Source of the DNA: a virus
Direction: 5' to 3' (one strand)
Virus record (IMG/VR): IMGVR_UViG_3300035670_000250
Coordinates: 1 to 57,193 of that record
DNA length: 57,193 nucleotides
Shown here: one piece after another, positions 1 to 57,193 of the stretch
Position numbering within the stretch: position 1 is the stretch's first letter
How the letters are laid out: the number at the start of each line of letters is the position of its first letter
The notes under the pieces: model-generated
What the model saw: the letters and a program-made list of their open reading frames with translations, nothing else
The model's database searches: none
What the model was told of the DNA's origin: nothing
Program-made: the position numbers and the translations under genes

Positions 1-239
1 ACAAGAAAGTATTCTTTCGCCATCATGGGATCGACAAACAAAGCTTGTTTTTCGGCGTCTGCTTCTGCCGCGGCGGCGGCAGGATCGTCCGCTTCCAAGA
101 TGGACGCCGAGACTTGAATTCTTCTCTCCTCCAATGATTCCTCTATTTTTTCAGAAACCACCAAGAAAAGATTCTTCTTGAAAGATTCAAAATCTCTTTC
201 TACGACACAATCTACTATTTTTTGTATTTTTTCTGTCAT
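1..239 (-). CDS. 67: gp67-like prohead core protein (5' part only)
   Basis: Partial minus-strand gene that begins at ATG 239..237 and runs off the left edge of the window. The visible 79 residues start MTEKIQKIVD, continue with a charged helical stretch, and then have an Ala/Asp/Glu-rich tract (residues 50-63, five Ala in a row). T4 gp67 is a small acidic prohead scaffold-core protein encoded directly after gene 20, and its N-terminal pattern (a short helix, then KEE..IA..L) resembles this one. Its start codon overlaps the portal stop as ATGA, which implies translational coupling. The assignment rests on position and composition more than on sequence identity. It could also be another prohead core protein such as a gp68 equivalent. 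Confidence 0.5.
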   Translation of the reverse strand, partial: MTEKIQKIVDCVVERDFESFKKNLFLVVSEKIEESLEERRIQVSASILEADDPAAAAAEADAEKQALFVDPMMAKEYFL

Positions 240-1759
240 AGTCCGTATTCCGATTGATCCTGCGGAATCAATCCCTTCTTTCTTTCTTCGTCTATTTCCT
301 TCTCCATTCTGACAATTTCTTCATCAGACAACTTGAGAACATTCTTGCGAATCCATTGATAAGAGAAGAACTTACCCACATATTGTGTCATGTTCATCAA
401 CTCATCAACCTTGTCCTTACGAAGTTCTGCTTCTTTCAACTCCGAGAAGTAGGTGTCTCTCTTGAAGTCGAAATGGACATCATAACGAATCTTTTCCCAT
501 TCTTCTTTGGTAATAATTTCTCTCAGTATTAGTTGTTTACCAAGTAAATCATAAAAAATCTCACCAAACTTTGTTCTCAATCTGTTCACGAATTTCGTGA
601 ACTTAAGTTCATCTCTAGTTATTTCTGTTGATCTACCCAAAGTAAATCCTGTGTCACTCTCAAGTCGTGAAATTGGAACATTCAAAGAACGATATAGTTT
701 CTTTTGGAAGTATTTGACATCTTCCATCTCAGAAAGGTTTTGACCGCCAGGAAGAGTTTCAATTTGAGTGCCTTTTCCACCTTCGCGGCGAGGCATCCAA
801 TAATCCTCCAACATGGTCATCATTCTTCTGTTGTCACGAATTTCACCAGTGTTAGCATCATAGACCAATTTGTTTCTGTGTTTGTTCATCAAATCACGAA
901 GATATTGTTCGGCCTTCTGTTTTGGCAAGTTACCAACGTCCACATAGAAAATTCTTCTTTCAGGAGCGCGGGAGATCCTATAGATGACCACAGCGTCTTC
1001 CATCATCCTCAGTTGGTTCAAAGATTTCACTGCCTTGTGTAGATATCCAACTATTCTCTTGTTTCTCGTATCATAAAGACCCGAATTCACTGCGGCGATC
1101 GCGTCGGGAGAAATCCTCAATCCCTGAACGTCAGGTGCCGTCGCAAAATTCTTTTGACCACCTGGGAACACATACTTATGGAAAATGTAGAATTCTTCTG
1201 TATCTGCGATTAACTTGGTCCCATCTGCTCTAGTTTCTTTCTTAAATTCACGAATCTTTTGGAGATTCAGTGGATCGATGTAACGAAGTTCCACTATTCC
1301 CTTTTTGGTGTTGTTTGGATTGACAATCACATGAAAATAAAGTCTACTGTCAATATACCAACGACGAAATAATTCGTAACCTTTTGTGTTGAAATTCATC
1401 AACTCCAAGACTGTCTTGAACTCTTTGGTTATCAAGGATTTTATTTCACTATCCAAATTAACATTATCTAAATTTATTTTTACCACATCAGTATTGTCAC
1501 TAGCAATGATCGATTCATTTACTATCTCTTCAACCGCACTTTCACATTCAGGGTGAAGAGCCATATCACGATACTTTTGTATCAATTCGTAGTCACTGCG
1601 GGTGGATCCGTCCAGATCAACATACTGTCCGTAGAATCCACCCGTTTCGACTATTACCGCACCATCGTCGGTATCAGGAGGAACAAAAGAAGTTAACTTC
1701 GATTCCTCCTTCTCCCTTTTTGTCTTACCTATTTTCAGACCAAATAATTCAAATGCCAT
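236..1759 (-). CDS. 20: gp20 portal vertex protein
   Basis: A 507-residue protein, close to the 524 residues of T4 gp20. It should form the dodecameric ring at the unique head vertex through which gp17 pumps DNA and to which the neck attaches. Recognisable family features are the motif YRDMALHPECESAVEEIVNE near residues 63-82, the RYIDPLNLQKIRE stretch, and RISRAPERRIFYVDVGNLPK in the central clip/stem part. The segment LNVPISRLESD is typical of T4-like portals. The gene lies between gp19 and the gp67-like gene, as in T4. Its stop overlaps the next start (ATGA). The function is firm; only the exact taxonomic affiliation is open. Confidence 0.96.
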   Translation of the reverse strand: MAFELFGLKIGKTKREKEESKLTSFVPPDTDDGAVIVETGGFYGQYVDLDGSTRSDYELIQKYRDMALHPECESAVEEIVNESIIASDNTDVVKINLDNVNLDSEIKSLITKEFKTVLELMNFNTKGYELFRRWYIDSRLYFHVIVNPNNTKKGIVELRYIDPLNLQKIREFKKETRADGTKLIADTEEFYIFHKYVFPGGQKNFATAPDVQGLRISPDAIAAVNSGLYDTRNKRIVGYLHKAVKSLNQLRMMEDAVVIYRISRAPERRIFYVDVGNLPKQKAEQYLRDLMNKHRNKLVYDANTGEIRDNRRMMTMLEDYWMPRREGGKGTQIETLPGGQNLSEMEDVKYFQKKLYRSLNVPISRLESDTGFTLGRSTEITRDELKFTKFVNRLRTKFGEIFYDLLGKQLILREIITKEEWEKIRYDVHFDFKRDTYFSELKEAELRKDKVDELMNMTQYVGKFFSYQWIRKNVLKLSDEEIVRMEKEIDEERKKGLIPQDQSEYGL

Positions 1760-1779
1760 TTTTTATTCCTCACTTATTA

Positions 1780-2448
1780 TCAACCACCAAAAGAACCACC
1801 GATTGAAGCGAGTGCGTTAACACTAGCTAGAATTCCCCCACCACTTTCGAAGTTAAGATTGAACGAACCCGAAAATCCGAGATTTACTGCCCAATCAGAA
1901 CCAAGAACTCCCGCAGGACCAATATTTCCGTTGGTCGCAACAGGAACAAAGTGTGAATACGCCATAGTAACCGTGAACTGTTCGATAGCAGTTTCCGCAT
2001 CAAAACTCAATTCAATTGCAGCTAATTCTGTAGGCCACATATTAAAGAACTGATATGCTCTCATTGCCCTACCAGCACGATCGAGTTGTGTTACGTTCCA
2101 TTGATTGGAAGCATAAGCATCTATATTGTCAAACGCAGCAGGACTGTCCCAGTTGGAACAAGCTGTTTGCCATGCCTCAAATCGTGATCTCATCACCATA
2201 TTAGTATCATTATAAACTGTAATTTGCCAATCGTCAAAAGTTCTCGGGCCAGAAAGTTTTATTTTTCTACCACCAGGAGCAGCAACTTCCACAGTACCAA
2301 CTTTTGCCGCTGGTAAAGATGCTGCCCTACAAAGATAGGAAAACTCTTGTATACTTCCTATGTTCAACCCCTGAACCAAGAAGTAACTGGAGCGAGCTCC
2401 CCCTCTGAGCAAAGAGTTCTTGAATCCTTGAATATCTGGTAATGACAT
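1780..2448 (-). CDS. 19: gp19 tail tube protein
   Basis: A 222-residue protein of the T4 gp19 tail-tube family (T4 gp19 is 163 residues). It polymerises as hexameric rings on the baseplate to form the inner tube through which DNA passes. Seen in the sequence: the N-terminal LPDIQGFKNSLLRGGARSSYF, a LCRAASLPAAKV segment, and DDWQITVYNDTNMVMRSRFE, all typical of the tube fold. The C-terminal part is Gly/Ser/Ala-rich and longer than in T4. An AAGGAG ribosome binding site lies 7 nt before the ATG, and a perfect late promoter octamer lies about 28 nt upstream. The gene follows the two sheath genes, as expected. Confidence 0.94.
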   Translation of the reverse strand: MSLPDIQGFKNSLLRGGARSSYFLVQGLNIGSIQEFSYLCRAASLPAAKVGTVEVAAPGGRKIKLSGPRTFDDWQITVYNDTNMVMRSRFEAWQTACSNWDSPAAFDNIDAYASNQWNVTQLDRAGRAMRAYQFFNMWPTELAAIELSFDAETAIEQFTVTMAYSHFVPVATNGNIGPAGVLGSDWAVNLGFSGSFNLNFESGGGILASVNALASIGGSFGG

Positions 2449-2475
2449 TTTATCTCCTTTTACAGCCTTTGTCTG

Positions 2476-2483
2476 TATTTATA
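2476..2483 (-). promoter_or_regulatory. T4-type late promoter before gp19
   Basis: The minus strand reads TATAAATA, the exact -10 octamer of T4 late promoters recognised by the gp55 sigma with gp33 and the gp45 clamp. It lies in the 39-bp gap between the sheath and tube genes, 27 bp before the gp19 ATG, with an AAGGAG site between them. A separate promoter would allow more tube protein to be made than upstream readthrough alone gives. Confidence 0.75.
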
Positions 2484-2487
2484 TATT

Positions 2488-4299
2488 TTACGCACCCAAT
2501 TCTGTGAAGTTACTGTCCGATCTAGTTGCGACAAAGTTCAATTGAATGAAGTTGATGGAACGATTTGGTTTGATATAGATATCTGCCCAAAACTCGTTTC
2601 TATCAATTCTTTCTGCCGTATTGTTAGATTCGTCACAAACTACCTTGAAATCAATAATTCCTCTTCTTGCCTTGACATCCTTCAGATATGGAGTCACCAA
2701 AGAAACGAACTGTGATCTTGTGAATGGGTCGTTGAATTCGAACAAGGAGAATTTTGCCGCAGTTGCGATTGCCTTCTCCAAGACGATGAACAGTCTACGA
2801 ACATTGATTCTGTCGAATGCACTTGGTTTAGTCAATGCAGTTCTGTCACCGAAGAGGATCGTTCCCTCTCCTGGAGTGGTTATGACTGGGTTGATTCCAT
2901 CGGGATAAAGTTGATCCCTAAATGCCTTGGAGGGATTGAATGCCAACTTTATAACATTTCTGATCTGACCTCTATTGAATCCAGCGGGAGACCACCAAGG
3001 ATCATTTGTGCTATCTGTTCTAGCACACACACCAGCAACGTCTGGGTTTAGTGGAATCCAGCGATAAAGATCGTTGTATGGGTCGTATTGGTACTTATAA
3101 CCCGAGTCGATCACACAATAAGAACTTGAACCTAAAGTTGATTTGAAAGTCAAAGCTCTGTCGAGTTTTGCCTGTTCGGTTTCGATGTCACTCTTGTTTG
3201 CTGGTGAGAAGAATGCAACGCAGTCTTTTCTGTATTCTGCAATCGCCTTGATAGCACCAACACTAGTTGAATCAACAACAGCACCCGATATAAGAAGATT
3301 CACATCATATGATTCTGTATCTTCGAAAAGATTGTATCCATAAGGATCATCACTCGGGACAGTAGTGCTGACCAAATTCGCACTGGTTTGTCCTAAACCA
3401 CCAGCGAGTGGGAATGAAACTCCTCCGTTTGCACGGACTCTCGTTCCACTTGGTCCAGTTGTACCCCAATCTGCGATATATCCATATGTCCCACTATCAG
3501 TAAAACTTAAACCTGTTTGGGTGTAGAAATCAGCGGCAGCATCACCTGGAGTATCTTCCCCACCGATGTAGATATATTGTGATTTTTCGTTAATGTGTCT
3601 CTTGTAGAATACCGTTTCGCCATTTTCAAGTCTTGCTTCTGGGTATACAGAAAGATTCGAGAATCTTTCCAAAATCGTATTTTGCGCCCCTGTGAATAAA
3701 CCGTCTTGATCAATGACCAAAACATGGATTTGGTCATTCGTAGTCAAACTTGCAGCCAATGTTTGAATGTTGGTTGTGTGGTCAGGAGCTCCCTCAGATG
3801 CATATCCAAAGTTAGCATAGTATTCCACGGTTCCTTCGGTCCACGCAGTGAATCCTGCGCTTCCTGTTCCACCGGGTCCTGGGAAAATTGCAACCTTGAG
3901 TGAATCTCCCTTTTGTCCTGGATAACGAGCAAAAATTCCATTGTAGTCGTTGTCGAACAAACTTTCATTTTGGAAAAGTTCTGCTGATGGAACTGTTTGA
4001 CCATCTCCAGTGAAACAACCGACTGCATTCTTTGCATCAGAACCTACAACACGGACAACTTGAAGTGAATTCGTGTAACTTAAGTAATTGAAACCCGAAA
4101 ACCACTGAGCGTAGTTCCAATTCTTGGGATCTCCGAATACTGCTCTATATGATTTTGGCGTATCGATCAAAATCACCTGCTTTGCTGGTCCCCATTCATA
4201 GTTTCCAGCGATACCACCCAAAGAGGTAGCAACTGCTGGGACTATGGTTGTGAGGTCGATTTCCGATACATTTACACCTGGACTGACTTGAAATGCCAT
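2488..4299 (-). CDS. 18: gp18 tail sheath protein, copy A
   Basis: A 603-residue contractile sheath protein (T4 gp18 is 659). The N-terminus MAFQVSPGVNVSEIDLTTI is the inter-subunit linker arm plus start of the conserved sheath fold. The last ~110 residues carry the conserved contractile core, including RINVRRLFIVLEKAI and DRNEFWADIYIKPNRSI. The middle (about residues 100-330) is the variable protruding domain. It is followed by gp19 and preceded by a second, clearly paralogous sheath gene. Both copies share the same 5' flank (GGAGATAGAAAT before ATG), so the ribosome binding site was duplicated too. It is uncertain which copy builds the main sheath. Confidence 0.95.
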   Translation of the reverse strand: MAFQVSPGVNVSEIDLTTIVPAVATSLGGIAGNYEWGPAKQVILIDTPKSYRAVFGDPKNWNYAQWFSGFNYLSYTNSLQVVRVVGSDAKNAVGCFTGDGQTVPSAELFQNESLFDNDYNGIFARYPGQKGDSLKVAIFPGPGGTGSAGFTAWTEGTVEYYANFGYASEGAPDHTTNIQTLAASLTTNDQIHVLVIDQDGLFTGAQNTILERFSNLSVYPEARLENGETVFYKRHINEKSQYIYIGGEDTPGDAAADFYTQTGLSFTDSGTYGYIADWGTTGPSGTRVRANGGVSFPLAGGLGQTSANLVSTTVPSDDPYGYNLFEDTESYDVNLLISGAVVDSTSVGAIKAIAEYRKDCVAFFSPANKSDIETEQAKLDRALTFKSTLGSSSYCVIDSGYKYQYDPYNDLYRWIPLNPDVAGVCARTDSTNDPWWSPAGFNRGQIRNVIKLAFNPSKAFRDQLYPDGINPVITTPGEGTILFGDRTALTKPSAFDRINVRRLFIVLEKAIATAAKFSLFEFNDPFTRSQFVSLVTPYLKDVKARRGIIDFKVVCDESNNTAERIDRNEFWADIYIKPNRSINFIQLNFVATRSDSNFTELGA

Positions 4300-4328
4300 A
4301 TTTCTATCTCCTTGATACTATATCTTTA

Positions 4329-6128
4329 TTAAGCACCAACCTCACTAAAACTTGCACCAGTTCTAGTAGCAATGAAGTTCAACTGAATGTAATTGATGGA
4401 ACGATTTGGTTTGATATAGATGTCCGCCCAAAACTCATTTCTGTCAATTCTTTCAGGTGTGTTGTTCGTCTCGTCACAGACTACCTTGAAGTCAATGAGT
4501 CCTCTTCTTGCCTTTACATCGGAAAGGAAGGGAGTCACAAGAGAAACAAATCTTGATCTTGTGAATGAATCGTTGAACTCGAACAACGAATACTTGGATG
4601 CAGTTGCAATCGCCTTCTCAAGAACAATGAACAATCTACGAACATTGATTCTGTCGAATGCACTTGGTTTTTGCAATCCTGTTCTATCACCCAAAAGAAG
4701 AATTCCAGTGTCTTTTTGGAAGATGACCGGATTGATTCCCTTGGGGTACAACCTATCCCTATAGATCTTCGAAGGATTGAACGCAAGAGCTTCTGCGTTT
4801 CTCATGATTCCTCTATTGTATCCTGCCGGAGAAAACCACGCATCATTGGTAAACTCAGTTCTTGCAACCAACCCTGCGGTATCACCATTCAGTGGAATCC
4901 AACGATAAACCAAGTTGTATGGGTCAAACTGTTTCTTATAACCAGAATCTATGAACACATAAGAACTCGATCCAACGTCGTTCTTGAATGCAATGCATCT
5001 ATCTGCCTTTGCACTTTCGGTTGCGTTTGCAGCTACTGAAGCACCAACCTTACCGATGTCACAGGAGAGGAATGCGATACAATCCTTTCTTGTTTCTGCA
5101 ATCTGAACAAGATTTTGAACATCTGAAGCACTGTTGATTCCACCACCGAGAAGAAGATTTACGTCTTCCTTTTCCGCATCGGCAAGAACTTCGTAACCTT
5201 GTTCATCAACATCAAAAAGTGATCCACTTTGTTCTCCCGTTCCACCAGAAAGTGCGATCGTGACATGTGCAGTCGAACCGTAACTAAAGACGTAATCGGT
5301 TTCTGCATCACTGATTCCCGAAACACCCAATCCAGGACCACCGAAAATAGCAGCTGGATAAAAAGCTGTATTATTCAAGTCGTAGTTGTCAACAGCACCA
5401 CCACACTTGATGTATTGTGAGGTGGTATTTATTACGTTCTTGAAGTAATTCGAAGTTCCATCATTCTTTCTTGCCTTGGGATGAAGAGAAACATTCTCGA
5501 ATTTTTCGAGAATTGTGTTCTTAACACCAGAGAAAAGTCCATCTTGATCCAAAACTGCGATATGTACCATATCGTAAGTAGTTGCTCCTGCAATACTTAT
5601 CAGATTATCAGACGATGATGGTGTTCTACCAAAAGCAGACCATATGTCTGAGTATGTGCTTGTTCCTATTGTCCCTTGTGTCCAATTTGAACCTGAAGAA
5701 ACACCATTGGAACCTATCGAAACAGCAAGACTGTTACCCTTTGTTCCTGCATATCTTGAATAAAATCCACCACCATATGTGGTTATATCAACATTGTCAT
5801 TTGGTGCGTAAGACTCCGAATCCCCTGCGGTCTTACCGGCACTGTTTGCGTTTGCAACAGAACCAGTCGCACCCATTGTCCTGACTACCTTGATGCCTTG
5901 AGAATATCCCAAAAAGTTCAAAGTGGTGAAATATTCTTCATAGTTCCACTCCTTGACATCACCAAAAATGTTTCTAAATGTTTTAGGAGTATCGATCAAA
6001 ACTGGGGTATTTGCTGGACCCCACTCAAAGTATCCAGCTATTCCCGCAATCGAAGTTGCTACAGCTGGAACTATGGTTGTTAGATCAATCTCACTTACAT
6101 TTACACCTGGACTGACTTGAAATGCCAT
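4329..6128 (-). CDS. 18: gp18 tail sheath protein, copy B (paralogue)
   Basis: A 599-residue second sheath protein. The first 26 residues are identical to copy A, and by eye the last ~107 residues differ at fewer than 20 positions. The central domain (about residues 90-330) is strongly diverged, with its own Gly/Ser-rich loops. All conserved core motifs (VSEIDLTTIVP, RINVRRLFIVLEKAI, FWADIYIKPNRSI) are intact and there is no frameshift, so it should be functional. Only about 30 bp separates it from copy A. A near-consensus late promoter (AATAAATA) lies about 48 bp upstream of its start. It may form a mixed sheath, provide a variable surface, or replace copy A under some conditions. Confidence 0.93.
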   Translation of the reverse strand: MAFQVSPGVNVSEIDLTTIVPAVATSIAGIAGYFEWGPANTPVLIDTPKTFRNIFGDVKEWNYEEYFTTLNFLGYSQGIKVVRTMGATGSVANANSAGKTAGDSESYAPNDNVDITTYGGGFYSRYAGTKGNSLAVSIGSNGVSSGSNWTQGTIGTSTYSDIWSAFGRTPSSSDNLISIAGATTYDMVHIAVLDQDGLFSGVKNTILEKFENVSLHPKARKNDGTSNYFKNVINTTSQYIKCGGAVDNYDLNNTAFYPAAIFGGPGLGVSGISDAETDYVFSYGSTAHVTIALSGGTGEQSGSLFDVDEQGYEVLADAEKEDVNLLLGGGINSASDVQNLVQIAETRKDCIAFLSCDIGKVGASVAANATESAKADRCIAFKNDVGSSSYVFIDSGYKKQFDPYNLVYRWIPLNGDTAGLVARTEFTNDAWFSPAGYNRGIMRNAEALAFNPSKIYRDRLYPKGINPVIFQKDTGILLLGDRTGLQKPSAFDRINVRRLFIVLEKAIATASKYSLFEFNDSFTRSRFVSLVTPFLSDVKARRGLIDFKVVCDETNNTPERIDRNEFWADIYIKPNRSINYIQLNFIATRTGASFSEVGA

Positions 6129-6175
6129 ATTTCTATCTCCTTAGATCATCATGGAGCTTATAATTTACTATGAAG

Positions 6176-6183
6176 TATTTATT
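6176..6183 (-). promoter_or_regulatory. Probable late promoter before sheath copy B
   Basis: The minus strand reads AATAAATA, one base from the T4 late octamer, followed by C as in several T4 late sites. It lies in the 74-bp gap between gp17 and the sheath gene and 47 bp before the sheath ATG, which has an AAGGAG site. It may boost the highly expressed sheath genes relative to the terminase genes upstream. Confidence 0.5.
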
Positions 6184-6202
6184 CTTTATGTTTTTTTGCG
6201 TT

Positions 6203-7906
6203 TTACGACCAAAAGAAACTGGAATCATCTTCCACATTGATGTCGTCGGGTGGTAATTGCCTACTCTCGGAGGGAGATCCCTCTCGGGACAAGAGGGAAG
6301 CGTCCCTCTGCCTCTCTGCTTCGAAGTCCAAAATACCGTCCTCTATGAATCCAAACGGAGACAAGGACGCTTCTAGGTCTTGTAACCTCTTTTCATAGAG
6401 TTTTCTACGAGTGTCAATGTCTATGATTTCCCTAAAATAAGTCTGTGTGGTCAACCAAGAGAAAAGAATCAGAGTGTCAACCAAGTCATCATGGTATCCT
6501 TCCGACGCCTCATAGGAAATTCCCTTGGAAATAAAGGTGCTGAACTCGGAAATCACATCCAAGTCTGAAACAACCAACTTGTCCTGCTCTATCATTTCCT
6601 TGAGGATGGAACACCCCAATTTCTTGATTTGGTAACTGGTCCGAACACCAAATTGAACTTTCCCACTCTCACCGAAACCACCGTCCACTTTTTGTCCCTT
6701 CTTCCCACGATTGGAAACCAAAAGGACGTTCTCGTATTCCAACTCCTGATAGAGAATATCCGCGACCTCGGAACCAACGTCATTGATTTCTAGTAGAACA
6801 TGTGCATTATTATAATACTTACCCATTTTTTCTATTACCGTGGGATACATGAGAACGGGAAGAGTATTGTTCCTGTATTTTGCGACCATTCGATAGGGCA
6901 TCTGAGTAACATCCATGATGGTGAAAGCGTGATAATCGGCACCCTGTGCCCTACAGGTATCAACACACATGATATAGACGTTATCTTTCTTTGGTTCTTC
7001 GAAGATATCCAACCCATCAATCGCAGAACGAATAGGTTCTTCAAAAGGCATGGATGCTAGTTTTGCGGAGGATATCAGAGTGTCTTCAGAACCAAGGAAC
7101 TGACACTCGAACTCCTGCATCCACTGCCTTTCGGAAGTGTTGCGAATGGTTTCTTCCTTGAACTTTTGGTCTCTACCCGGAATCTCGTTCCAAAGAACTT
7201 CTATGGGAACGTAGGAATTTTTCTCACTTTCGGCATTCTTCCACAACTTGTAAAACATGTTCATTCCCTTGGGTGTGCTGACGATGACCACCTTGGTCGT
7301 CTCACCCGAAGAAATGGTAGGATAAACCGAGTTGAAGAAGTCCTCAGCAATGTTGTTGGGAACGAATGCAAATTCGTCAAGTAGAATCATGCTGTATGTA
7401 TCACCACGAACCGCAGATGAAGATGTGGATGAAGCAATGACTTTCGATCCGTTTTCAAGTTGAATGGACAACTTGTTCCATTCAATTATTCCCTGTTGCA
7501 ACCATTTGGGAAGATTTTCATACGACTTCTTCAATCTCTGAAGAAGTTCTCTGGCGGTCGTCAATTTGTTCGCGAGAATTGCAACCTTCTTGTCCTGATT
7601 GAACAGAACGTGGTGAAGAAGGTATGAAATCATGGTGGTCGATTTACCACTCTGACGAGGAAGTTTGCAAATGGTAAAACGATTGTCGTGGATTGTTCTT
7701 ACGATGTTTCTTTGAAAATCATACATTTCAAAGGGAATCAATCCCTTGTCAACTTGAACAATCTTGATGTAATTTTCTATGAAGTGAATGGGGTCGTTCG
7801 AACACTTTATGTATTCTTCGACCTGTTCGGGAGTAAATTCTACAGGAGTATTTGCTGCCTTGATGAGGGGATTGCCGAGATAGTGATCATTGTTTTTCGT
7901 CGGCAT
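6203..7906 (-). CDS. 17: gp17 terminase large subunit (packaging ATPase and nuclease)
   Basis: A 567-residue protein (T4 gp17 is 610). It is the motor that cuts concatemeric DNA and pumps it through the portal. The ATPase domain shows Walker A PRQSGKST at about residues 83-90, Walker B MILLDE at 173-178, and a VSTPKG coupling motif near 209-214. The RNase H-like nuclease domain shows CVDTCRAQGADYH with the acidic residue at about D316, LLEIND with E373, and YHDDLVD with D473/D474. All catalytic positions are present. Its start lies inside the end of gp16 (20-bp overlap), so the two terminase subunits are probably translationally coupled. Confidence 0.97.
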   Translation of the reverse strand: MPTKNNDHYLGNPLIKAANTPVEFTPEQVEEYIKCSNDPIHFIENYIKIVQVDKGLIPFEMYDFQRNIVRTIHDNRFTICKLPRQSGKSTTMISYLLHHVLFNQDKKVAILANKLTTARELLQRLKKSYENLPKWLQQGIIEWNKLSIQLENGSKVIASSTSSSAVRGDTYSMILLDEFAFVPNNIAEDFFNSVYPTISSGETTKVVIVSTPKGMNMFYKLWKNAESEKNSYVPIEVLWNEIPGRDQKFKEETIRNTSERQWMQEFECQFLGSEDTLISSAKLASMPFEEPIRSAIDGLDIFEEPKKDNVYIMCVDTCRAQGADYHAFTIMDVTQMPYRMVAKYRNNTLPVLMYPTVIEKMGKYYNNAHVLLEINDVGSEVADILYQELEYENVLLVSNRGKKGQKVDGGFGESGKVQFGVRTSYQIKKLGCSILKEMIEQDKLVVSDLDVISEFSTFISKGISYEASEGYHDDLVDTLILFSWLTTQTYFREIIDIDTRRKLYEKRLQDLEASLSPFGFIEDGILDFEAERQRDASLLSREGSPSESRQLPPDDINVEDDSSFFWS

Positions 7907-8342
7907 CCTTCTTCTCCAACTGCTTTGCTTTCTTTCGTTCTGAAAGGAACTTCTGAAGTTCCGCAGTGCTTCCTACATAAATGGAGTTGTTGGTTATGGA
8001 CTTTGGTCCACTTCCTCCCTCTTCCTTCTTCAAGTCCTTCATCTTCTTATGGAGGTCCATCAATTTACCGTTTGCATCCAAACTACTATGAATAAGTTGC
8101 GCAACCACTTCATATGCGCGTGGACTCTCGCTTTCGCTAGCTACATCTAGAATACCTTCTATAGCTGCTTCAGATTGGCTTATTATATTTTTTAGGTTTT
8201 TTCTTACAAGAGCATAATCTGAATCAGCTTGCTCTTGTGTAGCTGGTACAGCTTTTACTTCTTTGATTTCTTTTTCTTCTACAACAGGAATATATTCTAT
8301 TCCTAAAGCATCAGATATATTTTTTTCTACTTTATCACTCAT
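7887..8342 (-). CDS. 16: gp16 terminase small subunit
   Basis: A 151-residue protein, similar in size to T4 gp16 (164). It should recognise the packaging substrate and regulate gp17. It is highly charged and helical: an acidic N-terminal part, a central helix LKNIISQSEAAIEGILDVA, and a second helix ending in HKKMKDLKKEEGG. This matches the coiled-coil oligomerisation core of T4-like small terminases. The C-terminus is Lys/Glu-rich. It overlaps gp17 by 20 bp. No clear Shine-Dalgarno sequence precedes ATG 8342, although a perfect late promoter octamer lies 50 bp upstream. Identification rests mainly on position, size and helix pattern. Confidence 0.85.
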   Translation of the reverse strand: MSDKVEKNISDALGIEYIPVVEEKEIKEVKAVPATQEQADSDYALVRKNLKNIISQSEAAIEGILDVASESESPRAYEVVAQLIHSSLDANGKLMDLHKKMKDLKKEEGGSGPKSITNNSIYVGSTAELQKFLSERKKAKQLEKKDADEKQ

Positions 8343-8391
8343 TTGTTAAAGTTCTATAGGAACCTTCGGCTACAACGCCAATTTCCACTTC

Positions 8392-8399
8392 TATTTATA
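8392..8399 (-). promoter_or_regulatory. T4-type late promoter before gp16/gp17
   Basis: The minus strand reads TATAAATA followed by G, an exact T4 late octamer, in the 76-bp gap between gp15 and gp16. It lies 49 bp before the gp16 start and would drive gp16-gp17 and possibly the sheath genes. The leader also contains a small GTTC...GAAC hairpin close to the start codon. Confidence 0.75.
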
Positions 8400-8418
8400 C
8401 ACCCCAAAAACTAAATCC

Positions 8419-9240
8419 TCAAGAAAATGGGTCTTTTGTGTAAACCATGTAATATTGTGCGCTAGCTCCTGAAAGACCCAAATCAAAGTTATTTATATTC
8501 ACATCCCCAGTCAATCCTGTCTCCAAAGTCATGAATGGTTCGTCTACGCCAATGGTAAATACAGAGGTAACAACTTTCCCGATCATTCCTTCTGGAATAG
8601 AAATATCCCCAGTCGAACCTGACAGTCCTTGAGTATTTAATTTTCTTATTGGTCCATAGTAAAATAACTTACAGTCAAACTCCAAAGTAGACACTATAAC
8701 TTTCCTTTCGGCATCCATTTGAGTATCAGCAACATTATCTTCATATGTGACACTTTTTAATATGAACGGGACATCAACACTCATATCAGTGGGATTGACC
8801 ATTTTTACATTAACAGAATACTCAGGAGCAAACCAAGGGAATATTTGCTCTAAAATTTGAAGCATGTCTTCAGTATTCTTTGTGAACAAGTTAAGATTAA
8901 ATTTTATTATGTAAGGAACTCTACCATAACGATAATACACCTCATTATCTTTTGTATATAAACTTCGTTGAAAAGTATCATTTTTCCTACTCGCATCGTA
9001 GCTAAATAAATTAAAATCAAATGACATCCTAGGCAAAGCGTTGTAAAAATTGTTTTGTAGAGTGGGGTTTTGATTTAATCTACTGATAAATTTTTGTTTG
9101 GACATGTAAGACAGAGGAATTTTTATTCTCTCTTTTTCAGTTCCATCTGTCTCATATCTAGCAACATAGATATCATTGAACATAGACCCAAATGCAACTA
9201 TCGCCTTTTTAGTTATTTGATGATTGAAAAATTCGAACAT
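8419..9240 (-). CDS. 15: gp15 tail sheath stabiliser / tail terminator
   Basis: A 273-residue protein, almost the same length as T4 gp15 (272). It caps the finished tail tube and sheath as a hexamer and provides the surface that joins the neck. Seen: the N-terminal MFEFFNHQITKKAIVAFGSMFNDIYVAR, which matches the family pattern, and a central SRKNDTFQRSLYTKDNEVYY region. It sits between gp14 and gp16 exactly as in T4, 6 bp downstream of gp14. Confidence 0.92.
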   Translation of the reverse strand: MFEFFNHQITKKAIVAFGSMFNDIYVARYETDGTEKERIKIPLSYMSKQKFISRLNQNPTLQNNFYNALPRMSFDFNLFSYDASRKNDTFQRSLYTKDNEVYYRYGRVPYIIKFNLNLFTKNTEDMLQILEQIFPWFAPEYSVNVKMVNPTDMSVDVPFILKSVTYEDNVADTQMDAERKVIVSTLEFDCKLFYYGPIRKLNTQGLSGSTGDISIPEGMIGKVVTSVFTIGVDEPFMTLETGLTGDVNINNFDLGLSGASAQYYMVYTKDPFS

Positions 9241-9246
9241 TTGAAA

Positions 9247-10113
9247 TTATTCCCCAAAAGGATTTGTCTCGGAAAAGTCTAAGAACTGCAATGAGTCTGT
9301 TTCAATGAGACTGTTATCATTGAAAGCTTGAGAATCAACTTTGGTGGTTTTGCTGTTGATCTTGGCGTAAACATCACTGTTTATCACATATCTGTTTTCA
9401 GTAGCAGTAGAAACTTTCCACTCACCTACAGTTTCTCTAACGGACAGATTCGAACCTGTATATCCAGTCACTATCGCAGTGGAATCTGCGGCAGTCATCG
9501 ATCCGAAAGTTGAACCATCGTTGAATGAATAAACCACATCACCCACACTGAATGTGCCAGAACCACCGATGGATCCTATATTAAATGTTGAAGTAAATTC
9601 TCTTTCATCCACTGCATTGTCTATTTCTTCTAGATTCGTATTGACATCCTCTTCGCTGTATTGGAAGAGTTCTGTTTTCAGTGTATAAACATAATTTTTT
9701 CCTAACTGATAGAAGGGATTTTCGTGTTCTACGAATTTTATTTCTAAAAATTTCTTGGTTAGTGGAAAGTAAAGTAGATCACCCTCCATTGGTCTGAACT
9801 TGTCCGTGACGTTTTGAAATCTTTTCTTCGACACCACGAAAGTTGCACTGTCTCGTATTTCAAGACCAAATTTACTGATATAATCTCCATCACCCTCAAA
9901 GGAATCGACTGTTTGAAGGTGCATTTCTATGATGAAGTGTTGTCTGAAAGATGATATGGGGTCATCACCGAATATATTTGGTTGAAAATTTAATTCTCTG
10001 GGAAGATAGTAGATATCAAATCCGTGTATCTTAATTGATTCTACGACCAAATCTTCTATGAGGGTCTGCTCGTACCTAGAATTGTAATTAATAAAATATT
10101 TGTTGGTTGCCAT
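9247..10113 (-). CDS. 14: gp14 neck protein
   Basis: A 288-residue protein (T4 gp14 is 256). With gp13 it closes the packaged head and forms the head-to-tail connector. Family features seen include YLPRELNFQPNIFGDDPIS near residues 36-54 and DLLYFPLTKKFLEIKFVEHENPFYQLGK in the middle. A Gly/Ser-rich insertion at about residues 175-225 accounts for the extra length over T4. It is packed directly against gp13 (1-bp gap) and gp15 (6-bp gap). Confidence 0.92.
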   Translation of the reverse strand: MATNKYFINYNSRYEQTLIEDLVVESIKIHGFDIYYLPRELNFQPNIFGDDPISSFRQHFIIEMHLQTVDSFEGDGDYISKFGLEIRDSATFVVSKKRFQNVTDKFRPMEGDLLYFPLTKKFLEIKFVEHENPFYQLGKNYVYTLKTELFQYSEEDVNTNLEEIDNAVDEREFTSTFNIGSIGGSGTFSVGDVVYSFNDGSTFGSMTAADSTAIVTGYTGSNLSVRETVGEWKVSTATENRYVINSDVYAKINSKTTKVDSQAFNDNSLIETDSLQFLDFSETNPFGE

Positions 10114-10114
10114 C

Positions 10115-10933
10115 TTAACCTACTATGAAAGAAGGTGGGAGTTCAAATTCATTGATGATTTGTTCCTCTATTTTATCTATTTCAGTTTGTGCTTCATCGA
10201 TCATTCTTTTTCCGTTGAAAGTCACTCCTCCGGGCATGGTGATTCCTTCAAACTTGGAAAGGTTTTCCCCCCACTGTTTTTTGATTAGTGCTGTGGTATA
10301 TTTTTTCAACAGACGATCATTGTAAATTTCGGGGTATACTCTCGGATCTAAAATCCTAAAGCACTCTATAATGATATAATCATCAGGTTGAAATTCTTGT
10401 CTGAGGGTCATGGGGAATGTTATCTTGTTTGTTACTCTACTGAACTCTATTTGTTTTTCGGGTGTCAATATGTCTGAAATCAAGTTGAGATATTGTTGAA
10501 TCATTGCGTAGTTTTGCAAGTCAAACGAACCGAACGTATATAGTTCGTTCAAAGCATATTGATAACGAATGTCAAACATTCCAATAGAAGTATTTCTCAA
10601 CTGAAACACCCGAATAACACTTGCAATAAGATCTTCCAATGGGACTGTTTCCGAGACTCCTGCCTCAGTTGCAGTCACATTTCTGTCCGCATCGGCAAAT
10701 CCCGTGTTCGAAGCTTTCATGGTTATGTAACCATTATCTATGTCTTCTTGTTTTAGTTGATACTTCAGGTAAACTTTTTCGACTCCATCAAAATGGAATT
10801 CCGAAAAAAGTTGAAGTGCATCGTCTAGGCGATCTTCAATCTGACTACCATCAACATTGATTTCGATCACTGGTGCTCCGAGTTTTCGAAGGCAATAGTC
10901 GATTAATTGCTGTCTTCCTGTGAGTCTCGCCAT
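10115..10933 (-). CDS. 13: gp13 neck protein
   Basis: A 272-residue protein (T4 gp13 is 309). It joins the portal and gp14 as the neck adaptor. Conserved stretches include RQQLIDYCLRKLGAPVIEIN at the N-terminus, RLDDALQLFSEFHFDGVEK, and a C-terminal ITMPGGVTFNGKRMIDEAQ. The AGGAG ribosome binding site lies 9 nt before the ATG, inside the 3' arm of a perfect 10-bp inverted repeat (10941-10973), so translation or upstream transcription may be controlled there. Confidence 0.93.
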   Translation of the reverse strand: MARLTGRQQLIDYCLRKLGAPVIEINVDGSQIEDRLDDALQLFSEFHFDGVEKVYLKYQLKQEDIDNGYITMKASNTGFADADRNVTATEAGVSETVPLEDLIASVIRVFQLRNTSIGMFDIRYQYALNELYTFGSFDLQNYAMIQQYLNLISDILTPEKQIEFSRVTNKITFPMTLRQEFQPDDYIIIECFRILDPRVYPEIYNDRLLKKYTTALIKKQWGENLSKFEGITMPGGVTFNGKRMIDEAQTEIDKIEEQIINEFELPPSFIVG

Positions 10934-10940
10934 GTGAAAA

Positions 10941-10973
10941 ATCTCCTAAAAACCTAGAAAGTATTTAGGAGAT
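10941..10973 (-). promoter_or_regulatory. Hairpin overlapping the gp13 ribosome binding site, terminator-like
   Basis: On the minus strand, ATCTCCTAAA and TTTAGGAGAT form a perfect 10-bp stem with a 13-nt loop. TTTTT follows at once if the first T of the run is counted as part of the stem end. The 3' arm contains the AGGAG of gp13. The element can therefore act as an intrinsic terminator after the glycosyltransferase gene, as a clamp on gp13 translation, or as both. Confidence 0.5.
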
Positions 10974-11000
10974 TTACATTTATGGTTTTTGAACCGAATT

Positions 11001-12248
11001 TTAGATGGTTCCGCCTCGTTTTATCAAAGCATCCATAGCAAACTTGTGATTTGCTTCTATTCTCTGCTTCTGATCCTGTGGATACTTGTTCTCTTGGAGT
11101 AGTTTACCAGTGGCGATGTATGCTTCTCGGTATCTTTCGGTCCAGAACGAACAAATTGCATATTCATCCCAAACACCCCAATCGTAAACACTTTGTCCGA
11201 CGAACAAAGCACCTTCGGGATAGTTCAGTGAAATTGCTATCTTTGCATAACGATACCCCTGATCGAAACGGGAGTAGAGACGACAGATTCTTGCAGCTGC
11301 CCAAAGAGGTTCTGCGCGATACGGTGCCATCTGATAGGAGTCGAAGTACACCTTGAGGATTTCGTCGATGGGCTTCCCGAGAATTTCCATGATTCGTCCA
11401 ATTTGGTACTTGGAGTAGAATGCTTCTTCTTGCCACCCACCAAGATCAACTCTCTTTTGATACCACTCAATTGCCTTTTCCCATTGTTGGCAATCACGGT
11501 AACTCTGTGCGAGATAGAAGTGATAACGATTGAAATCCTTCTCTTCCACATTTCCAGATGCAATTGCTTCTTCGAATACCTTTGCGTCGTCTTCGTATTT
11601 CTTGGGGTTCGAAGAACGAGCTCCGTCTTGAATGGGAGTGTTCATAAATCCACGAGCAAAGTCTCGGGTCTCAATTTTTTCTTTGCAGTCAACATATTCG
11701 TGGAGGACACCGCGATAGTAGAATTCCTTCGAATTCGATGTCAACTGTGGGCGATGATACTTGGTGTTTCCGTAGAAAGCAAAAATGTTGTAGATGTCCG
11801 CGACGAGTCCCTTCTTGAATGTGTCGGGATCGAAGTTCGAGTCATAGACAAGAACTTCGTCTGCATCAATCATGAGAGAATAATCTGCCTTGTCTCTTGC
11901 GAGTTCTAGTGCTCTAGAACGATTGGTTCCAAAGTTGACCCAAGGTTCTTCATGTAGTTCGCCGGGAATGCCGACGTTATTGAAGAACTCGCGAATTTTT
12001 TCCTGTGTTCCATCGGTGGAACCAGTGTCTAAGATGACCCAATGGTCAATGACTGGAAGAACGGAAGCGAGGCACCTTTCGATTACCTTCGACTCGTTCT
12101 TGACAATCATGCAGAGTGTAATTGTCTTTTTTTCGGTCAGTGGTTTCTTGGGTTTTGATGGAGTGGGTGGAACACTCAACATCTCGGGTGTGATTATGGT
12201 TGGTTTGTTTTGTGTAGGTTCAATCAAAGAATTCATGACTTCAGGCAT
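11001..12248 (-). CDS. Family 2 glycosyltransferase with C-terminal TPR-like repeats (SunS-like)
   Basis: A 415-residue protein from ATG 12248, chosen because GGAG lies 8 nt upstream; an in-frame start 30 bp earlier would almost touch the late promoter. The GT-A domain has LCMIVKNES near residue 45, the loop DTGSTDGTQ at 74-82, and the DXD-type metal motif MIDADEVL near 126-133. The C-terminal half is helical with TPR-like units (for example YHFYLAQSYRDCQQWEKAIE). This layout matches the SunS / TPR-glycosyltransferase group, which transfers sugar from a nucleotide-sugar donor to proteins or surface glycans. The acceptor is unknown; the neighbouring collagen-like or Cys-rich virion proteins are candidates by inference. 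It is not a T4 core gene and sits between fibre genes and gp13. Confidence 0.85.
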   Translation of the reverse strand: MPEVMNSLIEPTQNKPTIITPEMLSVPPTPSKPKKPLTEKKTITLCMIVKNESKVIERCLASVLPVIDHWVILDTGSTDGTQEKIREFFNNVGIPGELHEEPWVNFGTNRSRALELARDKADYSLMIDADEVLVYDSNFDPDTFKKGLVADIYNIFAFYGNTKYHRPQLTSNSKEFYYRGVLHEYVDCKEKIETRDFARGFMNTPIQDGARSSNPKKYEDDAKVFEEAIASGNVEEKDFNRYHFYLAQSYRDCQQWEKAIEWYQKRVDLGGWQEEAFYSKYQIGRIMEILGKPIDEILKVYFDSYQMAPYRAEPLWAAARICRLYSRFDQGYRYAKIAISLNYPEGALFVGQSVYDWGVWDEYAICSFWTERYREAYIATGKLLQENKYPQDQKQRIEANHKFAMDALIKRGGTI

Positions 12249-12281
12249 ATCAAAATCTCCATTGCAACAAAGGTTCAAATA

Positions 12282-12289
12282 TATTTATA
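12282..12289 (-). promoter_or_regulatory. T4-type late promoter before the glycosyltransferase
   Basis: The minus strand reads TATAAATA in the short gap after the Cys-rich gene. It is 33 bp before ATG 12248. A transcript beginning about 7 nt downstream would exclude the earlier in-frame start at 12278, which supports the shorter glycosyltransferase model. Confidence 0.7.
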
Positions 12290-12293
12290 ACGA

Positions 12294-12581
12294 CTAAATC
12301 ACTTGTAGATCACAAATTCCAGTCAATCCATCGCAATCTGTTCCAACAAGAGTTCCACCGACAACAAGACCAAACTCGCCCCCAATGCATTCTGCCGAAG
12401 CGGTTTCAGGACAACTTTCACAATCTCCTCCGGGGCAATCAAGATAAAAACGAAGGCACCCTGTACATGGTCCCACAGAACAAGTATCACAATCTTGTTG
12501 CCCTTCGTCTATCACATAAACACATCTAGTTGCAACACAAGCACCACCACAACAACATGATCTTCTGTGCGAGAAAAACAT
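12294..12581 (-). CDS. Cys-rich small protein, unknown
   Basis: A 95-residue protein from ATG 12581, which overlaps the upstream stop as TGATG and has GGAG 7 nt upstream. It contains 15 cysteines, including CCC near residue 9, and several Cys-X2-Cys pairs (DTCSVGPCTGC, DCESC). There is no signal peptide or membrane segment. The density of Cys suggests either a metal-binding knot or a disulfide-stabilised particle component exposed after lysis. It lies between a collagen-like gene and a SunS-like glycosyltransferase, so it could be a modified partner of that enzyme. No family is recognised. Confidence 0.75.
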   Translation of the reverse strand: MFFSHRRSCCCGGACVATRCVYVIDEGQQDCDTCSVGPCTGCLRFYLDCPGGDCESCPETASAECIGGEFGLVVGGTLVGTDCDGLTGICDLQVI

Positions 12582-13258
12582 CAACAAACTCCATCGATTG
12601 GGTTTGGTGCAGAGAAGAAGTAACTTCCACTTTTGTATATGAGTTCTACTACAGTTCCATTGGGAACAGGCATCACGGCAAATCCGGTGAACCCTGATAG
12701 AGTTATTCCCTGATCCCCTGTTACTGAAATTCCATATGCAGTTGTTCCTGTATTTTGAATTTCAAGAAGATTTTTTGCGGTTACTGATGGCGCACCAATA
12801 CTCCACGAAGTTCCGTTGAAATCTGCACTGTATACTATGTATTCCCATCTAGCAACTCCACTTTCTTTTGAGTTCCCTGATATGGAACCCAATTCCGATC
12901 CAAAAGTTATGGTAAGGATATTGTTCGATGAAGAATGGGTTATCGAGTGATCTGAGAAAAATTTGAGTGATTCTATGTCAGTATATTCAACTCCATTGAC
13001 GAATATTGAACCGATAGTTCCTGTAGATCCCGTGGCACCATCCGTTCCATTTGTGCCGTTTGATCCAGCTGGTCCAGTTGGTCCTTGAAAACCGATTCCA
13101 CCAGATCCACTTGCCAAATTTGAAGGAGTGGCAATCCATGATGTGGATTCTGTGTCATATGTCCACAGTCTCTTGATTTCAACACCATTATCGTTGGTAA
13201 ATGACCAAGAAGCTGTTTGTCCATCAGATGGGTTTTTGGGAAAGGTTAGACCGGCCAT
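12581..13258 (-). CDS. Short collagen-like fibre protein
   Basis: A 225-residue protein with three parts: an N-terminal module (residues 1-50) containing LWTYDTESTSWIATP, a short Gly-X-Y tract (about 55-82, starting GFQGPTGPAG), and a beta-rich C-terminal domain with SKESGVARWEYIVYSAD and GFTGFAVMPVPNGTVVELIY. This is the layout of small trimeric phage fibres or decorating proteins. The N-terminal W-YD-W pattern recurs in the 35.1-36.0 kb fibre. The last codons overlap the start of the Cys-rich gene. Function is inferred from architecture only. Confidence 0.7.
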   Translation of the reverse strand: MAGLTFPKNPSDGQTASWSFTNDNGVEIKRLWTYDTESTSWIATPSNLASGSGGIGFQGPTGPAGSNGTNGTDGATGSTGTIGSIFVNGVEYTDIESLKFFSDHSITHSSSNNILTITFGSELGSISGNSKESGVARWEYIVYSADFNGTSWSIGAPSVTAKNLLEIQNTGTTAYGISVTGDQGITLSGFTGFAVMPVPNGTVVELIYKSGSYFFSAPNPIDGVC

Positions 13259-13277
13259 TTATGTGTCCTTTTATGTT

Positions 13278-13285
13278 TATTTATT
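13278..13285 (-). promoter_or_regulatory. Probable late promoter before short collagen-like gene
   Basis: The minus strand reads AATAAATA in the 44-bp gap, one base from the T4 late octamer, 19 bp upstream of ATG 13258, with AAGGA between them. It is a variant match, so confidence is moderate. Confidence 0.5.
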
Positions 13286-13302
13286 TTAATTTTATAAAAA
13301 AT

Positions 13303-15378
13303 TCAAATCTCTTCTAATGGGATACCCAAGTCGGTTCCTAAAAATCTTTTGTTGTTTGCATAATTTCTGACAGTTCTTACTCTCTCTAGACCGAAATAAT
13401 CCAATTGTCTGCATAGATATTTGTGCCATGCAGAACCCTCACGCCAATCTGCGGTTATTCCTCCAGTTGGTGGAAATCTGGTTTCTAGATTTTTTCTCAT
13501 ATAACCGTTTATGTATGATTTTCTAGCAGAACTTTGGGTTTCACTTGTCGGACTTCCGAAAGCACATTCTAAGAAAAAGTAAGATGCACACCAAAAAACG
13601 AAATATTTGGGTTTCAACACTTCACCTTCAACAAACCCATACAAAGAAGCCTCTTCTGCTGTTATTGGATCATACAAAGACTTGAGGTATACATCTTTAA
13701 AATCTTGGTGTTCTGTAGCGAATCCGAGATGAATATTTTGTCTCAGAAAAGCATCAAAATGCAGTTCTGTTCCTATTGCCGCTTTTCTTCCAAAGTGCTT
13801 ATAAAAAGCCAACCAATTTAATCTCAGAGCTCTATACAAAGCAATTTTTTTATTTTCTTTTGGCAACCAAGAATTAAGAGTTCCAGAAGGAACTAAAGTT
13901 GCTCCTGTTGCAGATACATCGAAACTAGCCGGTCCCATGAAATATTGGAGTTGACCACTCCCCACTGGAGTATACGGATCTGATGGGGCGTTGCTTCCTG
14001 TAAAGTTAGCAATATCCCAATTCGCAGTCGCACATATTTCTCTAAGATCATGATTTGGTAAAGTTTCATAGAATTGATAAACAAAACAATCTATGTCTTG
14101 ACAATTTGAAAAAATTGCTGCACAGTGAGACGCACCTTCAAAACTCATTGCTTTGGCTCTGTTTTCCCTAGACCCCAACGGATAACTCCCACCCGATTCC
14201 CATTGGTTGTTATTGCCAGATTGAGCTGTAACAGATAAGTTTGTTACGTCCCAAATATAGTTAGTAAATCCAGTGTTTCCTTCTCCGAAAGATCTAGCCG
14301 AAGCTGCATTTTTGTTGTACGAATCAGTTCCAAAGGCTATGGTATTGTTTGCGGCAAATTGGGGGGGATTATTCCACCACCCAGTTCCAGCCAAAGGATT
14401 GGAAGCAGTGATTCTTTTCCCCCAAACTATCATCTTTGGTGGTTTATTAAAACCCAAAGTTCCTTTGGTGTAAGGTCTGCATAAATCTACAATGTCGTTA
14501 TATGCCTGACCCAAAGCTTTATACATGTTGTAATAAGTGGGAATGTGGGGTAATATTACATTTGCGCTTGCACCTGGTTCAACTATTTGTGTGTTTCCGC
14601 CTATTTCGTAATACGCTCCAACTGTTCCACTGGATATTCCACTGCCATTTATTGTAAAATTTCCACCAAAAGCGCCGTCTTCTATCCATTTATCATATGT
14701 CTTCAACATTTGTATGGAAGCGTTTCTGAAAGTTTTTTCATTGTCCGAAAGACGGAAAAAGTTATAGTCTGTAAAATTTTTATAAGTTTCGGTTATTGGA
14801 TCGAAATAACCAGTGGTGCCAGAATTGGTTCTCGATGGATCACCAACGTCTATAGCTCTATCCGTCAGAGTCGGGTCTCCGACAAAACCTCTGATTATTG
14901 TTGAGAAATATCCGTCCGGCTCCAAATTCACCGAAACCCAATCCAAAACATGTGAATTTGTTGAATTGTTTATTGTGGTGGTCGATGCAAATCCACCCGA
15001 ATAACCACCCAAAAGTCCTTCGACTGTTCCAGTTAAAGTTATTGATGAAGATAAGCCATCATCAATTTCCCCGTGTGCATCTCTTCCGAAAGTGACATGA
15101 TATAGAGAAGGAGTTTGATCAAATGTAAACAACGAACTTGGTGTACCAGCTCCAGAATTGACTCCAAAAGCGACCCCCAATGATCTATATTCATCTTCTA
15201 TCGAACGAGATTCTTCGATGTCATCTGTGGACATCTGTGAGGACCAAGTAATTTTTTGATTGTTATAATAAGATTGAAGAAGAAGTCCCTCGACACCATT
15301 GCCTTGGTGTGCTATTACTATCTCCAATTCATCTTCTTGGGAACTATTCAATATATTTCTAGATAATCCTAAAGGCAT
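13303..15378 (-). CDS. Large virion-associated protein, unknown
   Basis: A 691-residue protein with no family I recognise. It starts MPLGLSRNIL after a GAGGA site. The first half is Gly/Ser/Thr-rich and beta-like (SSITLTGTVEGLLGGYSGG). The second half is richer in aromatic and charged residues (NWLAFYKHFGRKAAIGTELHFDAFLRQNIHLGF) and looks globular. There are few cysteines, no signal peptide and no membrane segment. Its position inside a run of fibre genes and its tight spacing (16 bp to the gene upstream) suggest a virion part or a fibre-linked enzyme. Confidence 0.6.
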   Translation of the reverse strand: MPLGLSRNILNSSQEDELEIVIAHQGNGVEGLLLQSYYNNQKITWSSQMSTDDIEESRSIEDEYRSLGVAFGVNSGAGTPSSLFTFDQTPSLYHVTFGRDAHGEIDDGLSSSITLTGTVEGLLGGYSGGFASTTTINNSTNSHVLDWVSVNLEPDGYFSTIIRGFVGDPTLTDRAIDVGDPSRTNSGTTGYFDPITETYKNFTDYNFFRLSDNEKTFRNASIQMLKTYDKWIEDGAFGGNFTINGSGISSGTVGAYYEIGGNTQIVEPGASANVILPHIPTYYNMYKALGQAYNDIVDLCRPYTKGTLGFNKPPKMIVWGKRITASNPLAGTGWWNNPPQFAANNTIAFGTDSYNKNAASARSFGEGNTGFTNYIWDVTNLSVTAQSGNNNQWESGGSYPLGSRENRAKAMSFEGASHCAAIFSNCQDIDCFVYQFYETLPNHDLREICATANWDIANFTGSNAPSDPYTPVGSGQLQYFMGPASFDVSATGATLVPSGTLNSWLPKENKKIALYRALRLNWLAFYKHFGRKAAIGTELHFDAFLRQNIHLGFATEHQDFKDVYLKSLYDPITAEEASLYGFVEGEVLKPKYFVFWCASYFFLECAFGSPTSETQSSARKSYINGYMRKNLETRFPPTGGITADWREGSAWHKYLCRQLDYFGLERVRTVRNYANNKRFLGTDLGIPLEEI

Positions 15379-15394
15379 CTTATTCCTCGTAAAA

Positions 15395-17266
15395 TCATTG
15401 GGTATAGTTCAAACTGTAACTTCCAAATATTCTATAACCATCAGAGAAGAAAGTAATGATATCATATTTCTTAGTCGAAGTTGGATAAATTGAAGATGTC
15501 GAACCAATTCCTCCGATTACCCCGCCTGACCACCATATATTATTTCCTTGAGGTATCTCTATCTTTGAACCATTAACTCCAGTGTGACCCAAAATCAAAG
15601 TCATACTGTCGCCGGTTCCAATTTGAGAAAAACCAGTTATCGTTAAAACTGTGGAACTACTATTCAACATTATATTGTCAACTGTAAATGTATTGCATGT
15701 TCCAAATGGAATTGTCAATTCGTTATCTGTTCCCGATATAACCGATGAATAAGAATATGCGGTAATGCTTTCTGTGTAGTGAACAAAGTTTCCACTATAT
15801 CCACTTGAGGGAATCAAATTTTGATTTGTTACTATCGTTGATAAAGCATTTGCACTTAAAGAAGAATCGTATCTATATTGTATTTCGTTGTTGTTTCCTA
15901 CTGGTTCTGCACCACCAGTTGGTCCTTGGAAACCTTGGAAACCTTGGAAACCCTGTGAACCAGTTTCACCCTTTTCACCAGCTGCTCCAGCATCACCAGT
16001 TGGTCCTTGGAAACCTTGGAAACCTTGGAAACCTTGGAAACCCTGTGAACCAGTTTCACCCTTTTCACCAGCTGCTCCAGCATCACCAGTTGGTCCTTGG
16101 AAACCTTGGAAACCCTGTGAACCAGTTTCACCCTTTTCACCAGCTGCTCCAGCATCACCAGTTGGTCCTTGGAAACCTTGGAAACCTTGGAAACCCTGTG
16201 AACCAGTTTCACCCTTTGCTGCCGCTTCTCCAGGAGCTCCAGTTGGACCAACAAATCCTTGGAAACCTTGTGAACCAGTTGGGCCAGTAGTTCCTTCTAA
16301 TAAAACACCACTAGACCCAAACCACCCCACATTTCCGCCACCCAAATCTATAGCAGGACCATACAACACATTAGTTGTTGTATTTAACCAAAAATCACCA
16401 CTAACTCCATCGGTCGGTGACGGTTGTCCCGTTCCACTTAGAACTGAATTTCCTCTTAGTCCTTGGAAACCTTGAGCTCCCTGAACACCTTGATCTCCAG
16501 TACAGCAAGGACCAGTCGGTCCAATTAAACTAGTTGGGTCTCCCCAATAGTTAATAGCGCTAGTCACGGATAAAGGAGCTGGTTGAACTTCTCCTCCCGA
16601 TAAATCTGGAATCCCATCACCATTTCTATCATAAACCCAAATAGCAGGACCGTATATGTTATTGTTAACCGTGTCAATCCAAAAATCTCCACTGACTCCA
16701 TCATATGGAGACGGTTGACCAGTTCCACTAAGTATTGTTCTCGCTCTCAGTTCTCCACCCGATATAGCTGGTAGTCCGGCAGGAATAAAATCAATACTCC
16801 AATATTCTCCCTGTTCGACGAATTCGGATAAACTCGGGAGAGTTACTCCGTCAGCAGTATAACTGAAAATATTTTGATTCATTAAATTGAGGGTGTTGTC
16901 CCTCCACTGAATGAAGTCTTCTGCTTTTGATTTTTCTGTCGTTGATGTCGAGAGATAAAAAGTAGCGGCATCTGAAATAGAAGCAAATCCACCAGAAATT
17001 GCTTCTGCATCTAATAAGTTGTATATTGAATTTTTAAATTCTTGTATATAATATGAAGATGGGAGATTGTCGAATGGATTGTCCCCAGTTGTGCCATAAG
17101 CGATATACTCACCCGAGGAATCTTCTAAAACATACCACCTATCCGTTTCCAAGTTTAATAAAAAAGTGGAACCGGAACTGGTTACTCCAGAAACGGTGTA
17201 GAAAGAATAATTTGAAGTGAGAGTTGTCTTGTCTCCTCCGGTTGTCAGTCCTACTTGTATTGCCAC
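15395..17266 (-). CDS. Collagen-like tail fibre protein
   Basis: A 623-residue protein with a GTG start preceded by AAGGA. N-terminal globular part (about 1-165), then two copies of a GTGQPSP..DGVSGDFW module (about 182-210 and 273-300), then a Gly-X-Y collagen-like region (about 325-445) built from GFQ triplets and GPTGDAGAAGEKGETGSQ blocks, and a C-terminal beta-rich head. The head is homologous to that of the fibre at 35067-35957; both have SGNFV.YTES, a PFGT motif and SMTL.LG.TG. Collagen-like segments in phages form trimeric rods, so this is probably a fibre shaft with a receptor-binding or trimerising tip. Confidence 0.75.
   Translation of the reverse strand: MAIQVGLTTGGDKTTLTSNYSFYTVSGVTSSGSTFLLNLETDRWYVLEDSSGEYIAYGTTGDNPFDNLPSSYYIQEFKNSIYNLLDAEAISGGFASISDAATFYLSTSTTEKSKAEDFIQWRDNTLNLMNQNIFSYTADGVTLPSLSEFVEQGEYWSIDFIPAGLPAISGGELRARTILSGTGQPSPYDGVSGDFWIDTVNNNIYGPAIWVYDRNGDGIPDLSGGEVQPAPLSVTSAINYWGDPTSLIGPTGPCCTGDQGVQGAQGFQGLRGNSVLSGTGQPSPTDGVSGDFWLNTTTNVLYGPAIDLGGGNVGWFGSSGVLLEGTTGPTGSQGFQGFVGPTGAPGEAAAKGETGSQGFQGFQGFQGPTGDAGAAGEKGETGSQGFQGFQGPTGDAGAAGEKGETGSQGFQGFQGFQGFQGPTGDAGAAGEKGETGSQGFQGFQGFQGPTGGAEPVGNNNEIQYRYDSSLSANALSTIVTNQNLIPSSGYSGNFVHYTESITAYSYSSVISGTDNELTIPFGTCNTFTVDNIMLNSSSTVLTITGFSQIGTGDSMTLILGHTGVNGSKIEIPQGNNIWWSGGVIGGIGSTSSIYPTSTKKYDIITFFSDGYRIFGSYSLNYTQ
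15905..16275 (-). repeat. Collagen-like DNA repeat array, units of 72-90 bp varying in 9-bp steps
   Basis: Successive units start at 15914, 15995, 16085 and 16157, giving lengths of 81, 90 and 72 bp. The units are nearly identical and differ by whole numbers of a 9-bp block (one Gly-Phe-Gln triplet). This is the pattern expected from slipped-strand or recombinational gain and loss that keeps the reading frame. Confidence 0.85.
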
Positions 17267-17288
17267 TTTGATTATTCCTTTAAATTTA

Positions 17289-19253
17289 TTATGATGAAGG
17301 CGTGATGTTTATGTACACTAAGCCAGGTAATCCTGTATTTATTTTAACTTGCTTGTTTATGGTGTCTATTTTAATACGTTCAATATCGGTTGGATCGGTG
17401 GCAAAATCATCAAAAATAATATCAAACGATCCAAAATTAACCTTACTGATTACTCTTGTTTTTTGTTGTTGCATATAAACTGGAGATCCTCCGGTCCAAT
17501 GTATGTTAACATCTATATACATAGGCCCAGTGAAACCTAAATCACGATACCCATCGACGGAATATGTATGTGGTCCGCTGTCTATTAAATGGTCAGGACT
17601 AACTCCCGCGAATCCTATGCTTATAAATCTCCATTTTTGACCACTTGGGTTTGCGTCGGACCTCCTTAAAATTGTATTATTGTCAACATAACTCTTGGTG
17701 ACATACTCATTGCTTTCAAAATCGTCTGTTCTACTTCTAGCACCAGTGGATCCACTTGGCCAGACTCTTCTTATTTTTGGTGCATTGACCCAACCACCAT
17801 CGCGAGTGTCTTGAACAGAGAACAAAGGATGTTCGTACCCGTCAACAGACGTAATGCCAAAAGCAGCTGCCGATGCTATATTTTCAAACCCAACACCGTT
17901 TTGAAAAGCTGTCAGGCCACTGTAAGTACCCATAGAAAATATTCTTTTGGTGATAATTCCGCCTGTTACCATCAATTTAGCGTAACTGTCATCAACTGGA
18001 GTCGATGTTGGGAACCCAATCATCACCGAGTGGTCTTCTTGGGGTGTTAAAAACACATTGTTTCCGAGCCAGTTGTTCTTACTCAGAGTATTTCCACCTA
18101 ACGCAACTCCATCATCTGCGAAAATTCTATAGACACTTTGGTTCAAATTGTTTGCTGAGAAAGTGGTCCCGATTGACAGATCATTAATGTCGAATGTAGA
18201 ATCACCCGTTATCATCACACTCATATTTGTGAATGTGGCGGATGAACCTTGAATTACGAGAGACTCAGTTCCGAATTCTGCGTTGGTGTATCTTATATTG
18301 GTTCCAGTGAGGGTTCCAACAAAACCACTTGATGCGGTGAGACTGGTGAATGAAGCATTGGTTCCGGTGAGGGTTCCAACAAAACCACTTGATGCGGTGA
18401 GATTGGTGAATGAAGCATTGGTTCCAGTGAGTGTTCCTATGAAACCGTTTGGTGTAGTAATACCGTTGGTGAATGTAGCATTGGTTCCAGTGAGAGTCCC
18501 AGTCATATTATCGCCGGAAATCTTCACATAATTTAAGTTGTTGGGATCATTTAGTGCCACCACATACTTATTCGATCCCTCGGAACTAACCGTTATGAAA
18601 GATCCTCCTGATATATTCAGTGAGGGAGAATCGGTTGCAAATTGAGAACCGTTTGCAAACAAATCGATTCCAATATCTCCACTTTCACCTTGTCCTAAGT
18701 GGTCTATGTCAACCCAAATATAGGTGTCTTGATCTTCGTCTGTGTAGAGGTATGTGAATTCCGAACCAACAGTGGTGTTAAACCACTTATCACCTAGCAT
18801 CAGATCCGAATCGGTTGGTGCTGTGGGACCATAAAAATAACGGTTTTCTTCGGGAATCAGGCCAAGAATTGCACTCGCAGAAACTTTCTTCATCAAAGAA
18901 GAATCGGATGTGTCGGAAACTATGAAGTAATCGTTCCCCGTCAAGTCTGAGTCTGAAAGAGTCGGCTCACTTCCATTAAACTTGAGTGTTAAGTTATATG
19001 GATTTGTTGCATCTCCCGTTCCGTAAATTCCACTATTGCCCGTGGTAACAAATCCAACGAAAGGTCCATAGGAAAGATTGACCTCAAAATAACAACTTCC
19101 TGTATCAGTTAATTTTATTCCCTCGTATGATGAACCGGCACTCAGGCCTCGAATACCGAAGGAATTCAAAGTGGATATCATTTCATTGGTTCTTTGGAAC
19201 CAAGTATTGAATGTGTCAGAGAGAACTAGGGGTGTTATATTAATGCAACTCAC
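17289..19253 (-). CDS. Tail fibre / baseplate-attached structural protein
   Basis: A 654-residue protein starting at GTG 19253, which overlaps the upstream stop as GTGA. It contains a YFYGPTAPTDSD..LGDKWFNT module (about residues 138-160) that also occurs, much more conserved among themselves, in the 36-44 kb collagen-like fibres. A tandem repeat of about 20 residues (TLTGTNASFT.LTASSGFVG) lies around 250-320, and the later part (PQEDHSVMIGFPTSTP, then a beta-rich end) is typical of phage fibre or chaperone-free tip domains. There is no collagen-like tract. It lies next to the DUF4815-type protein and may link fibres to the baseplate. Confidence 0.6.
   Translation of the reverse strand: MSCINITPLVLSDTFNTWFQRTNEMISTLNSFGIRGLSAGSSYEGIKLTDTGSCYFEVNLSYGPFVGFVTTGNSGIYGTGDATNPYNLTLKFNGSEPTLSDSDLTGNDYFIVSDTSDSSLMKKVSASAILGLIPEENRYFYGPTAPTDSDLMLGDKWFNTTVGSEFTYLYTDEDQDTYIWVDIDHLGQGESGDIGIDLFANGSQFATDSPSLNISGGSFITVSSEGSNKYVVALNDPNNLNYVKISGDNMTGTLTGTNATFTNGITTPNGFIGTLTGTNASFTNLTASSGFVGTLTGTNASFTSLTASSGFVGTLTGTNIRYTNAEFGTESLVIQGSSATFTNMSVMITGDSTFDINDLSIGTTFSANNLNQSVYRIFADDGVALGGNTLSKNNWLGNNVFLTPQEDHSVMIGFPTSTPVDDSYAKLMVTGGIITKRIFSMGTYSGLTAFQNGVGFENIASAAAFGITSVDGYEHPLFSVQDTRDGGWVNAPKIRRVWPSGSTGARSRTDDFESNEYVTKSYVDNNTILRRSDANPSGQKWRFISIGFAGVSPDHLIDSGPHTYSVDGYRDLGFTGPMYIDVNIHWTGGSPVYMQQQKTRVISKVNFGSFDIIFDDFATDPTDIERIKIDTINKQVKINTGLPGLVYINITPSS
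18301..18420 (-). repeat. 60-bp tandem repeat inside a fibre gene
   Basis: Two consecutive 60-bp units (18301-18360 and 18361-18420) differ at only two positions, and a third, diverged unit of about 63 bp follows. Each encodes one 20-residue beta-repeat (TLTGTNASFTxLTASSGFVG). The near-identity shows recent duplication, and the frame is preserved. Confidence 0.85.
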
Positions 19254-19465
19254 TTATTCTTCCCTTCTGTAAGAATTTCGAGTATTTTTTTGGTAGTTTC
19301 CCTCAGTTCGGAAACTTCTTTCTTCAAATTATTTATGTCTTCTGTTTGTTTATTAAAAAATTGTCGTTTTCTTTCAAGGCCGTCATCTGAACCACGAACG
19401 ATGACGGCATTTGAATTCAAATCACGAAAGAGATTGTCCTCGTCTTTTATTCTTGCTATGTTCAT
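19250..19465 (-). CDS. Small coiled-coil protein, unknown
   Basis: A 71-residue charged protein. The second half (ERKRQFFNKQTEDINNLKK onward) has heptad-like spacing and is very likely a coiled coil. It overlaps its neighbours at both ends (ATGA with the 1727-residue gene, GTGA with the fibre gene), so it is embedded in a translationally coupled operon. It may be a linker, a fibre chaperone or a structural trimerisation peptide. No family is recognised. Confidence 0.65.
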   Translation of the reverse strand: MNIARIKDEDNLFRDLNSNAVIVRGSDDGLERKRQFFNKQTEDINNLKKEVSELRETTKKILEILTEGKNK

Positions 19466-22400
19466 ACTGCGATCACCTTGAGATTTCTAATCGAGGGATA
19501 TCTGTTCGTATTTGATTCGGATACGAACACTATCTTCACCGCAAAGACGTTGAATTCCGAAAGATCCGCGAGTGACGTATATTCAGCGCGGACGAATTCA
19601 TCGGATCCGATTGCATTGACTTCGGATGATATTTTCGCCAATTCTATGTAACCGGCATCATCAAAAGAAATCGTTGAGTTGGGTTCCAATCTCTTGAGAT
19701 AAACCTTGATTTGAGTCTTGGATGGTTCTCTCTTGTCGAACACCACTGAAACATTTCTTGCAGGTTCATCCAGTTTTACGGTTTTTGTTATGTACCTAGA
19801 TTTTGTGGTGTTTCTGAATTTACCCGTCGAAGAACTAACTTCATCCACTGCGTCAGAAGCTTGTCTTTCCTTTGTGAATTCGGAAGATGACTGATAACTA
19901 CCGAACACGAAATTTGTAGCTCTGAGGTCTACGGCGGGAGATATTGCTGTGTTACTTCCAAGAGACAAACTTATTCCCACTGAAGAAGGAGCTCCGATTT
20001 CTTGTTTTATGATGTGTGTTGTGTTGGGGGTGTATGTCCTAGAATTGAAGGACACACTACAGAATCTAGTGTCCAAAAGAACTCCACTTACATTACTTCT
20101 CAGTTCACTCGGATACGAGAACCCAGTAATGGTGTAGGTGATTGATCCCGAGGTTCCACTGAACACACACTTGTTCACCGTGAATACCAAAGATTCATTG
20201 TTTATTTTTTGCGTGTTGCCCAAGTTCTTCGGAAGTATCATGGAACCCAAATTGGTATCCAAAACATTTTCTCTTTCGTTGACTTCACTTCCACTGATGG
20301 AAGATGGCAGGATATACGTCTTCACTGCATACGAAGAAGAGTTCGATTCCAACTCGACTGCATAATCGTTTGGTTCCAAATATATTGGATAGTCAAAATT
20401 AAACCTAACAACTTTCCCTTCTGACGGACTTCCAATTCCACTCACAGAATCCAAATCCGAGAGAGAACTCTCTGCGATTATCTTGGAAGGATTGGGATAA
20501 CCATTTACCACTGGTTTGAGGAAAAGACGAACGGGAAGATTCTTTTCCGGTGTGGTTGTAGGCCATGCGTCAAAGTGAACGTCAATGCTTTTCACGAATA
20601 TTCCGTTTGAGTATTTTGTGGAACTTATCGTGAACAACTGGGAAATATTTTCCTTCGATCTCTTGGATTTGTTTTCTCTGCGAAGGAAGTCTCTTGTCAG
20701 AACATCGTTGGAAACATTTTCCGAATTTGATGACTCTCTTCTTGAAATCAGTGGACGAATGAAATTCGAGGATGCAACATCCTTTGTGTTTCCTGATGCG
20801 TAGAAGATGGCATCAGCCGAACTCGTTGAATTTGACAGCGTGGTTCCATCCATCACACGAACTAACTTTCTTCCGGTGAGGTATGTGTCCGCATCAATTG
20901 TTATCGTTTGGGTTATTTGACCTGTATTGGAAGATGTAACTCCCGATGCGACCAATACATTGTCAAAATATATCGAGTGTTGGCGATTTGGCATCAACCC
21001 CTTGGCAGTTATTTGTGTCGATCCGTAACGGATATAAGGTGTGATGGTCGTGTCCACAACCTTTTCAGGTGTTGATGATATACTGGATCCTATGGTTGTG
21101 AAAGATCCCAATTTATCGGTTCGAAGTATGTTAGACTTATATCTCTTCTGAAGAGTGGTGTTTTTCTTGTCTATCGAGTTGACGGTAGAATCTTTTCCGA
21201 ACCAATTGTAGTCCCAAAATCTAGAATTCATGGAGAAGGCGTATTTTCCAATCAACCAAGAATCGTTATTACCTTCGGGATTACTCTTCACTCTAGGTGC
21301 AATCGCGGTCGAGAACCAAGGATCGCAGTGCGGATTCAGTTTTATTGTTCCGTTGAAGTCTGTTATGATATTCGAATTTATAAATCTAGTTGAATTGAAT
21401 CTGTCGTTCGATAGATATTCATCAGTGGTGAAATTGAATGTAACCACACCATCATTTGACGTAAGTCCTGCTCCGATCGCAGCTGAAGAATTCGTGATGT
21501 CAAATTCGTATGTGTTTGTTGGTGGTTTGAGTTCTTTTGTTTCTCTGTCAAACGAGCAATAAAAGTCTTCGTTTCCAACATCCGAAGATTCTGTTCCTGT
21601 GAATTGGTCAACCAAGAATGCTTTCTTCGGTCTTTCCAATCCTATGGTGTCATAGACAGGAGTGTTTTTTGCTTCTTGTTCCAACAGTGAAAGAGTGCTG
21701 TAGTATTCAAGATTTTGGATTCTTCTTTCCAAATCTCCGATGTCTTTCATCGTAAATCTTCTGTTGTCTTCTTGAATTATAGTCAAGTCGTTTTCATCGA
21801 ACGTATAAGGATTAAATCTTACCTTATACAAAGTCATTGCGTTTGAACTGTCTGCGGGTGGAAGGGGATTTTCACTGGGAATTCCCTCCAACACCTCAAA
21901 CTGTTTGTCTTTCGTCAAGATTATCTTGTCTATTCTCGGAAGATAATAGTCATAATCCGCACTGTGTTCATAACCATCATATGGGAAAGATACGAACGAA
22001 TATGGTCCAGTGAGTGAGAATGAAGATTCTGTTCCCTTCCTTACTGGTCTGAAATCAATTGCGTCTCGAAGTGAAATCACCTTTCCTGAATTTGATACGA
22101 AATTCGGTATATTTTCATAGTTTGGGTATGAAGCGGTAGATCCCGCGCCAACATTTTGTCCTCCAACAAACGGACCATATCCCGAATGGATGAAATACGA
22201 AACATTAGCGTCGAACGAGGTTATTCCATTTGTTTCTTTGACTTTGACCTTGGAAAAATCATACAGGGTGTCTCTTTGTCCCGTGTCCAAGATATAACCA
22301 GTCAGAGAAGCACTGATCGAATTTATTGCATAAACGTCTGTTAGATTTTCAGTTCCCGTATTGAAATAGCTGTAATAATAACCATCGGAGTCAGGACCAG

Positions 22401-24645
22401 TCAGTGTTGCTGATACTGTTGTTGCGCCAATAGATTTACTTCTTAAATCCGAGATTGAATTTGAATTTTGGAACTGACACGCAACAATCACAGTTGCATT
22501 TCCGTTTAGGGTGGATCCATTTATCGTGGCATTTTGAATGGTGAGGACTTTGGGATCTGTTCCTCCACTCACTTTCACCTCTCCTTCAACTTTTCCGTCT
22601 TCATTATAAACGGAAACTATTTGTGAAGAATTCAGATCATAAAAAATATCTGAAGAGGATATATTTGGTCCTATTTGTTTGATTCCATTCAATCCCGTTA
22701 TAGTTGAGAAGTCTGCACTCCATCCTCCCGATGAGAATGATTGGTTCGGAAGAACCAAATTCATCATAAAGTCATATCCCTTGTATTCCTTGATGACTTC
22801 TCCAAATGGTGATTCAAACACCAATGAAGTATTTTCGGTATTGTACGTTTGAAGTGGATATTCGCCACCGAAGAAAGCAGGATTGCCGGTGTTCCCTTCC
22901 AAATATATTCTTTGAGTGGAACTCAATCTCTTTCCTGCGTTGATAGAAAGTTCGTCAAAGAATATCTTATGAGTGTCAACACCTAGTCGCTGGATGTTGC
23001 GAATAGTTGCAGTTCCTATGGAATCTTGCAGAGCTCCTCCGGTAAATTCCAAAGCAGTGGAAGTCGCAAAGAATGACACATTTGATCCGGTATATGAATT
23101 GTAGTCCAAACCAGCTTCAAATGATGGGCCTGCAGCTACATAAAATGGACTTGTTGATTCAAAGGAACTCGTCACACCCCCTGTCCAACCATTTCCAGTG
23201 GCATATGGAGGACCAATTTCGATCACTGAAAATTCTGTGGAAGTTCCAACTACGCGAATTATTCTAGCTGTTATAGAAGCACTGGCGCCGGGGGGACTTT
23301 CGTTTTCCAAATCCGAAGCAATCGGAGCGAAGTATAGTGTTGCTCCTGGTAAAAAGTCTCTTGTGGTGGCATATTCACCTACCGTAAATCTCACTCCATC
23401 TACAACAGACGATACCTGACTCGTATATCCGTTTGAAGCGTCGAAATAGATTGTTTGCAAATTTCCCAAATTCAATCCAGTTGCACCATCATCAATGTTT
23501 GAGAATTTTGCAAGAACAAAAGGACCGACAGAAAATCCGTACGGAATTTCTTCGTTGTCTGTTCTGATTGAATCCTCTCCTCTTGATCTATTGTGGGTCA
23601 GATAAGTTGAGCCTTGGGTTTCAAATTCATACCCAAAAACGTACGCCTTTCCACTGTCTAATTTTGCCCTCAGTGTGTCGTCGGTGTCTCCTGTCAACAT
23701 AGTCAGTTCGAAGGGATCAACCACATAATGACCGGATTCGTCGTAAGTTCTTCTTGCGAAGGTTTCTTCGATTGCTCCCAAGTCTGCATATTTTTCTTTC
23801 TTGATCACATCTCCTGCAACAACTCTAGCAAATTCGATGAAGTCGGTTCTTTCAAATGGGTCGGCGGCCGCAGTGTCGATGGATGCAGTAAGAGATCTTT
23901 GTGCTATTTCAAGTTCTATCTTGAATCTATCCGATCCAGCTGCATTGAAGTTGAAAAATCCAGATGCAGGATCTTTGAGTGTCGAATCTTGTTCTGATGT
24001 GACAATTGATTTGTTTATATTAAAACCAACACTACTGTTTGGGGTTTCAAAATCCACATTGGATCCATCACTCTCGTAGACTCCAAGTCTTTGTGCTGCG
24101 TGAGAAACAAAGTATCCATTGGTATATCTTATTCCACTATCAACAAACATCACTAAACCATCGGAAATATCTCCAGAAGCACTTGCAGTGAATGTTATTC
24201 CATCATTTGATCCTTGTATGGAAAACGCACCCGTAACACTTTCTCCCGAGATGAATTGATAGTAGATAACGTCCTCATCAGTGATGGGATTTTTGATTCC
24301 TGTTATAATTTTCGCGTAGGAAGTTTCACCCCCAACAAGACTCAAACCGATAACCTTATCTTCCAGTTCACCAACTACGATTCCACCGCCACCGGAGAGA
24401 TTCGTTAGTGTTACTACCTTGGTTGGTATTTCTGTGATTTGACCACCAAAAACCATACTGCCGTCGTCAAGAATAAAATTTCCAAATCTTTCGATTTGGT
24501 TCTGTAGAATAGACTGCAACTGAGTCAATTCTCTTGCTTGAAGTGCATATCCAGGCCTGAAAAGAAGTTTCAGGAATCTTTTGTTTTCATCAAAATCGTC
24601 ATAATAAGGATCTATATTGAAAAAGTCTGGATCATATGACGGCAT
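19462..24645 (-). CDS. Giant baseplate-region structural protein (DUF4815-type)
   Basis: A 1727-residue protein, the largest in the window. The N-terminus MPSYDPDFFNIDPYYDDF followed by RFLKLLFRPGYALQARELTQLQS is the signature I associate with the DUF4815 structural proteins of T4-like cyanophages. The middle is beta-rich and repetitive. The region near residue 970 (DIGDLERRIQNLEYYSTLSLL) is a likely coiled coil. The C-terminal third looks like sugar-binding or jelly-roll beta domains. It has AGGAG 7 nt before ATG and follows gp8 by 9 bp. Position suggests it takes the place of the T4 gp9/gp10/gp11 wedge periphery and holds fibres, but that is inference. Confidence 0.7.
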   Translation of the reverse strand: MPSYDPDFFNIDPYYDDFDENKRFLKLLFRPGYALQARELTQLQSILQNQIERFGNFILDDGSMVFGGQITEIPTKVVTLTNLSGGGGIVVGELEDKVIGLSLVGGETSYAKIITGIKNPITDEDVIYYQFISGESVTGAFSIQGSNDGITFTASASGDISDGLVMFVDSGIRYTNGYFVSHAAQRLGVYESDGSNVDFETPNSSVGFNINKSIVTSEQDSTLKDPASGFFNFNAAGSDRFKIELEIAQRSLTASIDTAAADPFERTDFIEFARVVAGDVIKKEKYADLGAIEETFARRTYDESGHYVVDPFELTMLTGDTDDTLRAKLDSGKAYVFGYEFETQGSTYLTHNRSRGEDSIRTDNEEIPYGFSVGPFVLAKFSNIDDGATGLNLGNLQTIYFDASNGYTSQVSSVVDGVRFTVGEYATTRDFLPGATLYFAPIASDLENESPPGASASITARIIRVVGTSTEFSVIEIGPPYATGNGWTGGVTSSFESTSPFYVAAGPSFEAGLDYNSYTGSNVSFFATSTALEFTGGALQDSIGTATIRNIQRLGVDTHKIFFDELSINAGKRLSSTQRIYLEGNTGNPAFFGGEYPLQTYNTENTSLVFESPFGEVIKEYKGYDFMMNLVLPNQSFSSGGWSADFSTITGLNGIKQIGPNISSSDIFYDLNSSQIVSVYNEDGKVEGEVKVSGGTDPKVLTIQNATINGSTLNGNATVIVACQFQNSNSISDLRSKSIGATTVSATLTGPDSDGYYYSYFNTGTENLTDVYAINSISASLTGYILDTGQRDTLYDFSKVKVKETNGITSFDANVSYFIHSGYGPFVGGQNVGAGSTASYPNYENIPNFVSNSGKVISLRDAIDFRPVRKGTESSFSLTGPYSFVSFPYDGYEHSADYDYYLPRIDKIILTKDKQFEVLEGIPSENPLPPADSSNAMTLYKVRFNPYTFDENDLTIIQEDNRRFTMKDIGDLERRIQNLEYYSTLSLLEQEAKNTPVYDTIGLERPKKAFLVDQFTGTESSDVGNEDFYCSFDRETKELKPPTNTYEFDITNSSAAIGAGLTSNDGVVTFNFTTDEYLSNDRFNSTRFINSNIITDFNGTIKLNPHCDPWFSTAIAPRVKSNPEGNNDSWLIGKYAFSMNSRFWDYNWFGKDSTVNSIDKKNTTLQKRYKSNILRTDKLGSFTTIGSSISSTPEKVVDTTITPYIRYGSTQITAKGLMPNRQHSIYFDNVLVASGVTSSNTGQITQTITIDADTYLTGRKLVRVMDGTTLSNSTSSADAIFYASGNTKDVASSNFIRPLISRRESSNSENVSNDVLTRDFLRRENKSKRSKENISQLFTISSTKYSNGIFVKSIDVHFDAWPTTTPEKNLPVRLFLKPVVNGYPNPSKIIAESSLSDLDSVSGIGSPSEGKVVRFNFDYPIYLEPNDYAVELESNSSSYAVKTYILPSSISGSEVNERENVLDTNLGSMILPKNLGNTQKINNESLVFTVNKCVFSGTSGSITYTITGFSYPSELRSNVSGVLLDTRFCSVSFNSRTYTPNTTHIIKQEIGAPSSVGISLSLGSNTAISPAVDLRATNFVFGSYQSSSEFTKERQASDAVDEVSSSTGKFRNTTKSRYITKTVKLDEPARNVSVVFDKREPSKTQIKVYLKRLEPNSTISFDDAGYIELAKISSEVNAIGSDEFVRAEYTSLADLSEFNVFAVKIVFVSESNTNRYPSIRNLKVIAV

Positions 24646-24654
24646 CTTTTACTC

Positions 24655-27066
24655 CTAAATTCCGACGATTAGATTTATTTCTTCATCGGTTTGATAATTT
24701 CTTTCTATACCAGGGAAATTTTGAACGTAAAGAACTTCTCCAGAACCATAAGAAATTTCTGGTTTTGTTATACTATTTATCTGAGCGTACAGTGGTATTC
24801 CCGATTTCTTGTAATACAAGATGTAGTCACCCACTTCAAATTTATCTGGTCTGGCACCAACTAATTTTAAAGTTCCTGTATTGTAAGCGGGATCTCCAGG
24901 AAGTGACAATACGGGCCCCAAGTTTGCTTCCCAATCAAAACAAAAAGCATTAGATTTATATTCGGTACTACTCGTTATTTTTGATACGGTATCGTCTTCG
25001 AAGGCATATATTAATTGATCCTGTTGAAAGGTGAAACTTTCAAACAATTCGTTTGCCTGTGATTGAAGAGTGAGTTCCGTCACCATAGAATATGAATCTC
25101 TGAAATTTTGATATGTGGGGACTCTTATGTCTTGAACAGTGAAACTTGAAGAATATGTTCCGTCTCTATCCATTGCATAGACGATTTCGTTTTCTTTAAA
25201 GTTTCCACGAATCGGACTGACATACACATCACTTGCATCTACGCGAATCACTTTACCCGAAGCGTAGGAGGGTCTCAATCCAATTGATTTATTTCCCACT
25301 CCCACTACTATGTCTCTAGATTCCACAGAACTCACTGTTGTAGTTGCTTCCAAAACAACAGTTTCTTTGTTTTCCAATCCTGCGATATCTATCAATTCAA
25401 ATCCGTCATTTGGATCTATAGCAACTCCAGAAATATAATCAAAATCCCCGATTGAACCCGACAATCCATTTACGAGATACTCATATCCTGGGTTGTCGTC
25501 AAATGCAGTAGAACGAAGAACAGTTCCATCCAAAGTTGCGGAAGAACCAGTGAGTGTGACCGAATCACCGGCAGATATTCCTGAACCAACTCCGTCGATT
25601 GTTCTCACCAAAGCTATTCTGTCTCTCAAGGAGGGGTTTTTTATCAGTGCTATTTGTCTGAAATCATTTACTGCTTCTATTCTTCCTTCTTCCGTTCCCT
25701 CGAATGTAGTCTTAATGAGTATCTTCGAAGCACCCAATTCCAAAACTGCATTGCTTCCGTGTCCATTCGGTGGTGAGAGACTTATGAGGAATAGGTCATT
25801 TGGAATAGGATCTCCCGTGTTTACAGCTGTGAGACCCTTTGGAGAAAAAGCTCTAGCGTAAGTATAATTTTCCCCTATGTCGATCAGATCGACACCAGTC
25901 AAGAAAGCGGTTGCACCACTCGATGAAAAGGTCACTAGTCCCAAAGCACTTTCTAAATTTGAATTTCCCGATGCAGTTGGACTTCTCGCTTCTCCATCTC
26001 CTAATATTTTTAGGGATGGGAGAATGTTGATAGCACTCCTCGATTCTGTTGCACTATATGCGGAGAGTCCTTCGTCCAATGGATCGACTTCGATTGTGAG
26101 ATATTGTGAACTTCCAATTTTTGTCCTAGAACTAGATTTTATGACTCTAGTTTGTCCGTCTCCTGGACCAGATATGACATAGAACAACATGTTCCTGAGT
26201 GAATTTGTTGCGGTATTTGTACCAAAATAATCTATTGTTATAGAAGTTGCACCGGCAGAAACGCCGGATATTGGATATATAGCATCATCTGTTCCAACAA
26301 CAGAATATCTAGAATCAAAAGTATACAATCCTCTATACAATTCATTCAAATATATTGAACTGATTGAACCAGGAACTGCGTTGTCTTGTATGCTTTTATG
26401 CTTCAGTAATTCGGTCTCGGATGGATCTGGCTCGAAATCGATGTATCTTACAGGAATATAACTATCTTCTTCTGTTCTCCCCTCAACGGTATAATTGAGT
26501 AAGTCGGAAGAATTTATTTGATAAATGAGTTTCCATTTATACCCATCTCCAGTGTCAAAAACCTCCAAACCCGTGCTACTCGGTTTGTTTATTGAAGCTG
26601 GGCCTGACGCCGAAAATGCACCCCCCGATAAGCCAGAATTGTTTTCTATGCATTTGTAAATGCACCTATTGTCACTATTGAAAACATAAAACATCCTAGA
26701 AGGATCTTCAAACATGTTTTGGTCGTAGCGATAAGGAAAATATGTCTTATTTTGTTGCCATTCATTTCTAGGAATAAGGAAAGAAACGTCGTCTCTGCTT
26801 ATTTTTTTCATCGCTGTGCAAGTTCTGTAAAATTCGTATTTTTCTTCGTCTGTGTCTCTTGGCAACGGAACCGTGTTGTCGTCTCCGACTAAATTGGAAG
26901 GATACACAAAACCAGATTGCAAAACGCCTTCCTCTATAACAGACCAAGAAATTGGATTTCCAAAAGCAACAAACCAAGAATTTTCATATGGATTTTTCAG
27001 ATAATCCATGAAAGCATCGACTACTTCTTTTTTGAGATTTGTTGTTAATTCTATGCAACTAGCCAT
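24655..27066 (-). CDS. 8: gp8-like baseplate wedge protein (enlarged)
   Basis: An 803-residue protein. Features of the gp8 family are YVFNSDNRCIYKCIENN near residues 127-143 followed by GDGYKWKLIYQIN, the core strand pair that joins wedge components in T4. T4 gp8 has only 334 residues; here long beta-rich domains follow (residues 250-800), as is common in marine T4-like phages. The N-terminal LTTNLKKEVVDAFMDYLKNP is helical. It sits between the gp7-position gene and the DUF4815-type gene, with short gaps. Assignment is by motif and synteny. Confidence 0.72.
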   Translation of the reverse strand: MASCIELTTNLKKEVVDAFMDYLKNPYENSWFVAFGNPISWSVIEEGVLQSGFVYPSNLVGDDNTVPLPRDTDEEKYEFYRTCTAMKKISRDDVSFLIPRNEWQQNKTYFPYRYDQNMFEDPSRMFYVFNSDNRCIYKCIENNSGLSGGAFSASGPASINKPSSTGLEVFDTGDGYKWKLIYQINSSDLLNYTVEGRTEEDSYIPVRYIDFEPDPSETELLKHKSIQDNAVPGSISSIYLNELYRGLYTFDSRYSVVGTDDAIYPISGVSAGATSITIDYFGTNTATNSLRNMLFYVISGPGDGQTRVIKSSSRTKIGSSQYLTIEVDPLDEGLSAYSATESRSAINILPSLKILGDGEARSPTASGNSNLESALGLVTFSSSGATAFLTGVDLIDIGENYTYARAFSPKGLTAVNTGDPIPNDLFLISLSPPNGHGSNAVLELGASKILIKTTFEGTEEGRIEAVNDFRQIALIKNPSLRDRIALVRTIDGVGSGISAGDSVTLTGSSATLDGTVLRSTAFDDNPGYEYLVNGLSGSIGDFDYISGVAIDPNDGFELIDIAGLENKETVVLEATTTVSSVESRDIVVGVGNKSIGLRPSYASGKVIRVDASDVYVSPIRGNFKENEIVYAMDRDGTYSSSFTVQDIRVPTYQNFRDSYSMVTELTLQSQANELFESFTFQQDQLIYAFEDDTVSKITSSTEYKSNAFCFDWEANLGPVLSLPGDPAYNTGTLKLVGARPDKFEVGDYILYYKKSGIPLYAQINSITKPEISYGSGEVLYVQNFPGIERNYQTDEEINLIVGI

Positions 27067-27078
27067 TTGCTTTAATTC

Positions 27079-28857
27079 CTAAGTGAGATCTTCCTCTAGA
27101 CACCCTGTCGAATATCTGCAATCGTAAGTGCAGGTATCACTGTTGATGAAGTCACCTATAGATATTTTTCTAAAAGATGACCCACCGTTTTCGTAGAATA
27201 AAACTGCTAAATTCTTCGATTCTTCATTATTTAGTATATCATTCAACCAAGAAATTTGTTGTCCTGCGGTCCCACCATTATCAAAAGACAAATTCCATTC
27301 CAACCACCCCGAATCGGATTGTGTTGATCCAGGGGCAGATCCGCCATAAAAATCGTCTAATTGATTTTCATATATGTAGATTGTTGATCTCCCCAATGTC
27401 GTATTTGGGTGGTTGTATATAACCCAATAATCGGGAGTGAATCCAGCTGGGAGATCCGCGGTCAGACAAGTAGCACCAGCAGCAAAAGCAACTTCGGAAG
27501 AAATGGGATTTCCAGTAGCACAATCGGCAGTCCCACATATAATCAACGAGTCGTGGTCGAGTGGAGAATAACATTGTCCCTCGAACCATCTTCCTAAATT
27601 GTCATACGTCAAGAATGTATATGCGGCATAATTTCCTATTCTCTTGGTGGTTTTTCTTGGGATGTTTACAATACTGTTTCCATTTCCCTGTAGACACCTC
27701 TTTATAAGAGTTTCCGCGAATATTTCCGTTCCCGCCGGATGAAGAAGAGTTTTTACAAGTTCCTTGTATTTGTTTAAACTCAACTCGGATTTTATGACAT
27801 ATGAATAAGCTTGATACTTATTGTTGTCTTGCATTACCATGTCGGAACTTAGAAGACCCTTTGTTCCTATATAATAACTATTTGCGTTGAATATTGGTCC
27901 AAAATTCGCAGAAGCACCAAATCCAGTTCCCCCCGTAGCACCAAATTGATTTATTGGATTTGTTCCCGATATCCCGCAATTCGTTGAGTTTACATTTAGT
28001 CCTGGATCAGAAATGAATATTTCAAGAACTCTACCGATATATTGTTCCGAGCCTGGTGAAACTCTACTGACATATGCTTCCGGATAATATGTGTTTACTC
28101 TTGTGGATAATTCATTGAAATTTATTCGCTGATTCACATCATAACCAGTACCTTGATTGTTTATAGTTATACTAGATAAAACGGAATATATTTCTCCATA
28201 ATTCTGGCCCGAAAAATAATCGTATACATTTTTATTTACGGAGAAAGTGCCATATATTTCTTCTAGTGTCAACTCAACTACGTCATTTGTTCCTTTTCTA
28301 TAACTTATTTGATTTGTGACTCTTGCTTGAGCTAAAAGCTGAGATGTCGTGTCTGTGTCGTCTTGTCTCTGCGAAATTATTTTACCCAACAGGGAATTTT
28401 TTCCTGATGGCCTGATATACATCTTCTTTTCAGATACCCATCTCCCATCAGAAAGATTCAATATATAGTTTTTCGGGTAATAAATTTCAATATCGGAATT
28501 GTATAGTATTCTGAATAAAAACCTGTAGGATTTCTCGATTCCCTTTGCTTTGTAGAAACTCCTTATATTTTTTATCAGTTTTCTTGGATTTATTTTTTCC
28601 CCTGTTTGGGGATTTATCGCAAGTGAGATAGGGAACGAAGAGATATAAGTTTTTTGAAAGTCTTCTACGAAAAGTTCCAATGATTCGTCAATATCAAAAA
28701 TATTATCAACTTGATTCGTAATCCTTATCTTGTCCGTGTTGGAGTCCAGCCATTCATAATAAGCTTCCAAGAAAGAAACAAAAGTAGAGTGATCCTCCCT
28801 CACAAAGCTTGGGAGTTGATTCTTTATCAAACTTTTGATATTTACTCTTCGACTCAT
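27079..28857 (-). CDS. gp7-position baseplate wedge protein
   Basis: A 592-residue protein beginning MSRRVNIKSLIKNQLPSFVRE and containing FVSFLEAYYEWLDSN, a start pattern I associate with a conserved structural protein lying between gp6 and gp8 in T4-like cyanophages, where it is treated as the wedge initiator equivalent. It is much shorter than T4 gp7 (1032). The segment IKNIRSFYKAKGIEKSYRFL (about residues 93-112) is a recurrent motif of such proteins. The C-terminal third is beta-rich with several Cys (residues ~430-590). Its spacing is 1 bp to gp6 and 12 bp to gp8. The role is inferred mainly from synteny. Confidence 0.6.
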   Translation of the reverse strand: MSRRVNIKSLIKNQLPSFVREDHSTFVSFLEAYYEWLDSNTDKIRITNQVDNIFDIDESLELFVEDFQKTYISSFPISLAINPQTGEKINPRKLIKNIRSFYKAKGIEKSYRFLFRILYNSDIEIYYPKNYILNLSDGRWVSEKKMYIRPSGKNSLLGKIISQRQDDTDTTSQLLAQARVTNQISYRKGTNDVVELTLEEIYGTFSVNKNVYDYFSGQNYGEIYSVLSSITINNQGTGYDVNQRINFNELSTRVNTYYPEAYVSRVSPGSEQYIGRVLEIFISDPGLNVNSTNCGISGTNPINQFGATGGTGFGASANFGPIFNANSYYIGTKGLLSSDMVMQDNNKYQAYSYVIKSELSLNKYKELVKTLLHPAGTEIFAETLIKRCLQGNGNSIVNIPRKTTKRIGNYAAYTFLTYDNLGRWFEGQCYSPLDHDSLIICGTADCATGNPISSEVAFAAGATCLTADLPAGFTPDYWVIYNHPNTTLGRSTIYIYENQLDDFYGGSAPGSTQSDSGWLEWNLSFDNGGTAGQQISWLNDILNNEESKNLAVLFYENGGSSFRKISIGDFINSDTCTYDCRYSTGCLEEDLT

Positions 28858-28858
28858 A

Positions 28859-30790
28859 TTAAATTCTCGAAGTTGTTATTGGGGTCATTGTTACAGATAC
28901 GTTTTCGGGATCTATTTCTAAAATTGTATTTCTCTTAGAAAATATGTCTTCGTCCAAAGGCCTTGCAAATACGGAAATTTCATAGGACTCCAAGGTTGAA
29001 GGGAGTAAGAAAGTTGTACTCTTTATGGTTATTTTTCCAGTTGTGTAATCTACGGTTCCATAACTGTCTATTATCACAGAATCGTCAGATTCTTGATATA
29101 GTGAAATTTTTCCTCTTCCGTTGTCCCTGAAGTAGGCTCTTACGGATGGAAGATTGGATGAGTTTTCTCCCTTGCCAAATGTATAGAAAGCCGATGAATT
29201 TACATAGTATGTTCCCGAGAGAATATCCAAAGCATTCTCAAAGGTTACTGAGTATGTGAATTTGCTGTTGAAAATCGGTGTGAATTTCTTATAGAAGGAA
29301 ACATCCACTGTACAACTTTTCAATGAAGTGTTTAGTTCCAATAGGTTGCTCACCATTTGACCAGAATAGAAATTCTTTTCAAAAGCTGAGAGATTGTCTA
29401 TTCCAAATGCTTTGACATATTCTATTGCTACATCCCTCAATTCAGAGGAAGAAATGGTCAGGGTGTTTGGGTCATATTTCAAATTTACGGTTGGGGTGAT
29501 AAAAATATATTCGGGGTCTTTTATCTGTGGAGTAACTGTAACCACATTTTTTTCAGAGAGTATGTTGTTTTCTAAATTTAATTTTTCTTGGGTGGTGAGG
29601 TATAAACCCACCAATGGTCTTACCGAGACAAATATTTTACCATATTCGGGGGGATCGTTGTCTTCTCCACCCCAAGCGTGTATGGATTTTATAGATCCCG
29701 AATAATTTTGTTGCAACAAAGCTATATAATCGTTGAGTGTCACCGCTCTGTCTTGTGTCTCATAGACCTTTGGTGCATAGTATTGTATCGACCTTCTAGA
29801 TTCTTTTTCTTGGCCACCGGCCGCGACAATTGGTTTGTTGTTGGAATTTCTTTTTACTCTGACCTCTCTGCTCAGTGAATATATGGTAGCTTGATTTCTG
29901 AGATAGGTGAATGAAGGGGAGGATGGTGGGTTATCCGCGACTCCTGCTCCGTTGCATTCTGTCCCCGAACAACTAGCATAAGTGACCAATATTACATTAC
30001 CATTTTCCACCTGTCTTCCTAATACTCCATCACCAAAGTACACTTCAAACTTTCCATCATACACTTCCTGCAAAAAGAATATTTTTGAATCAGAGTCGTT
30101 ATTGGTTATATTTGTGGATTTCTGCCAAGGTTCGGCGACACCTTCAGACTCGTTTATAGAACTTTTGATGTAAACCAAAACAGATCTATCGTCTAGGTTC
30201 AGATCCGACAGGATGAATCTTTGTCCATCTTCTCTTTGGTTTACTATGAATGTTTCCGTCTTTGGTTTGCCCTCACGAAGAACCACGTTTCTTGCTACGA
30301 CTATAGCATCCCCATTGGAATCTTGTCCCTCGTACGAAAAGTAATATGTTTCCGTTGCATAAAAAAAGTATGTTTTTCCGTTAAAAGAAGTGGAAAAAAG
30401 TTCATTTTTAAGTATTTTAATTGATTGTGAATTTACATCTGTGATGAATTGACTTTCAAAGGAAGGATTTTGTACATTTAAAAATACATCAACTGTTATT
30501 TCCGCTCCTCTTCTACTTCTAGGTGAGTAACCTAACGATTTTGAAAGTGAAACGGCGGAACTTCTCAAAACACAACTGTCTAAAAATGCTTCGTTTGAGA
30601 GCATATTTGCATAAAATCCCATATGATGGGTGTTATATGCGAGAACATCAAGAAGTATCGATAATCCAGACCCCTCGAAATCATAATCCTTGAACATGTC
30701 TTGATTGCTTAGGTAGGTTTTCAAGTCCTCCTTGATGGTATTGAAATCAAGACTCTCTATCGATTGCAATGTTTTGTTTGAAAGTGCCAT
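28859..30790 (-). CDS. 6: gp6 baseplate wedge protein
   Basis: A 643-residue protein (T4 gp6 is 660). gp6 dimers make the continuous ring that holds the six wedges together and reorganises on contraction. Clear family motifs are FEGSGLSILLDVLAYNTHHM near residues 40-59, SNEAFLDSCVLRSSAVSLSK near 64-83, and LGYSPRSRRGA just after. The later part contains TLNDYIALLQQNY, the J-like core shared with other contractile systems. It is adjacent to gp25 as in T4 and all contractile injection machines. Confidence 0.95.
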   Translation of the reverse strand: MALSNKTLQSIESLDFNTIKEDLKTYLSNQDMFKDYDFEGSGLSILLDVLAYNTHHMGFYANMLSNEAFLDSCVLRSSAVSLSKSLGYSPRSRRGAEITVDVFLNVQNPSFESQFITDVNSQSIKILKNELFSTSFNGKTYFFYATETYYFSYEGQDSNGDAIVVARNVVLREGKPKTETFIVNQREDGQRFILSDLNLDDRSVLVYIKSSINESEGVAEPWQKSTNITNNDSDSKIFFLQEVYDGKFEVYFGDGVLGRQVENGNVILVTYASCSGTECNGAGVADNPPSSPSFTYLRNQATIYSLSREVRVKRNSNNKPIVAAGGQEKESRRSIQYYAPKVYETQDRAVTLNDYIALLQQNYSGSIKSIHAWGGEDNDPPEYGKIFVSVRPLVGLYLTTQEKLNLENNILSEKNVVTVTPQIKDPEYIFITPTVNLKYDPNTLTISSSELRDVAIEYVKAFGIDNLSAFEKNFYSGQMVSNLLELNTSLKSCTVDVSFYKKFTPIFNSKFTYSVTFENALDILSGTYYVNSSAFYTFGKGENSSNLPSVRAYFRDNGRGKISLYQESDDSVIIDSYGTVDYTTGKITIKSTTFLLPSTLESYEISVFARPLDEDIFSKRNTILEIDPENVSVTMTPITTSRI

Positions 30791-30791
30791 G

Positions 30792-31181
30792 TTATCTTAC
30801 CCTTTGAAGATCGACTTCCAGTGTTTGGACTATCGGAAGATTTCTTACTCTGAAGTATATTCTAATGCGAACATTATTGTTGTCTTCTTGGTTTACAACT
30901 TCAACTGATATTTCGTGAAGTCTCGGTTCGTTGTTTACCAAAAGTTCCTCTATTCTATTTGCCAATGTCACCAATTGAATTGAACCAAAGTTTTCAAAAA
31001 GAAGATTTCTGATTCCCGCTTCTATTTCGGGTTGAAATAATCTTTCATTCCTCCCCGTCAGTAATAAATTCCTCATGGATCTCTTTACTGCTTCGGCATC
31101 ATATTTCAGTGAAACATCATTGGTTATTGGGTTTCTAGTAAAGTCCAAGTCCAAGTCGGAATATTTTTGGTTCGTTGCCAA
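30792..31181 (-). CDS. 25: gp25 baseplate wedge protein
   Basis: A 129-residue protein, close to T4 gp25 (132). It nucleates sheath assembly at the baseplate core and is conserved in every contractile injection system. Seen: an N-terminal LDFTRNPITNDVSLKYDAEAV, the stretch RSMRNLLLTGRNERLFQPEI, and NEPRL (the EPR motif) near residues 90-94. It is packed 1 bp before gp6, the usual core-bundle partner. Confidence 0.96.
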   Translation of the reverse strand: MATNQKYSDLDLDFTRNPITNDVSLKYDAEAVKRSMRNLLLTGRNERLFQPEIEAGIRNLLFENFGSIQLVTLANRIEELLVNNEPRLHEISVEVVNQEDNNNVRIRIYFRVRNLPIVQTLEVDLQRVR

Positions 31182-31183
31182 GA

Positions 31184-31843
31184 TCAGTTCTCCTTACTTA
31201 TTTCAAATTCTATTTGGGAGCGAACCAAAGTGAATATGGATTCGAAATCATTTACATACGTTATTTCAGAACCACCATTCCATTCGACCTCTATGAAACC
31301 TATGATCAGATCATTTTTGTATATCGGAAGAATCGCAAACTTTTCAACTTCTGTAGATTTATAGAAGTTTTTACTCTTGCTTTCGATCATCAAATCCGAA
31401 ACACTTCTAACTCTCGGATCGTTTTCTTTAACCGCCATAATCTTGTCGTGAAATATCGTGATCATGCAGTTTTGAAGTTTTTCAGATTCGTTTGAAACTC
31501 CCTTGGATGTTGTTTCGTGGGTGGAACTGAATTTTTTCATCGGAGTTCCCGATAAGAATTTTCCTCCGTTGTGAAACTGGCAAAATCGAACTCTATCCGC
31601 AGACGATTTAATTCTAAGATACATTAAACGATCGTATATATGAAAATTCCTGTCTCTATCATCAAATATTAATAGGTGTTCTTTTATTTTATTTTGTCTA
31701 TCTAAGAAATTTTTTCTCTTTAGTGCTAACCATGCCGCTGCGAATGCAGACACAACAGCTGTTCCTATAAGAACCCCATACTCAAAAAAAGTATTCACTT
31801 CGTAGGGGGTTATTCGCCCGTCTCCAAAACTTTGTTCTAGCAA
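31184..31843 (-). CDS. Membrane-anchored protein with a GAF-like domain, unknown
   Basis: A 219-residue protein with a TTG start 5 nt after GGAGG. Residues about 20-47 (YGVLIGTAVVSAFAAAWLAL) form one strong transmembrane helix, preceded by a short acidic N-terminus. The remaining ~170 residues look like a globular alpha/beta domain; ILPIYKNDLIIGFIEVEWNG near the end resembles a GAF/PAS-fold strand-turn-strand. Its place between gp25 and the PAAR tip is unusual for a membrane protein. It could be a phage-encoded inner-membrane factor (lysis timing, superinfection exclusion) or a tail-associated membrane-active component. Confidence 0.6.
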   Translation of the reverse strand: MLEQSFGDGRITPYEVNTFFEYGVLIGTAVVSAFAAAWLALKRKNFLDRQNKIKEHLLIFDDRDRNFHIYDRLMYLRIKSSADRVRFCQFHNGGKFLSGTPMKKFSSTHETTSKGVSNESEKLQNCMITIFHDKIMAVKENDPRVRSVSDLMIESKSKNFYKSTEVEKFAILPIYKNDLIIGFIEVEWNGGSEITYVNDFESIFTLVRSQIEFEISKEN

Positions 31844-31844
31844 A

Positions 31845-32144
31845 TCAACCTCCTCCAGATACGTCTAGACTTCCAGTGGAGCATAGTGAACCGCAGGCAA
31901 TCGGGTCTCCGACTCTCGCAGCTGGTATTCCGTCCACGAAAACAGAAGAAGAACCTCTCGCAACAAATGAACCGTGACAAGCTGGATTTCTCCCACACGG
32001 TTTGCAGTGGACTGCGTATCTATCACCTTGTCTGACAACACCTCTCCCATTCAAAAAAACGGTTTTTGAAGAAGTTATCGCAGGTCTTGGGGGCCAACAA
32101 CCATGTCCAGTACAAATATCATTTTCTCTTATGATAGCTGGCAT
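31845..32144 (-). CDS. PAAR-repeat spike tip protein (gp5.4-like)
   Basis: A 99-residue protein from ATG 32144, chosen because GGAG lies upstream and because PAAR proteins usually begin MPA-x-R-x-x-D; the longer frame would need a TTG start. PAAR features are MPAIIRENDICTGHG at the N-terminus, GRGVVRQGDRYAVH in the middle, and VDGIPAARVGDPIACG near residues 70-85. His14, His46 and Cys84 are plausible ligands for the metal that sharpens the cone. PAAR proteins cap the beta-helical central spike (gp5 in T4) and make first contact with the cell envelope. It has extra Cys compared with many relatives. Confidence 0.9.
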   Translation of the reverse strand: MPAIIRENDICTGHGCWPPRPAITSSKTVFLNGRGVVRQGDRYAVHCKPCGRNPACHGSFVARGSSSVFVDGIPAARVGDPIACGSLCSTGSLDVSGGG

Positions 32145-32177
32145 GAATCTTCTTCTCCGAAGTGACAATCTATACTT

Positions 32178-32185
32178 TATTTATA
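32178..32185 (-). promoter_or_regulatory. T4-type late promoter before the PAAR gene
   Basis: The minus strand reads TATAAATA in the gap upstream of the PAAR gene. It is 33 bp before ATG 32144, and initiation would fall near position 32171, just at the alternative TTG start, which further favours ATG 32144. It would drive PAAR, the membrane protein, gp25, gp6 and downstream wedge genes. Confidence 0.7.
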
Positions 32186-32190
32186 AAGAT

Positions 32191-32787
32191 TTAAATATAG
32201 TTTTGACTTTGGAGATAAGAGTAGTATTGCTCATTCGTGGCTGGTCTTCCCTCTACGAAAAAGTCCGTTTCGATCGCTTTGGGGCCGACTATCAGGGATT
32301 TTCTCTTGGTGTCCCAATTGATGGAAATGTCCATGTAAAAATTTCCATCAACAAATTCTTCGGGATTGTCCTCGAAGTAAGCTTTGAAGTAAAAGGTGAC
32401 TCTTCTTGGATTCGGTCTTTTTGCGATGGGTAAGTATGAGAGGGGACCATCCGCTTTGAAGGGAACTGACGTATCCCTTGTTGATAAGTACCCATCTATG
32501 TCATTTATCGTGCCGGATAGAACACCAGTATCATTATCGAAATTCAAACCAAATCTTCTCTCCTTTTCCCCAATGGAAGATTCGTATTTGATTATTCTAG
32601 GCGGACAAACGACCAGCACTGACGGGATAATTGGTCCGTAACTTGCTTTTATGGGTATGTTGAACTGTTGTCCTTCCAAGTAAGGACCGACTGGAATTTC
32701 GACGTAATTCACGCCAGACAAAAAAGACGCATTGTTTAAATTGAAAGATCTTGTCCAATATAAGTCGCAAGTTATGATCTCAGACAT
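32191..32787 (-). CDS. Virion protein with an Ig-like (He_PIG-like) domain, unknown
   Basis: A 198-residue protein. Residues about 60-100 contain FGLNFDNDTGVLSGTINDID, which matches the LSFDxxTGxLSGTP style of bacterial and phage Ig-like domains. Strand-rich segments follow (RRVTFYFKAYFEDNP, NFYMDISINWD). The C-terminus ends with a tyrosine-rich tail (NEQYYSYLQSQNYI). No signal peptide. Ig-like domains on phage virions usually mediate weak adhesion. It is packed next to the 107-residue gene (1 bp). Confidence 0.6.
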   Translation of the reverse strand: MSEIITCDLYWTRSFNLNNASFLSGVNYVEIPVGPYLEGQQFNIPIKASYGPIIPSVLVVCPPRIIKYESSIGEKERRFGLNFDNDTGVLSGTINDIDGYLSTRDTSVPFKADGPLSYLPIAKRPNPRRVTFYFKAYFEDNPEEFVDGNFYMDISINWDTKRKSLIVGPKAIETDFFVEGRPATNEQYYSYLQSQNYI

Positions 32788-32788
32788 C

Positions 32789-33112
32789 TTATCTCTCTAT
32801 AGTCCCTATTTCACTGTCCCCGTGGTATATTTTTATGAGAGTGATGTTTTGTTCCAAGAACTTAAAGAATGCGTTTTTCTTTTCGGGGTGGTTTTTGTAG
32901 TATTTTGGCAAGTTGGTGTACAACACTCTCAATTGTTGTGCCATTGCTTGACGGCAAGAAGGGCATTGCTCTTCCAATAATTTGTATCCGATCAAGACTA
33001 TGTTCCCAGCGAGTCCAACATCGGAGGGTTTCATGGAGTCCTGATACACCATGATGTGGTTGAAAAATTCTGTTTCGTTTTTGAACATCAATTCATTCTG
33101 TTCTTCACTCAT
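32789..33112 (-). CDS. Small helical protein, unknown
   Basis: A 107-residue, mostly helical and charged protein. It has one CPSCRQAM motif near residue 55, which could bind metal or form a redox-like pair, but no partner Cys pair is seen. It starts MSEEQNELMF and ends GTIER. Tight spacing on both sides places it in the baseplate operon, so it may be an assembly chaperone or small wedge component. No family is recognised. Confidence 0.6.
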   Translation of the reverse strand: MSEEQNELMFKNETEFFNHIMVYQDSMKPSDVGLAGNIVLIGYKLLEEQCPSCRQAMAQQLRVLYTNLPKYYKNHPEKKNAFFKFLEQNITLIKIYHGDSEIGTIER

Positions 33113-33124
33113 TTTGTCGTCTCC

Positions 33125-33484
33125 TCATTCTGAATTATTTATGTAGTCAAAAGTTTTTTTGATTCCAAAATAAGAAAGTAGAGAACCAAAATAAACTAGA
33201 GGGAAGAATTGCCATTGCGAGAAAGCAAACGTGGTCCCAAGTGAAGTCCAAAATCCTAGGCAATATGGACAGGAAATCAACTTGACTAGGAAGTTGTTGT
33301 ATTGTATCGGAAGGAATTCTTGATATGAACAGTGTCCATAGTATTCCTTGTTCTTGTCGTAATCTTGAAAACCTAGAATCTTTGACAAGATTGGAATTCT
33401 ATGAAGATACTCGTAGAACACGTTTGTTTCAAACCAAAGGAACAATATGAGCAAAGACCATAATATAGATAAAAGTTCAGTCAT
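33125..33484 (-). CDS. Small membrane protein, DUF1360-like
   Basis: A 119-residue protein with an N-terminal hydrophobic helix (LLSILWSLLILFLWF, residues 4-18) and a second hydrophobic region (FAFSQWQFFPLVYFGSLLSY). Between them is ISCPYCLGFWTS, the CPYC-x-G-x-W pattern of DUF1360 small membrane proteins of bacteria and phages. Function is unknown in the family. It sits between virion genes in the late operon, so roles in envelope interaction or lysis timing are possible. Confidence 0.65.
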   Translation of the reverse strand: MTELLSILWSLLILFLWFETNVFYEYLHRIPILSKILGFQDYDKNKEYYGHCSYQEFLPIQYNNFLVKLISCPYCLGFWTSLGTTFAFSQWQFFPLVYFGSLLSYFGIKKTFDYINNSE

Positions 33485-33491
33485 AATTTAA

Positions 33492-35063
33492 TTATCCTTT
33501 GGTTTGGAATGATGGTTGTATGCCTATAGAAGATATTCCCGTTGCAGCTGAATCAAAGCCCGTTTGGTTGTTTAATCCAAAGACAATCGGTATCATGTTT
33601 TTAGCACAACAACAACTTGTTTCCACTGGTGAGTGTGTTGTGAATCCTGAAGGTCCACACATCGGACAATCGTAGTCGAAAGCTCCTTCTGGGACGGGCG
33701 GACAGCATAGATTCATTGGATAAAACCAACCACAAGAAGTTCCACCTATAATTGAATAATCTATAGTAGTAGTCCCCAAATTGTGATCATATATTTTGCC
33801 TGTATTTACTCCGTAATCTCTCGTAAAGTAATTTAATATTCCAACCACATTTGACCAATTTCTAGTGGACGCATTTTCCCCAAATGTTACGTTTATTATA
33901 TCTCCTATTTCATAAATCGCACTCACACCAGTTGGGCCACAAGAAACGTACCATTCTTCAGCGGGCCCAGTAAAGGATTCGTCTTGTCCACCAATGGTGG
34001 AAACAAAACTAGAATATCCTCTAAATGAGTCATTGTAATATCTTCCATAATTCTGAATGAACCAGTCCAATTCCTTGCATATCTTGTCTACACAATCAGT
34101 AGAAGCACAAACGTCATTGTATCCGTCTGCACAACTAGCACCGTTCCATGAACCATTGATGCAAGGTTCTGTTGTTGTTATGCCAGGAGCAAAGAAGCAA
34201 TTACCGGAGGAACCTTCTGCCCAATCTTCACTATAGCAAGTGAGAGTATATGGACATTCACATGTGCTACTAGCAATTGCAAGTCCTTCAAAATAACAAA
34301 CATCACCCCCAGAATCTCCATATTCCTCGCAATACTCACATGGACCAACTAAATCTCCATCTGGAGTTGGTATCAGGGGGAATTCGGGGAAGGGTGGTGG
34401 CCAACAACTCACTCCGATGTCAGAACATGGGTCGGGTTGAACCTGAAAAGTCGCCACGTTGCACACTTCAGTTCCACTTTCGTTGTATGTTTTGTAGTAA
34501 ACACTAACAGTAGTGTTTTGATATTCTATCTGTTCGCCAATTTGTTTCGAGATGAATAAAAATTTACACGGATCTATTTCATCTGTGAAATTCAGTCCTA
34601 TGGTTTCTATTGGAAAAATCTTAAAACAAGTTTCTCCATAACTTTCTTCGGATTTGGTGTAACCCTGTGGACACTGGCAATCGTTTTCGTGCCAATTTGC
34701 GTCGAGTGTGCAGAAAGGACTTATCGTCGGGACTATTCCAATGTTGTCAAAGGAATTTTCTATTATATAAACATCGCTGCCTGTTAAACTACCAACTATT
34801 TCATCACATGCAACACCAACAGTGGGAGTTGCTTCATCTGGCGCAGAAAGACCAGAGCAAAATTCATTATTTAGGCAAATATAATTGAGGTCAACTATTG
34901 ATTGCCACCCCTCAAAGCCTAAACAACTTTTTGCATATGCAAAAAACACATCGTCTTTCACCCACCCATTGATGAATGAAACAACAAACGACTTGTCGGT
35001 GATTCCATAGAAATCACAGTTTGCAGATTTTCTGATCGTTACTCTAGAATTTCCAAAATACAT
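33492..35063 (-). CDS. Cys-rich virion or adhesin protein, unknown
   Basis: A 523-residue protein with an N-terminal region (FVVSFINGWVKDDVFF, residues ~28-43) and a long, Cys-rich central part (about residues 120-340) with many pairs such as CEYCEEYG and CECPYTLTC, plus Gly/Pro/Asn-rich linkers. A C-terminal CCCAKNMIPIVFG motif follows a PMCGPSGF segment. There is no collagen-like tract and no signal peptide. This density of cysteines is unusual for cytosolic proteins of the host and suggests oxidative cross-linking on the particle. It lies at the end of the fibre gene array. Confidence 0.6.
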   Translation of the reverse strand: MYFGNSRVTIRKSANCDFYGITDKSFVVSFINGWVKDDVFFAYAKSCLGFEGWQSIVDLNYICLNNEFCSGLSAPDEATPTVGVACDEIVGSLTGSDVYIIENSFDNIGIVPTISPFCTLDANWHENDCQCPQGYTKSEESYGETCFKIFPIETIGLNFTDEIDPCKFLFISKQIGEQIEYQNTTVSVYYKTYNESGTEVCNVATFQVQPDPCSDIGVSCWPPPFPEFPLIPTPDGDLVGPCEYCEEYGDSGGDVCYFEGLAIASSTCECPYTLTCYSEDWAEGSSGNCFFAPGITTTEPCINGSWNGASCADGYNDVCASTDCVDKICKELDWFIQNYGRYYNDSFRGYSSFVSTIGGQDESFTGPAEEWYVSCGPTGVSAIYEIGDIINVTFGENASTRNWSNVVGILNYFTRDYGVNTGKIYDHNLGTTTIDYSIIGGTSCGWFYPMNLCCPPVPEGAFDYDCPMCGPSGFTTHSPVETSCCCAKNMIPIVFGLNNQTGFDSAATGISSIGIQPSFQTKG

Positions 35064-35066
35064 ATA

Positions 35067-35957
35067 TCACCTACTTGTCTTGAAGTCTTTTTGTGCGTTG
35101 CCGTAGATTCTTGTTCCGTCTGCAAAGAAATATAAAATGTCAAACTTCTTCGGAGAAGTTCTGGGATATATCTTCGCATCCGATCCTGTGGTCACTCCGA
35201 ATGGTCCCTCTGCCCAATAGATTCCTTGGTTTCCTGGGAATACTATGGTGCTTGTGCTTTCTCCCGTATAACCAAGAACCAAAGTCATGCTTGCTCCAGT
35301 TCTTGATCCGGTAAAACCACCAAACGTCAATGTCTTGTTTGATCCCAAAGCAATGTTGTCTACCACATAGATGTTTCTTGTTCCAAATGGAACTGATATG
35401 GTTGTGTTATCCGATATGACAGCACTGTTACCCGTGGTACTTTCTGTATAGTAAACAAAGTTGCCACTGAATCCTCTTTGGTTGTTTATGTTGTTTACTG
35501 TGACTATTCTTGCTTCTGCAATCCCCGAGAGGGATGAAGAATCGGCGAATTGAATTGAGCCTTCTGGCCCTTCGGGATTGGCGCCTCCACCGGCTCCTCC
35601 TGTGATGTTTATTCTTACTTCGCCCTCTCCACCAAGTCCTACAACAGATAGGGAAATAGAACCATCAGAAGAAGTGAATCCAAGAAGAGTTGTGTCGGGG
35701 AAGGAAGTGGAGTTTACTTGAACTTCCAATGCATTCGCAGGCCCTTGTCTGCCTTGATTTCCCTGAAATCCTTGGGCGCCTTGGAACCCTTGAAAGCCTC
35801 GATCTCCGGCTGCTCCCTCTGCACCAGATGTTATCGTAAATCCTTGAGAAATCCAAGCACTAGCGCCATTGTCCCAAGTCCAATTTTGGGTTATTCCATT
35901 ATAGGTGTATTGATAGGTTGGTGTTAATCCGGGATCTATTGGAAAATCTATAGGCAT
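35067..35957 (-). CDS. Collagen-like tail fibre protein (short)
   Basis: A 296-residue protein. N-terminal module with WTWDNGASAWISQGF (about 27-41), a collagen-like Gly-X-Y stretch GFQGFQGAQGFQGNQGRQG (about 54-72), a beta-rich spacer, and a C-terminal head (about 145-296) with SGNFVYYTES and VPFGTRNIYVVDN. That head is homologous to the tip of the 15.4-17.3 kb fibre, so the two genes are paralogues with different shafts. It probably forms a trimeric short fibre. Confidence 0.75.
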   Translation of the reverse strand: MPIDFPIDPGLTPTYQYTYNGITQNWTWDNGASAWISQGFTITSGAEGAAGDRGFQGFQGAQGFQGNQGRQGPANALEVQVNSTSFPDTTLLGFTSSDGSISLSVVGLGGEGEVRINITGGAGGGANPEGPEGSIQFADSSSLSGIAEARIVTVNNINNQRGFSGNFVYYTESTTGNSAVISDNTTISVPFGTRNIYVVDNIALGSNKTLTFGGFTGSRTGASMTLVLGYTGESTSTIVFPGNQGIYWAEGPFGVTTGSDAKIYPRTSPKKFDILYFFADGTRIYGNAQKDFKTSR

Positions 35958-35980
35958 TTTTATTCCTCTTTTCTATTTCT

Positions 35981-35988
35981 TATTTATC
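35981..35988 (-). promoter_or_regulatory. Probable late promoter before short fibre gene
   Basis: The minus strand reads GATAAATA at the end of the preceding gene, one base from the T4 late octamer, 23 bp upstream of ATG 35957, with GAGGA between them. Confidence 0.45.
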
Positions 35989-38900
35989 ACAAGTCGTACT
36001 TGAGATCTGCACCACCTAACCACCCGGTTATTCCCGATGGGTATGAGAAAGAACTTCCTATCAAATATGTGAATGGGATTATTGTCATTGTTCCTGTTCC
36101 TCCTAAAGTGGGAGCACCCAAATCCTTTTCCCATTTCACGTTTGATGGCCAGTTTAGTGTAAGATCGGAACCACCTAAAGTTATGAGTATGAATGATATG
36201 GAATTTCCTGAACTTACTTCACTTGGAGTACCACTGAAACTAAAATATTTAGCTGTTCCTGTGGTTGCATTTGACAAATCCAAGAACTGAAGAGTTCCAT
36301 TTGTTGTGTTTATTTGATAAGAAGTCGAACCAGTGGGACTTCCGTTGTCATACATTTTCTCTTCGAATCTTAAGAAGAACGGTATTTGGTTTATTTGATC
36401 ATATTGTATATCTGAATTATAATAATAGTCTGTCGGGGGGTCAGAAGCGGTGCTACCCAATGCAACACTTGAACTATATGCAAACATTGAAGACAGTCTG
36501 ATTTTCCCCGAAGATAACGTGGTTACATCTTCTGGTGTGTCTATGAATCCTGTTGGTCCTGTGATTCCTTGTCTTCCTTGGTTGCCTTGGAAGCCTTGGA
36601 ATCCTTGGAATCCCTGTGGACCAGTCCCGCCATCTTTTCCTGCTACTCCTGGAGTTCCTGGGAGTCCAATTGGCCCAGTTGGTCCTTGTCTTCCTTGATT
36701 GCCTTGGAAACCTTGAACACCAGTTGGTCCCGTGACTCCTTGTCTTCCTTGGTTGCCTTGGAAACCTTGAACACCAGTTGGTCCTGTGATTCCTTGTCTT
36801 CCTTGATTACCTTGGAATCCTTGGAAGCCTTGAACACCAGTTGGTCCCTTTACGTTTCCAATTTCGACCCCCTGTTGATTGTTTATTTCTACTATTAAAG
36901 TTTCGCCATCTTCATCCAAGTAGAAGAAGAAACTAGATGATGGTCCTTGAGCTCCTTGTAATCCTTGAAGACCTTGGAAACCTTGGAAACCTTGAACACC
37001 CGTTGGTCCAGTGATTCCTTGTCTTCCTTGATTCCCTTGGAAACCTTGAACACCAGCTGGTCCAGTGATTCCTTGTCTTCCTTGATTCCCTTGGAAGCCT
37101 TGAACACCAGCTGGTCCAGTGATTCCTTGTCTTCCTTGATTCCCTTGGAAGCCTTGAGCACCAGTTGGTCCAGTTGATCCCTTAACACTTGATTCCGGAG
37201 TCAAGGAGCCTCCTCCTCTATAAACATATAACTGATCTGTGTCTGTGGTTATGAAAATATCACCTACTTTTACAGTGGTGTCGAGTGATGGATTTGGCAA
37301 ACTACTCGATTTAACTGCTATGGTTTGTGATCCTCTTGCTCCTTCACTACCTGTTCCACCCTTTATATTCCCTTGATATGAGAGAGTGGTTCCTGATCCA
37401 TCCAATTCATAGACATCCCACGACCCCTTTACAATTGATACTCCAAATTCACCACCTTGGAGTTGTGCTAGAGCTTCAGTTGTTGTTTCTGCGGTACTTA
37501 TTGATTTTCCAATTGGCCCCTGAGGCCCCTGAGGCCCTGTAGCACTAAACACATTGACCATAACCCATTGAGAACTATCGTCATCAACAATCCAAGTGAA
37601 TTCACCACCAACATTTGTATTGAACCATTTGGAGCCTGAAGTCACTCCATCTGATTCTTGTGGTGCAGTTGGCCCTATGAAATACTTTCCTGAACCAGCA
37701 GGACCAGTGACTCCTTGGAAACCTTGGAACCCTTGAAATCCTTGGAAGCCTTGGAAGCCTTGAAGACCTTGGAATCCTTGAAGACCTTGGAAACCTTGGA
37801 AACCTTGGAAGCCTTGGAATCCCTGTGGACCAGTCCCGCCGTCTTTTCCTGCTACTCCTGGAGTTCCTGGAAGTCCAATTGGTCCAGTTGGTCCTTGTCT
37901 TCCTTGATTGCCTTGGAAACCTTGTAAGCCTTGGAATCCTTGGAATCCTTGGAATCCTTGGAATCCTTGGAAGCCTTGGAAGCCTTGAACACCAGTTGGT
38001 CCTGTAATTCCTTGTCTTCCTTGATTTCCTTGGAAGCCTTGGAATCCCTGTGGACCAGTCCCACCATCTTTTCCTGCTACTCCTGGAGTTCCTGGAAGTC
38101 CAATTGGTCCAGTTGGTCCAGTTGGTCCTTGTCTTCCTTGATTGCCTTGGAATCCTTGTAAGCCTTGGAATCCTTGGAAGCCTTGGAAGCCTTGGAAGCC
38201 TTGAACACCAGTTGGTCCTGTAATTCCTTGTCTTCCTTGATTTCCTTGGAAGCCTTGGAATCCCTGAAATCCTTGATTTCCAGTTCCACCACCAAGTGGT
38301 CCCTGTGGTCCAGTGGCACTGAAAACATTCACCATGACCCACTGAGAACTATCATCATCAACAATCCAAGTGAACTCACCACCAACATTCGTGTTGAACC
38401 ATTTGGAGCCTGAAGTGACTCCGTCTGATTCTTGTGGTGCAGTTGGCCCTATGAAATACTTTCCTGAACCAGCAGGACCAGTGACTCCTTGAAGACCTTG
38501 ATTTCCTTGGAAGCCTTGGGTGCCGGTTGGTCCCGTGATTCCTTGTCTTCCTTGGTTGCCTTGGAAGCCTTGGAATCCTTGGAATCCCTGTGGACCAGTC
38601 CCACCATCTTTTCCTGCTACTCCTGGAGTTCCTGGAAGTCCAATTGGTCCAGTTGGTCCTTGTCTTCCTTGATTGCCTTGGAAGCCTTGGAAGCCTTGGA
38701 AGCCTTGAAAGCCCTGTGATCCAACTCCAGTTGTAATTTCCACCCAAGAAGATCCAGTGAATCCATAAAATTTAGAATCATCTAGATTGAATACTATGGT
38801 TCCTCTTTGATATTCCTCCGAAGCATCAAGAAGTATTTTAAATTGATTGTCAACAATATCGTAATTGACAATGTCGTTTACTCCCCAACCAGCAGTAGAA

Positions 38901-39112
38901 CCGAATCCCGAGTCTATTGAAGAAAGATTTTGAATTATATAACTACTGCTAGTAGATCCCGTCACTGGAACAAGTAGATCATCCGTTTGTATGCCATTTA
39001 CTTTAAAATTTATATCCGAAGAATCTAGCAGTGAAAAGTATGATTCGTTGCTAAATGATGCTTCTCTTCCAAGTTGTTTAATCTTGTTGATTAGTTCTAT
39101 GAATTGACTCAT
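35987..39112 (-). CDS. Long collagen-like tail fibre protein
   Basis: A 1041-residue protein. N-terminal domain (about 1-125, with SLLDSSDINFKVNGIQ and SKFYGFTGSSWVEI) is shared with the next two genes. It is followed by several Gly-X-Y segments rich in GFQ, NQG and GPTG, interrupted by two copies of a compact module (KYFIGPTAPQESDG...GSKWFNTNVGGEFTW), a GTTLSYQGNIKGGTG region, an SSFFFYLDEDG segment, and a unique C-terminal head (about 890-1041) ending GGADLKYDL. Its start overlaps the stop of the upstream fibre gene (ATGA). The long collagen-like shaft suggests a side-fibre or whisker-like adhesin. Confidence 0.78.
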   Translation of the reverse strand: MSQFIELINKIKQLGREASFSNESYFSLLDSSDINFKVNGIQTDDLLVPVTGSTSSSYIIQNLSSIDSGFGSTAGWGVNDIVNYDIVDNQFKILLDASEEYQRGTIVFNLDDSKFYGFTGSSWVEITTGVGSQGFQGFQGFQGFQGNQGRQGPTGPIGLPGTPGVAGKDGGTGPQGFQGFQGFQGNQGRQGITGPTGTQGFQGNQGLQGVTGPAGSGKYFIGPTAPQESDGVTSGSKWFNTNVGGEFTWIVDDDSSQWVMVNVFSATGPQGPLGGGTGNQGFQGFQGFQGNQGRQGITGPTGVQGFQGFQGFQGFQGLQGFQGNQGRQGPTGPTGPIGLPGTPGVAGKDGGTGPQGFQGFQGNQGRQGITGPTGVQGFQGFQGFQGFQGFQGFQGLQGFQGNQGRQGPTGPIGLPGTPGVAGKDGGTGPQGFQGFQGFQGFQGLQGFQGLQGFQGFQGFQGFQGFQGVTGPAGSGKYFIGPTAPQESDGVTSGSKWFNTNVGGEFTWIVDDDSSQWVMVNVFSATGPQGPQGPIGKSISTAETTTEALAQLQGGEFGVSIVKGSWDVYELDGSGTTLSYQGNIKGGTGSEGARGSQTIAVKSSSLPNPSLDTTVKVGDIFITTDTDQLYVYRGGGSLTPESSVKGSTGPTGAQGFQGNQGRQGITGPAGVQGFQGNQGRQGITGPAGVQGFQGNQGRQGITGPTGVQGFQGFQGLQGLQGAQGPSSSFFFYLDEDGETLIVEINNQQGVEIGNVKGPTGVQGFQGFQGNQGRQGITGPTGVQGFQGNQGRQGVTGPTGVQGFQGNQGRQGPTGPIGLPGTPGVAGKDGGTGPQGFQGFQGFQGNQGRQGITGPTGFIDTPEDVTTLSSGKIRLSSMFAYSSSVALGSTASDPPTDYYYNSDIQYDQINQIPFFLRFEEKMYDNGSPTGSTSYQINTTNGTLQFLDLSNATTGTAKYFSFSGTPSEVSSGNSISFILITLGGSDLTLNWPSNVKWEKDLGAPTLGGTGTMTIIPFTYLIGSSFSYPSGITGWLGGADLKYDL
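36998..37159 (-). repeat. 54-bp tandem repeats in collagen-like shaft
   Basis: Three nearly identical 54-bp units start at 36998, 37052 and 37106, with a fourth beginning at 37160. Each encodes one block of 18 residues (GFQGNQGRQGITGPxGVQ). The unit is a multiple of the 9-bp triplet block, so unit gain or loss keeps frame. Confidence 0.85.
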
Positions 39113-41937
39113 GTTACTTCAACCTGAATATTCGAAGCTGTGAATTTATTTGATGATCTATATATTTCATAATTGGTAATATAGCCAAACTCGTTGGTGT
39201 GTGATGCTTCTGATGCTATATTTATGAACCCTCCTCCAAACCCATTTACCTTGAAGGTAGGTGTTCCTGTGTAAGTTGATGGGTAAGCATAATAAATGTA
39301 TTGGTCACTAGCATCCACTTCAAAGGAATGTGACAAATTGGTGTCCAAAACTTTAGAAAGAGAAGTCAGGCCAACAGCGCCCAACGAAGGACTGGAATCT
39401 ACTCCATAATAATTAGGCCTTCTAAACAGAAAATTTAGTGACTTTGTTGCCGTTTCTTCAACACCTGAAGATGCTGTGCTGGATAAAGTGAATGTCACGG
39501 TCGCTGTTGGGTTTGCTGAAGCTGGATATGCAAAAGTCAATCCATTTGCATTCAAACTGGTGTATGGACTTGACAATTCAACTGGAAAATCTTCTGAGCT
39601 GACTCCTGATATGCTTATTGAGGCATAATTTACTTGTGTGATACTTGGCGAATATGTCGCCGAAAAACTGTCTGTTAGAGTATAGGAACCACTTCCTATT
39701 TCTAGTATTTGTTGTGTACTTCCATCGTATAAAAATGTTGATACCTTAAATTGATCAAATATGTCTGTGGTTCTAAGGTAATCAAAAGTCAAAGAACCAT
39801 CGTTTAATAAAAGTGGTATTTTTCTTCCTGATCCACTGACAGATCCAATCGCAGTGTAATTTATAGAGTTTCCTGTTATGGTGTTTGTTTCATAAGTTCT
39901 ATCAAACAGACCATCCCCTGTTTCTCCCTTGGGACCAGTGTTTCCTTGGAAACCCTGAAATCCCTGAAATCCTTGATTTCCAGTTCCACCACCAAGTGGT
40001 CCCTGTGGCCCTGTAGCACTAAACACATTGACCATGACCCATTGGGAACTATCATCATCAACAATCCAAGTGAACTCACCACCGACATTAGTGTTGAACC
40101 ATTTGGAGCCTGAAGTCACTCCATCTGATTCTTGTGGTGCAGTTGGTCCTATAAAATACTTTCCTGAACCAGCAGGACCAGTGACTCCTTGGAAACCTTG
40201 GAACCCTTGAAATCCTTGGAAGCCTTGAACACCAGTTGGTCCTGTGATTCCTTGTCTTCCTTGATTGCCTTGGAAGCCTTGGAACCCCTGAAATCCCTGA
40301 ACACCAGTTGGTCCCTTTACGTTTCCAATTTCGACCCCTGGTTGATTGTTTATTTCTACTATTAAGGTTTGACCATCTTCATCTAAGTAGAAGAAGAAAC
40401 TAGACGATGGTCCTTGAACTCCTTGGAATCCTTGGAGGCCTTGAAGTCCTTGGAATCCTTGGAAACCTTGAAGTCCTTGGAAACCTTGGAAGCCTTGAGT
40501 ACCAGTCGGTCCTGTAATTCCTTGACTTCCCTGATTGCCCTGAAATCCCTGAAATCCTTGATTTCCAGTTCCACCACCAAGTGGTCCCTGTGGCCCAGTT
40601 GCACTGAAGACGTTGACCATGACCCATTGAGAACTATCATCATCAACAATCCAAGTGAACTCACCACCGACATTTGTGTTGAACCATTTGGAACCAGCTG
40701 TGACTCCAGTAACAGGGGGCTCAGAACCTATAAAATAATCATTTTTTGATATTGTTATCTTAGCGGCAGTTCCCCCGCCTTCAAAAGTCCCACCAATTGC
40801 TATTCCATAACCCTCAGCAAATGTTATAAGATTCGTGGTGTATAATGAAATAAATTGATTTGATCCATCTAAATTTCTAGTGGCTACAAATGGCCAAACT
40901 GCTGGACCTTCTGGACCTGTATTTCCTTGAATGCCTTGAAATCCTTGAACACCAGTTGGTCCTGTGATTCCTTGGTTTCCTTGATTGCCTTGGAAGCCTT
41001 GAACACCAGTTGGTCCTGTGATTCCTTGGTTTCCTTGATTGCCTTGGAAGCCTTGAACACCAGTTGGTCCTGTGATTCCTTGGTTTCCTTGATTGCCTTG
41101 GAAGCCTTGAAATCCTGTTGGTCCTGTTATTCCTTGTCTTCCTTGATTTCCTTGGAAGCCTTGGAAGCCTTGGAAGCCTTGAAGTCCCTGAAAACCTTGG
41201 AAACCAGTCGATCCTTCCCCAGCACCAGCTGGTCCCTGTGGCCCAGTTGCACTGAAGACGTTGACCATGACCCACTGAGAACTATCATCATCAACAATCC
41301 AAGTGAACTCACCACCGACATTCGTGTTGAACCATTTGGAACCAGCTGTGACTCCGTCTGATTCTTGTGGTGCAGTTGGTCCTATGAAATATTTTCCTGA
41401 ACCAGCAGGACCAGTGACTCCTTGGAAACCTTGGAATCCTTGAACACCAGTTGGTCCTGTGATTCCTTGTCTTCCTTGATTTCCTTGGAAGCCTTGGAAT
41501 CCTTGGAACCCCTGAAATCCTTGGAAGCCTTGAAGTCCGGTTCCCCCCGATCCAACTCCCAATTCCTCCCAAGAATTGCCGTTGAACCCATAAAATTTGG
41601 AATCGCCTTCATTAAATACAATGGTTCCAGCTTGTTTATTTTCTGGATTTGAAGCATCTAGAAAAACTTGATACTGTGCGGAAGCTCCATTGAACCACAA
41701 AATATCATTGTTTCCCCAATCAGATGTGTTTCCAGTAAAACCAGAATGCAAATCACCGACATTTCTTACAATGTAACGATACCCATCAGTTGTTCCGGGA
41801 TCAAATGTTCCGTCCTCTTGAATTCCCTGAATTCGAAAATCAATATCCGAGGAATCGACAACATGAAAGAAATCACCCGTAGTTATGGTGTTATTTCTAT
41901 TCTTTTGCTTTAAAATATCGATTAATATTGTTGCCAT
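39109..41937 (-). CDS. Long collagen-like tail fibre protein, paralogue
   Basis: A 942-residue protein with the shared N-terminal domain (VVDSSDIDFRIQGIQEDGTF..., SKFYGFNGNSWEEL), multiple collagen-like segments, three copies of the GSKWFNTNVGGEFTW module (one preceded by a different DYFIGSEPP..GVT start), and a C-terminal head (about 690-942) that ends with NYYGVDSSP...IYYAYPSTY...ITNYEIYRSS. This head is paralogous to the heads of the next two genes. It is preceded by AGAAAT with no strong SD and a possible late octamer only 6 bp from ATG. Likely an adhesin fibre. Confidence 0.78.
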   Translation of the reverse strand: MATILIDILKQKNRNNTITTGDFFHVVDSSDIDFRIQGIQEDGTFDPGTTDGYRYIVRNVGDLHSGFTGNTSDWGNNDILWFNGASAQYQVFLDASNPENKQAGTIVFNEGDSKFYGFNGNSWEELGVGSGGTGLQGFQGFQGFQGFQGFQGNQGRQGITGPTGVQGFQGFQGVTGPAGSGKYFIGPTAPQESDGVTAGSKWFNTNVGGEFTWIVDDDSSQWVMVNVFSATGPQGPAGAGEGSTGFQGFQGLQGFQGFQGFQGNQGRQGITGPTGFQGFQGNQGNQGITGPTGVQGFQGNQGNQGITGPTGVQGFQGNQGNQGITGPTGVQGFQGIQGNTGPEGPAVWPFVATRNLDGSNQFISLYTTNLITFAEGYGIAIGGTFEGGGTAAKITISKNDYFIGSEPPVTGVTAGSKWFNTNVGGEFTWIVDDDSSQWVMVNVFSATGPQGPLGGGTGNQGFQGFQGNQGSQGITGPTGTQGFQGFQGLQGFQGFQGLQGLQGFQGVQGPSSSFFFYLDEDGQTLIVEINNQPGVEIGNVKGPTGVQGFQGFQGFQGNQGRQGITGPTGVQGFQGFQGFQGFQGVTGPAGSGKYFIGPTAPQESDGVTSGSKWFNTNVGGEFTWIVDDDSSQWVMVNVFSATGPQGPLGGGTGNQGFQGFQGFQGNTGPKGETGDGLFDRTYETNTITGNSINYTAIGSVSGSGRKIPLLLNDGSLTFDYLRTTDIFDQFKVSTFLYDGSTQQILEIGSGSYTLTDSFSATYSPSITQVNYASISISGVSSEDFPVELSSPYTSLNANGLTFAYPASANPTATVTFTLSSTASSGVEETATKSLNFLFRRPNYYGVDSSPSLGAVGLTSLSKVLDTNLSHSFEVDASDQYIYYAYPSTYTGTPTFKVNGFGGGFINIASEASHTNEFGYITNYEIYRSSNKFTASNIQVEVT
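40951..41112 (-). repeat. 54-bp tandem repeats in second collagen-like shaft
   Basis: Three units start at 40951, 41005 and 41059, nearly perfect, encoding GFQGNQGNQGITGPTGVQ. A fourth, more diverged unit follows. Units differ from those at 37 kb mainly by NQG in place of RQG. Confidence 0.85.
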
Positions 41938-41943
41938 ATTTCT

Positions 41944-41951
41944 TATTTATT
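41944..41951 (-). promoter_or_regulatory. Weak late promoter candidate near fibre start
   Basis: The minus strand reads AATAAATA only 6 bp before ATG 41937. If used, the transcript would be leaderless or nearly so. It may also be chance in AT-rich DNA. Confidence 0.3.
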
Positions 41952-41955
41952 TTGA

Positions 41956-43953
41956 TTAACTGACTGTTATCGTGGTCCCCGCTCCCAGACCAGTTTGTGT
42001 ACTTCTGTATATGTGGTATTTTTCCACATAATTGTTTGCGTTCGTGTGTGTTGAACCGCCAAAATCATGAACAGCGTTAAATTCAACCACATTTGTACCG
42101 AAGAAAAAGTCGGGAGATCCGGCACTATCTTCATATCTTTTCGGAAAAGCAAAAAATATGTATTGTCCTTCCGATGGACTTACTGTGAAACTCGTTGCAT
42201 AATTGTTGTCTAGATAACCAGTGAATAAATCCAAATCTTCTCCATTCACTGACGAAGATGCCGTGACACCATAATAATTATATTGTTTAAATCTTATGTC
42301 AAAATCTGCGGTATCGTTTGAACTACCTGAAGTGACAGAAAGTCTTATAGTTGCAGTGGCAATTCCGTTACTGAAAGAAGTTGGGTAAGATATTCCCGCG
42401 CCACTTGGGAAATTGGTGTCTGTTGCTCCACTCATGTCGAAAGGAAATCCACTGCTTCCCAATGAAGTTACTAAGTTAACGACAGAATTGTCTATAGGAG
42501 AATCTTCAGGAACAAATGTGAATTGAACATTTTTTCCCCCAACGTCAAAGGTTCCTGTTCCGATTAGGTAATCTTTTCCCCCCGAAGTATTATCAAATTT
42601 GAAGGTAGAAACAGTGAAAAGAGGAACCAAATCTGAAGTTCTCATGTAATCAAAAGTTAAAGAACCATCGTTTAATAAAATTGGTATTTTTCTAGCAGAC
42701 CCTGTGACAGTTCCTAGAGTGGAATAATTTATTGTATTTGTTTTTTCTGTTCCTGTTGCATAATTAGTATCGAACAACCCGTTTCCAGTTGGGCCCTGTA
42801 AACCCTGAAACCCTTGAAAACCTTGGAAACCTTGGAAACCAGTTGATCCTTCCCCAGCACCAGCTGGTCCCTGTGGTCCAGTTGCACTGAAGACGTTGAC
42901 CATGACCCACTGAGAACTATCATCATCAACAATCCAAGTGAATTCACCACCAACATTCGTGTTGAACCATTTGGATCCAGCTGTAACTCCATCTGATTCT
43001 TGTGGTGCAGTTGGTCCTATGAAATATTTTCCTGAACCAGCAGGACCAGTGACTCCTTGAAGTCCTTGATTTCCTTGAAAGCCTTGAAGACCTTGGAATC
43101 CTTGAAGACCTTGGAATCCTTGAAGACCTTGGAAACCTTGAAGACCTTGAAGACCTTGGAAGCCTTGGAAGCCTTGGAAGCCTGTTGCTCCCATGATTCC
43201 TTGATTGCCCTGAAAGCCTTGGAATCCCTGATTGCCTTGGAATCCCTGATTGCCTTGGAATCCCTGATTGCCTTGGAATCCCTGATTGCCTTGGAATCCC
43301 TGATTGCCTTGGAATCCTTGGAAACCCTGAAATCCTTGATTTCCAGTTCCACCACCAAGTGGTCCCTGTGGTCCAGTGGCACTGAAGACGTTGACCATGA
43401 CCCATTGGGAACTATCATCATCGACAATCCAAGTGAACTCACCACCGACATTAGTGTTGAACCATTTGGAGCCTGAAGTCACTCCATCTGATTCTTGTGG
43501 TGCAGTTGGTCCTATAAAATACTTTCCTGAACCAGCAGGACCAGTGACTCCTTGGAAGCCCTGGGAACCAGTTCCGCCAGATCCCACTCCTAGTTCTAAC
43601 CACTGACTCCCATCAAACCCATAAAACTTGGAATCTCCTTCGTTGAATACTATCACTCCACTTTGTTTATTGGATGCATCTAATAAAATTTCGTAGGAGG
43701 TGCCGTTGTAACGAACTATATCGTTGTCACCCCAGTCAGAAGTATTTCCTGTAAAATTTGGATGAAGATTGCTGACATCTCTCAAGATATAACGATAATC
43801 GTTTGTGGTTCCAGGATCTAATGATGCATCCTCTTGAATTCCCTGAACTTTAAAATTGATATCAGATGAATCTAATAGGAAAAAGAAATCAGGAGTATCA
43901 ATGGTGTTACTCCGATTTTGTTGTTTTACTGTACTAATTACTGTTATTGACAT
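41956..43953 (-). CDS. Collagen-like tail fibre protein, paralogue
   Basis: A 665-residue protein. It has the shared N-terminal domain (FLLDSSDINFKVQGIQEDAS, SKFYGFDGSQWLEL), a GFQGVTGPAGSG linker, two GSKWFNTNVGGEFTW modules, a long collagen-like tract between them rich in GFQGNQ and GLQ, and the C-terminal head (about 405-665) with QYNYYGVTASSS, YIFFAFPKRY and NNYVEKYHIYRST. Head and N-terminal domain are shared with its neighbours, but the shaft is shorter. Spacing to both neighbours is about 20 bp. Likely a receptor-binding fibre. Confidence 0.78.
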   Translation of the reverse strand: MSITVISTVKQQNRSNTIDTPDFFFLLDSSDINFKVQGIQEDASLDPGTTNDYRYILRDVSNLHPNFTGNTSDWGDNDIVRYNGTSYEILLDASNKQSGVIVFNEGDSKFYGFDGSQWLELGVGSGGTGSQGFQGVTGPAGSGKYFIGPTAPQESDGVTSGSKWFNTNVGGEFTWIVDDDSSQWVMVNVFSATGPQGPLGGGTGNQGFQGFQGFQGNQGFQGNQGFQGNQGFQGNQGFQGNQGFQGFQGNQGIMGATGFQGFQGFQGLQGLQGFQGLQGFQGLQGFQGLQGFQGNQGLQGVTGPAGSGKYFIGPTAPQESDGVTAGSKWFNTNVGGEFTWIVDDDSSQWVMVNVFSATGPQGPAGAGEGSTGFQGFQGFQGFQGLQGPTGNGLFDTNYATGTEKTNTINYSTLGTVTGSARKIPILLNDGSLTFDYMRTSDLVPLFTVSTFKFDNTSGGKDYLIGTGTFDVGGKNVQFTFVPEDSPIDNSVVNLVTSLGSSGFPFDMSGATDTNFPSGAGISYPTSFSNGIATATIRLSVTSGSSNDTADFDIRFKQYNYYGVTASSSVNGEDLDLFTGYLDNNYATSFTVSPSEGQYIFFAFPKRYEDSAGSPDFFFGTNVVEFNAVHDFGGSTHTNANNYVEKYHIYRSTQTGLGAGTTITVS
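43221..43310 (-). repeat. Five exact 18-bp tandem repeats
   Basis: The 18-bp unit GGAATCCCTGATTGCCTT occurs five times without a mismatch, at 43221, 43239, 43257, 43275 and 43293. It encodes alternating GFQ and GNQ triplets. Identity even at synonymous positions shows very recent expansion. Confidence 0.92.
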
Positions 43954-43972
43954 TTACTTTTTCCACTTTTTC

Positions 43973-45223
43973 CTAACTCACGACAACCGTTGTGCTTCCC
44001 AAACCAGTTTCGTCTGATCTATATATTCTGTATTTTTCCAAATAATTATTTGCGTTCGCATGTGTTTCGCCGGAACCAGCAACTTCAGCAAAACCCCCAG
44101 CAAATCCACCCACGGTGAAAGTAGCTTCTCCATAATCTTGTGGATATGCGTAATATATGTATTCACCGGAAGAAGCATTTATAGAGAAAGTTTTTACTCT
44201 AGAAGTTAGTAGTTCTTTGCTTCCAAAATTATCGGCGAGATTAATCAAGTCGCCCACTGTTATGCCTGAATTTGCAGTGACACCCCAATAATTATACTGT
44301 CTAAATGATATTGTGTCGGTCGCTGTATCAGAAGAACCATCTGAAGCTGTTGCAGTTATGGTGAATGTTATTGTAGTATTTTTTGAAGCTGGATAATCAA
44401 TGGAAGTGCCATTTGCAGAGATAGATATATACGGAGAAGAAAGGGAAAGGGGGTATCCAGTGTTGGTGGTATCCACACTTATAGAAGCAGCAACAACATT
44501 CAATATAACTGGAGTGTAGGAAGCTGTGAATGTTCTCCCTGTCAAAGACAGTGAACCGGAAGGGGCAATCAAAACCGATGCAGCTCCACTCAAAACAAAA
44601 GAGGAAACAGTGAACGTGTTAAACAAGTCTGTTGTTTTGATATAATCGAAAGTCAATGAACCATCGTCTAATAGAACAGGAAATTTTCTTCCAGTTCCAG
44701 TGACAGTTCCTATTGTATTATAATTTATACTATTTGATATACTAGTTCCAGTGACATAAGTAGCTTCGAATATTCCTGGACCAGTAGCGCCTTGAACACC
44801 AGTTGGTCCAGTGTCTCCTGTTCCTTGAAATCCCTGATAGCCTTGATATCCTTGAAATCCTTGATAACCCTGATTTCCAATAGAACCAGGAACACCGGCG
44901 GGACCAGGAGGACCGACTGAACCAGCTGGACCTGTCGGACCTTGAAATCCTTGAACACCAGTTGGTCCGGTGACTCCACTTCCCGAACCGTCGCCCGACC
45001 CTGCCGGACCTTGAAATCCTTGAAATCCTATTGGACCAGTCGGTCCTGCTACAACTTCAACATCTGGAGTTATGGTCGTGGGGGTTATAGCTGGAACGAA
45101 ATCCGAGGAAGTAAGTGGAATAGCGCCAGTCCCTATGATTTCATAAGGCCTGGTGGTATTACCAGATATTTTGGTGAATACTTGTTGTGGTGTGGGTACA
45201 GTTGTTTTTTTGTTTATTTTCAT
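43973..45223 (-). CDS. Collagen-like tail fibre protein, shortest paralogue
   Basis: A 416-residue protein. N-terminal domain is different from the other three (MKINKKTTVPTPQQVFTK, with ITPTTITPDVEVVAGPTG), followed by a short collagen-like tract with GPPGPAGVPGS and GYQGFQGYQG blocks, and the same C-terminal head type (QYNYWGVTANSG, EYIYYAYPQDY, NNYLEKYRIYRSDE). It overlaps the gp5 stop as ATGA. Its distinct N-terminus near gp5 could mean a different docking site on the baseplate. Confidence 0.75.
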   Translation of the reverse strand: MKINKKTTVPTPQQVFTKISGNTTRPYEIIGTGAIPLTSSDFVPAITPTTITPDVEVVAGPTGPIGFQGFQGPAGSGDGSGSGVTGPTGVQGFQGPTGPAGSVGPPGPAGVPGSIGNQGYQGFQGYQGYQGFQGTGDTGPTGVQGATGPGIFEATYVTGTSISNSINYNTIGTVTGTGRKFPVLLDDGSLTFDYIKTTDLFNTFTVSSFVLSGAASVLIAPSGSLSLTGRTFTASYTPVILNVVAASISVDTTNTGYPLSLSSPYISISANGTSIDYPASKNTTITFTITATASDGSSDTATDTISFRQYNYWGVTANSGITVGDLINLADNFGSKELLTSRVKTFSINASSGEYIYYAYPQDYGEATFTVGGFAGGFAEVAGSGETHANANNYLEKYRIYRSDETGLGSTTVVVS

Positions 45224-46944
45224 TGTTTTCTACTAACAACATTTCCCAAAGAAGAGTTAATCGGATTTGAAGCATTACTCTTTTCATCCAAAATCACCTG
45301 AGCTTCATCAAAGGCCTCTGCTTCCATGTTATATTCTGAAGCAATTTGAGATATATTTGCCACACCTTGAATGTTTATCTGACCAACAAAAGAACTTATT
45401 TGTTCATTCGTAAATCCACCAGTTGACATGGTATTGAATATTGCTCCTACACTAACCTGACCCAATCCCGAACTACCTAAAACATTGACAAATCCGGTTA
45501 CTTGCGTTTGGTCGAGTCCCAAATTTGTAAGTGTATTTGTGTAAACTCCTATTTCCAAAGCACTAAATCCCATCGAAGAAAAGTCATTTGACAGAGAAGT
45601 TATTTGTTGTGTACTAAAACCAACTGAAATAAGACCATTGACAGTGTTGGTTATTTCTGCTTGTCCTGCTCCAGAAGCTGTGAAATTATTTATTAGTTGA
45701 TTTCTCTGTTGCAACGAAAAACCTTGAGAAGCTAAAGATTGATCCATCTGAGCAATTTCTTCTTCAGAAATCGGTATTGGTTCGGGTCTTAAAGGATCTA
45801 GATTTTCAACTATATCTTCTTCTGTCAAGTCTTTAGCTTGTTTCCACCCATTTTGAGTTTTAAGTTGTCGTGTTTCTTCACATTCCAATACTGTTCCATC
45901 TTCAAATTCGAGAATTATTTTTTTAGTCGTTTGTTCTGTTTCGGCACAAGACTTGTTCAATTTGAATCCTGGATTATTGGAAGTTGGAGAAATCCCTGGT
46001 GGATTGAGGTCTATTTTTGGAGCAGAAAGAATCATGTTCCCACCACTTATTATTTGTGCAGTTCCCTTTATACTGTGGAGAAAATTTCCATCTGTTTGCA
46101 TTGTGGTGTCACCAGCAACGTGTATTCTTGCGTCACCACCTACTTGGATGTCTAGATTTTTTCCTGAATATATTTTGATTGTGTCTCCCACATTCACAGT
46201 CAAATTTCCATAAACAGAAACATGGTTGTTTTTTCTGACTATCAGAAAATCGTCTCCTATTATCTTGTGAACGACAGAACCATCGGGGTGTATTTCCTCG
46301 AATGTCCCCGATTTGTGGTATCTGTGAATTCTTTCCGAGCCTGGAGTGTCGTCTACTTCAAACACATGACCCGATTCCGATTCTTGAACATGATTTTTTG
46401 GGTAGGCTGCATTATACGGAGTTTCAGGTTCAGACCAACTTCCACCCAAAGCAGTTGGGTTGCAGTCATCAACATCTTCTTTCTTTTTTTGTACTATAGT
46501 ATTTTCTATGTCTTCATTTCTAGCTAACTTATTGGTGTCTGGTTCATTGAGATAAGAGTCTTTTGGAAAAACTTCATTCGGATCGTTGAATCCGACAGAA
46601 GGATTTTTAGAAGATATGTCCCCAAGAGTGTTTATTCCACCAAAAGTTCCCAATATCATTGGTTGTTGACAACTGTCTCCATCCTTGAAGAAACCCAACA
46701 CCCAAGTTCCGGGCAATATTCCAGTTGGCGATATGCCAACTCCACTTGAACTTGCACTATGATAGGGCATCATGGGATGTGCCCACGGAAGACTTTCAGT
46801 TGGAATCTCTGTTTTGTTTGGGGTGTGTAGACCCACTATTCTCACTCGACAACGACCAATCTTCAGGGGATCGTTCACATCTTCGACAAACCCATACCAC
46901 CAAAAAAAGGTGTTATTTACGGTATCAATCGATTTCATAATCAT
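45220..46944 (-). CDS. 5: gp5 baseplate hub / central spike protein
   Basis: A 574-residue protein (T4 gp5 is 575). The N-terminal OB-fold is clear (FWWYGFVEDVNDPLKIGRCR, then GTWVLGFFKDGDSCQQPMIL). Residues about 190-300 form the beta-helix spike region (HRYHKSGTFEEIHPDGSVV and following short repeats). No lysozyme domain is visible between them, unlike T4. Residues about 345-390 resemble a Hint/intein-type segment, and residues about 395-530 hold helical repeats of the type GFSxxQ. Two in-frame starts exist: ATG 46944 overlaps the gp27 stop, and ATG 46938 lies 9 nt after GGAGG; the second is the better start by spacing. It forms the trimeric spike with PAAR at its tip. Confidence 0.88.
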   Translation of the reverse strand: MIMKSIDTVNNTFFWWYGFVEDVNDPLKIGRCRVRIVGLHTPNKTEIPTESLPWAHPMMPYHSASSSGVGISPTGILPGTWVLGFFKDGDSCQQPMILGTFGGINTLGDISSKNPSVGFNDPNEVFPKDSYLNEPDTNKLARNEDIENTIVQKKKEDVDDCNPTALGGSWSEPETPYNAAYPKNHVQESESGHVFEVDDTPGSERIHRYHKSGTFEEIHPDGSVVHKIIGDDFLIVRKNNHVSVYGNLTVNVGDTIKIYSGKNLDIQVGGDARIHVAGDTTMQTDGNFLHSIKGTAQIISGGNMILSAPKIDLNPPGISPTSNNPGFKLNKSCAETEQTTKKIILEFEDGTVLECEETRQLKTQNGWKQAKDLTEEDIVENLDPLRPEPIPISEEEIAQMDQSLASQGFSLQQRNQLINNFTASGAGQAEITNTVNGLISVGFSTQQITSLSNDFSSMGFSALEIGVYTNTLTNLGLDQTQVTGFVNVLGSSGLGQVSVGAIFNTMSTGGFTNEQISSFVGQINIQGVANISQIASEYNMEAEAFDEAQVILDEKSNASNPINSSLGNVVSRKQ

Positions 46945-48242
46945 CCACCTCCGACTTTCACTTGGTCGGGAATTTGATTGATGTAAGAATCCTTCATCAT
47001 TTCCAATCCCATGTAGTAACCATCCTGCCTAACTATGTGATGTCCGATTGATGTCACCAAATATTTTCCTGATAAATTAGGATCATTTACGGACTCTCCT
47101 TTTTTCAGGGGGAGAAATTCTGTGGAGGGGATCATCACTTCTACTATTTCCCCGACTCTTCTCCGCGAGTCTCCCTGAATATCAATTTTTAAAATTTTGT
47201 CGTGCATACGAGCTATCTGTGAATTTCTTTTTTGTGTTTTCTGCTGAATAATTTGTTCTGGTGTGTCATCAAATAAAAATTTACTATTGCTTCTTATAAA
47301 CATCTTGTTGGTTGGTTTTTGTGTTATCAGATAGGAAACTGGTGCTATGGGATTTTCGTGTATTGCTTTGGTGTTGTCGAAATCTTCAACGTATGAAAAG
47401 AATTTGTATTCTAAATTTTTGTATGTGGAATCAAAAATCCCCATGATAGAAGAGAAAACTCCCTGCATTTCCATCTCACTTTTTTTGTACCCATCAGAAA
47501 GTTCTGTGTATGATTCCATTCTTCTCAGTTGGGTGTTGATGTCTGGGAAAGAGAAATTGTTCTTTTGTGATGGGGTATATTCAAAAGTAGTGGTTGGTTG
47601 TTGTAACTTCAAAAGAGAAAGGGGAACAAAATAAAAACAACCCATTCCCTCAAAAAATACATAGTCACAATTTTCTTCGTACGAAGTCTTACTAGCAAGC
47701 CAATTTAATGCTTGAAATGGTGTCCAATTTGGTATCACGATATTCGTTTCGCTATTGGTGTCTTCTATTACTACAATACTTTCGTTTTTATCCGTTTTCA
47801 AGAAATCGTCAAATATCAATCTTGCAATTTCGGATATCTTTTTTGCTGAGTATGCTTTTGATATTTTTGTCGAATAATCCAAGAAATATTGTTTAGATGC
47901 AAATTTCAAAACCAAGAAAGTTTCGTTTTTTCCTGGAATTCTTTCGTTCATGGCTATTTCATGAACATAAAAGGTTTTTACTATTTCTTCGGAGGAAGGA
48001 GTTTTGAAGATTATTTCTATTGTTTCCTTTCCGATCAGGGGGATATTGCTCACAAAATTGTTTTGATCCAATATCATTAGAGATCCTGTAAGTGTGTTCG
48101 AAAACATACTTTCGTAAATTTCTAATTCTATGAATAATTTGCTAGCATCGATTCGAACACCGGAATGATTGATTATCTCCAACTTAAGTAGATTTATTTC
48201 ACTACCAACTGATATTCTATCTTTTAAAATATTTGAGGACAT
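46941..48242 (-). CDS. 27: gp27-like baseplate hub protein
   Basis: A 433-residue protein (T4 gp27 is 391) directly upstream of gp5 and overlapping it. Patterns in line with hub proteins are the N-terminal LKLEIINHSGVRIDASKLFI, the mid domain with YVHEIAMNERIPGKNE, ISEIARLIFDDFL, and a C-terminal GKYLVTSIGHHIVRQDGYYM. Hub trimers form the pseudo-hexameric adaptor between gp5 and the tail tube. Synteny and strand pattern are strong; sequence similarity to T4 is low, as expected for this family. Confidence 0.82.
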   Translation of the reverse strand: MSSNILKDRISVGSEINLLKLEIINHSGVRIDASKLFIELEIYESMFSNTLTGSLMILDQNNFVSNIPLIGKETIEIIFKTPSSEEIVKTFYVHEIAMNERIPGKNETFLVLKFASKQYFLDYSTKISKAYSAKKISEIARLIFDDFLKTDKNESIVVIEDTNSETNIVIPNWTPFQALNWLASKTSYEENCDYVFFEGMGCFYFVPLSLLKLQQPTTTFEYTPSQKNNFSFPDINTQLRRMESYTELSDGYKKSEMEMQGVFSSIMGIFDSTYKNLEYKFFSYVEDFDNTKAIHENPIAPVSYLITQKPTNKMFIRSNSKFLFDDTPEQIIQQKTQKRNSQIARMHDKILKIDIQGDSRRRVGEIVEVMIPSTEFLPLKKGESVNDPNLSGKYLVTSIGHHIVRQDGYYMGLEMMKDSYINQIPDQVKVGGG

Positions 48243-48248
48243 TCTATT

Positions 48249-49250
48249 TTAACCCCTGAATATTTCTTTTATTTGTTTTAGGATTTCTTCGACTACCTGC
48301 GGTTTTGGGACCAGTATTCTTCTCTTGGATTCATTCAATTCCAGTTCGTGCTCTTCGTTTGTGGTATAATAGGAACTGTTCATATATTCCCCGTCGTCGT
48401 CTGCGATTGCAAAAACATCCGCAAAACTTCTATTGGTCTCAAGAGGATTGACAAAGTTTCCATTTGCTAAATTATCAGTAGTTGGGGGGAATATGAAGAA
48501 GTTATATGGATCTTCTTCATAAGAAACCAGTCCCTCCGAAAATATCATTCTAGGATCCCTATATTCGTCGTTGTATTTAAATTCATATGGTGCGTATCTT
48601 CTGTAGTTTATGATTCTAGTTATTGGGATTCTCACACATTTCACCACTCCGTAGTAGTCGAATTCGTAGTAAAAATATCTATTCCCACCCGAATTCAGAT
48701 TCCAAGATTGCCTTTCCAAAACCACTTCATAAAATTCACTGTTTACTGCTATTATTTCTGTGTCAAAAAACTCTCCGTCCAAAGAAACCTTTACCGAATT
48801 TCCTTTATTGAGAGTGTTTAAAAATTTTCCGCTAATTTCGGTAGAAGAGAAAACCGTGGATGAATTTACTTGTGATAGGGGACCATTGAAGATGGAATAC
48901 TGATTTTTGTCTTTCCATATATCAGGGACAAAAAAACTACTCCCTTGATACTTTTCATCTATGAACGACTGCAAGTCGGTATTGCTCAACGGCCAAGAAT
49001 AGTAGGGATTTATCACATCATTCACTATATAAAAAATCCAATGTAAGTCTGGTCTGTCATAGAGCCTGTGAGCTAGAGTATCTGGTCTTTCGGTGTCTCT
49101 TATCGTATATTCGTCAAAATTAGTCTTATAGGTTTTCAGATAATCGGAAAACTTAACCCGCAGAGTAACATTTCTAGCAGTTTTGAGGATTCTTTGCTCT
49201 TCTGTGTTATAGTACGGATAATCGATAGTGGGAAAATTTGTGAAATACAT
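48249..49250 (-). CDS. 53: gp53 baseplate wedge protein (enlarged)
   Basis: A 333-residue protein (T4 gp53 is 196). The first ~110 residues carry the gp53 pattern: KFSDYLKTYKTNFDEYTIRD, RPDTLAHRLYDRPDLHWIFYI, and NPYYSWPLSNTDLQSFI. gp53 clamps adjacent wedges at the inner baseplate. A beta-rich C-terminal extension (about residues 150-330) explains the larger size. It follows gp48 by 3 bp and has AAGGA before ATG. Confidence 0.88.
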   Translation of the reverse strand: MYFTNFPTIDYPYYNTEEQRILKTARNVTLRVKFSDYLKTYKTNFDEYTIRDTERPDTLAHRLYDRPDLHWIFYIVNDVINPYYSWPLSNTDLQSFIDEKYQGSSFFVPDIWKDKNQYSIFNGPLSQVNSSTVFSSTEISGKFLNTLNKGNSVKVSLDGEFFDTEIIAVNSEFYEVVLERQSWNLNSGGNRYFYYEFDYYGVVKCVRIPITRIINYRRYAPYEFKYNDEYRDPRMIFSEGLVSYEEDPYNFFIFPPTTDNLANGNFVNPLETNRSFADVFAIADDDGEYMNSSYYTTNEEHELELNESKRRILVPKPQVVEEILKQIKEIFRG

Positions 49251-49253
49251 GTA

Positions 49254-50549
49254 TCAATATCCTTGTTGTATTCTTTCTCTTGTGAGAAGTTCTAGTTCAG
49301 TGAAGTCTAAAGAAATTTTAATGGAATTTGCGGGTGCTCCAAAAGCTCTAGCCGATTCACTGAAAGGTGGGAGAGTCGCTTCGAAATCCCTGAAAAAGAT
49401 TAAATCCTTGCCACCGTAAGTCACTTCAACTTTAGTGCAAGCACACATTCCGATTCTGAACAGAAAGTCGTTTTGTTTTGTTCCATTGAAAAATCCTATC
49501 TTGAATTGGCCGGGGAAGTCCAAGAACATTCCCGCACTTGCTAATTTTGGATGGGAATATTTCTTGAATGCGTAGACAATGGAATATATCTTGAGAACAT
49601 CTTCTTTGCTTGATGGCATCAATTCCCAACTAAAACTGAAGGTTCTTCTTCCCACTCCCTTGAATATCTGTTCCTTGAACCTGTTGGGAGTTTGTCTGTT
49701 TGCTGCGTTTTGAAATTGATTCAAGTCTAGACCTTCGTTCCCCAATATTTTGGATAGGCCATCTGTTATTGTGGTGGGAACGGAACCTACTTTTCTCAAT
49801 ATAGCTTTCATTTCATCGGTGTCTGCTCCCTGACCATCGCCCGCCAAAGCCTGACCTGCCTTTGCGGCTGCCATGAGATTTAGGACACCAGTCAAGTCGG
49901 AATCCTCGTAATCCATAGAGTAAGAACTGTTCAATTGTGCTGTCATCGGCAATGCTATGGACAAGTTTGCTCTAACAGTTTTATCTGCAAATCCTAATCT
50001 AGTGGAAGCAAATGACCTCAGTCCCCTTCCTTGAATCGCGTTTTTGGTGTCCGCGTCATTTCCAGCTCTAAAGGCTGAAACCAAGTTTTCAGCTCCTCCA
50101 CTTTCTATCCAAGCTACACCAGCGATCCCACCAACGGCACCAAGAAGACCACCACCAAGCAATCCCAACGTCCCGCCTGCCGCTAAAGTAGCAGCTCTTT
50201 CCTTCAGTCCCGCTAATTCTTCTTCTTTCTCTTTTATCTCTCCAGATGTGGGGTCTGTGGATCCTAATAAATTGCTCAACTTGGAAGCTCTTTCAGAATT
50301 GGTTATGAAGGACGATCTTTGGACTTCCAGTGCTTGACCACCAGTGTCGTAAATATCGAAAAGAATATAATTTGCAAGTTTGGGATTATATCCTAAATCG
50401 GGTGGGAATTGAAGAACAGTTGTCTCTTTCCCAGTAAGCAAAGATTCCCAAGCACTAGACGGGAGATAATCAGACTCTAGGCTCTGTATCCCTTCGCCGG
50501 ATAATTTGCGTTGCCATTCTTCCTCTTGTGAATCGACTCTGGTAGGCAT
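49254..50549 (-). CDS. 48: gp48 baseplate tail-tube cap
   Basis: A 431-residue protein (T4 gp48 is 364). It should sit on the hub as the first tube-like ring. Typical features are PPDLGYNPKLANYILFDIYD near residues 49-68 and a tube-like domain near the C-terminus (RRTFSFSWELMPSSKEDVLK, then FKIGFFNGTKQNDFLFRIG). A Gly/Ala-rich hydrophobic segment (about 115-145) looks like a membrane or packing insert. It is first in the minus-strand operon read from the palindromic late promoter at 50566-50581. Confidence 0.85.
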   Translation of the reverse strand: MPTRVDSQEEEWQRKLSGEGIQSLESDYLPSSAWESLLTGKETTVLQFPPDLGYNPKLANYILFDIYDTGGQALEVQRSSFITNSERASKLSNLLGSTDPTSGEIKEKEEELAGLKERAATLAAGGTLGLLGGGLLGAVGGIAGVAWIESGGAENLVSAFRAGNDADTKNAIQGRGLRSFASTRLGFADKTVRANLSIALPMTAQLNSSYSMDYEDSDLTGVLNLMAAAKAGQALAGDGQGADTDEMKAILRKVGSVPTTITDGLSKILGNEGLDLNQFQNAANRQTPNRFKEQIFKGVGRRTFSFSWELMPSSKEDVLKIYSIVYAFKKYSHPKLASAGMFLDFPGQFKIGFFNGTKQNDFLFRIGMCACTKVEVTYGGKDLIFFRDFEATLPPFSESARAFGAPANSIKISLDFTELELLTRERIQQGY

Positions 50550-50565
50550 TTTTTCCCCTTTTCTT

Positions 50566-50581
50566 TATAAATATATTTATA
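50566..50581. promoter_or_regulatory. Palindromic bidirectional late promoter between gp48 and gp4
   Basis: The sequence TATAAATATATTTATA is a perfect 16-bp palindrome, two T4 late octamers (TATAAATA) back to back, one on each strand, in the 34-bp gap between divergent genes. The plus octamer is 50566-50573 and the minus octamer 50581-50574. gp4 (ATG 50584) would then have an almost leaderless transcript; gp48 (ATG 50549) would have a leader of about 20 nt with AGGGG in it. Both directions cannot be occupied by polymerase at once because the octamers abut. Confidence 0.75.
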
Positions 50582-50583
50582 CC

Positions 50584-51036
50584 ATGAGCTACAAAGGATT
50601 TTATAGAATCAAAAACCCACAGAAATACAAGGGCGACCACAAAAATTGTGTTTTCAGGTCACTGTGGGAAAGAAAGTTCATGAAATATTGCGACGAAAAC
50701 ACCAACGTACTGGAATGGTCTTCTGAGGAAGTCAGAATCCCTTACATATCCCCAATAGACAATAGACGACACACCTATTTCGTGGACTTCTTGATGAAGG
50801 TAAAGGACAGGGAAAATAAAATAAAAACATACCTTATAGAGATAAAACCAAAAAGACAAACGGAAAAGCCTCTTGTCACCGAAGGAAAAAAGATGACAAG
50901 TTCATTGAAAAGACAAATGGTCACTTACATAATAAACAAGAGTAAATGGGAAGCAGCTAAAGACTATTGCGAAGATAGAGGATGGAAATTTGTGATACTC
51001 ACAGAAAAAACTCTATTCGGAAAAAAGAATAAATGA
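50584..51036 (+). CDS. 4: gp4 head completion protein (nuclease-like fold)
   Basis: A 150-residue protein, the same length as T4 gp4. It completes the head after packaging. Seen: YRIKNPQKYKGDH at the N-terminus, FRSLWERKFMKYCDEN, and a PD-(D/E)xK-like motif with FVDF (D68) and IEIKP (E86, K88). ATG 50584 is chosen because the late promoter lies directly before it and the first recognisable family residue (Y3) follows at once; an upstream in-frame start would lie within the gp48 gene. Its stop overlaps the next start as ATGA. Confidence 0.92.
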   Translation: MSYKGFYRIKNPQKYKGDHKNCVFRSLWERKFMKYCDENTNVLEWSSEEVRIPYISPIDNRRHTYFVDFLMKVKDRENKIKTYLIEIKPKRQTEKPLVTEGKKMTSSLKRQMVTYIINKSKWEAAKDYCEDRGWKFVILTEKTLFGKKNK

Positions 51037-51653
51037 TAGAAGAAATAGAAAGAAAAATCGTGGAGCAGGAAATAAACTACGAAGATCTTAGTTTCATGGA
51101 CTGGGCGCAAAATGAGATAAATTTATTGAGTGGTCCTCAAAGAATAGAGTTGAGTGAAGATATATTGAATAGTGAAAATTTTAGAGGATGGTTCATGGGC
51201 AATTTTTACACTTTTAATTACCTGTATAAAGAAGATCCTACCTCCAAGTTTATTCCATCTTACGATAGACAACCCTTAATATACTTGCTTAAGAGGAAAG
51301 GAAAAATAATACATGGATTCAATTTAAATTACCTCAATCCACTAAGTGTATTGAAACTTTTCATGAACGACATATTCAGTTTTTATTATCAGCAATTGGA
51401 CGAAGATGAAAAATCCTACAACAGTAGATCTTTAGCAACCTACGAAAATATATTGAGGTATGACAGATTATTCGCGAGTAGAGCAATATACAGAAAATAC
51501 AACATAAATTTAATAAATTCAGTAAAGGTGATTCCCAAGAGATATATAAAGATATACGCCATGATGGGAAATGGTTTGTTTCCCAAATCTTCAAAATCTA
51601 CGGTTTATCAAGCAACTATAAAACACATGAATTACCGAAGAGCAAATAGTTAG
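51033..51653 (+). CDS. Conserved-looking structural protein, unknown
   Basis: A 206-residue basic protein with FRGWFMGNFYTFNYLYKEDP near residues 50-69, SYDRQPLIYLLKRKGKIIHG near 75-95, and FNLNYLNPLSVLK following. The DRQPLIY...G.NLNYL pattern recurs in head or tail proteins of many T4-like marine phages. It overlaps gp4 (ATGA) and precedes the gp54-like gene, so it likely acts in head completion or tail-neck assembly. T4 gene 2 (DNA end protector) lies near gene 4 in T4, so this is one possible equivalent, without sequence proof. Confidence 0.6.
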   Translation: MIEEIERKIVEQEINYEDLSFMDWAQNEINLLSGPQRIELSEDILNSENFRGWFMGNFYTFNYLYKEDPTSKFIPSYDRQPLIYLLKRKGKIIHGFNLNYLNPLSVLKLFMNDIFSFYYQQLDEDEKSYNSRSLATYENILRYDRLFASRAIYRKYNINLINSVKVIPKRYIKIYAMMGNGLFPKSSKSTVYQATIKHMNYRRANS

Positions 51654-51665
51654 AGGAAAACAAAA

Positions 51666-52493
51666 ATGACTTCACCGTTTCCATATCAAAAGGGCGATCT
51701 TTATGAGGGGTTCATGAGCAAACTCAAAAGGAAAGGACTTGCTAGAACCAATGACTTTTATGTCAAAATAGAATTGAATGAAAATATCGCTAGGTTGCCT
51801 TTTGAAAACAGACAAAGATTCACAAGTGAGGACCAAAGAGAAATATCATTTATGTGCAAATCTGCGTCGTTGCCTAAACACTCGATCAAAGTTGAAGATT
51901 TTGTGGAAAAACCGAGTGTAGTTTCAAAAATAGCACATTATAGAGAAGAAAGTCAAATCCTCCCTATGACTTTTTATTGTGGACCCGACTTGTGGGAAAG
52001 GAAGTTCTTTGAAAAATGGATGAATTACGCAGTGGATCCAATCACATATACACCGAATTATTACAATGAATATGCAAAATTTAATAACATAACTTTATTT
52101 GTTTTGCCTAAAACCTTTTCGGGTCAAATGGTAAATGAGGGGTTTGTGGATTATATCTCTGCGGCAGATTTACAAACCACGTTCAATGGAACTCCAGCTG
52201 GAGGAGGTTCTTTTATAAACACCCCCCAAGGAATCGGGACTCCATTTGCATTCAGTAATAATTTTCAGGGAATATCAGACTCCCTAAAAAGTAACAGTAA
52301 AAAGGGAGCTGGTTCTGGACAAAAGATATACTACGTTAAGTTTTTCGAGTGTTACCCTACAAGTTTGAGTGAAGTTCAAATGAGCACTTCAAACGATTCC
52401 AATGCGATGGAATTTAACGTGGAAATAAGTTATAAATATTTTCAAACTATCACTGATTTGGAGTTCTCTCCACTGAAAGACGACGTTTTATAA
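51666..52493 (+). CDS. 54: gp54-like tail tube initiator
   Basis: A 275-residue protein (T4 gp54 is 320). Tube-fold features: TNDFYVKIELNENIARLPF, FMCKSASLPKHSIKVEDFVE (residues ~60-80) resembles the gp19/gp54 loop, and PMTFYCGPDLWERKFFEKWM. It forms the ring on gp48 from which tube assembly starts. GAGGA precedes ATG by about 7 nt. Its place before gp26 and the tape measure fits a baseplate-tube initiation role. Assignment is by fold pattern and context. Confidence 0.75.
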   Translation: MTSPFPYQKGDLYEGFMSKLKRKGLARTNDFYVKIELNENIARLPFENRQRFTSEDQREISFMCKSASLPKHSIKVEDFVEKPSVVSKIAHYREESQILPMTFYCGPDLWERKFFEKWMNYAVDPITYTPNYYNEYAKFNNITLFVLPKTFSGQMVNEGFVDYISAADLQTTFNGTPAGGGSFINTPQGIGTPFAFSNNFQGISDSLKSNSKKGAGSGQKIYYVKFFECYPTSLSEVQMSTSNDSNAMEFNVEISYKYFQTITDLEFSPLKDDVL

Positions 52494-52508
52494 TTATAGG
52501 AGATCGAA

Positions 52509-53234
52509 ATGGCTTTACCAAAAATTGGGGTTCCGTACTATTCGTTGAAGTTGGTGTCAGGAAAAAACATTCAATTCAGACCCTTTACGGTCAAGGAAGA
52601 AAAGATTCTTCTTCTTGCAAATGAAAGCAAGAATCAGAAAAACATTTCCAATGCAATCAAGAATGTTTTGAATTCTTGCATCATGCAGGAAGAGGGAAAT
52701 CCGCCTATAAATGTCGAGGAACTTCCAGTTTTTGACGTTGAATTGCTGTTTTTGCACATAAGAATGAAGTCTGTCGGTGAATATAGTGAATTTAAGTATA
52801 AGTGTGAGGAATGCGAAGGTTCACCGGAAGTTTCTACTAGACTAGACCTTAGAAATATAATTGTAGAGAATAATGATAAGAAAAAAGAAACTAAGCTCAT
52901 GTTGACCAAAGAGGTGGGGGTGGAACTTAGATATCCTCCGTTCAAGGTTCTTTTGAAAAATGAAAACTCCAGCAAAGAAAAGGATCCCTTTTCCGCACTG
53001 GAAATCATAAAAGATTGTATAGTTTCGGTTTTCGATGCAAATCAGGTATACCAAAGGAAGGATTTCACCGACCAAGATTTGAATGAATTTATAGAATCAT
53101 TGACACAAGATCAAATGTTGAAGATCAATTCATTCTTTGAAGACATGCCTAAATTGACTTATAACTTGGAGGTTGAATGTCCATGTGGTTTGGTTTCCTC
53201 CAAGAAACTGAGTGGAATCGCTGATTTTTTCTGA
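52509..53234 (+). CDS. 26: gp26-like baseplate hub assembly protein / tape-measure chaperone
   Basis: A 241-residue protein (T4 gp26 is 208) starting MALPKIGVPYYSLKL after AGGAG. The N-terminal pattern (IQFRPFTVKEEKILLLA) marks the T4 gp26 baseplate protein family. Cys pairs at residues 99/102 (CEEC) and 224/226 (CPC) may form a zinc-binding site. In other tails the protein encoded just before the tape measure is its chaperone. The gene ends GAT TTT TTC TGA, with the heptamer T TTT TTC in the right phase for -1 slippage into the next ORF. The shifted product would be 305 residues. Confidence 0.85.
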   Translation: MALPKIGVPYYSLKLVSGKNIQFRPFTVKEEKILLLANESKNQKNISNAIKNVLNSCIMQEEGNPPINVEELPVFDVELLFLHIRMKSVGEYSEFKYKCEECEGSPEVSTRLDLRNIIVENNDKKKETKLMLTKEVGVELRYPPFKVLLKNENSSKEKDPFSALEIIKDCIVSVFDANQVYQRKDFTDQDLNEFIESLTQDQMLKINSFFEDMPKLTYNLEVECPCGLVSSKKLSGIADFF

Positions 53235-53327
53235 TTAGTTTCCTCTATATGGACTTGGAAAATTATTTTAAGTTGAACTTCAATCTGATGCATGATCATA
53301 AGTTCTCCTTGGAATCTATAGAGGAAA
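53225..53327 (+). promoter_or_regulatory. Candidate programmed -1 frameshift signal (slippery site plus stem)
   Basis: T TTT TTC at 53225-53231 is a canonical X XXY YYZ slippery heptamer in frame with gp26, with the stop TGA at 53232. After a 7-nt spacer, TTTCCTCTATA (53239-53249) pairs perfectly with TATAGAGGAAA (53317-53327), an 11-bp stem with a 67-nt loop. Inside the loop, GAACTT (53275-53280) and AAGTTC (53300-53305) form a second stem. The -1 frame has no stop before ATG 53249, which has no SD sequence and lies in the stem. Confidence 0.7.
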
Positions 53328-53425
53328 TGATGCCTTGGGAGAGGGATGTTTACCTGATTTTATTGAAACAGTGGATCGAGGAAGAAAACAAACGGTTGGA
53401 AAAACAAAGATCAAAATATAAATAA
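53249..53425 (+). CDS. Short tape-measure chaperone ORF (probably made by -1 frameshift)
   Basis: A 58-codon ORF from ATG 53249 to TAA 53423-53425, reading MDLENYFKLNFNLMHDHKFS and onward, with SIEEMMPWERDVYLILLKQW and a charged tail ending RSKYK. The PWERDVYL motif and size match the short second chaperone ORF upstream of tape-measure genes in several phages. It lies in the -1 frame relative to gp26, no SD precedes its ATG, and the frame is open back to the gp26 slippery site, so the main product is likely a gp26-fusion. The late promoter for the tape measure overlaps its stop. Confidence 0.7.
   Translation: MDLENYFKLNFNLMHDHKFSLESIEEMMPWERDVYLILLKQWIEEENKRLEKQRSKYK
53417..53424 (+). promoter_or_regulatory. 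T4-type late promoter before the tape measure
   Basis: The plus strand reads TATAAATA across the stop codon of the short ORF. It is 34 bp before the TTG start of the tape measure gene, and GGGGG lies between them. It would give the tape measure its own transcript, separating its dosage from that of the chaperones. Confidence 0.7.
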
Positions 53426-53458
53426 ATATAGTATTTTGATCCTATTGGGGGTATTCAA

Positions 53459-56110
53459 TTGGCAATAGATCCACAAGACAAGAACCTAGACGATCTGACA
53501 AAAAACTCAGAAAGTGCCTCCAAAAGCGCCAAAAATGCATCTAATGCTGCAAACAGAGCAGCCAAAAGTGCGAAAGAAGCGGCTGAAAGTAGTAAACAGT
53601 CAGCAAGTTTTACCGAAGAATCATCCAAAACCGTTGTAAATTTGGTTTCTGAAAATTCTTCTGCTATCAGAAATCTGATAACCACTGTCAGAGAAGAAAA
53701 TCAAAGAATTGAAACTCAAGAAACCGAGACTAACACAAATCAAGAAACTCCCGAATCCGAAACCCCCGAAGCAGAAACTCAACCTGTTGTTGATGCTATA
53801 TCCACTTTACTTCCCAATTTAAATTCGTATATTAATGCTCAAAGTGGAGTTTTAGATGCAATGGAAAATGACTTAAATTACCAAAAAGAATCATTAGTTC
53901 TTTTTGGTGGAATGGATAAAGTCAATAAAAAACTACTAGATGTTGAAATTGAGGCGAACAAGAGTCAAAAAATAGCTTTGCTAAAACAGGAGCAAATACT
54001 TTTAGATCAATTGGCAGAATTTGAAAAAATGAGAGAAGAATTGTCTCCCGAAGATCAATTGAAAGTCCAAAAACAACTTTCCGACGCGATAACAAATTTA
54101 TCTAAAAAGAAAGAAGAAGTCAAGAGTAGGGGAGAAGAATTAGAAACGGCTAGAAAAGAAAACAGACTATTCAAAAGATTGGAAAAGACTTTTGAAGATT
54201 TGTCTGAGAAAATTGCTAATGTCAGGGAAAAGACATCCTTAGTAAGTAAGATACTTTTGGGTGTATTTTTAGTCGGATTGGCAATTTACAGAGGACTCAT
54301 AAGCCCTCAAACTATAGGAAAAATACTTGGTTTCATACTTGAAATGCTTTGGGAAGGGATAAAAGTTCTCACTTCAATTGTCACCAAATTAATCTATATG
54401 GCAGTGGATGGTTTTTTCAGTTGGCTTGAAAGTACATTCATAGGATCATTGATCAAGGGATTTGGGGTTTTGGGTGGTGTGCTGAATATTTTTAAGATAT
54501 TCGGAAAACTATCTGGTCCTCTTGCTGCCTTGAGCACAGGAATTAATTATGCGTTTGGGATAATGGGAAAGATTATAGGATATGTTTTTAAGATACTATC
54601 ATTCCTCCCGACAATCGGGAATTTTTTCGCCCCGTTAGTCAATTTTTTCGGATTCATAGCAAAATTGGCACCACTAGCAAAAGCTATTCCCGTCGTAGGT
54701 CAAATTTTGACTATAGTTTTTGCTGTTGTAGATGCTATTCGTGGATTCGTTCGTGGGTTCAGTGGTCCCGATGGGAGTTTCATGAAAGGACTCCGTGGCG
54801 CGCTATCCATGATCATCTCTGGTCTTACTTTTGGGTTATTAGACTTTGATATAATAGATGGATTCCTAGCAGATTTCTTCGGTGCTATAGGGGACTTCTT
54901 TGTATTTCTATGGGACAACATATCAGCTTACTACAATTTCCTGTGGAATGTAATAAAGGCTCCTTTTGTTGCAATTGGAGAATTTTTCTCTGATTTTTGG
55001 AAAATAATATGGGATAGTGACAAGACTTTGACGGAGAAAATTGGTGCTATATTTGATGCATGGATGTCTGCTATTTCCAACATGTTTGCAAACATTTGGA
55101 AAGCTATTAAGAATTTTGGTTTTACTTTGATTGGAATATGGAAACCCATAACACTATTTTTTATGGATATTGTACCTATGATTTGGGATTATGTAAAAAC
55201 AATACCTGGGTTGTTGTTTGACGGGTTAAAATTTATGTTTATGGATTTTCCGATGATGATTTGGGATTATGTAAAAACAATACCTAGGTTGTTGTTTGAC
55301 GGGTTAAAATTTATGTTTATGGATTTTCCGATAATGATTTGGGATGGGATTAAAAGTATATTTAGTTCTATATTTTCAGCTGCTAAGGATATATTTGGAA
55401 CTGCTGTGTCTTGGATATCCGACACAATATTCTCTTTAGTAAAAAGTGTTGGCAATATCGGTAAGGCAATATGGAATTCTTTGATGGGATTGGTGAAGGG
55501 CGTACTGAAAGCAATATTAGACTATGTTCCGAATTGGGCAATACCACAAAGTGTTTATGATTTTGTCTATGGGGATGGTGGGGACTCCCCCGAATCAACT
55601 AGCACAGGATCCAAAAGTTCTTCTCCCACGGAAGTCATGGCAGAAGAAGTTTCTCAATTGTCTGATATTTTTTCTATAGAAATGACTAAAATAACAGAGG
55701 GATTTCTTTCGGCATTCGCAGCCGCTATGGCCACATTCACGAAACCGAAAGAAGAAGAGAAAAGTCTTTCCGAAAAGATGATGGACTATTTTGGTCCTAG
55801 ACAAATTGCTCCCACCATGAGTGTTCAAGAAACAATCGGTATAGTGGAGAAGGATCCTATGCATAGACTTTCTGACTTGATAGAATCTGGCAATGTGAAC
55901 CTTTCCCCCAATCAAATGGAACAACTTTACCTAGCTTTTAAAGAACAAAAAGAAATGGCAGAAGCAGAAAAACAACAAAGAATGGTCACTGCAATTACAA
56001 ACACCAACAATAATGTAGTGAACAACAATTACGCTGGTGAAACTGTCATCAGACCAACCAAAGCAGTAGATCCCTCTTCAAGTAGACTGCGAAGTAGACA
56101 TACCATATAA
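53459..56110 (+). CDS. 29: Tail tape measure protein
   Basis: An 883-residue protein with a TTG start 7 nt after GGGGG; no ATG occurs in frame until residue 140. The N-terminal 60 residues are Ala/Ser/Lys-rich (SASKSAKNASNAANRAAKSA), followed by coiled-coil segments (about 140-260). The central part (about 265-640) has many hydrophobic segments, typical of tape measures that insert into the membrane during infection. Residues about 574-625 hold two nearly identical 26-residue repeats. The C-terminus ends VDPSSSRLRSRHTI after an Asn-rich stretch. T4 gp29 has 590 residues; at 1.5 A per residue, 883 gives an upper tail length near 130 nm. Confidence 0.88.
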   Translation: MAIDPQDKNLDDLTKNSESASKSAKNASNAANRAAKSAKEAAESSKQSASFTEESSKTVVNLVSENSSAIRNLITTVREENQRIETQETETNTNQETPESETPEAETQPVVDAISTLLPNLNSYINAQSGVLDAMENDLNYQKESLVLFGGMDKVNKKLLDVEIEANKSQKIALLKQEQILLDQLAEFEKMREELSPEDQLKVQKQLSDAITNLSKKKEEVKSRGEELETARKENRLFKRLEKTFEDLSEKIANVREKTSLVSKILLGVFLVGLAIYRGLISPQTIGKILGFILEMLWEGIKVLTSIVTKLIYMAVDGFFSWLESTFIGSLIKGFGVLGGVLNIFKIFGKLSGPLAALSTGINYAFGIMGKIIGYVFKILSFLPTIGNFFAPLVNFFGFIAKLAPLAKAIPVVGQILTIVFAVVDAIRGFVRGFSGPDGSFMKGLRGALSMIISGLTFGLLDFDIIDGFLADFFGAIGDFFVFLWDNISAYYNFLWNVIKAPFVAIGEFFSDFWKIIWDSDKTLTEKIGAIFDAWMSAISNMFANIWKAIKNFGFTLIGIWKPITLFFMDIVPMIWDYVKTIPGLLFDGLKFMFMDFPMMIWDYVKTIPRLLFDGLKFMFMDFPIMIWDGIKSIFSSIFSAAKDIFGTAVSWISDTIFSLVKSVGNIGKAIWNSLMGLVKGVLKAILDYVPNWAIPQSVYDFVYGDGGDSPESTSTGSKSSSPTEVMAEEVSQLSDIFSIEMTKITEGFLSAFAAAMATFTKPKEEEKSLSEKMMDYFGPRQIAPTMSVQETIGIVEKDPMHRLSDLIESGNVNLSPNQMEQLYLAFKEQKEMAEAEKQQRMVTAITNTNNNVVNNNYAGETVIRPTKAVDPSSSRLRSRHTI
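55178..55333 (+). repeat. 78-bp tandem duplication in the tape measure gene
   Basis: Two units (55178-55255 and 55256-55333) are nearly identical, and a third partial unit follows. Each encodes 26 residues with FDGLKFMFMDFP. If helical, 26 residues span about 39 A, close to one tail-tube ring (about 4 nm). Confidence 0.9.
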
Positions 56111-56113
56111 AAA

Positions 56114-56135
56114 ACACCCCTCGCGAGAGGGGTGT
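56114..56135 (-). terminator. Intrinsic terminator after gp32
   Basis: ACACCCCTC and GAGGGGTGT form a 9-bp GC-rich stem with a 4-nt loop (GCGA on the plus strand). On the minus strand it is followed by TTTTTT, as expected for termination of gp32 transcripts. On the plus strand no U-run follows, but the hairpin may also slow polymerase from the tape measure gene. It separates two convergent units. Confidence 0.85.
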
Positions 56136-56160
56136 CTTCCACACATTACAAATACTTCAA

Positions 56161-57042
56161 TCATTCGTCATCGACGAGTTTCTCAAAGTAACTCATGGCA
56201 TCATCATCTTCCGCAGAGTCAAAGGTCTCCTTCTTGGGCTTCGATGAGAATGCCTTCTCAAAAGAGGATTCACTCTCTTCAGCCACAGATGCCTTGCCAG
56301 CAGCAGACCCACTCAGAACTTGCTTCAACTTGGAAGAAAGATCCTCGTAACTCTTGAACTGACTTGGGTTTGTGAACTCACGCAGTGAATACTGCATTGC
56401 CCAAATCCTCTCAAGATCCTTGTCGTCACCCTCAAGGAATGCTTCGGGAGAATCAAACTCAGACTTGTCATAGTTGACATATCCCTGAACCGTGCGAATC
56501 TTCAACTTGAAGTTGGCACCCGCCCAAAAATCAAAGGGATTCATGGGTGACTCATCTTCAAACTGAGGCTTCATCTTCTCACTAATCTTGTCAAAGATCT
56601 TCTTTCCATACTTGTAGAGGAAGACCTTTCCTTCGTTCTGCTTGTTCGCAGGATCGGAGACGACATAGATGTTGGAGATGTAACTCAACTTGCGCTTACG
56701 CTGACGAGCGATTTCCTTGTCGGACTCCACACCACTGTTCCACAACTCGTTGTTTCCCTCACAAACTGGGCAAGGAAGACCCAAGGTGGTTGGGCAGTTC
56801 TCGATGAACCATCCACCCTTTCCTTGGAACCCGTGGCTGAACATGCGTGCCCACGGAAGATCCTCTCCTTCGGATGGGGGAAGGAAACGAATCACAGCAT
56901 ATCCGTTTCCACTCTTGTCTCGTTCTGGCGACCAAAAGCGATCGTCCTTGTAGGACTCTGATCCCTTGCTGATCTTATCGATCTCCTTTGAGAGAGCATC
57001 GATGTTTGCTTGCGACTTCTTCTTCAATTGACTAAAACTCAT
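56161..57042 (-). CDS. 32: gp32 single-stranded DNA-binding protein
   Basis: A 293-residue protein (T4 gp32 is 301). It coats ssDNA during replication, recombination and repair. The N-terminal basic region (SQLKKKSQANIDALSKE) gives cooperativity. Zinc ligands H70, C83, C91 and C94 (CPVC) match the T4 His-Cys3 site. The OB-fold core is followed by an acidic C-terminus (SAEDDDAMSYFEKLVDDE) for partner contacts. AAGGAG lies 7 nt before ATG, and a bacterial-type promoter lies upstream. Its codon use is richer in GC at third positions than the fibre genes. Confidence 0.95.
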   Translation of the reverse strand: MSFSQLKKKSQANIDALSKEIDKISKGSESYKDDRFWSPERDKSGNGYAVIRFLPPSEGEDLPWARMFSHGFQGKGGWFIENCPTTLGLPCPVCEGNNELWNSGVESDKEIARQRKRKLSYISNIYVVSDPANKQNEGKVFLYKYGKKIFDKISEKMKPQFEDESPMNPFDFWAGANFKLKIRTVQGYVNYDKSEFDSPEAFLEGDDKDLERIWAMQYSLREFTNPSQFKSYEDLSSKLKQVLSGSAAGKASVAEESESSFEKAFSSKPKKETFDSAEDDDAMSYFEKLVDDE

Positions 57043-57055
57043 AAGTATCTCCTTT

Positions 57056-57079
57056 GTGTACGACGTGTACGATGTATGA
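57056..57079 (-). repeat. Short repeats in the gp32 leader
   Basis: GTGTACGA (plus-strand reading) occurs at 57056-57063 and 57065-57072, followed by the related TGTATGA. They lie in the gp32 5' leader, near the SD. T4 gp32 represses its own translation through leader RNA; these repeats could serve a similar role or an operator role, which is inference. Confidence 0.4.
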
Positions 57080-57084
57080 AACGT

Positions 57085-57117
57085 ATTATAGTATACTCCG
57101 TTCTTTCACCTTGTCAA
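57085..57117 (-). promoter_or_regulatory. Sigma70-type promoter for gp32
   Basis: On the minus strand, TTGACA (57117-57112) is followed after 16 bp by TATACT (57095-57090); a TATAAT sits 5 bp further down. This is a host-type early/middle promoter, unlike the TATAAATA sites of the structural genes. It overlaps the end of the upstream gene. Confidence 0.65.
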
Positions 57118-57193
57118 CCACGATCTTCCCGAATTTCTTTTTCCTGTCTTCGTTGAATGCCAAGAACTTCTCGTATTTAGCATAACGAACTCC
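57086..57193 (-). CDS. C-terminal end of an unidentified gene upstream of gp32
   Basis: Minus-strand partial frame of 35 residues plus stop TAA (57088-57086), GVRYAKYEKF...KERSIL, continuing beyond the window. It is rich in Lys and charged. In T4 the genes before 32 are 59 (helicase loader) and 33 (late transcription coactivator); which one this is, if either, cannot be told from the tail alone. Its last codons contain the gp32 promoter. Confidence 0.5.
   Translation of the reverse strand, partial: GVRYAKYEKFLAFNEDRKKKFGKIVVDKVKERSIL

Follow-up and report, generated by a model that had tools for sequence, protein, structure and literature searches.

A predicted programmed -1 frameshift joins gp26 to a gp51 domain in a T4-like phage

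At the end of gene 26 of an uncultured T4-like phage, a programmed -1 frameshift very probably yields two tail assembly chaperones, a short form (TAC-N) and a long form (TAC-NC), that would organize the tape measure protein. The DNA analyzed, hereafter the window, is an IMG/VR fragment of 57,193 nucleotides in which portal, terminase, tail sheath and gp5-type hub lysozyme were matched, as befits a T4-like phage. A sequence-only reading of this DNA had proposed a frameshift of the lambda G/GT type joining gp26 to a C-terminal domain, and comparative evidence now supports that proposal well, through the sequence signals and their conservation, selection on the -1 frame and family identity. The features concerned are as follows.

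52498-52502, + strand: Shine-Dalgarno sequence of gp26, AGGAG (sequence)
52509-53234, + strand: gp26, predicted short tail assembly chaperone (TAC-N), 241 aa, 0 frame (PF12322, phrog_150)
53225-53231, + strand: slippery heptamer T TTT TTC (sequence; T TTT TTN in 47/48 representative relatives)
53231-53425, + strand: extension read in the -1 frame, 64 codons and stop; C-terminal domain of gp51 (TAC-C) (phrog_634; pS/pN against L002)
53232-53234, + strand: 0-frame stop TGA, directly 3' of the heptamer (sequence)
53232-53238, + strand: 7-nt spacer between heptamer and stem (sequence)
53239-53249, + strand: 5' arm of an 11-bp stem, likely stimulator (RNA fold; synonymous recodings)
53265-53315, + strand: weaker helix within the loop, arms 53265-53280 and 53300-53315, 75% complementary
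53317-53327, + strand: 3' arm of the stem (same sequence in L001 and L002; degraded in L003-L007)
53459-56110, + strand: tape measure protein, presumed client (phrog_58 tail length tape measure, E 1.7e-19)

Family searches matched gp26 to PF12322 (T4_baseplate, E 3e-58) and phrog_150 (E 1.5e-63), making TAC-N a member of the gp26 family. A search of NCBIfam gave no match, and the gp26 profile found no relevant match among the sequences of solved structures. An AlphaFold model of gp26 (pLDDT 86.7) was compared with 350,542 PDB chains, where the first and second ranks both went to the HK97 tail assembly chaperone 2ob9 at non-significant E values (0.77 and 1.1); the resemblance of the modeled fold to the HK97 chaperone is suggestive only. 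The gene ends in GCT GAT TTT TTC TGA, and its heptamer, of the X XXY YYZ type, lies in the phase that fits tandem -1 slippage, TTT TTC becoming TTT TTT. Base-level inspection bore out the claimed T TTT TTC in -1 phase with TGA next to it and, together with arm complementarity, the claimed 7-nt spacer and perfect 11-bp stem. Across the 36 genes of the window there are 108 in-frame heptamers of slippery type, only 3 of them in the final ten codons of their gene; that of gp26 is the sole U-type heptamer so placed.

In the -1 frame, 64 codons are open after the heptamer (53231-53422) and a stop follows at 53423-53425, giving a predicted fusion of 305 aa (TAC-NC). These numbers agree with the earlier claim of a 305-residue product read through a 58-codon ORF upstream of the tape measure. 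Just 33 bases separate the end of this ORF (53425) from the tape measure start (53459), so that the gp26/-1 ORF pair sits directly upstream of the tape measure gene. The extension matched phrog_634, the 'baseplate hub assembly catalyst' gp51 (E 4.7e-24), and also the C-terminus of phrog_150. T4 gp51 matches the same family, and alignment likewise showed the gp51 C-terminus to be homologous to the -1-frame domain. Over the first 56 codons of the -1 frame, comparison with the relative L002 gave a pS of 0.60 versus a pN of 0.06, a pattern from which the extension is judged to be under purifying selection. A Pfam match of the -1 ORF to Stealth_CR2 (E 0.0013) fell below its curated cut-off and was disregarded.

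For comparison across relatives, 80 viral contigs and individually read cultured phages provided 90 usable loci, which were reduced to 48 representatives less than 80% identical. The set includes cyanophages, Pelagibacter phages (HTVC008M and Mosig), KVP40, Aeromonas phage AS-zj, Cronobacter phage S13, Stenotrophomonas phage YB07 and a Rhizobium phage. The overlap between the 0 and -1 frames holds the in-phase T TTT TTN in all representatives but one (47/48), and T TTT TTY in 45/48; the T TTT TTY form occurs at 3/52 of the Phe-Phe pairs elsewhere in these genes. The heptamer was thus kept when checked across relatives, as the sequence-only reading had proposed should be done. Its presence at the gp26 end is not a matter of chance, conserved as it is in nearly all relatives. 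Beyond it the -1 frame is open for 52-78 codons in relatives, throughout which a conserved domain motif, HxxL...F.LMQHHKYS..EIExMxPWERDIYV, was found. The two frames are split in the same way in all 90 loci, drawn from cultured phages and from independent contigs, which refutes a sequencing or assembly error as the cause of the split; we found no point in favor of that explanation and give it a negligible probability.

Several junctions deviate from this pattern. Locus L061 and the near-identical L062, L064, L066 and L068 read TCG TTT TTT TAA, with G TTT TTT in place of T TTT TTY; slippage there would require a P-site slip beside the stop codon. Outside the 48 representatives, the canonical heptamer is absent from the junctions of Vibrio phage Kuja (L087), D531 (L089), Aeromonas phage TSW001 (L095) and Vibrio phage YC (L096), all of which keep the -1 ORF; Kuja and YC are classed as Ackermannviridae. 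The YC junction reads GCT TTC ATG TAA TG. In these four the shift may take place at a different site, or the ORF may be reached by termination-reinitiation.

Could the short ORF of the window be an independent 58-aa gene, gp51, translated from the ATG at 53249, for example by termination-reinitiation? The ATG is in frame, 15 nt past the start of the gp26 stop codon, and many public annotations draw separate short gp51 genes. However, the ATG of this 58-codon ORF has no Shine-Dalgarno sequence upstream (gattagtttcctctat ATG), the conserved heptamer would be left unexplained, and T4 encodes gp51 as a fusion. Moreover, in 22/47 representatives the first ATG, GTG or TTG lies 14 to 43 codons inside the conserved -1 domain; because the first start codon comes so late, separate initiation cannot make the start of the domain in those relatives. 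An independent gene is therefore very unlikely. The earlier account of the ATG was right about the missing Shine-Dalgarno sequence, whereas its placement within the stem applies to the first base only. The late start codons also account for gp51 being annotated as truncated in public records, such as those of S-RIM50 and P-SSM7, since the first possible start codon falls inside the domain. The 'baseplate hub assembly catalyst' that looks truncated in many phage annotations is a domain probably made there only as a frameshift fusion, and the practical gain from recognizing this is a corrected gp26/gp51 annotation for cyanophages and their relatives.

Seven nt past the heptamer, within the 5-9 nt at which a stimulatory structure is expected, the window RNA can form a stem of 11 bp whose arms are 100% complementary and enclose a loop of 67 nt. 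The segment folds at -23.9 kcal/mol (z -1.98 versus dinucleotide shuffles), and 0/3000 synonymous recodings that kept the -1-frame amino acids gave an 11-bp stem anchored 4-10 nt after the heptamer. The exact stem is kept in close relatives only. Checking its conservation, as the sequence-only reading had advised, gave a divided answer: both arms are identical in L001 and L002, but in L003-L007 they are degraded and pair in part. No compensatory change was seen among these sequences that would amount to covariation for the window stem. Scanning the window for Rfam families and tRNAs gave zero matches. Across the family, the 85 nt of RNA beginning at +4 past the heptamer exceeded synonymous recodings in stability in most representatives, with a mean z of -2.13 (n=47), whereas control windows in the gp26 body had a mean z of -0.56 (sd 1.04, n=141). 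This extra stability downstream of the junction is good but not final evidence for a family-wide RNA element, because the control is based on codon frequencies only. Many relatives share a stem that begins 7-8 nt past the heptamer and pairs with a strand near +62; in the window and L002 the partner is at +95.

A different route to the same fusion would be RNA polymerase slippage on the T run, with one U added or two lost. Runs of six to nine T at the junction of some relatives are compatible with such a process, but in the window only six T precede a C, the phase fits a tandem codon slip in every case, and the structure 6-8 nt downstream is of use to ribosomal slippage and is not needed transcriptionally. 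Transcriptional slippage is accordingly rated even less probable than an independent gp51 gene.

We favor ribosomal frameshifting, and for the window phage we infer the slippage itself, its efficiency and the chaperone role. Most ribosomes would read gp26 and terminate at the TGA at 53232, producing the 241-aa TAC-N. A minority would pause at the downstream hairpin and slip back one base at U UUU UUC, where both tRNA-Phe would re-pair with UUU UUU; translation of 64 more codons in the -1 frame would then produce the 305-aa TAC-NC bearing the gp51 domain. TAC-N and TAC-NC would coat or organize the adjoining tape measure and, as with lambda gpG and gpGT, would be absent from the virion.

T4 itself has a different arrangement. 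Its genes 26 (208 aa) and 51 (249 aa) are read from opposite strands, and their products share families PF12322 and phrog_150 with the window pair. T4 gp51 spans the whole fused family (phrog_150 positions 13-280 of 282, E 2.6e-84; PF12322, E 3.9e-52) and corresponds to the full long form, whereas T4 gp26 matches the N-terminal part of the family only. Thus, T4 has a gene for the fused protein. Unlike the window phage, T4 makes its short and long forms from separate genes and has no slippery heptamer: the Phe pair in gp26 of T4 and RB69 (KEFFELL end) and of a Klebsiella relative (KEFFKVIQ) is encoded by the non-slippery TTC TTT. On these comparisons, T4 can be regarded as a natural control in which the long form has its own gene and the slippery site is gone. 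In a phylogenetic tree, T4-type gp26 and gp51 group together with support (94/81) below the strong threshold, a grouping in line with gene duplication. A T4 review places gp26 and gp51 among the hub assembly chaperones and describes gp51 as needed yet missing from the final particle (PMC3004832). We consider the chances about even that the family as a whole has an RNA stimulator some 7-8 nt past the heptamer with a lineage-specific partner (about +62 in many, +95 in the window clade), and that heptamer and stimulator both disappeared from the T4 lineage once the gene had been duplicated into short (gp26) and long (gp51) copies.

Judged from sequence, T4-like phages have in the gp26/gp51 frameshift their counterpart of lambda G/GT, a TAC-N/TAC-NC system. 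The slippery heptamer of lambda G/GT is G GGA AAG; that of the window is T TTT TTC, followed by a hairpin, and the family searches run here showed no sequence homology between the two systems. A T4-like phage would nonetheless have the same short/long chaperone device as lambda, for tails of set length. The principle of frameshifting in T4-like phages is already published, and the earlier statement that nothing had been described for gp26 of this group is outdated, being preceded by Vladimirov et al. 2022 (PMC12846349, PMC10885494). As those two papers summarize it, Vladimirov, Gautam & Davidson (2022, Virology 566:9-15) identified the genes for tail assembly chaperones in phages of the T4-like group. 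The Adele paper (2025, PMC12846349) credits them with poly-T -1 slippery sequences in T4-like TAC-N genes, and the PRFect paper (PMC10885494) relays from the same work that some T4-like phages have short and fused-long chaperone genes instead of frameshifting. An earlier review had called the G-T frameshift widely conserved 'except T4' (PMC5009743). The phage group, the genes and the poly-T -1 site of that 2022 set, as these sources present them (PMC12846349, PMC10885494), are those of the window, which differs in being an uncultured IMG/VR fragment. The tail chaperone of Vandenendeviridae and Andersonviridae, as outlined in the Adele paper (PMC12846349), likewise has a conserved poly-T -1 site and a -1 frame open up to the tape measure, but the site is a GTTTTT motif and the phage lineage is another one.

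Elsewhere in the window, two adjacent genes on the - strand (2488-4299 and 4329-6128) both matched phrog_23 tail sheath (E 5e-128 and 1e-114) and are tandem paralogs. A gene at 11001-12278 (- strand), inside the structural gene block, matched phrog_13126 beta-1,4-glycosyltransferase (E 1.6e-25). Finally, a run of four genes at 35987-45223 (- strand) showed repetitive, multi-stretch matches to collagen-like and tail fiber families.
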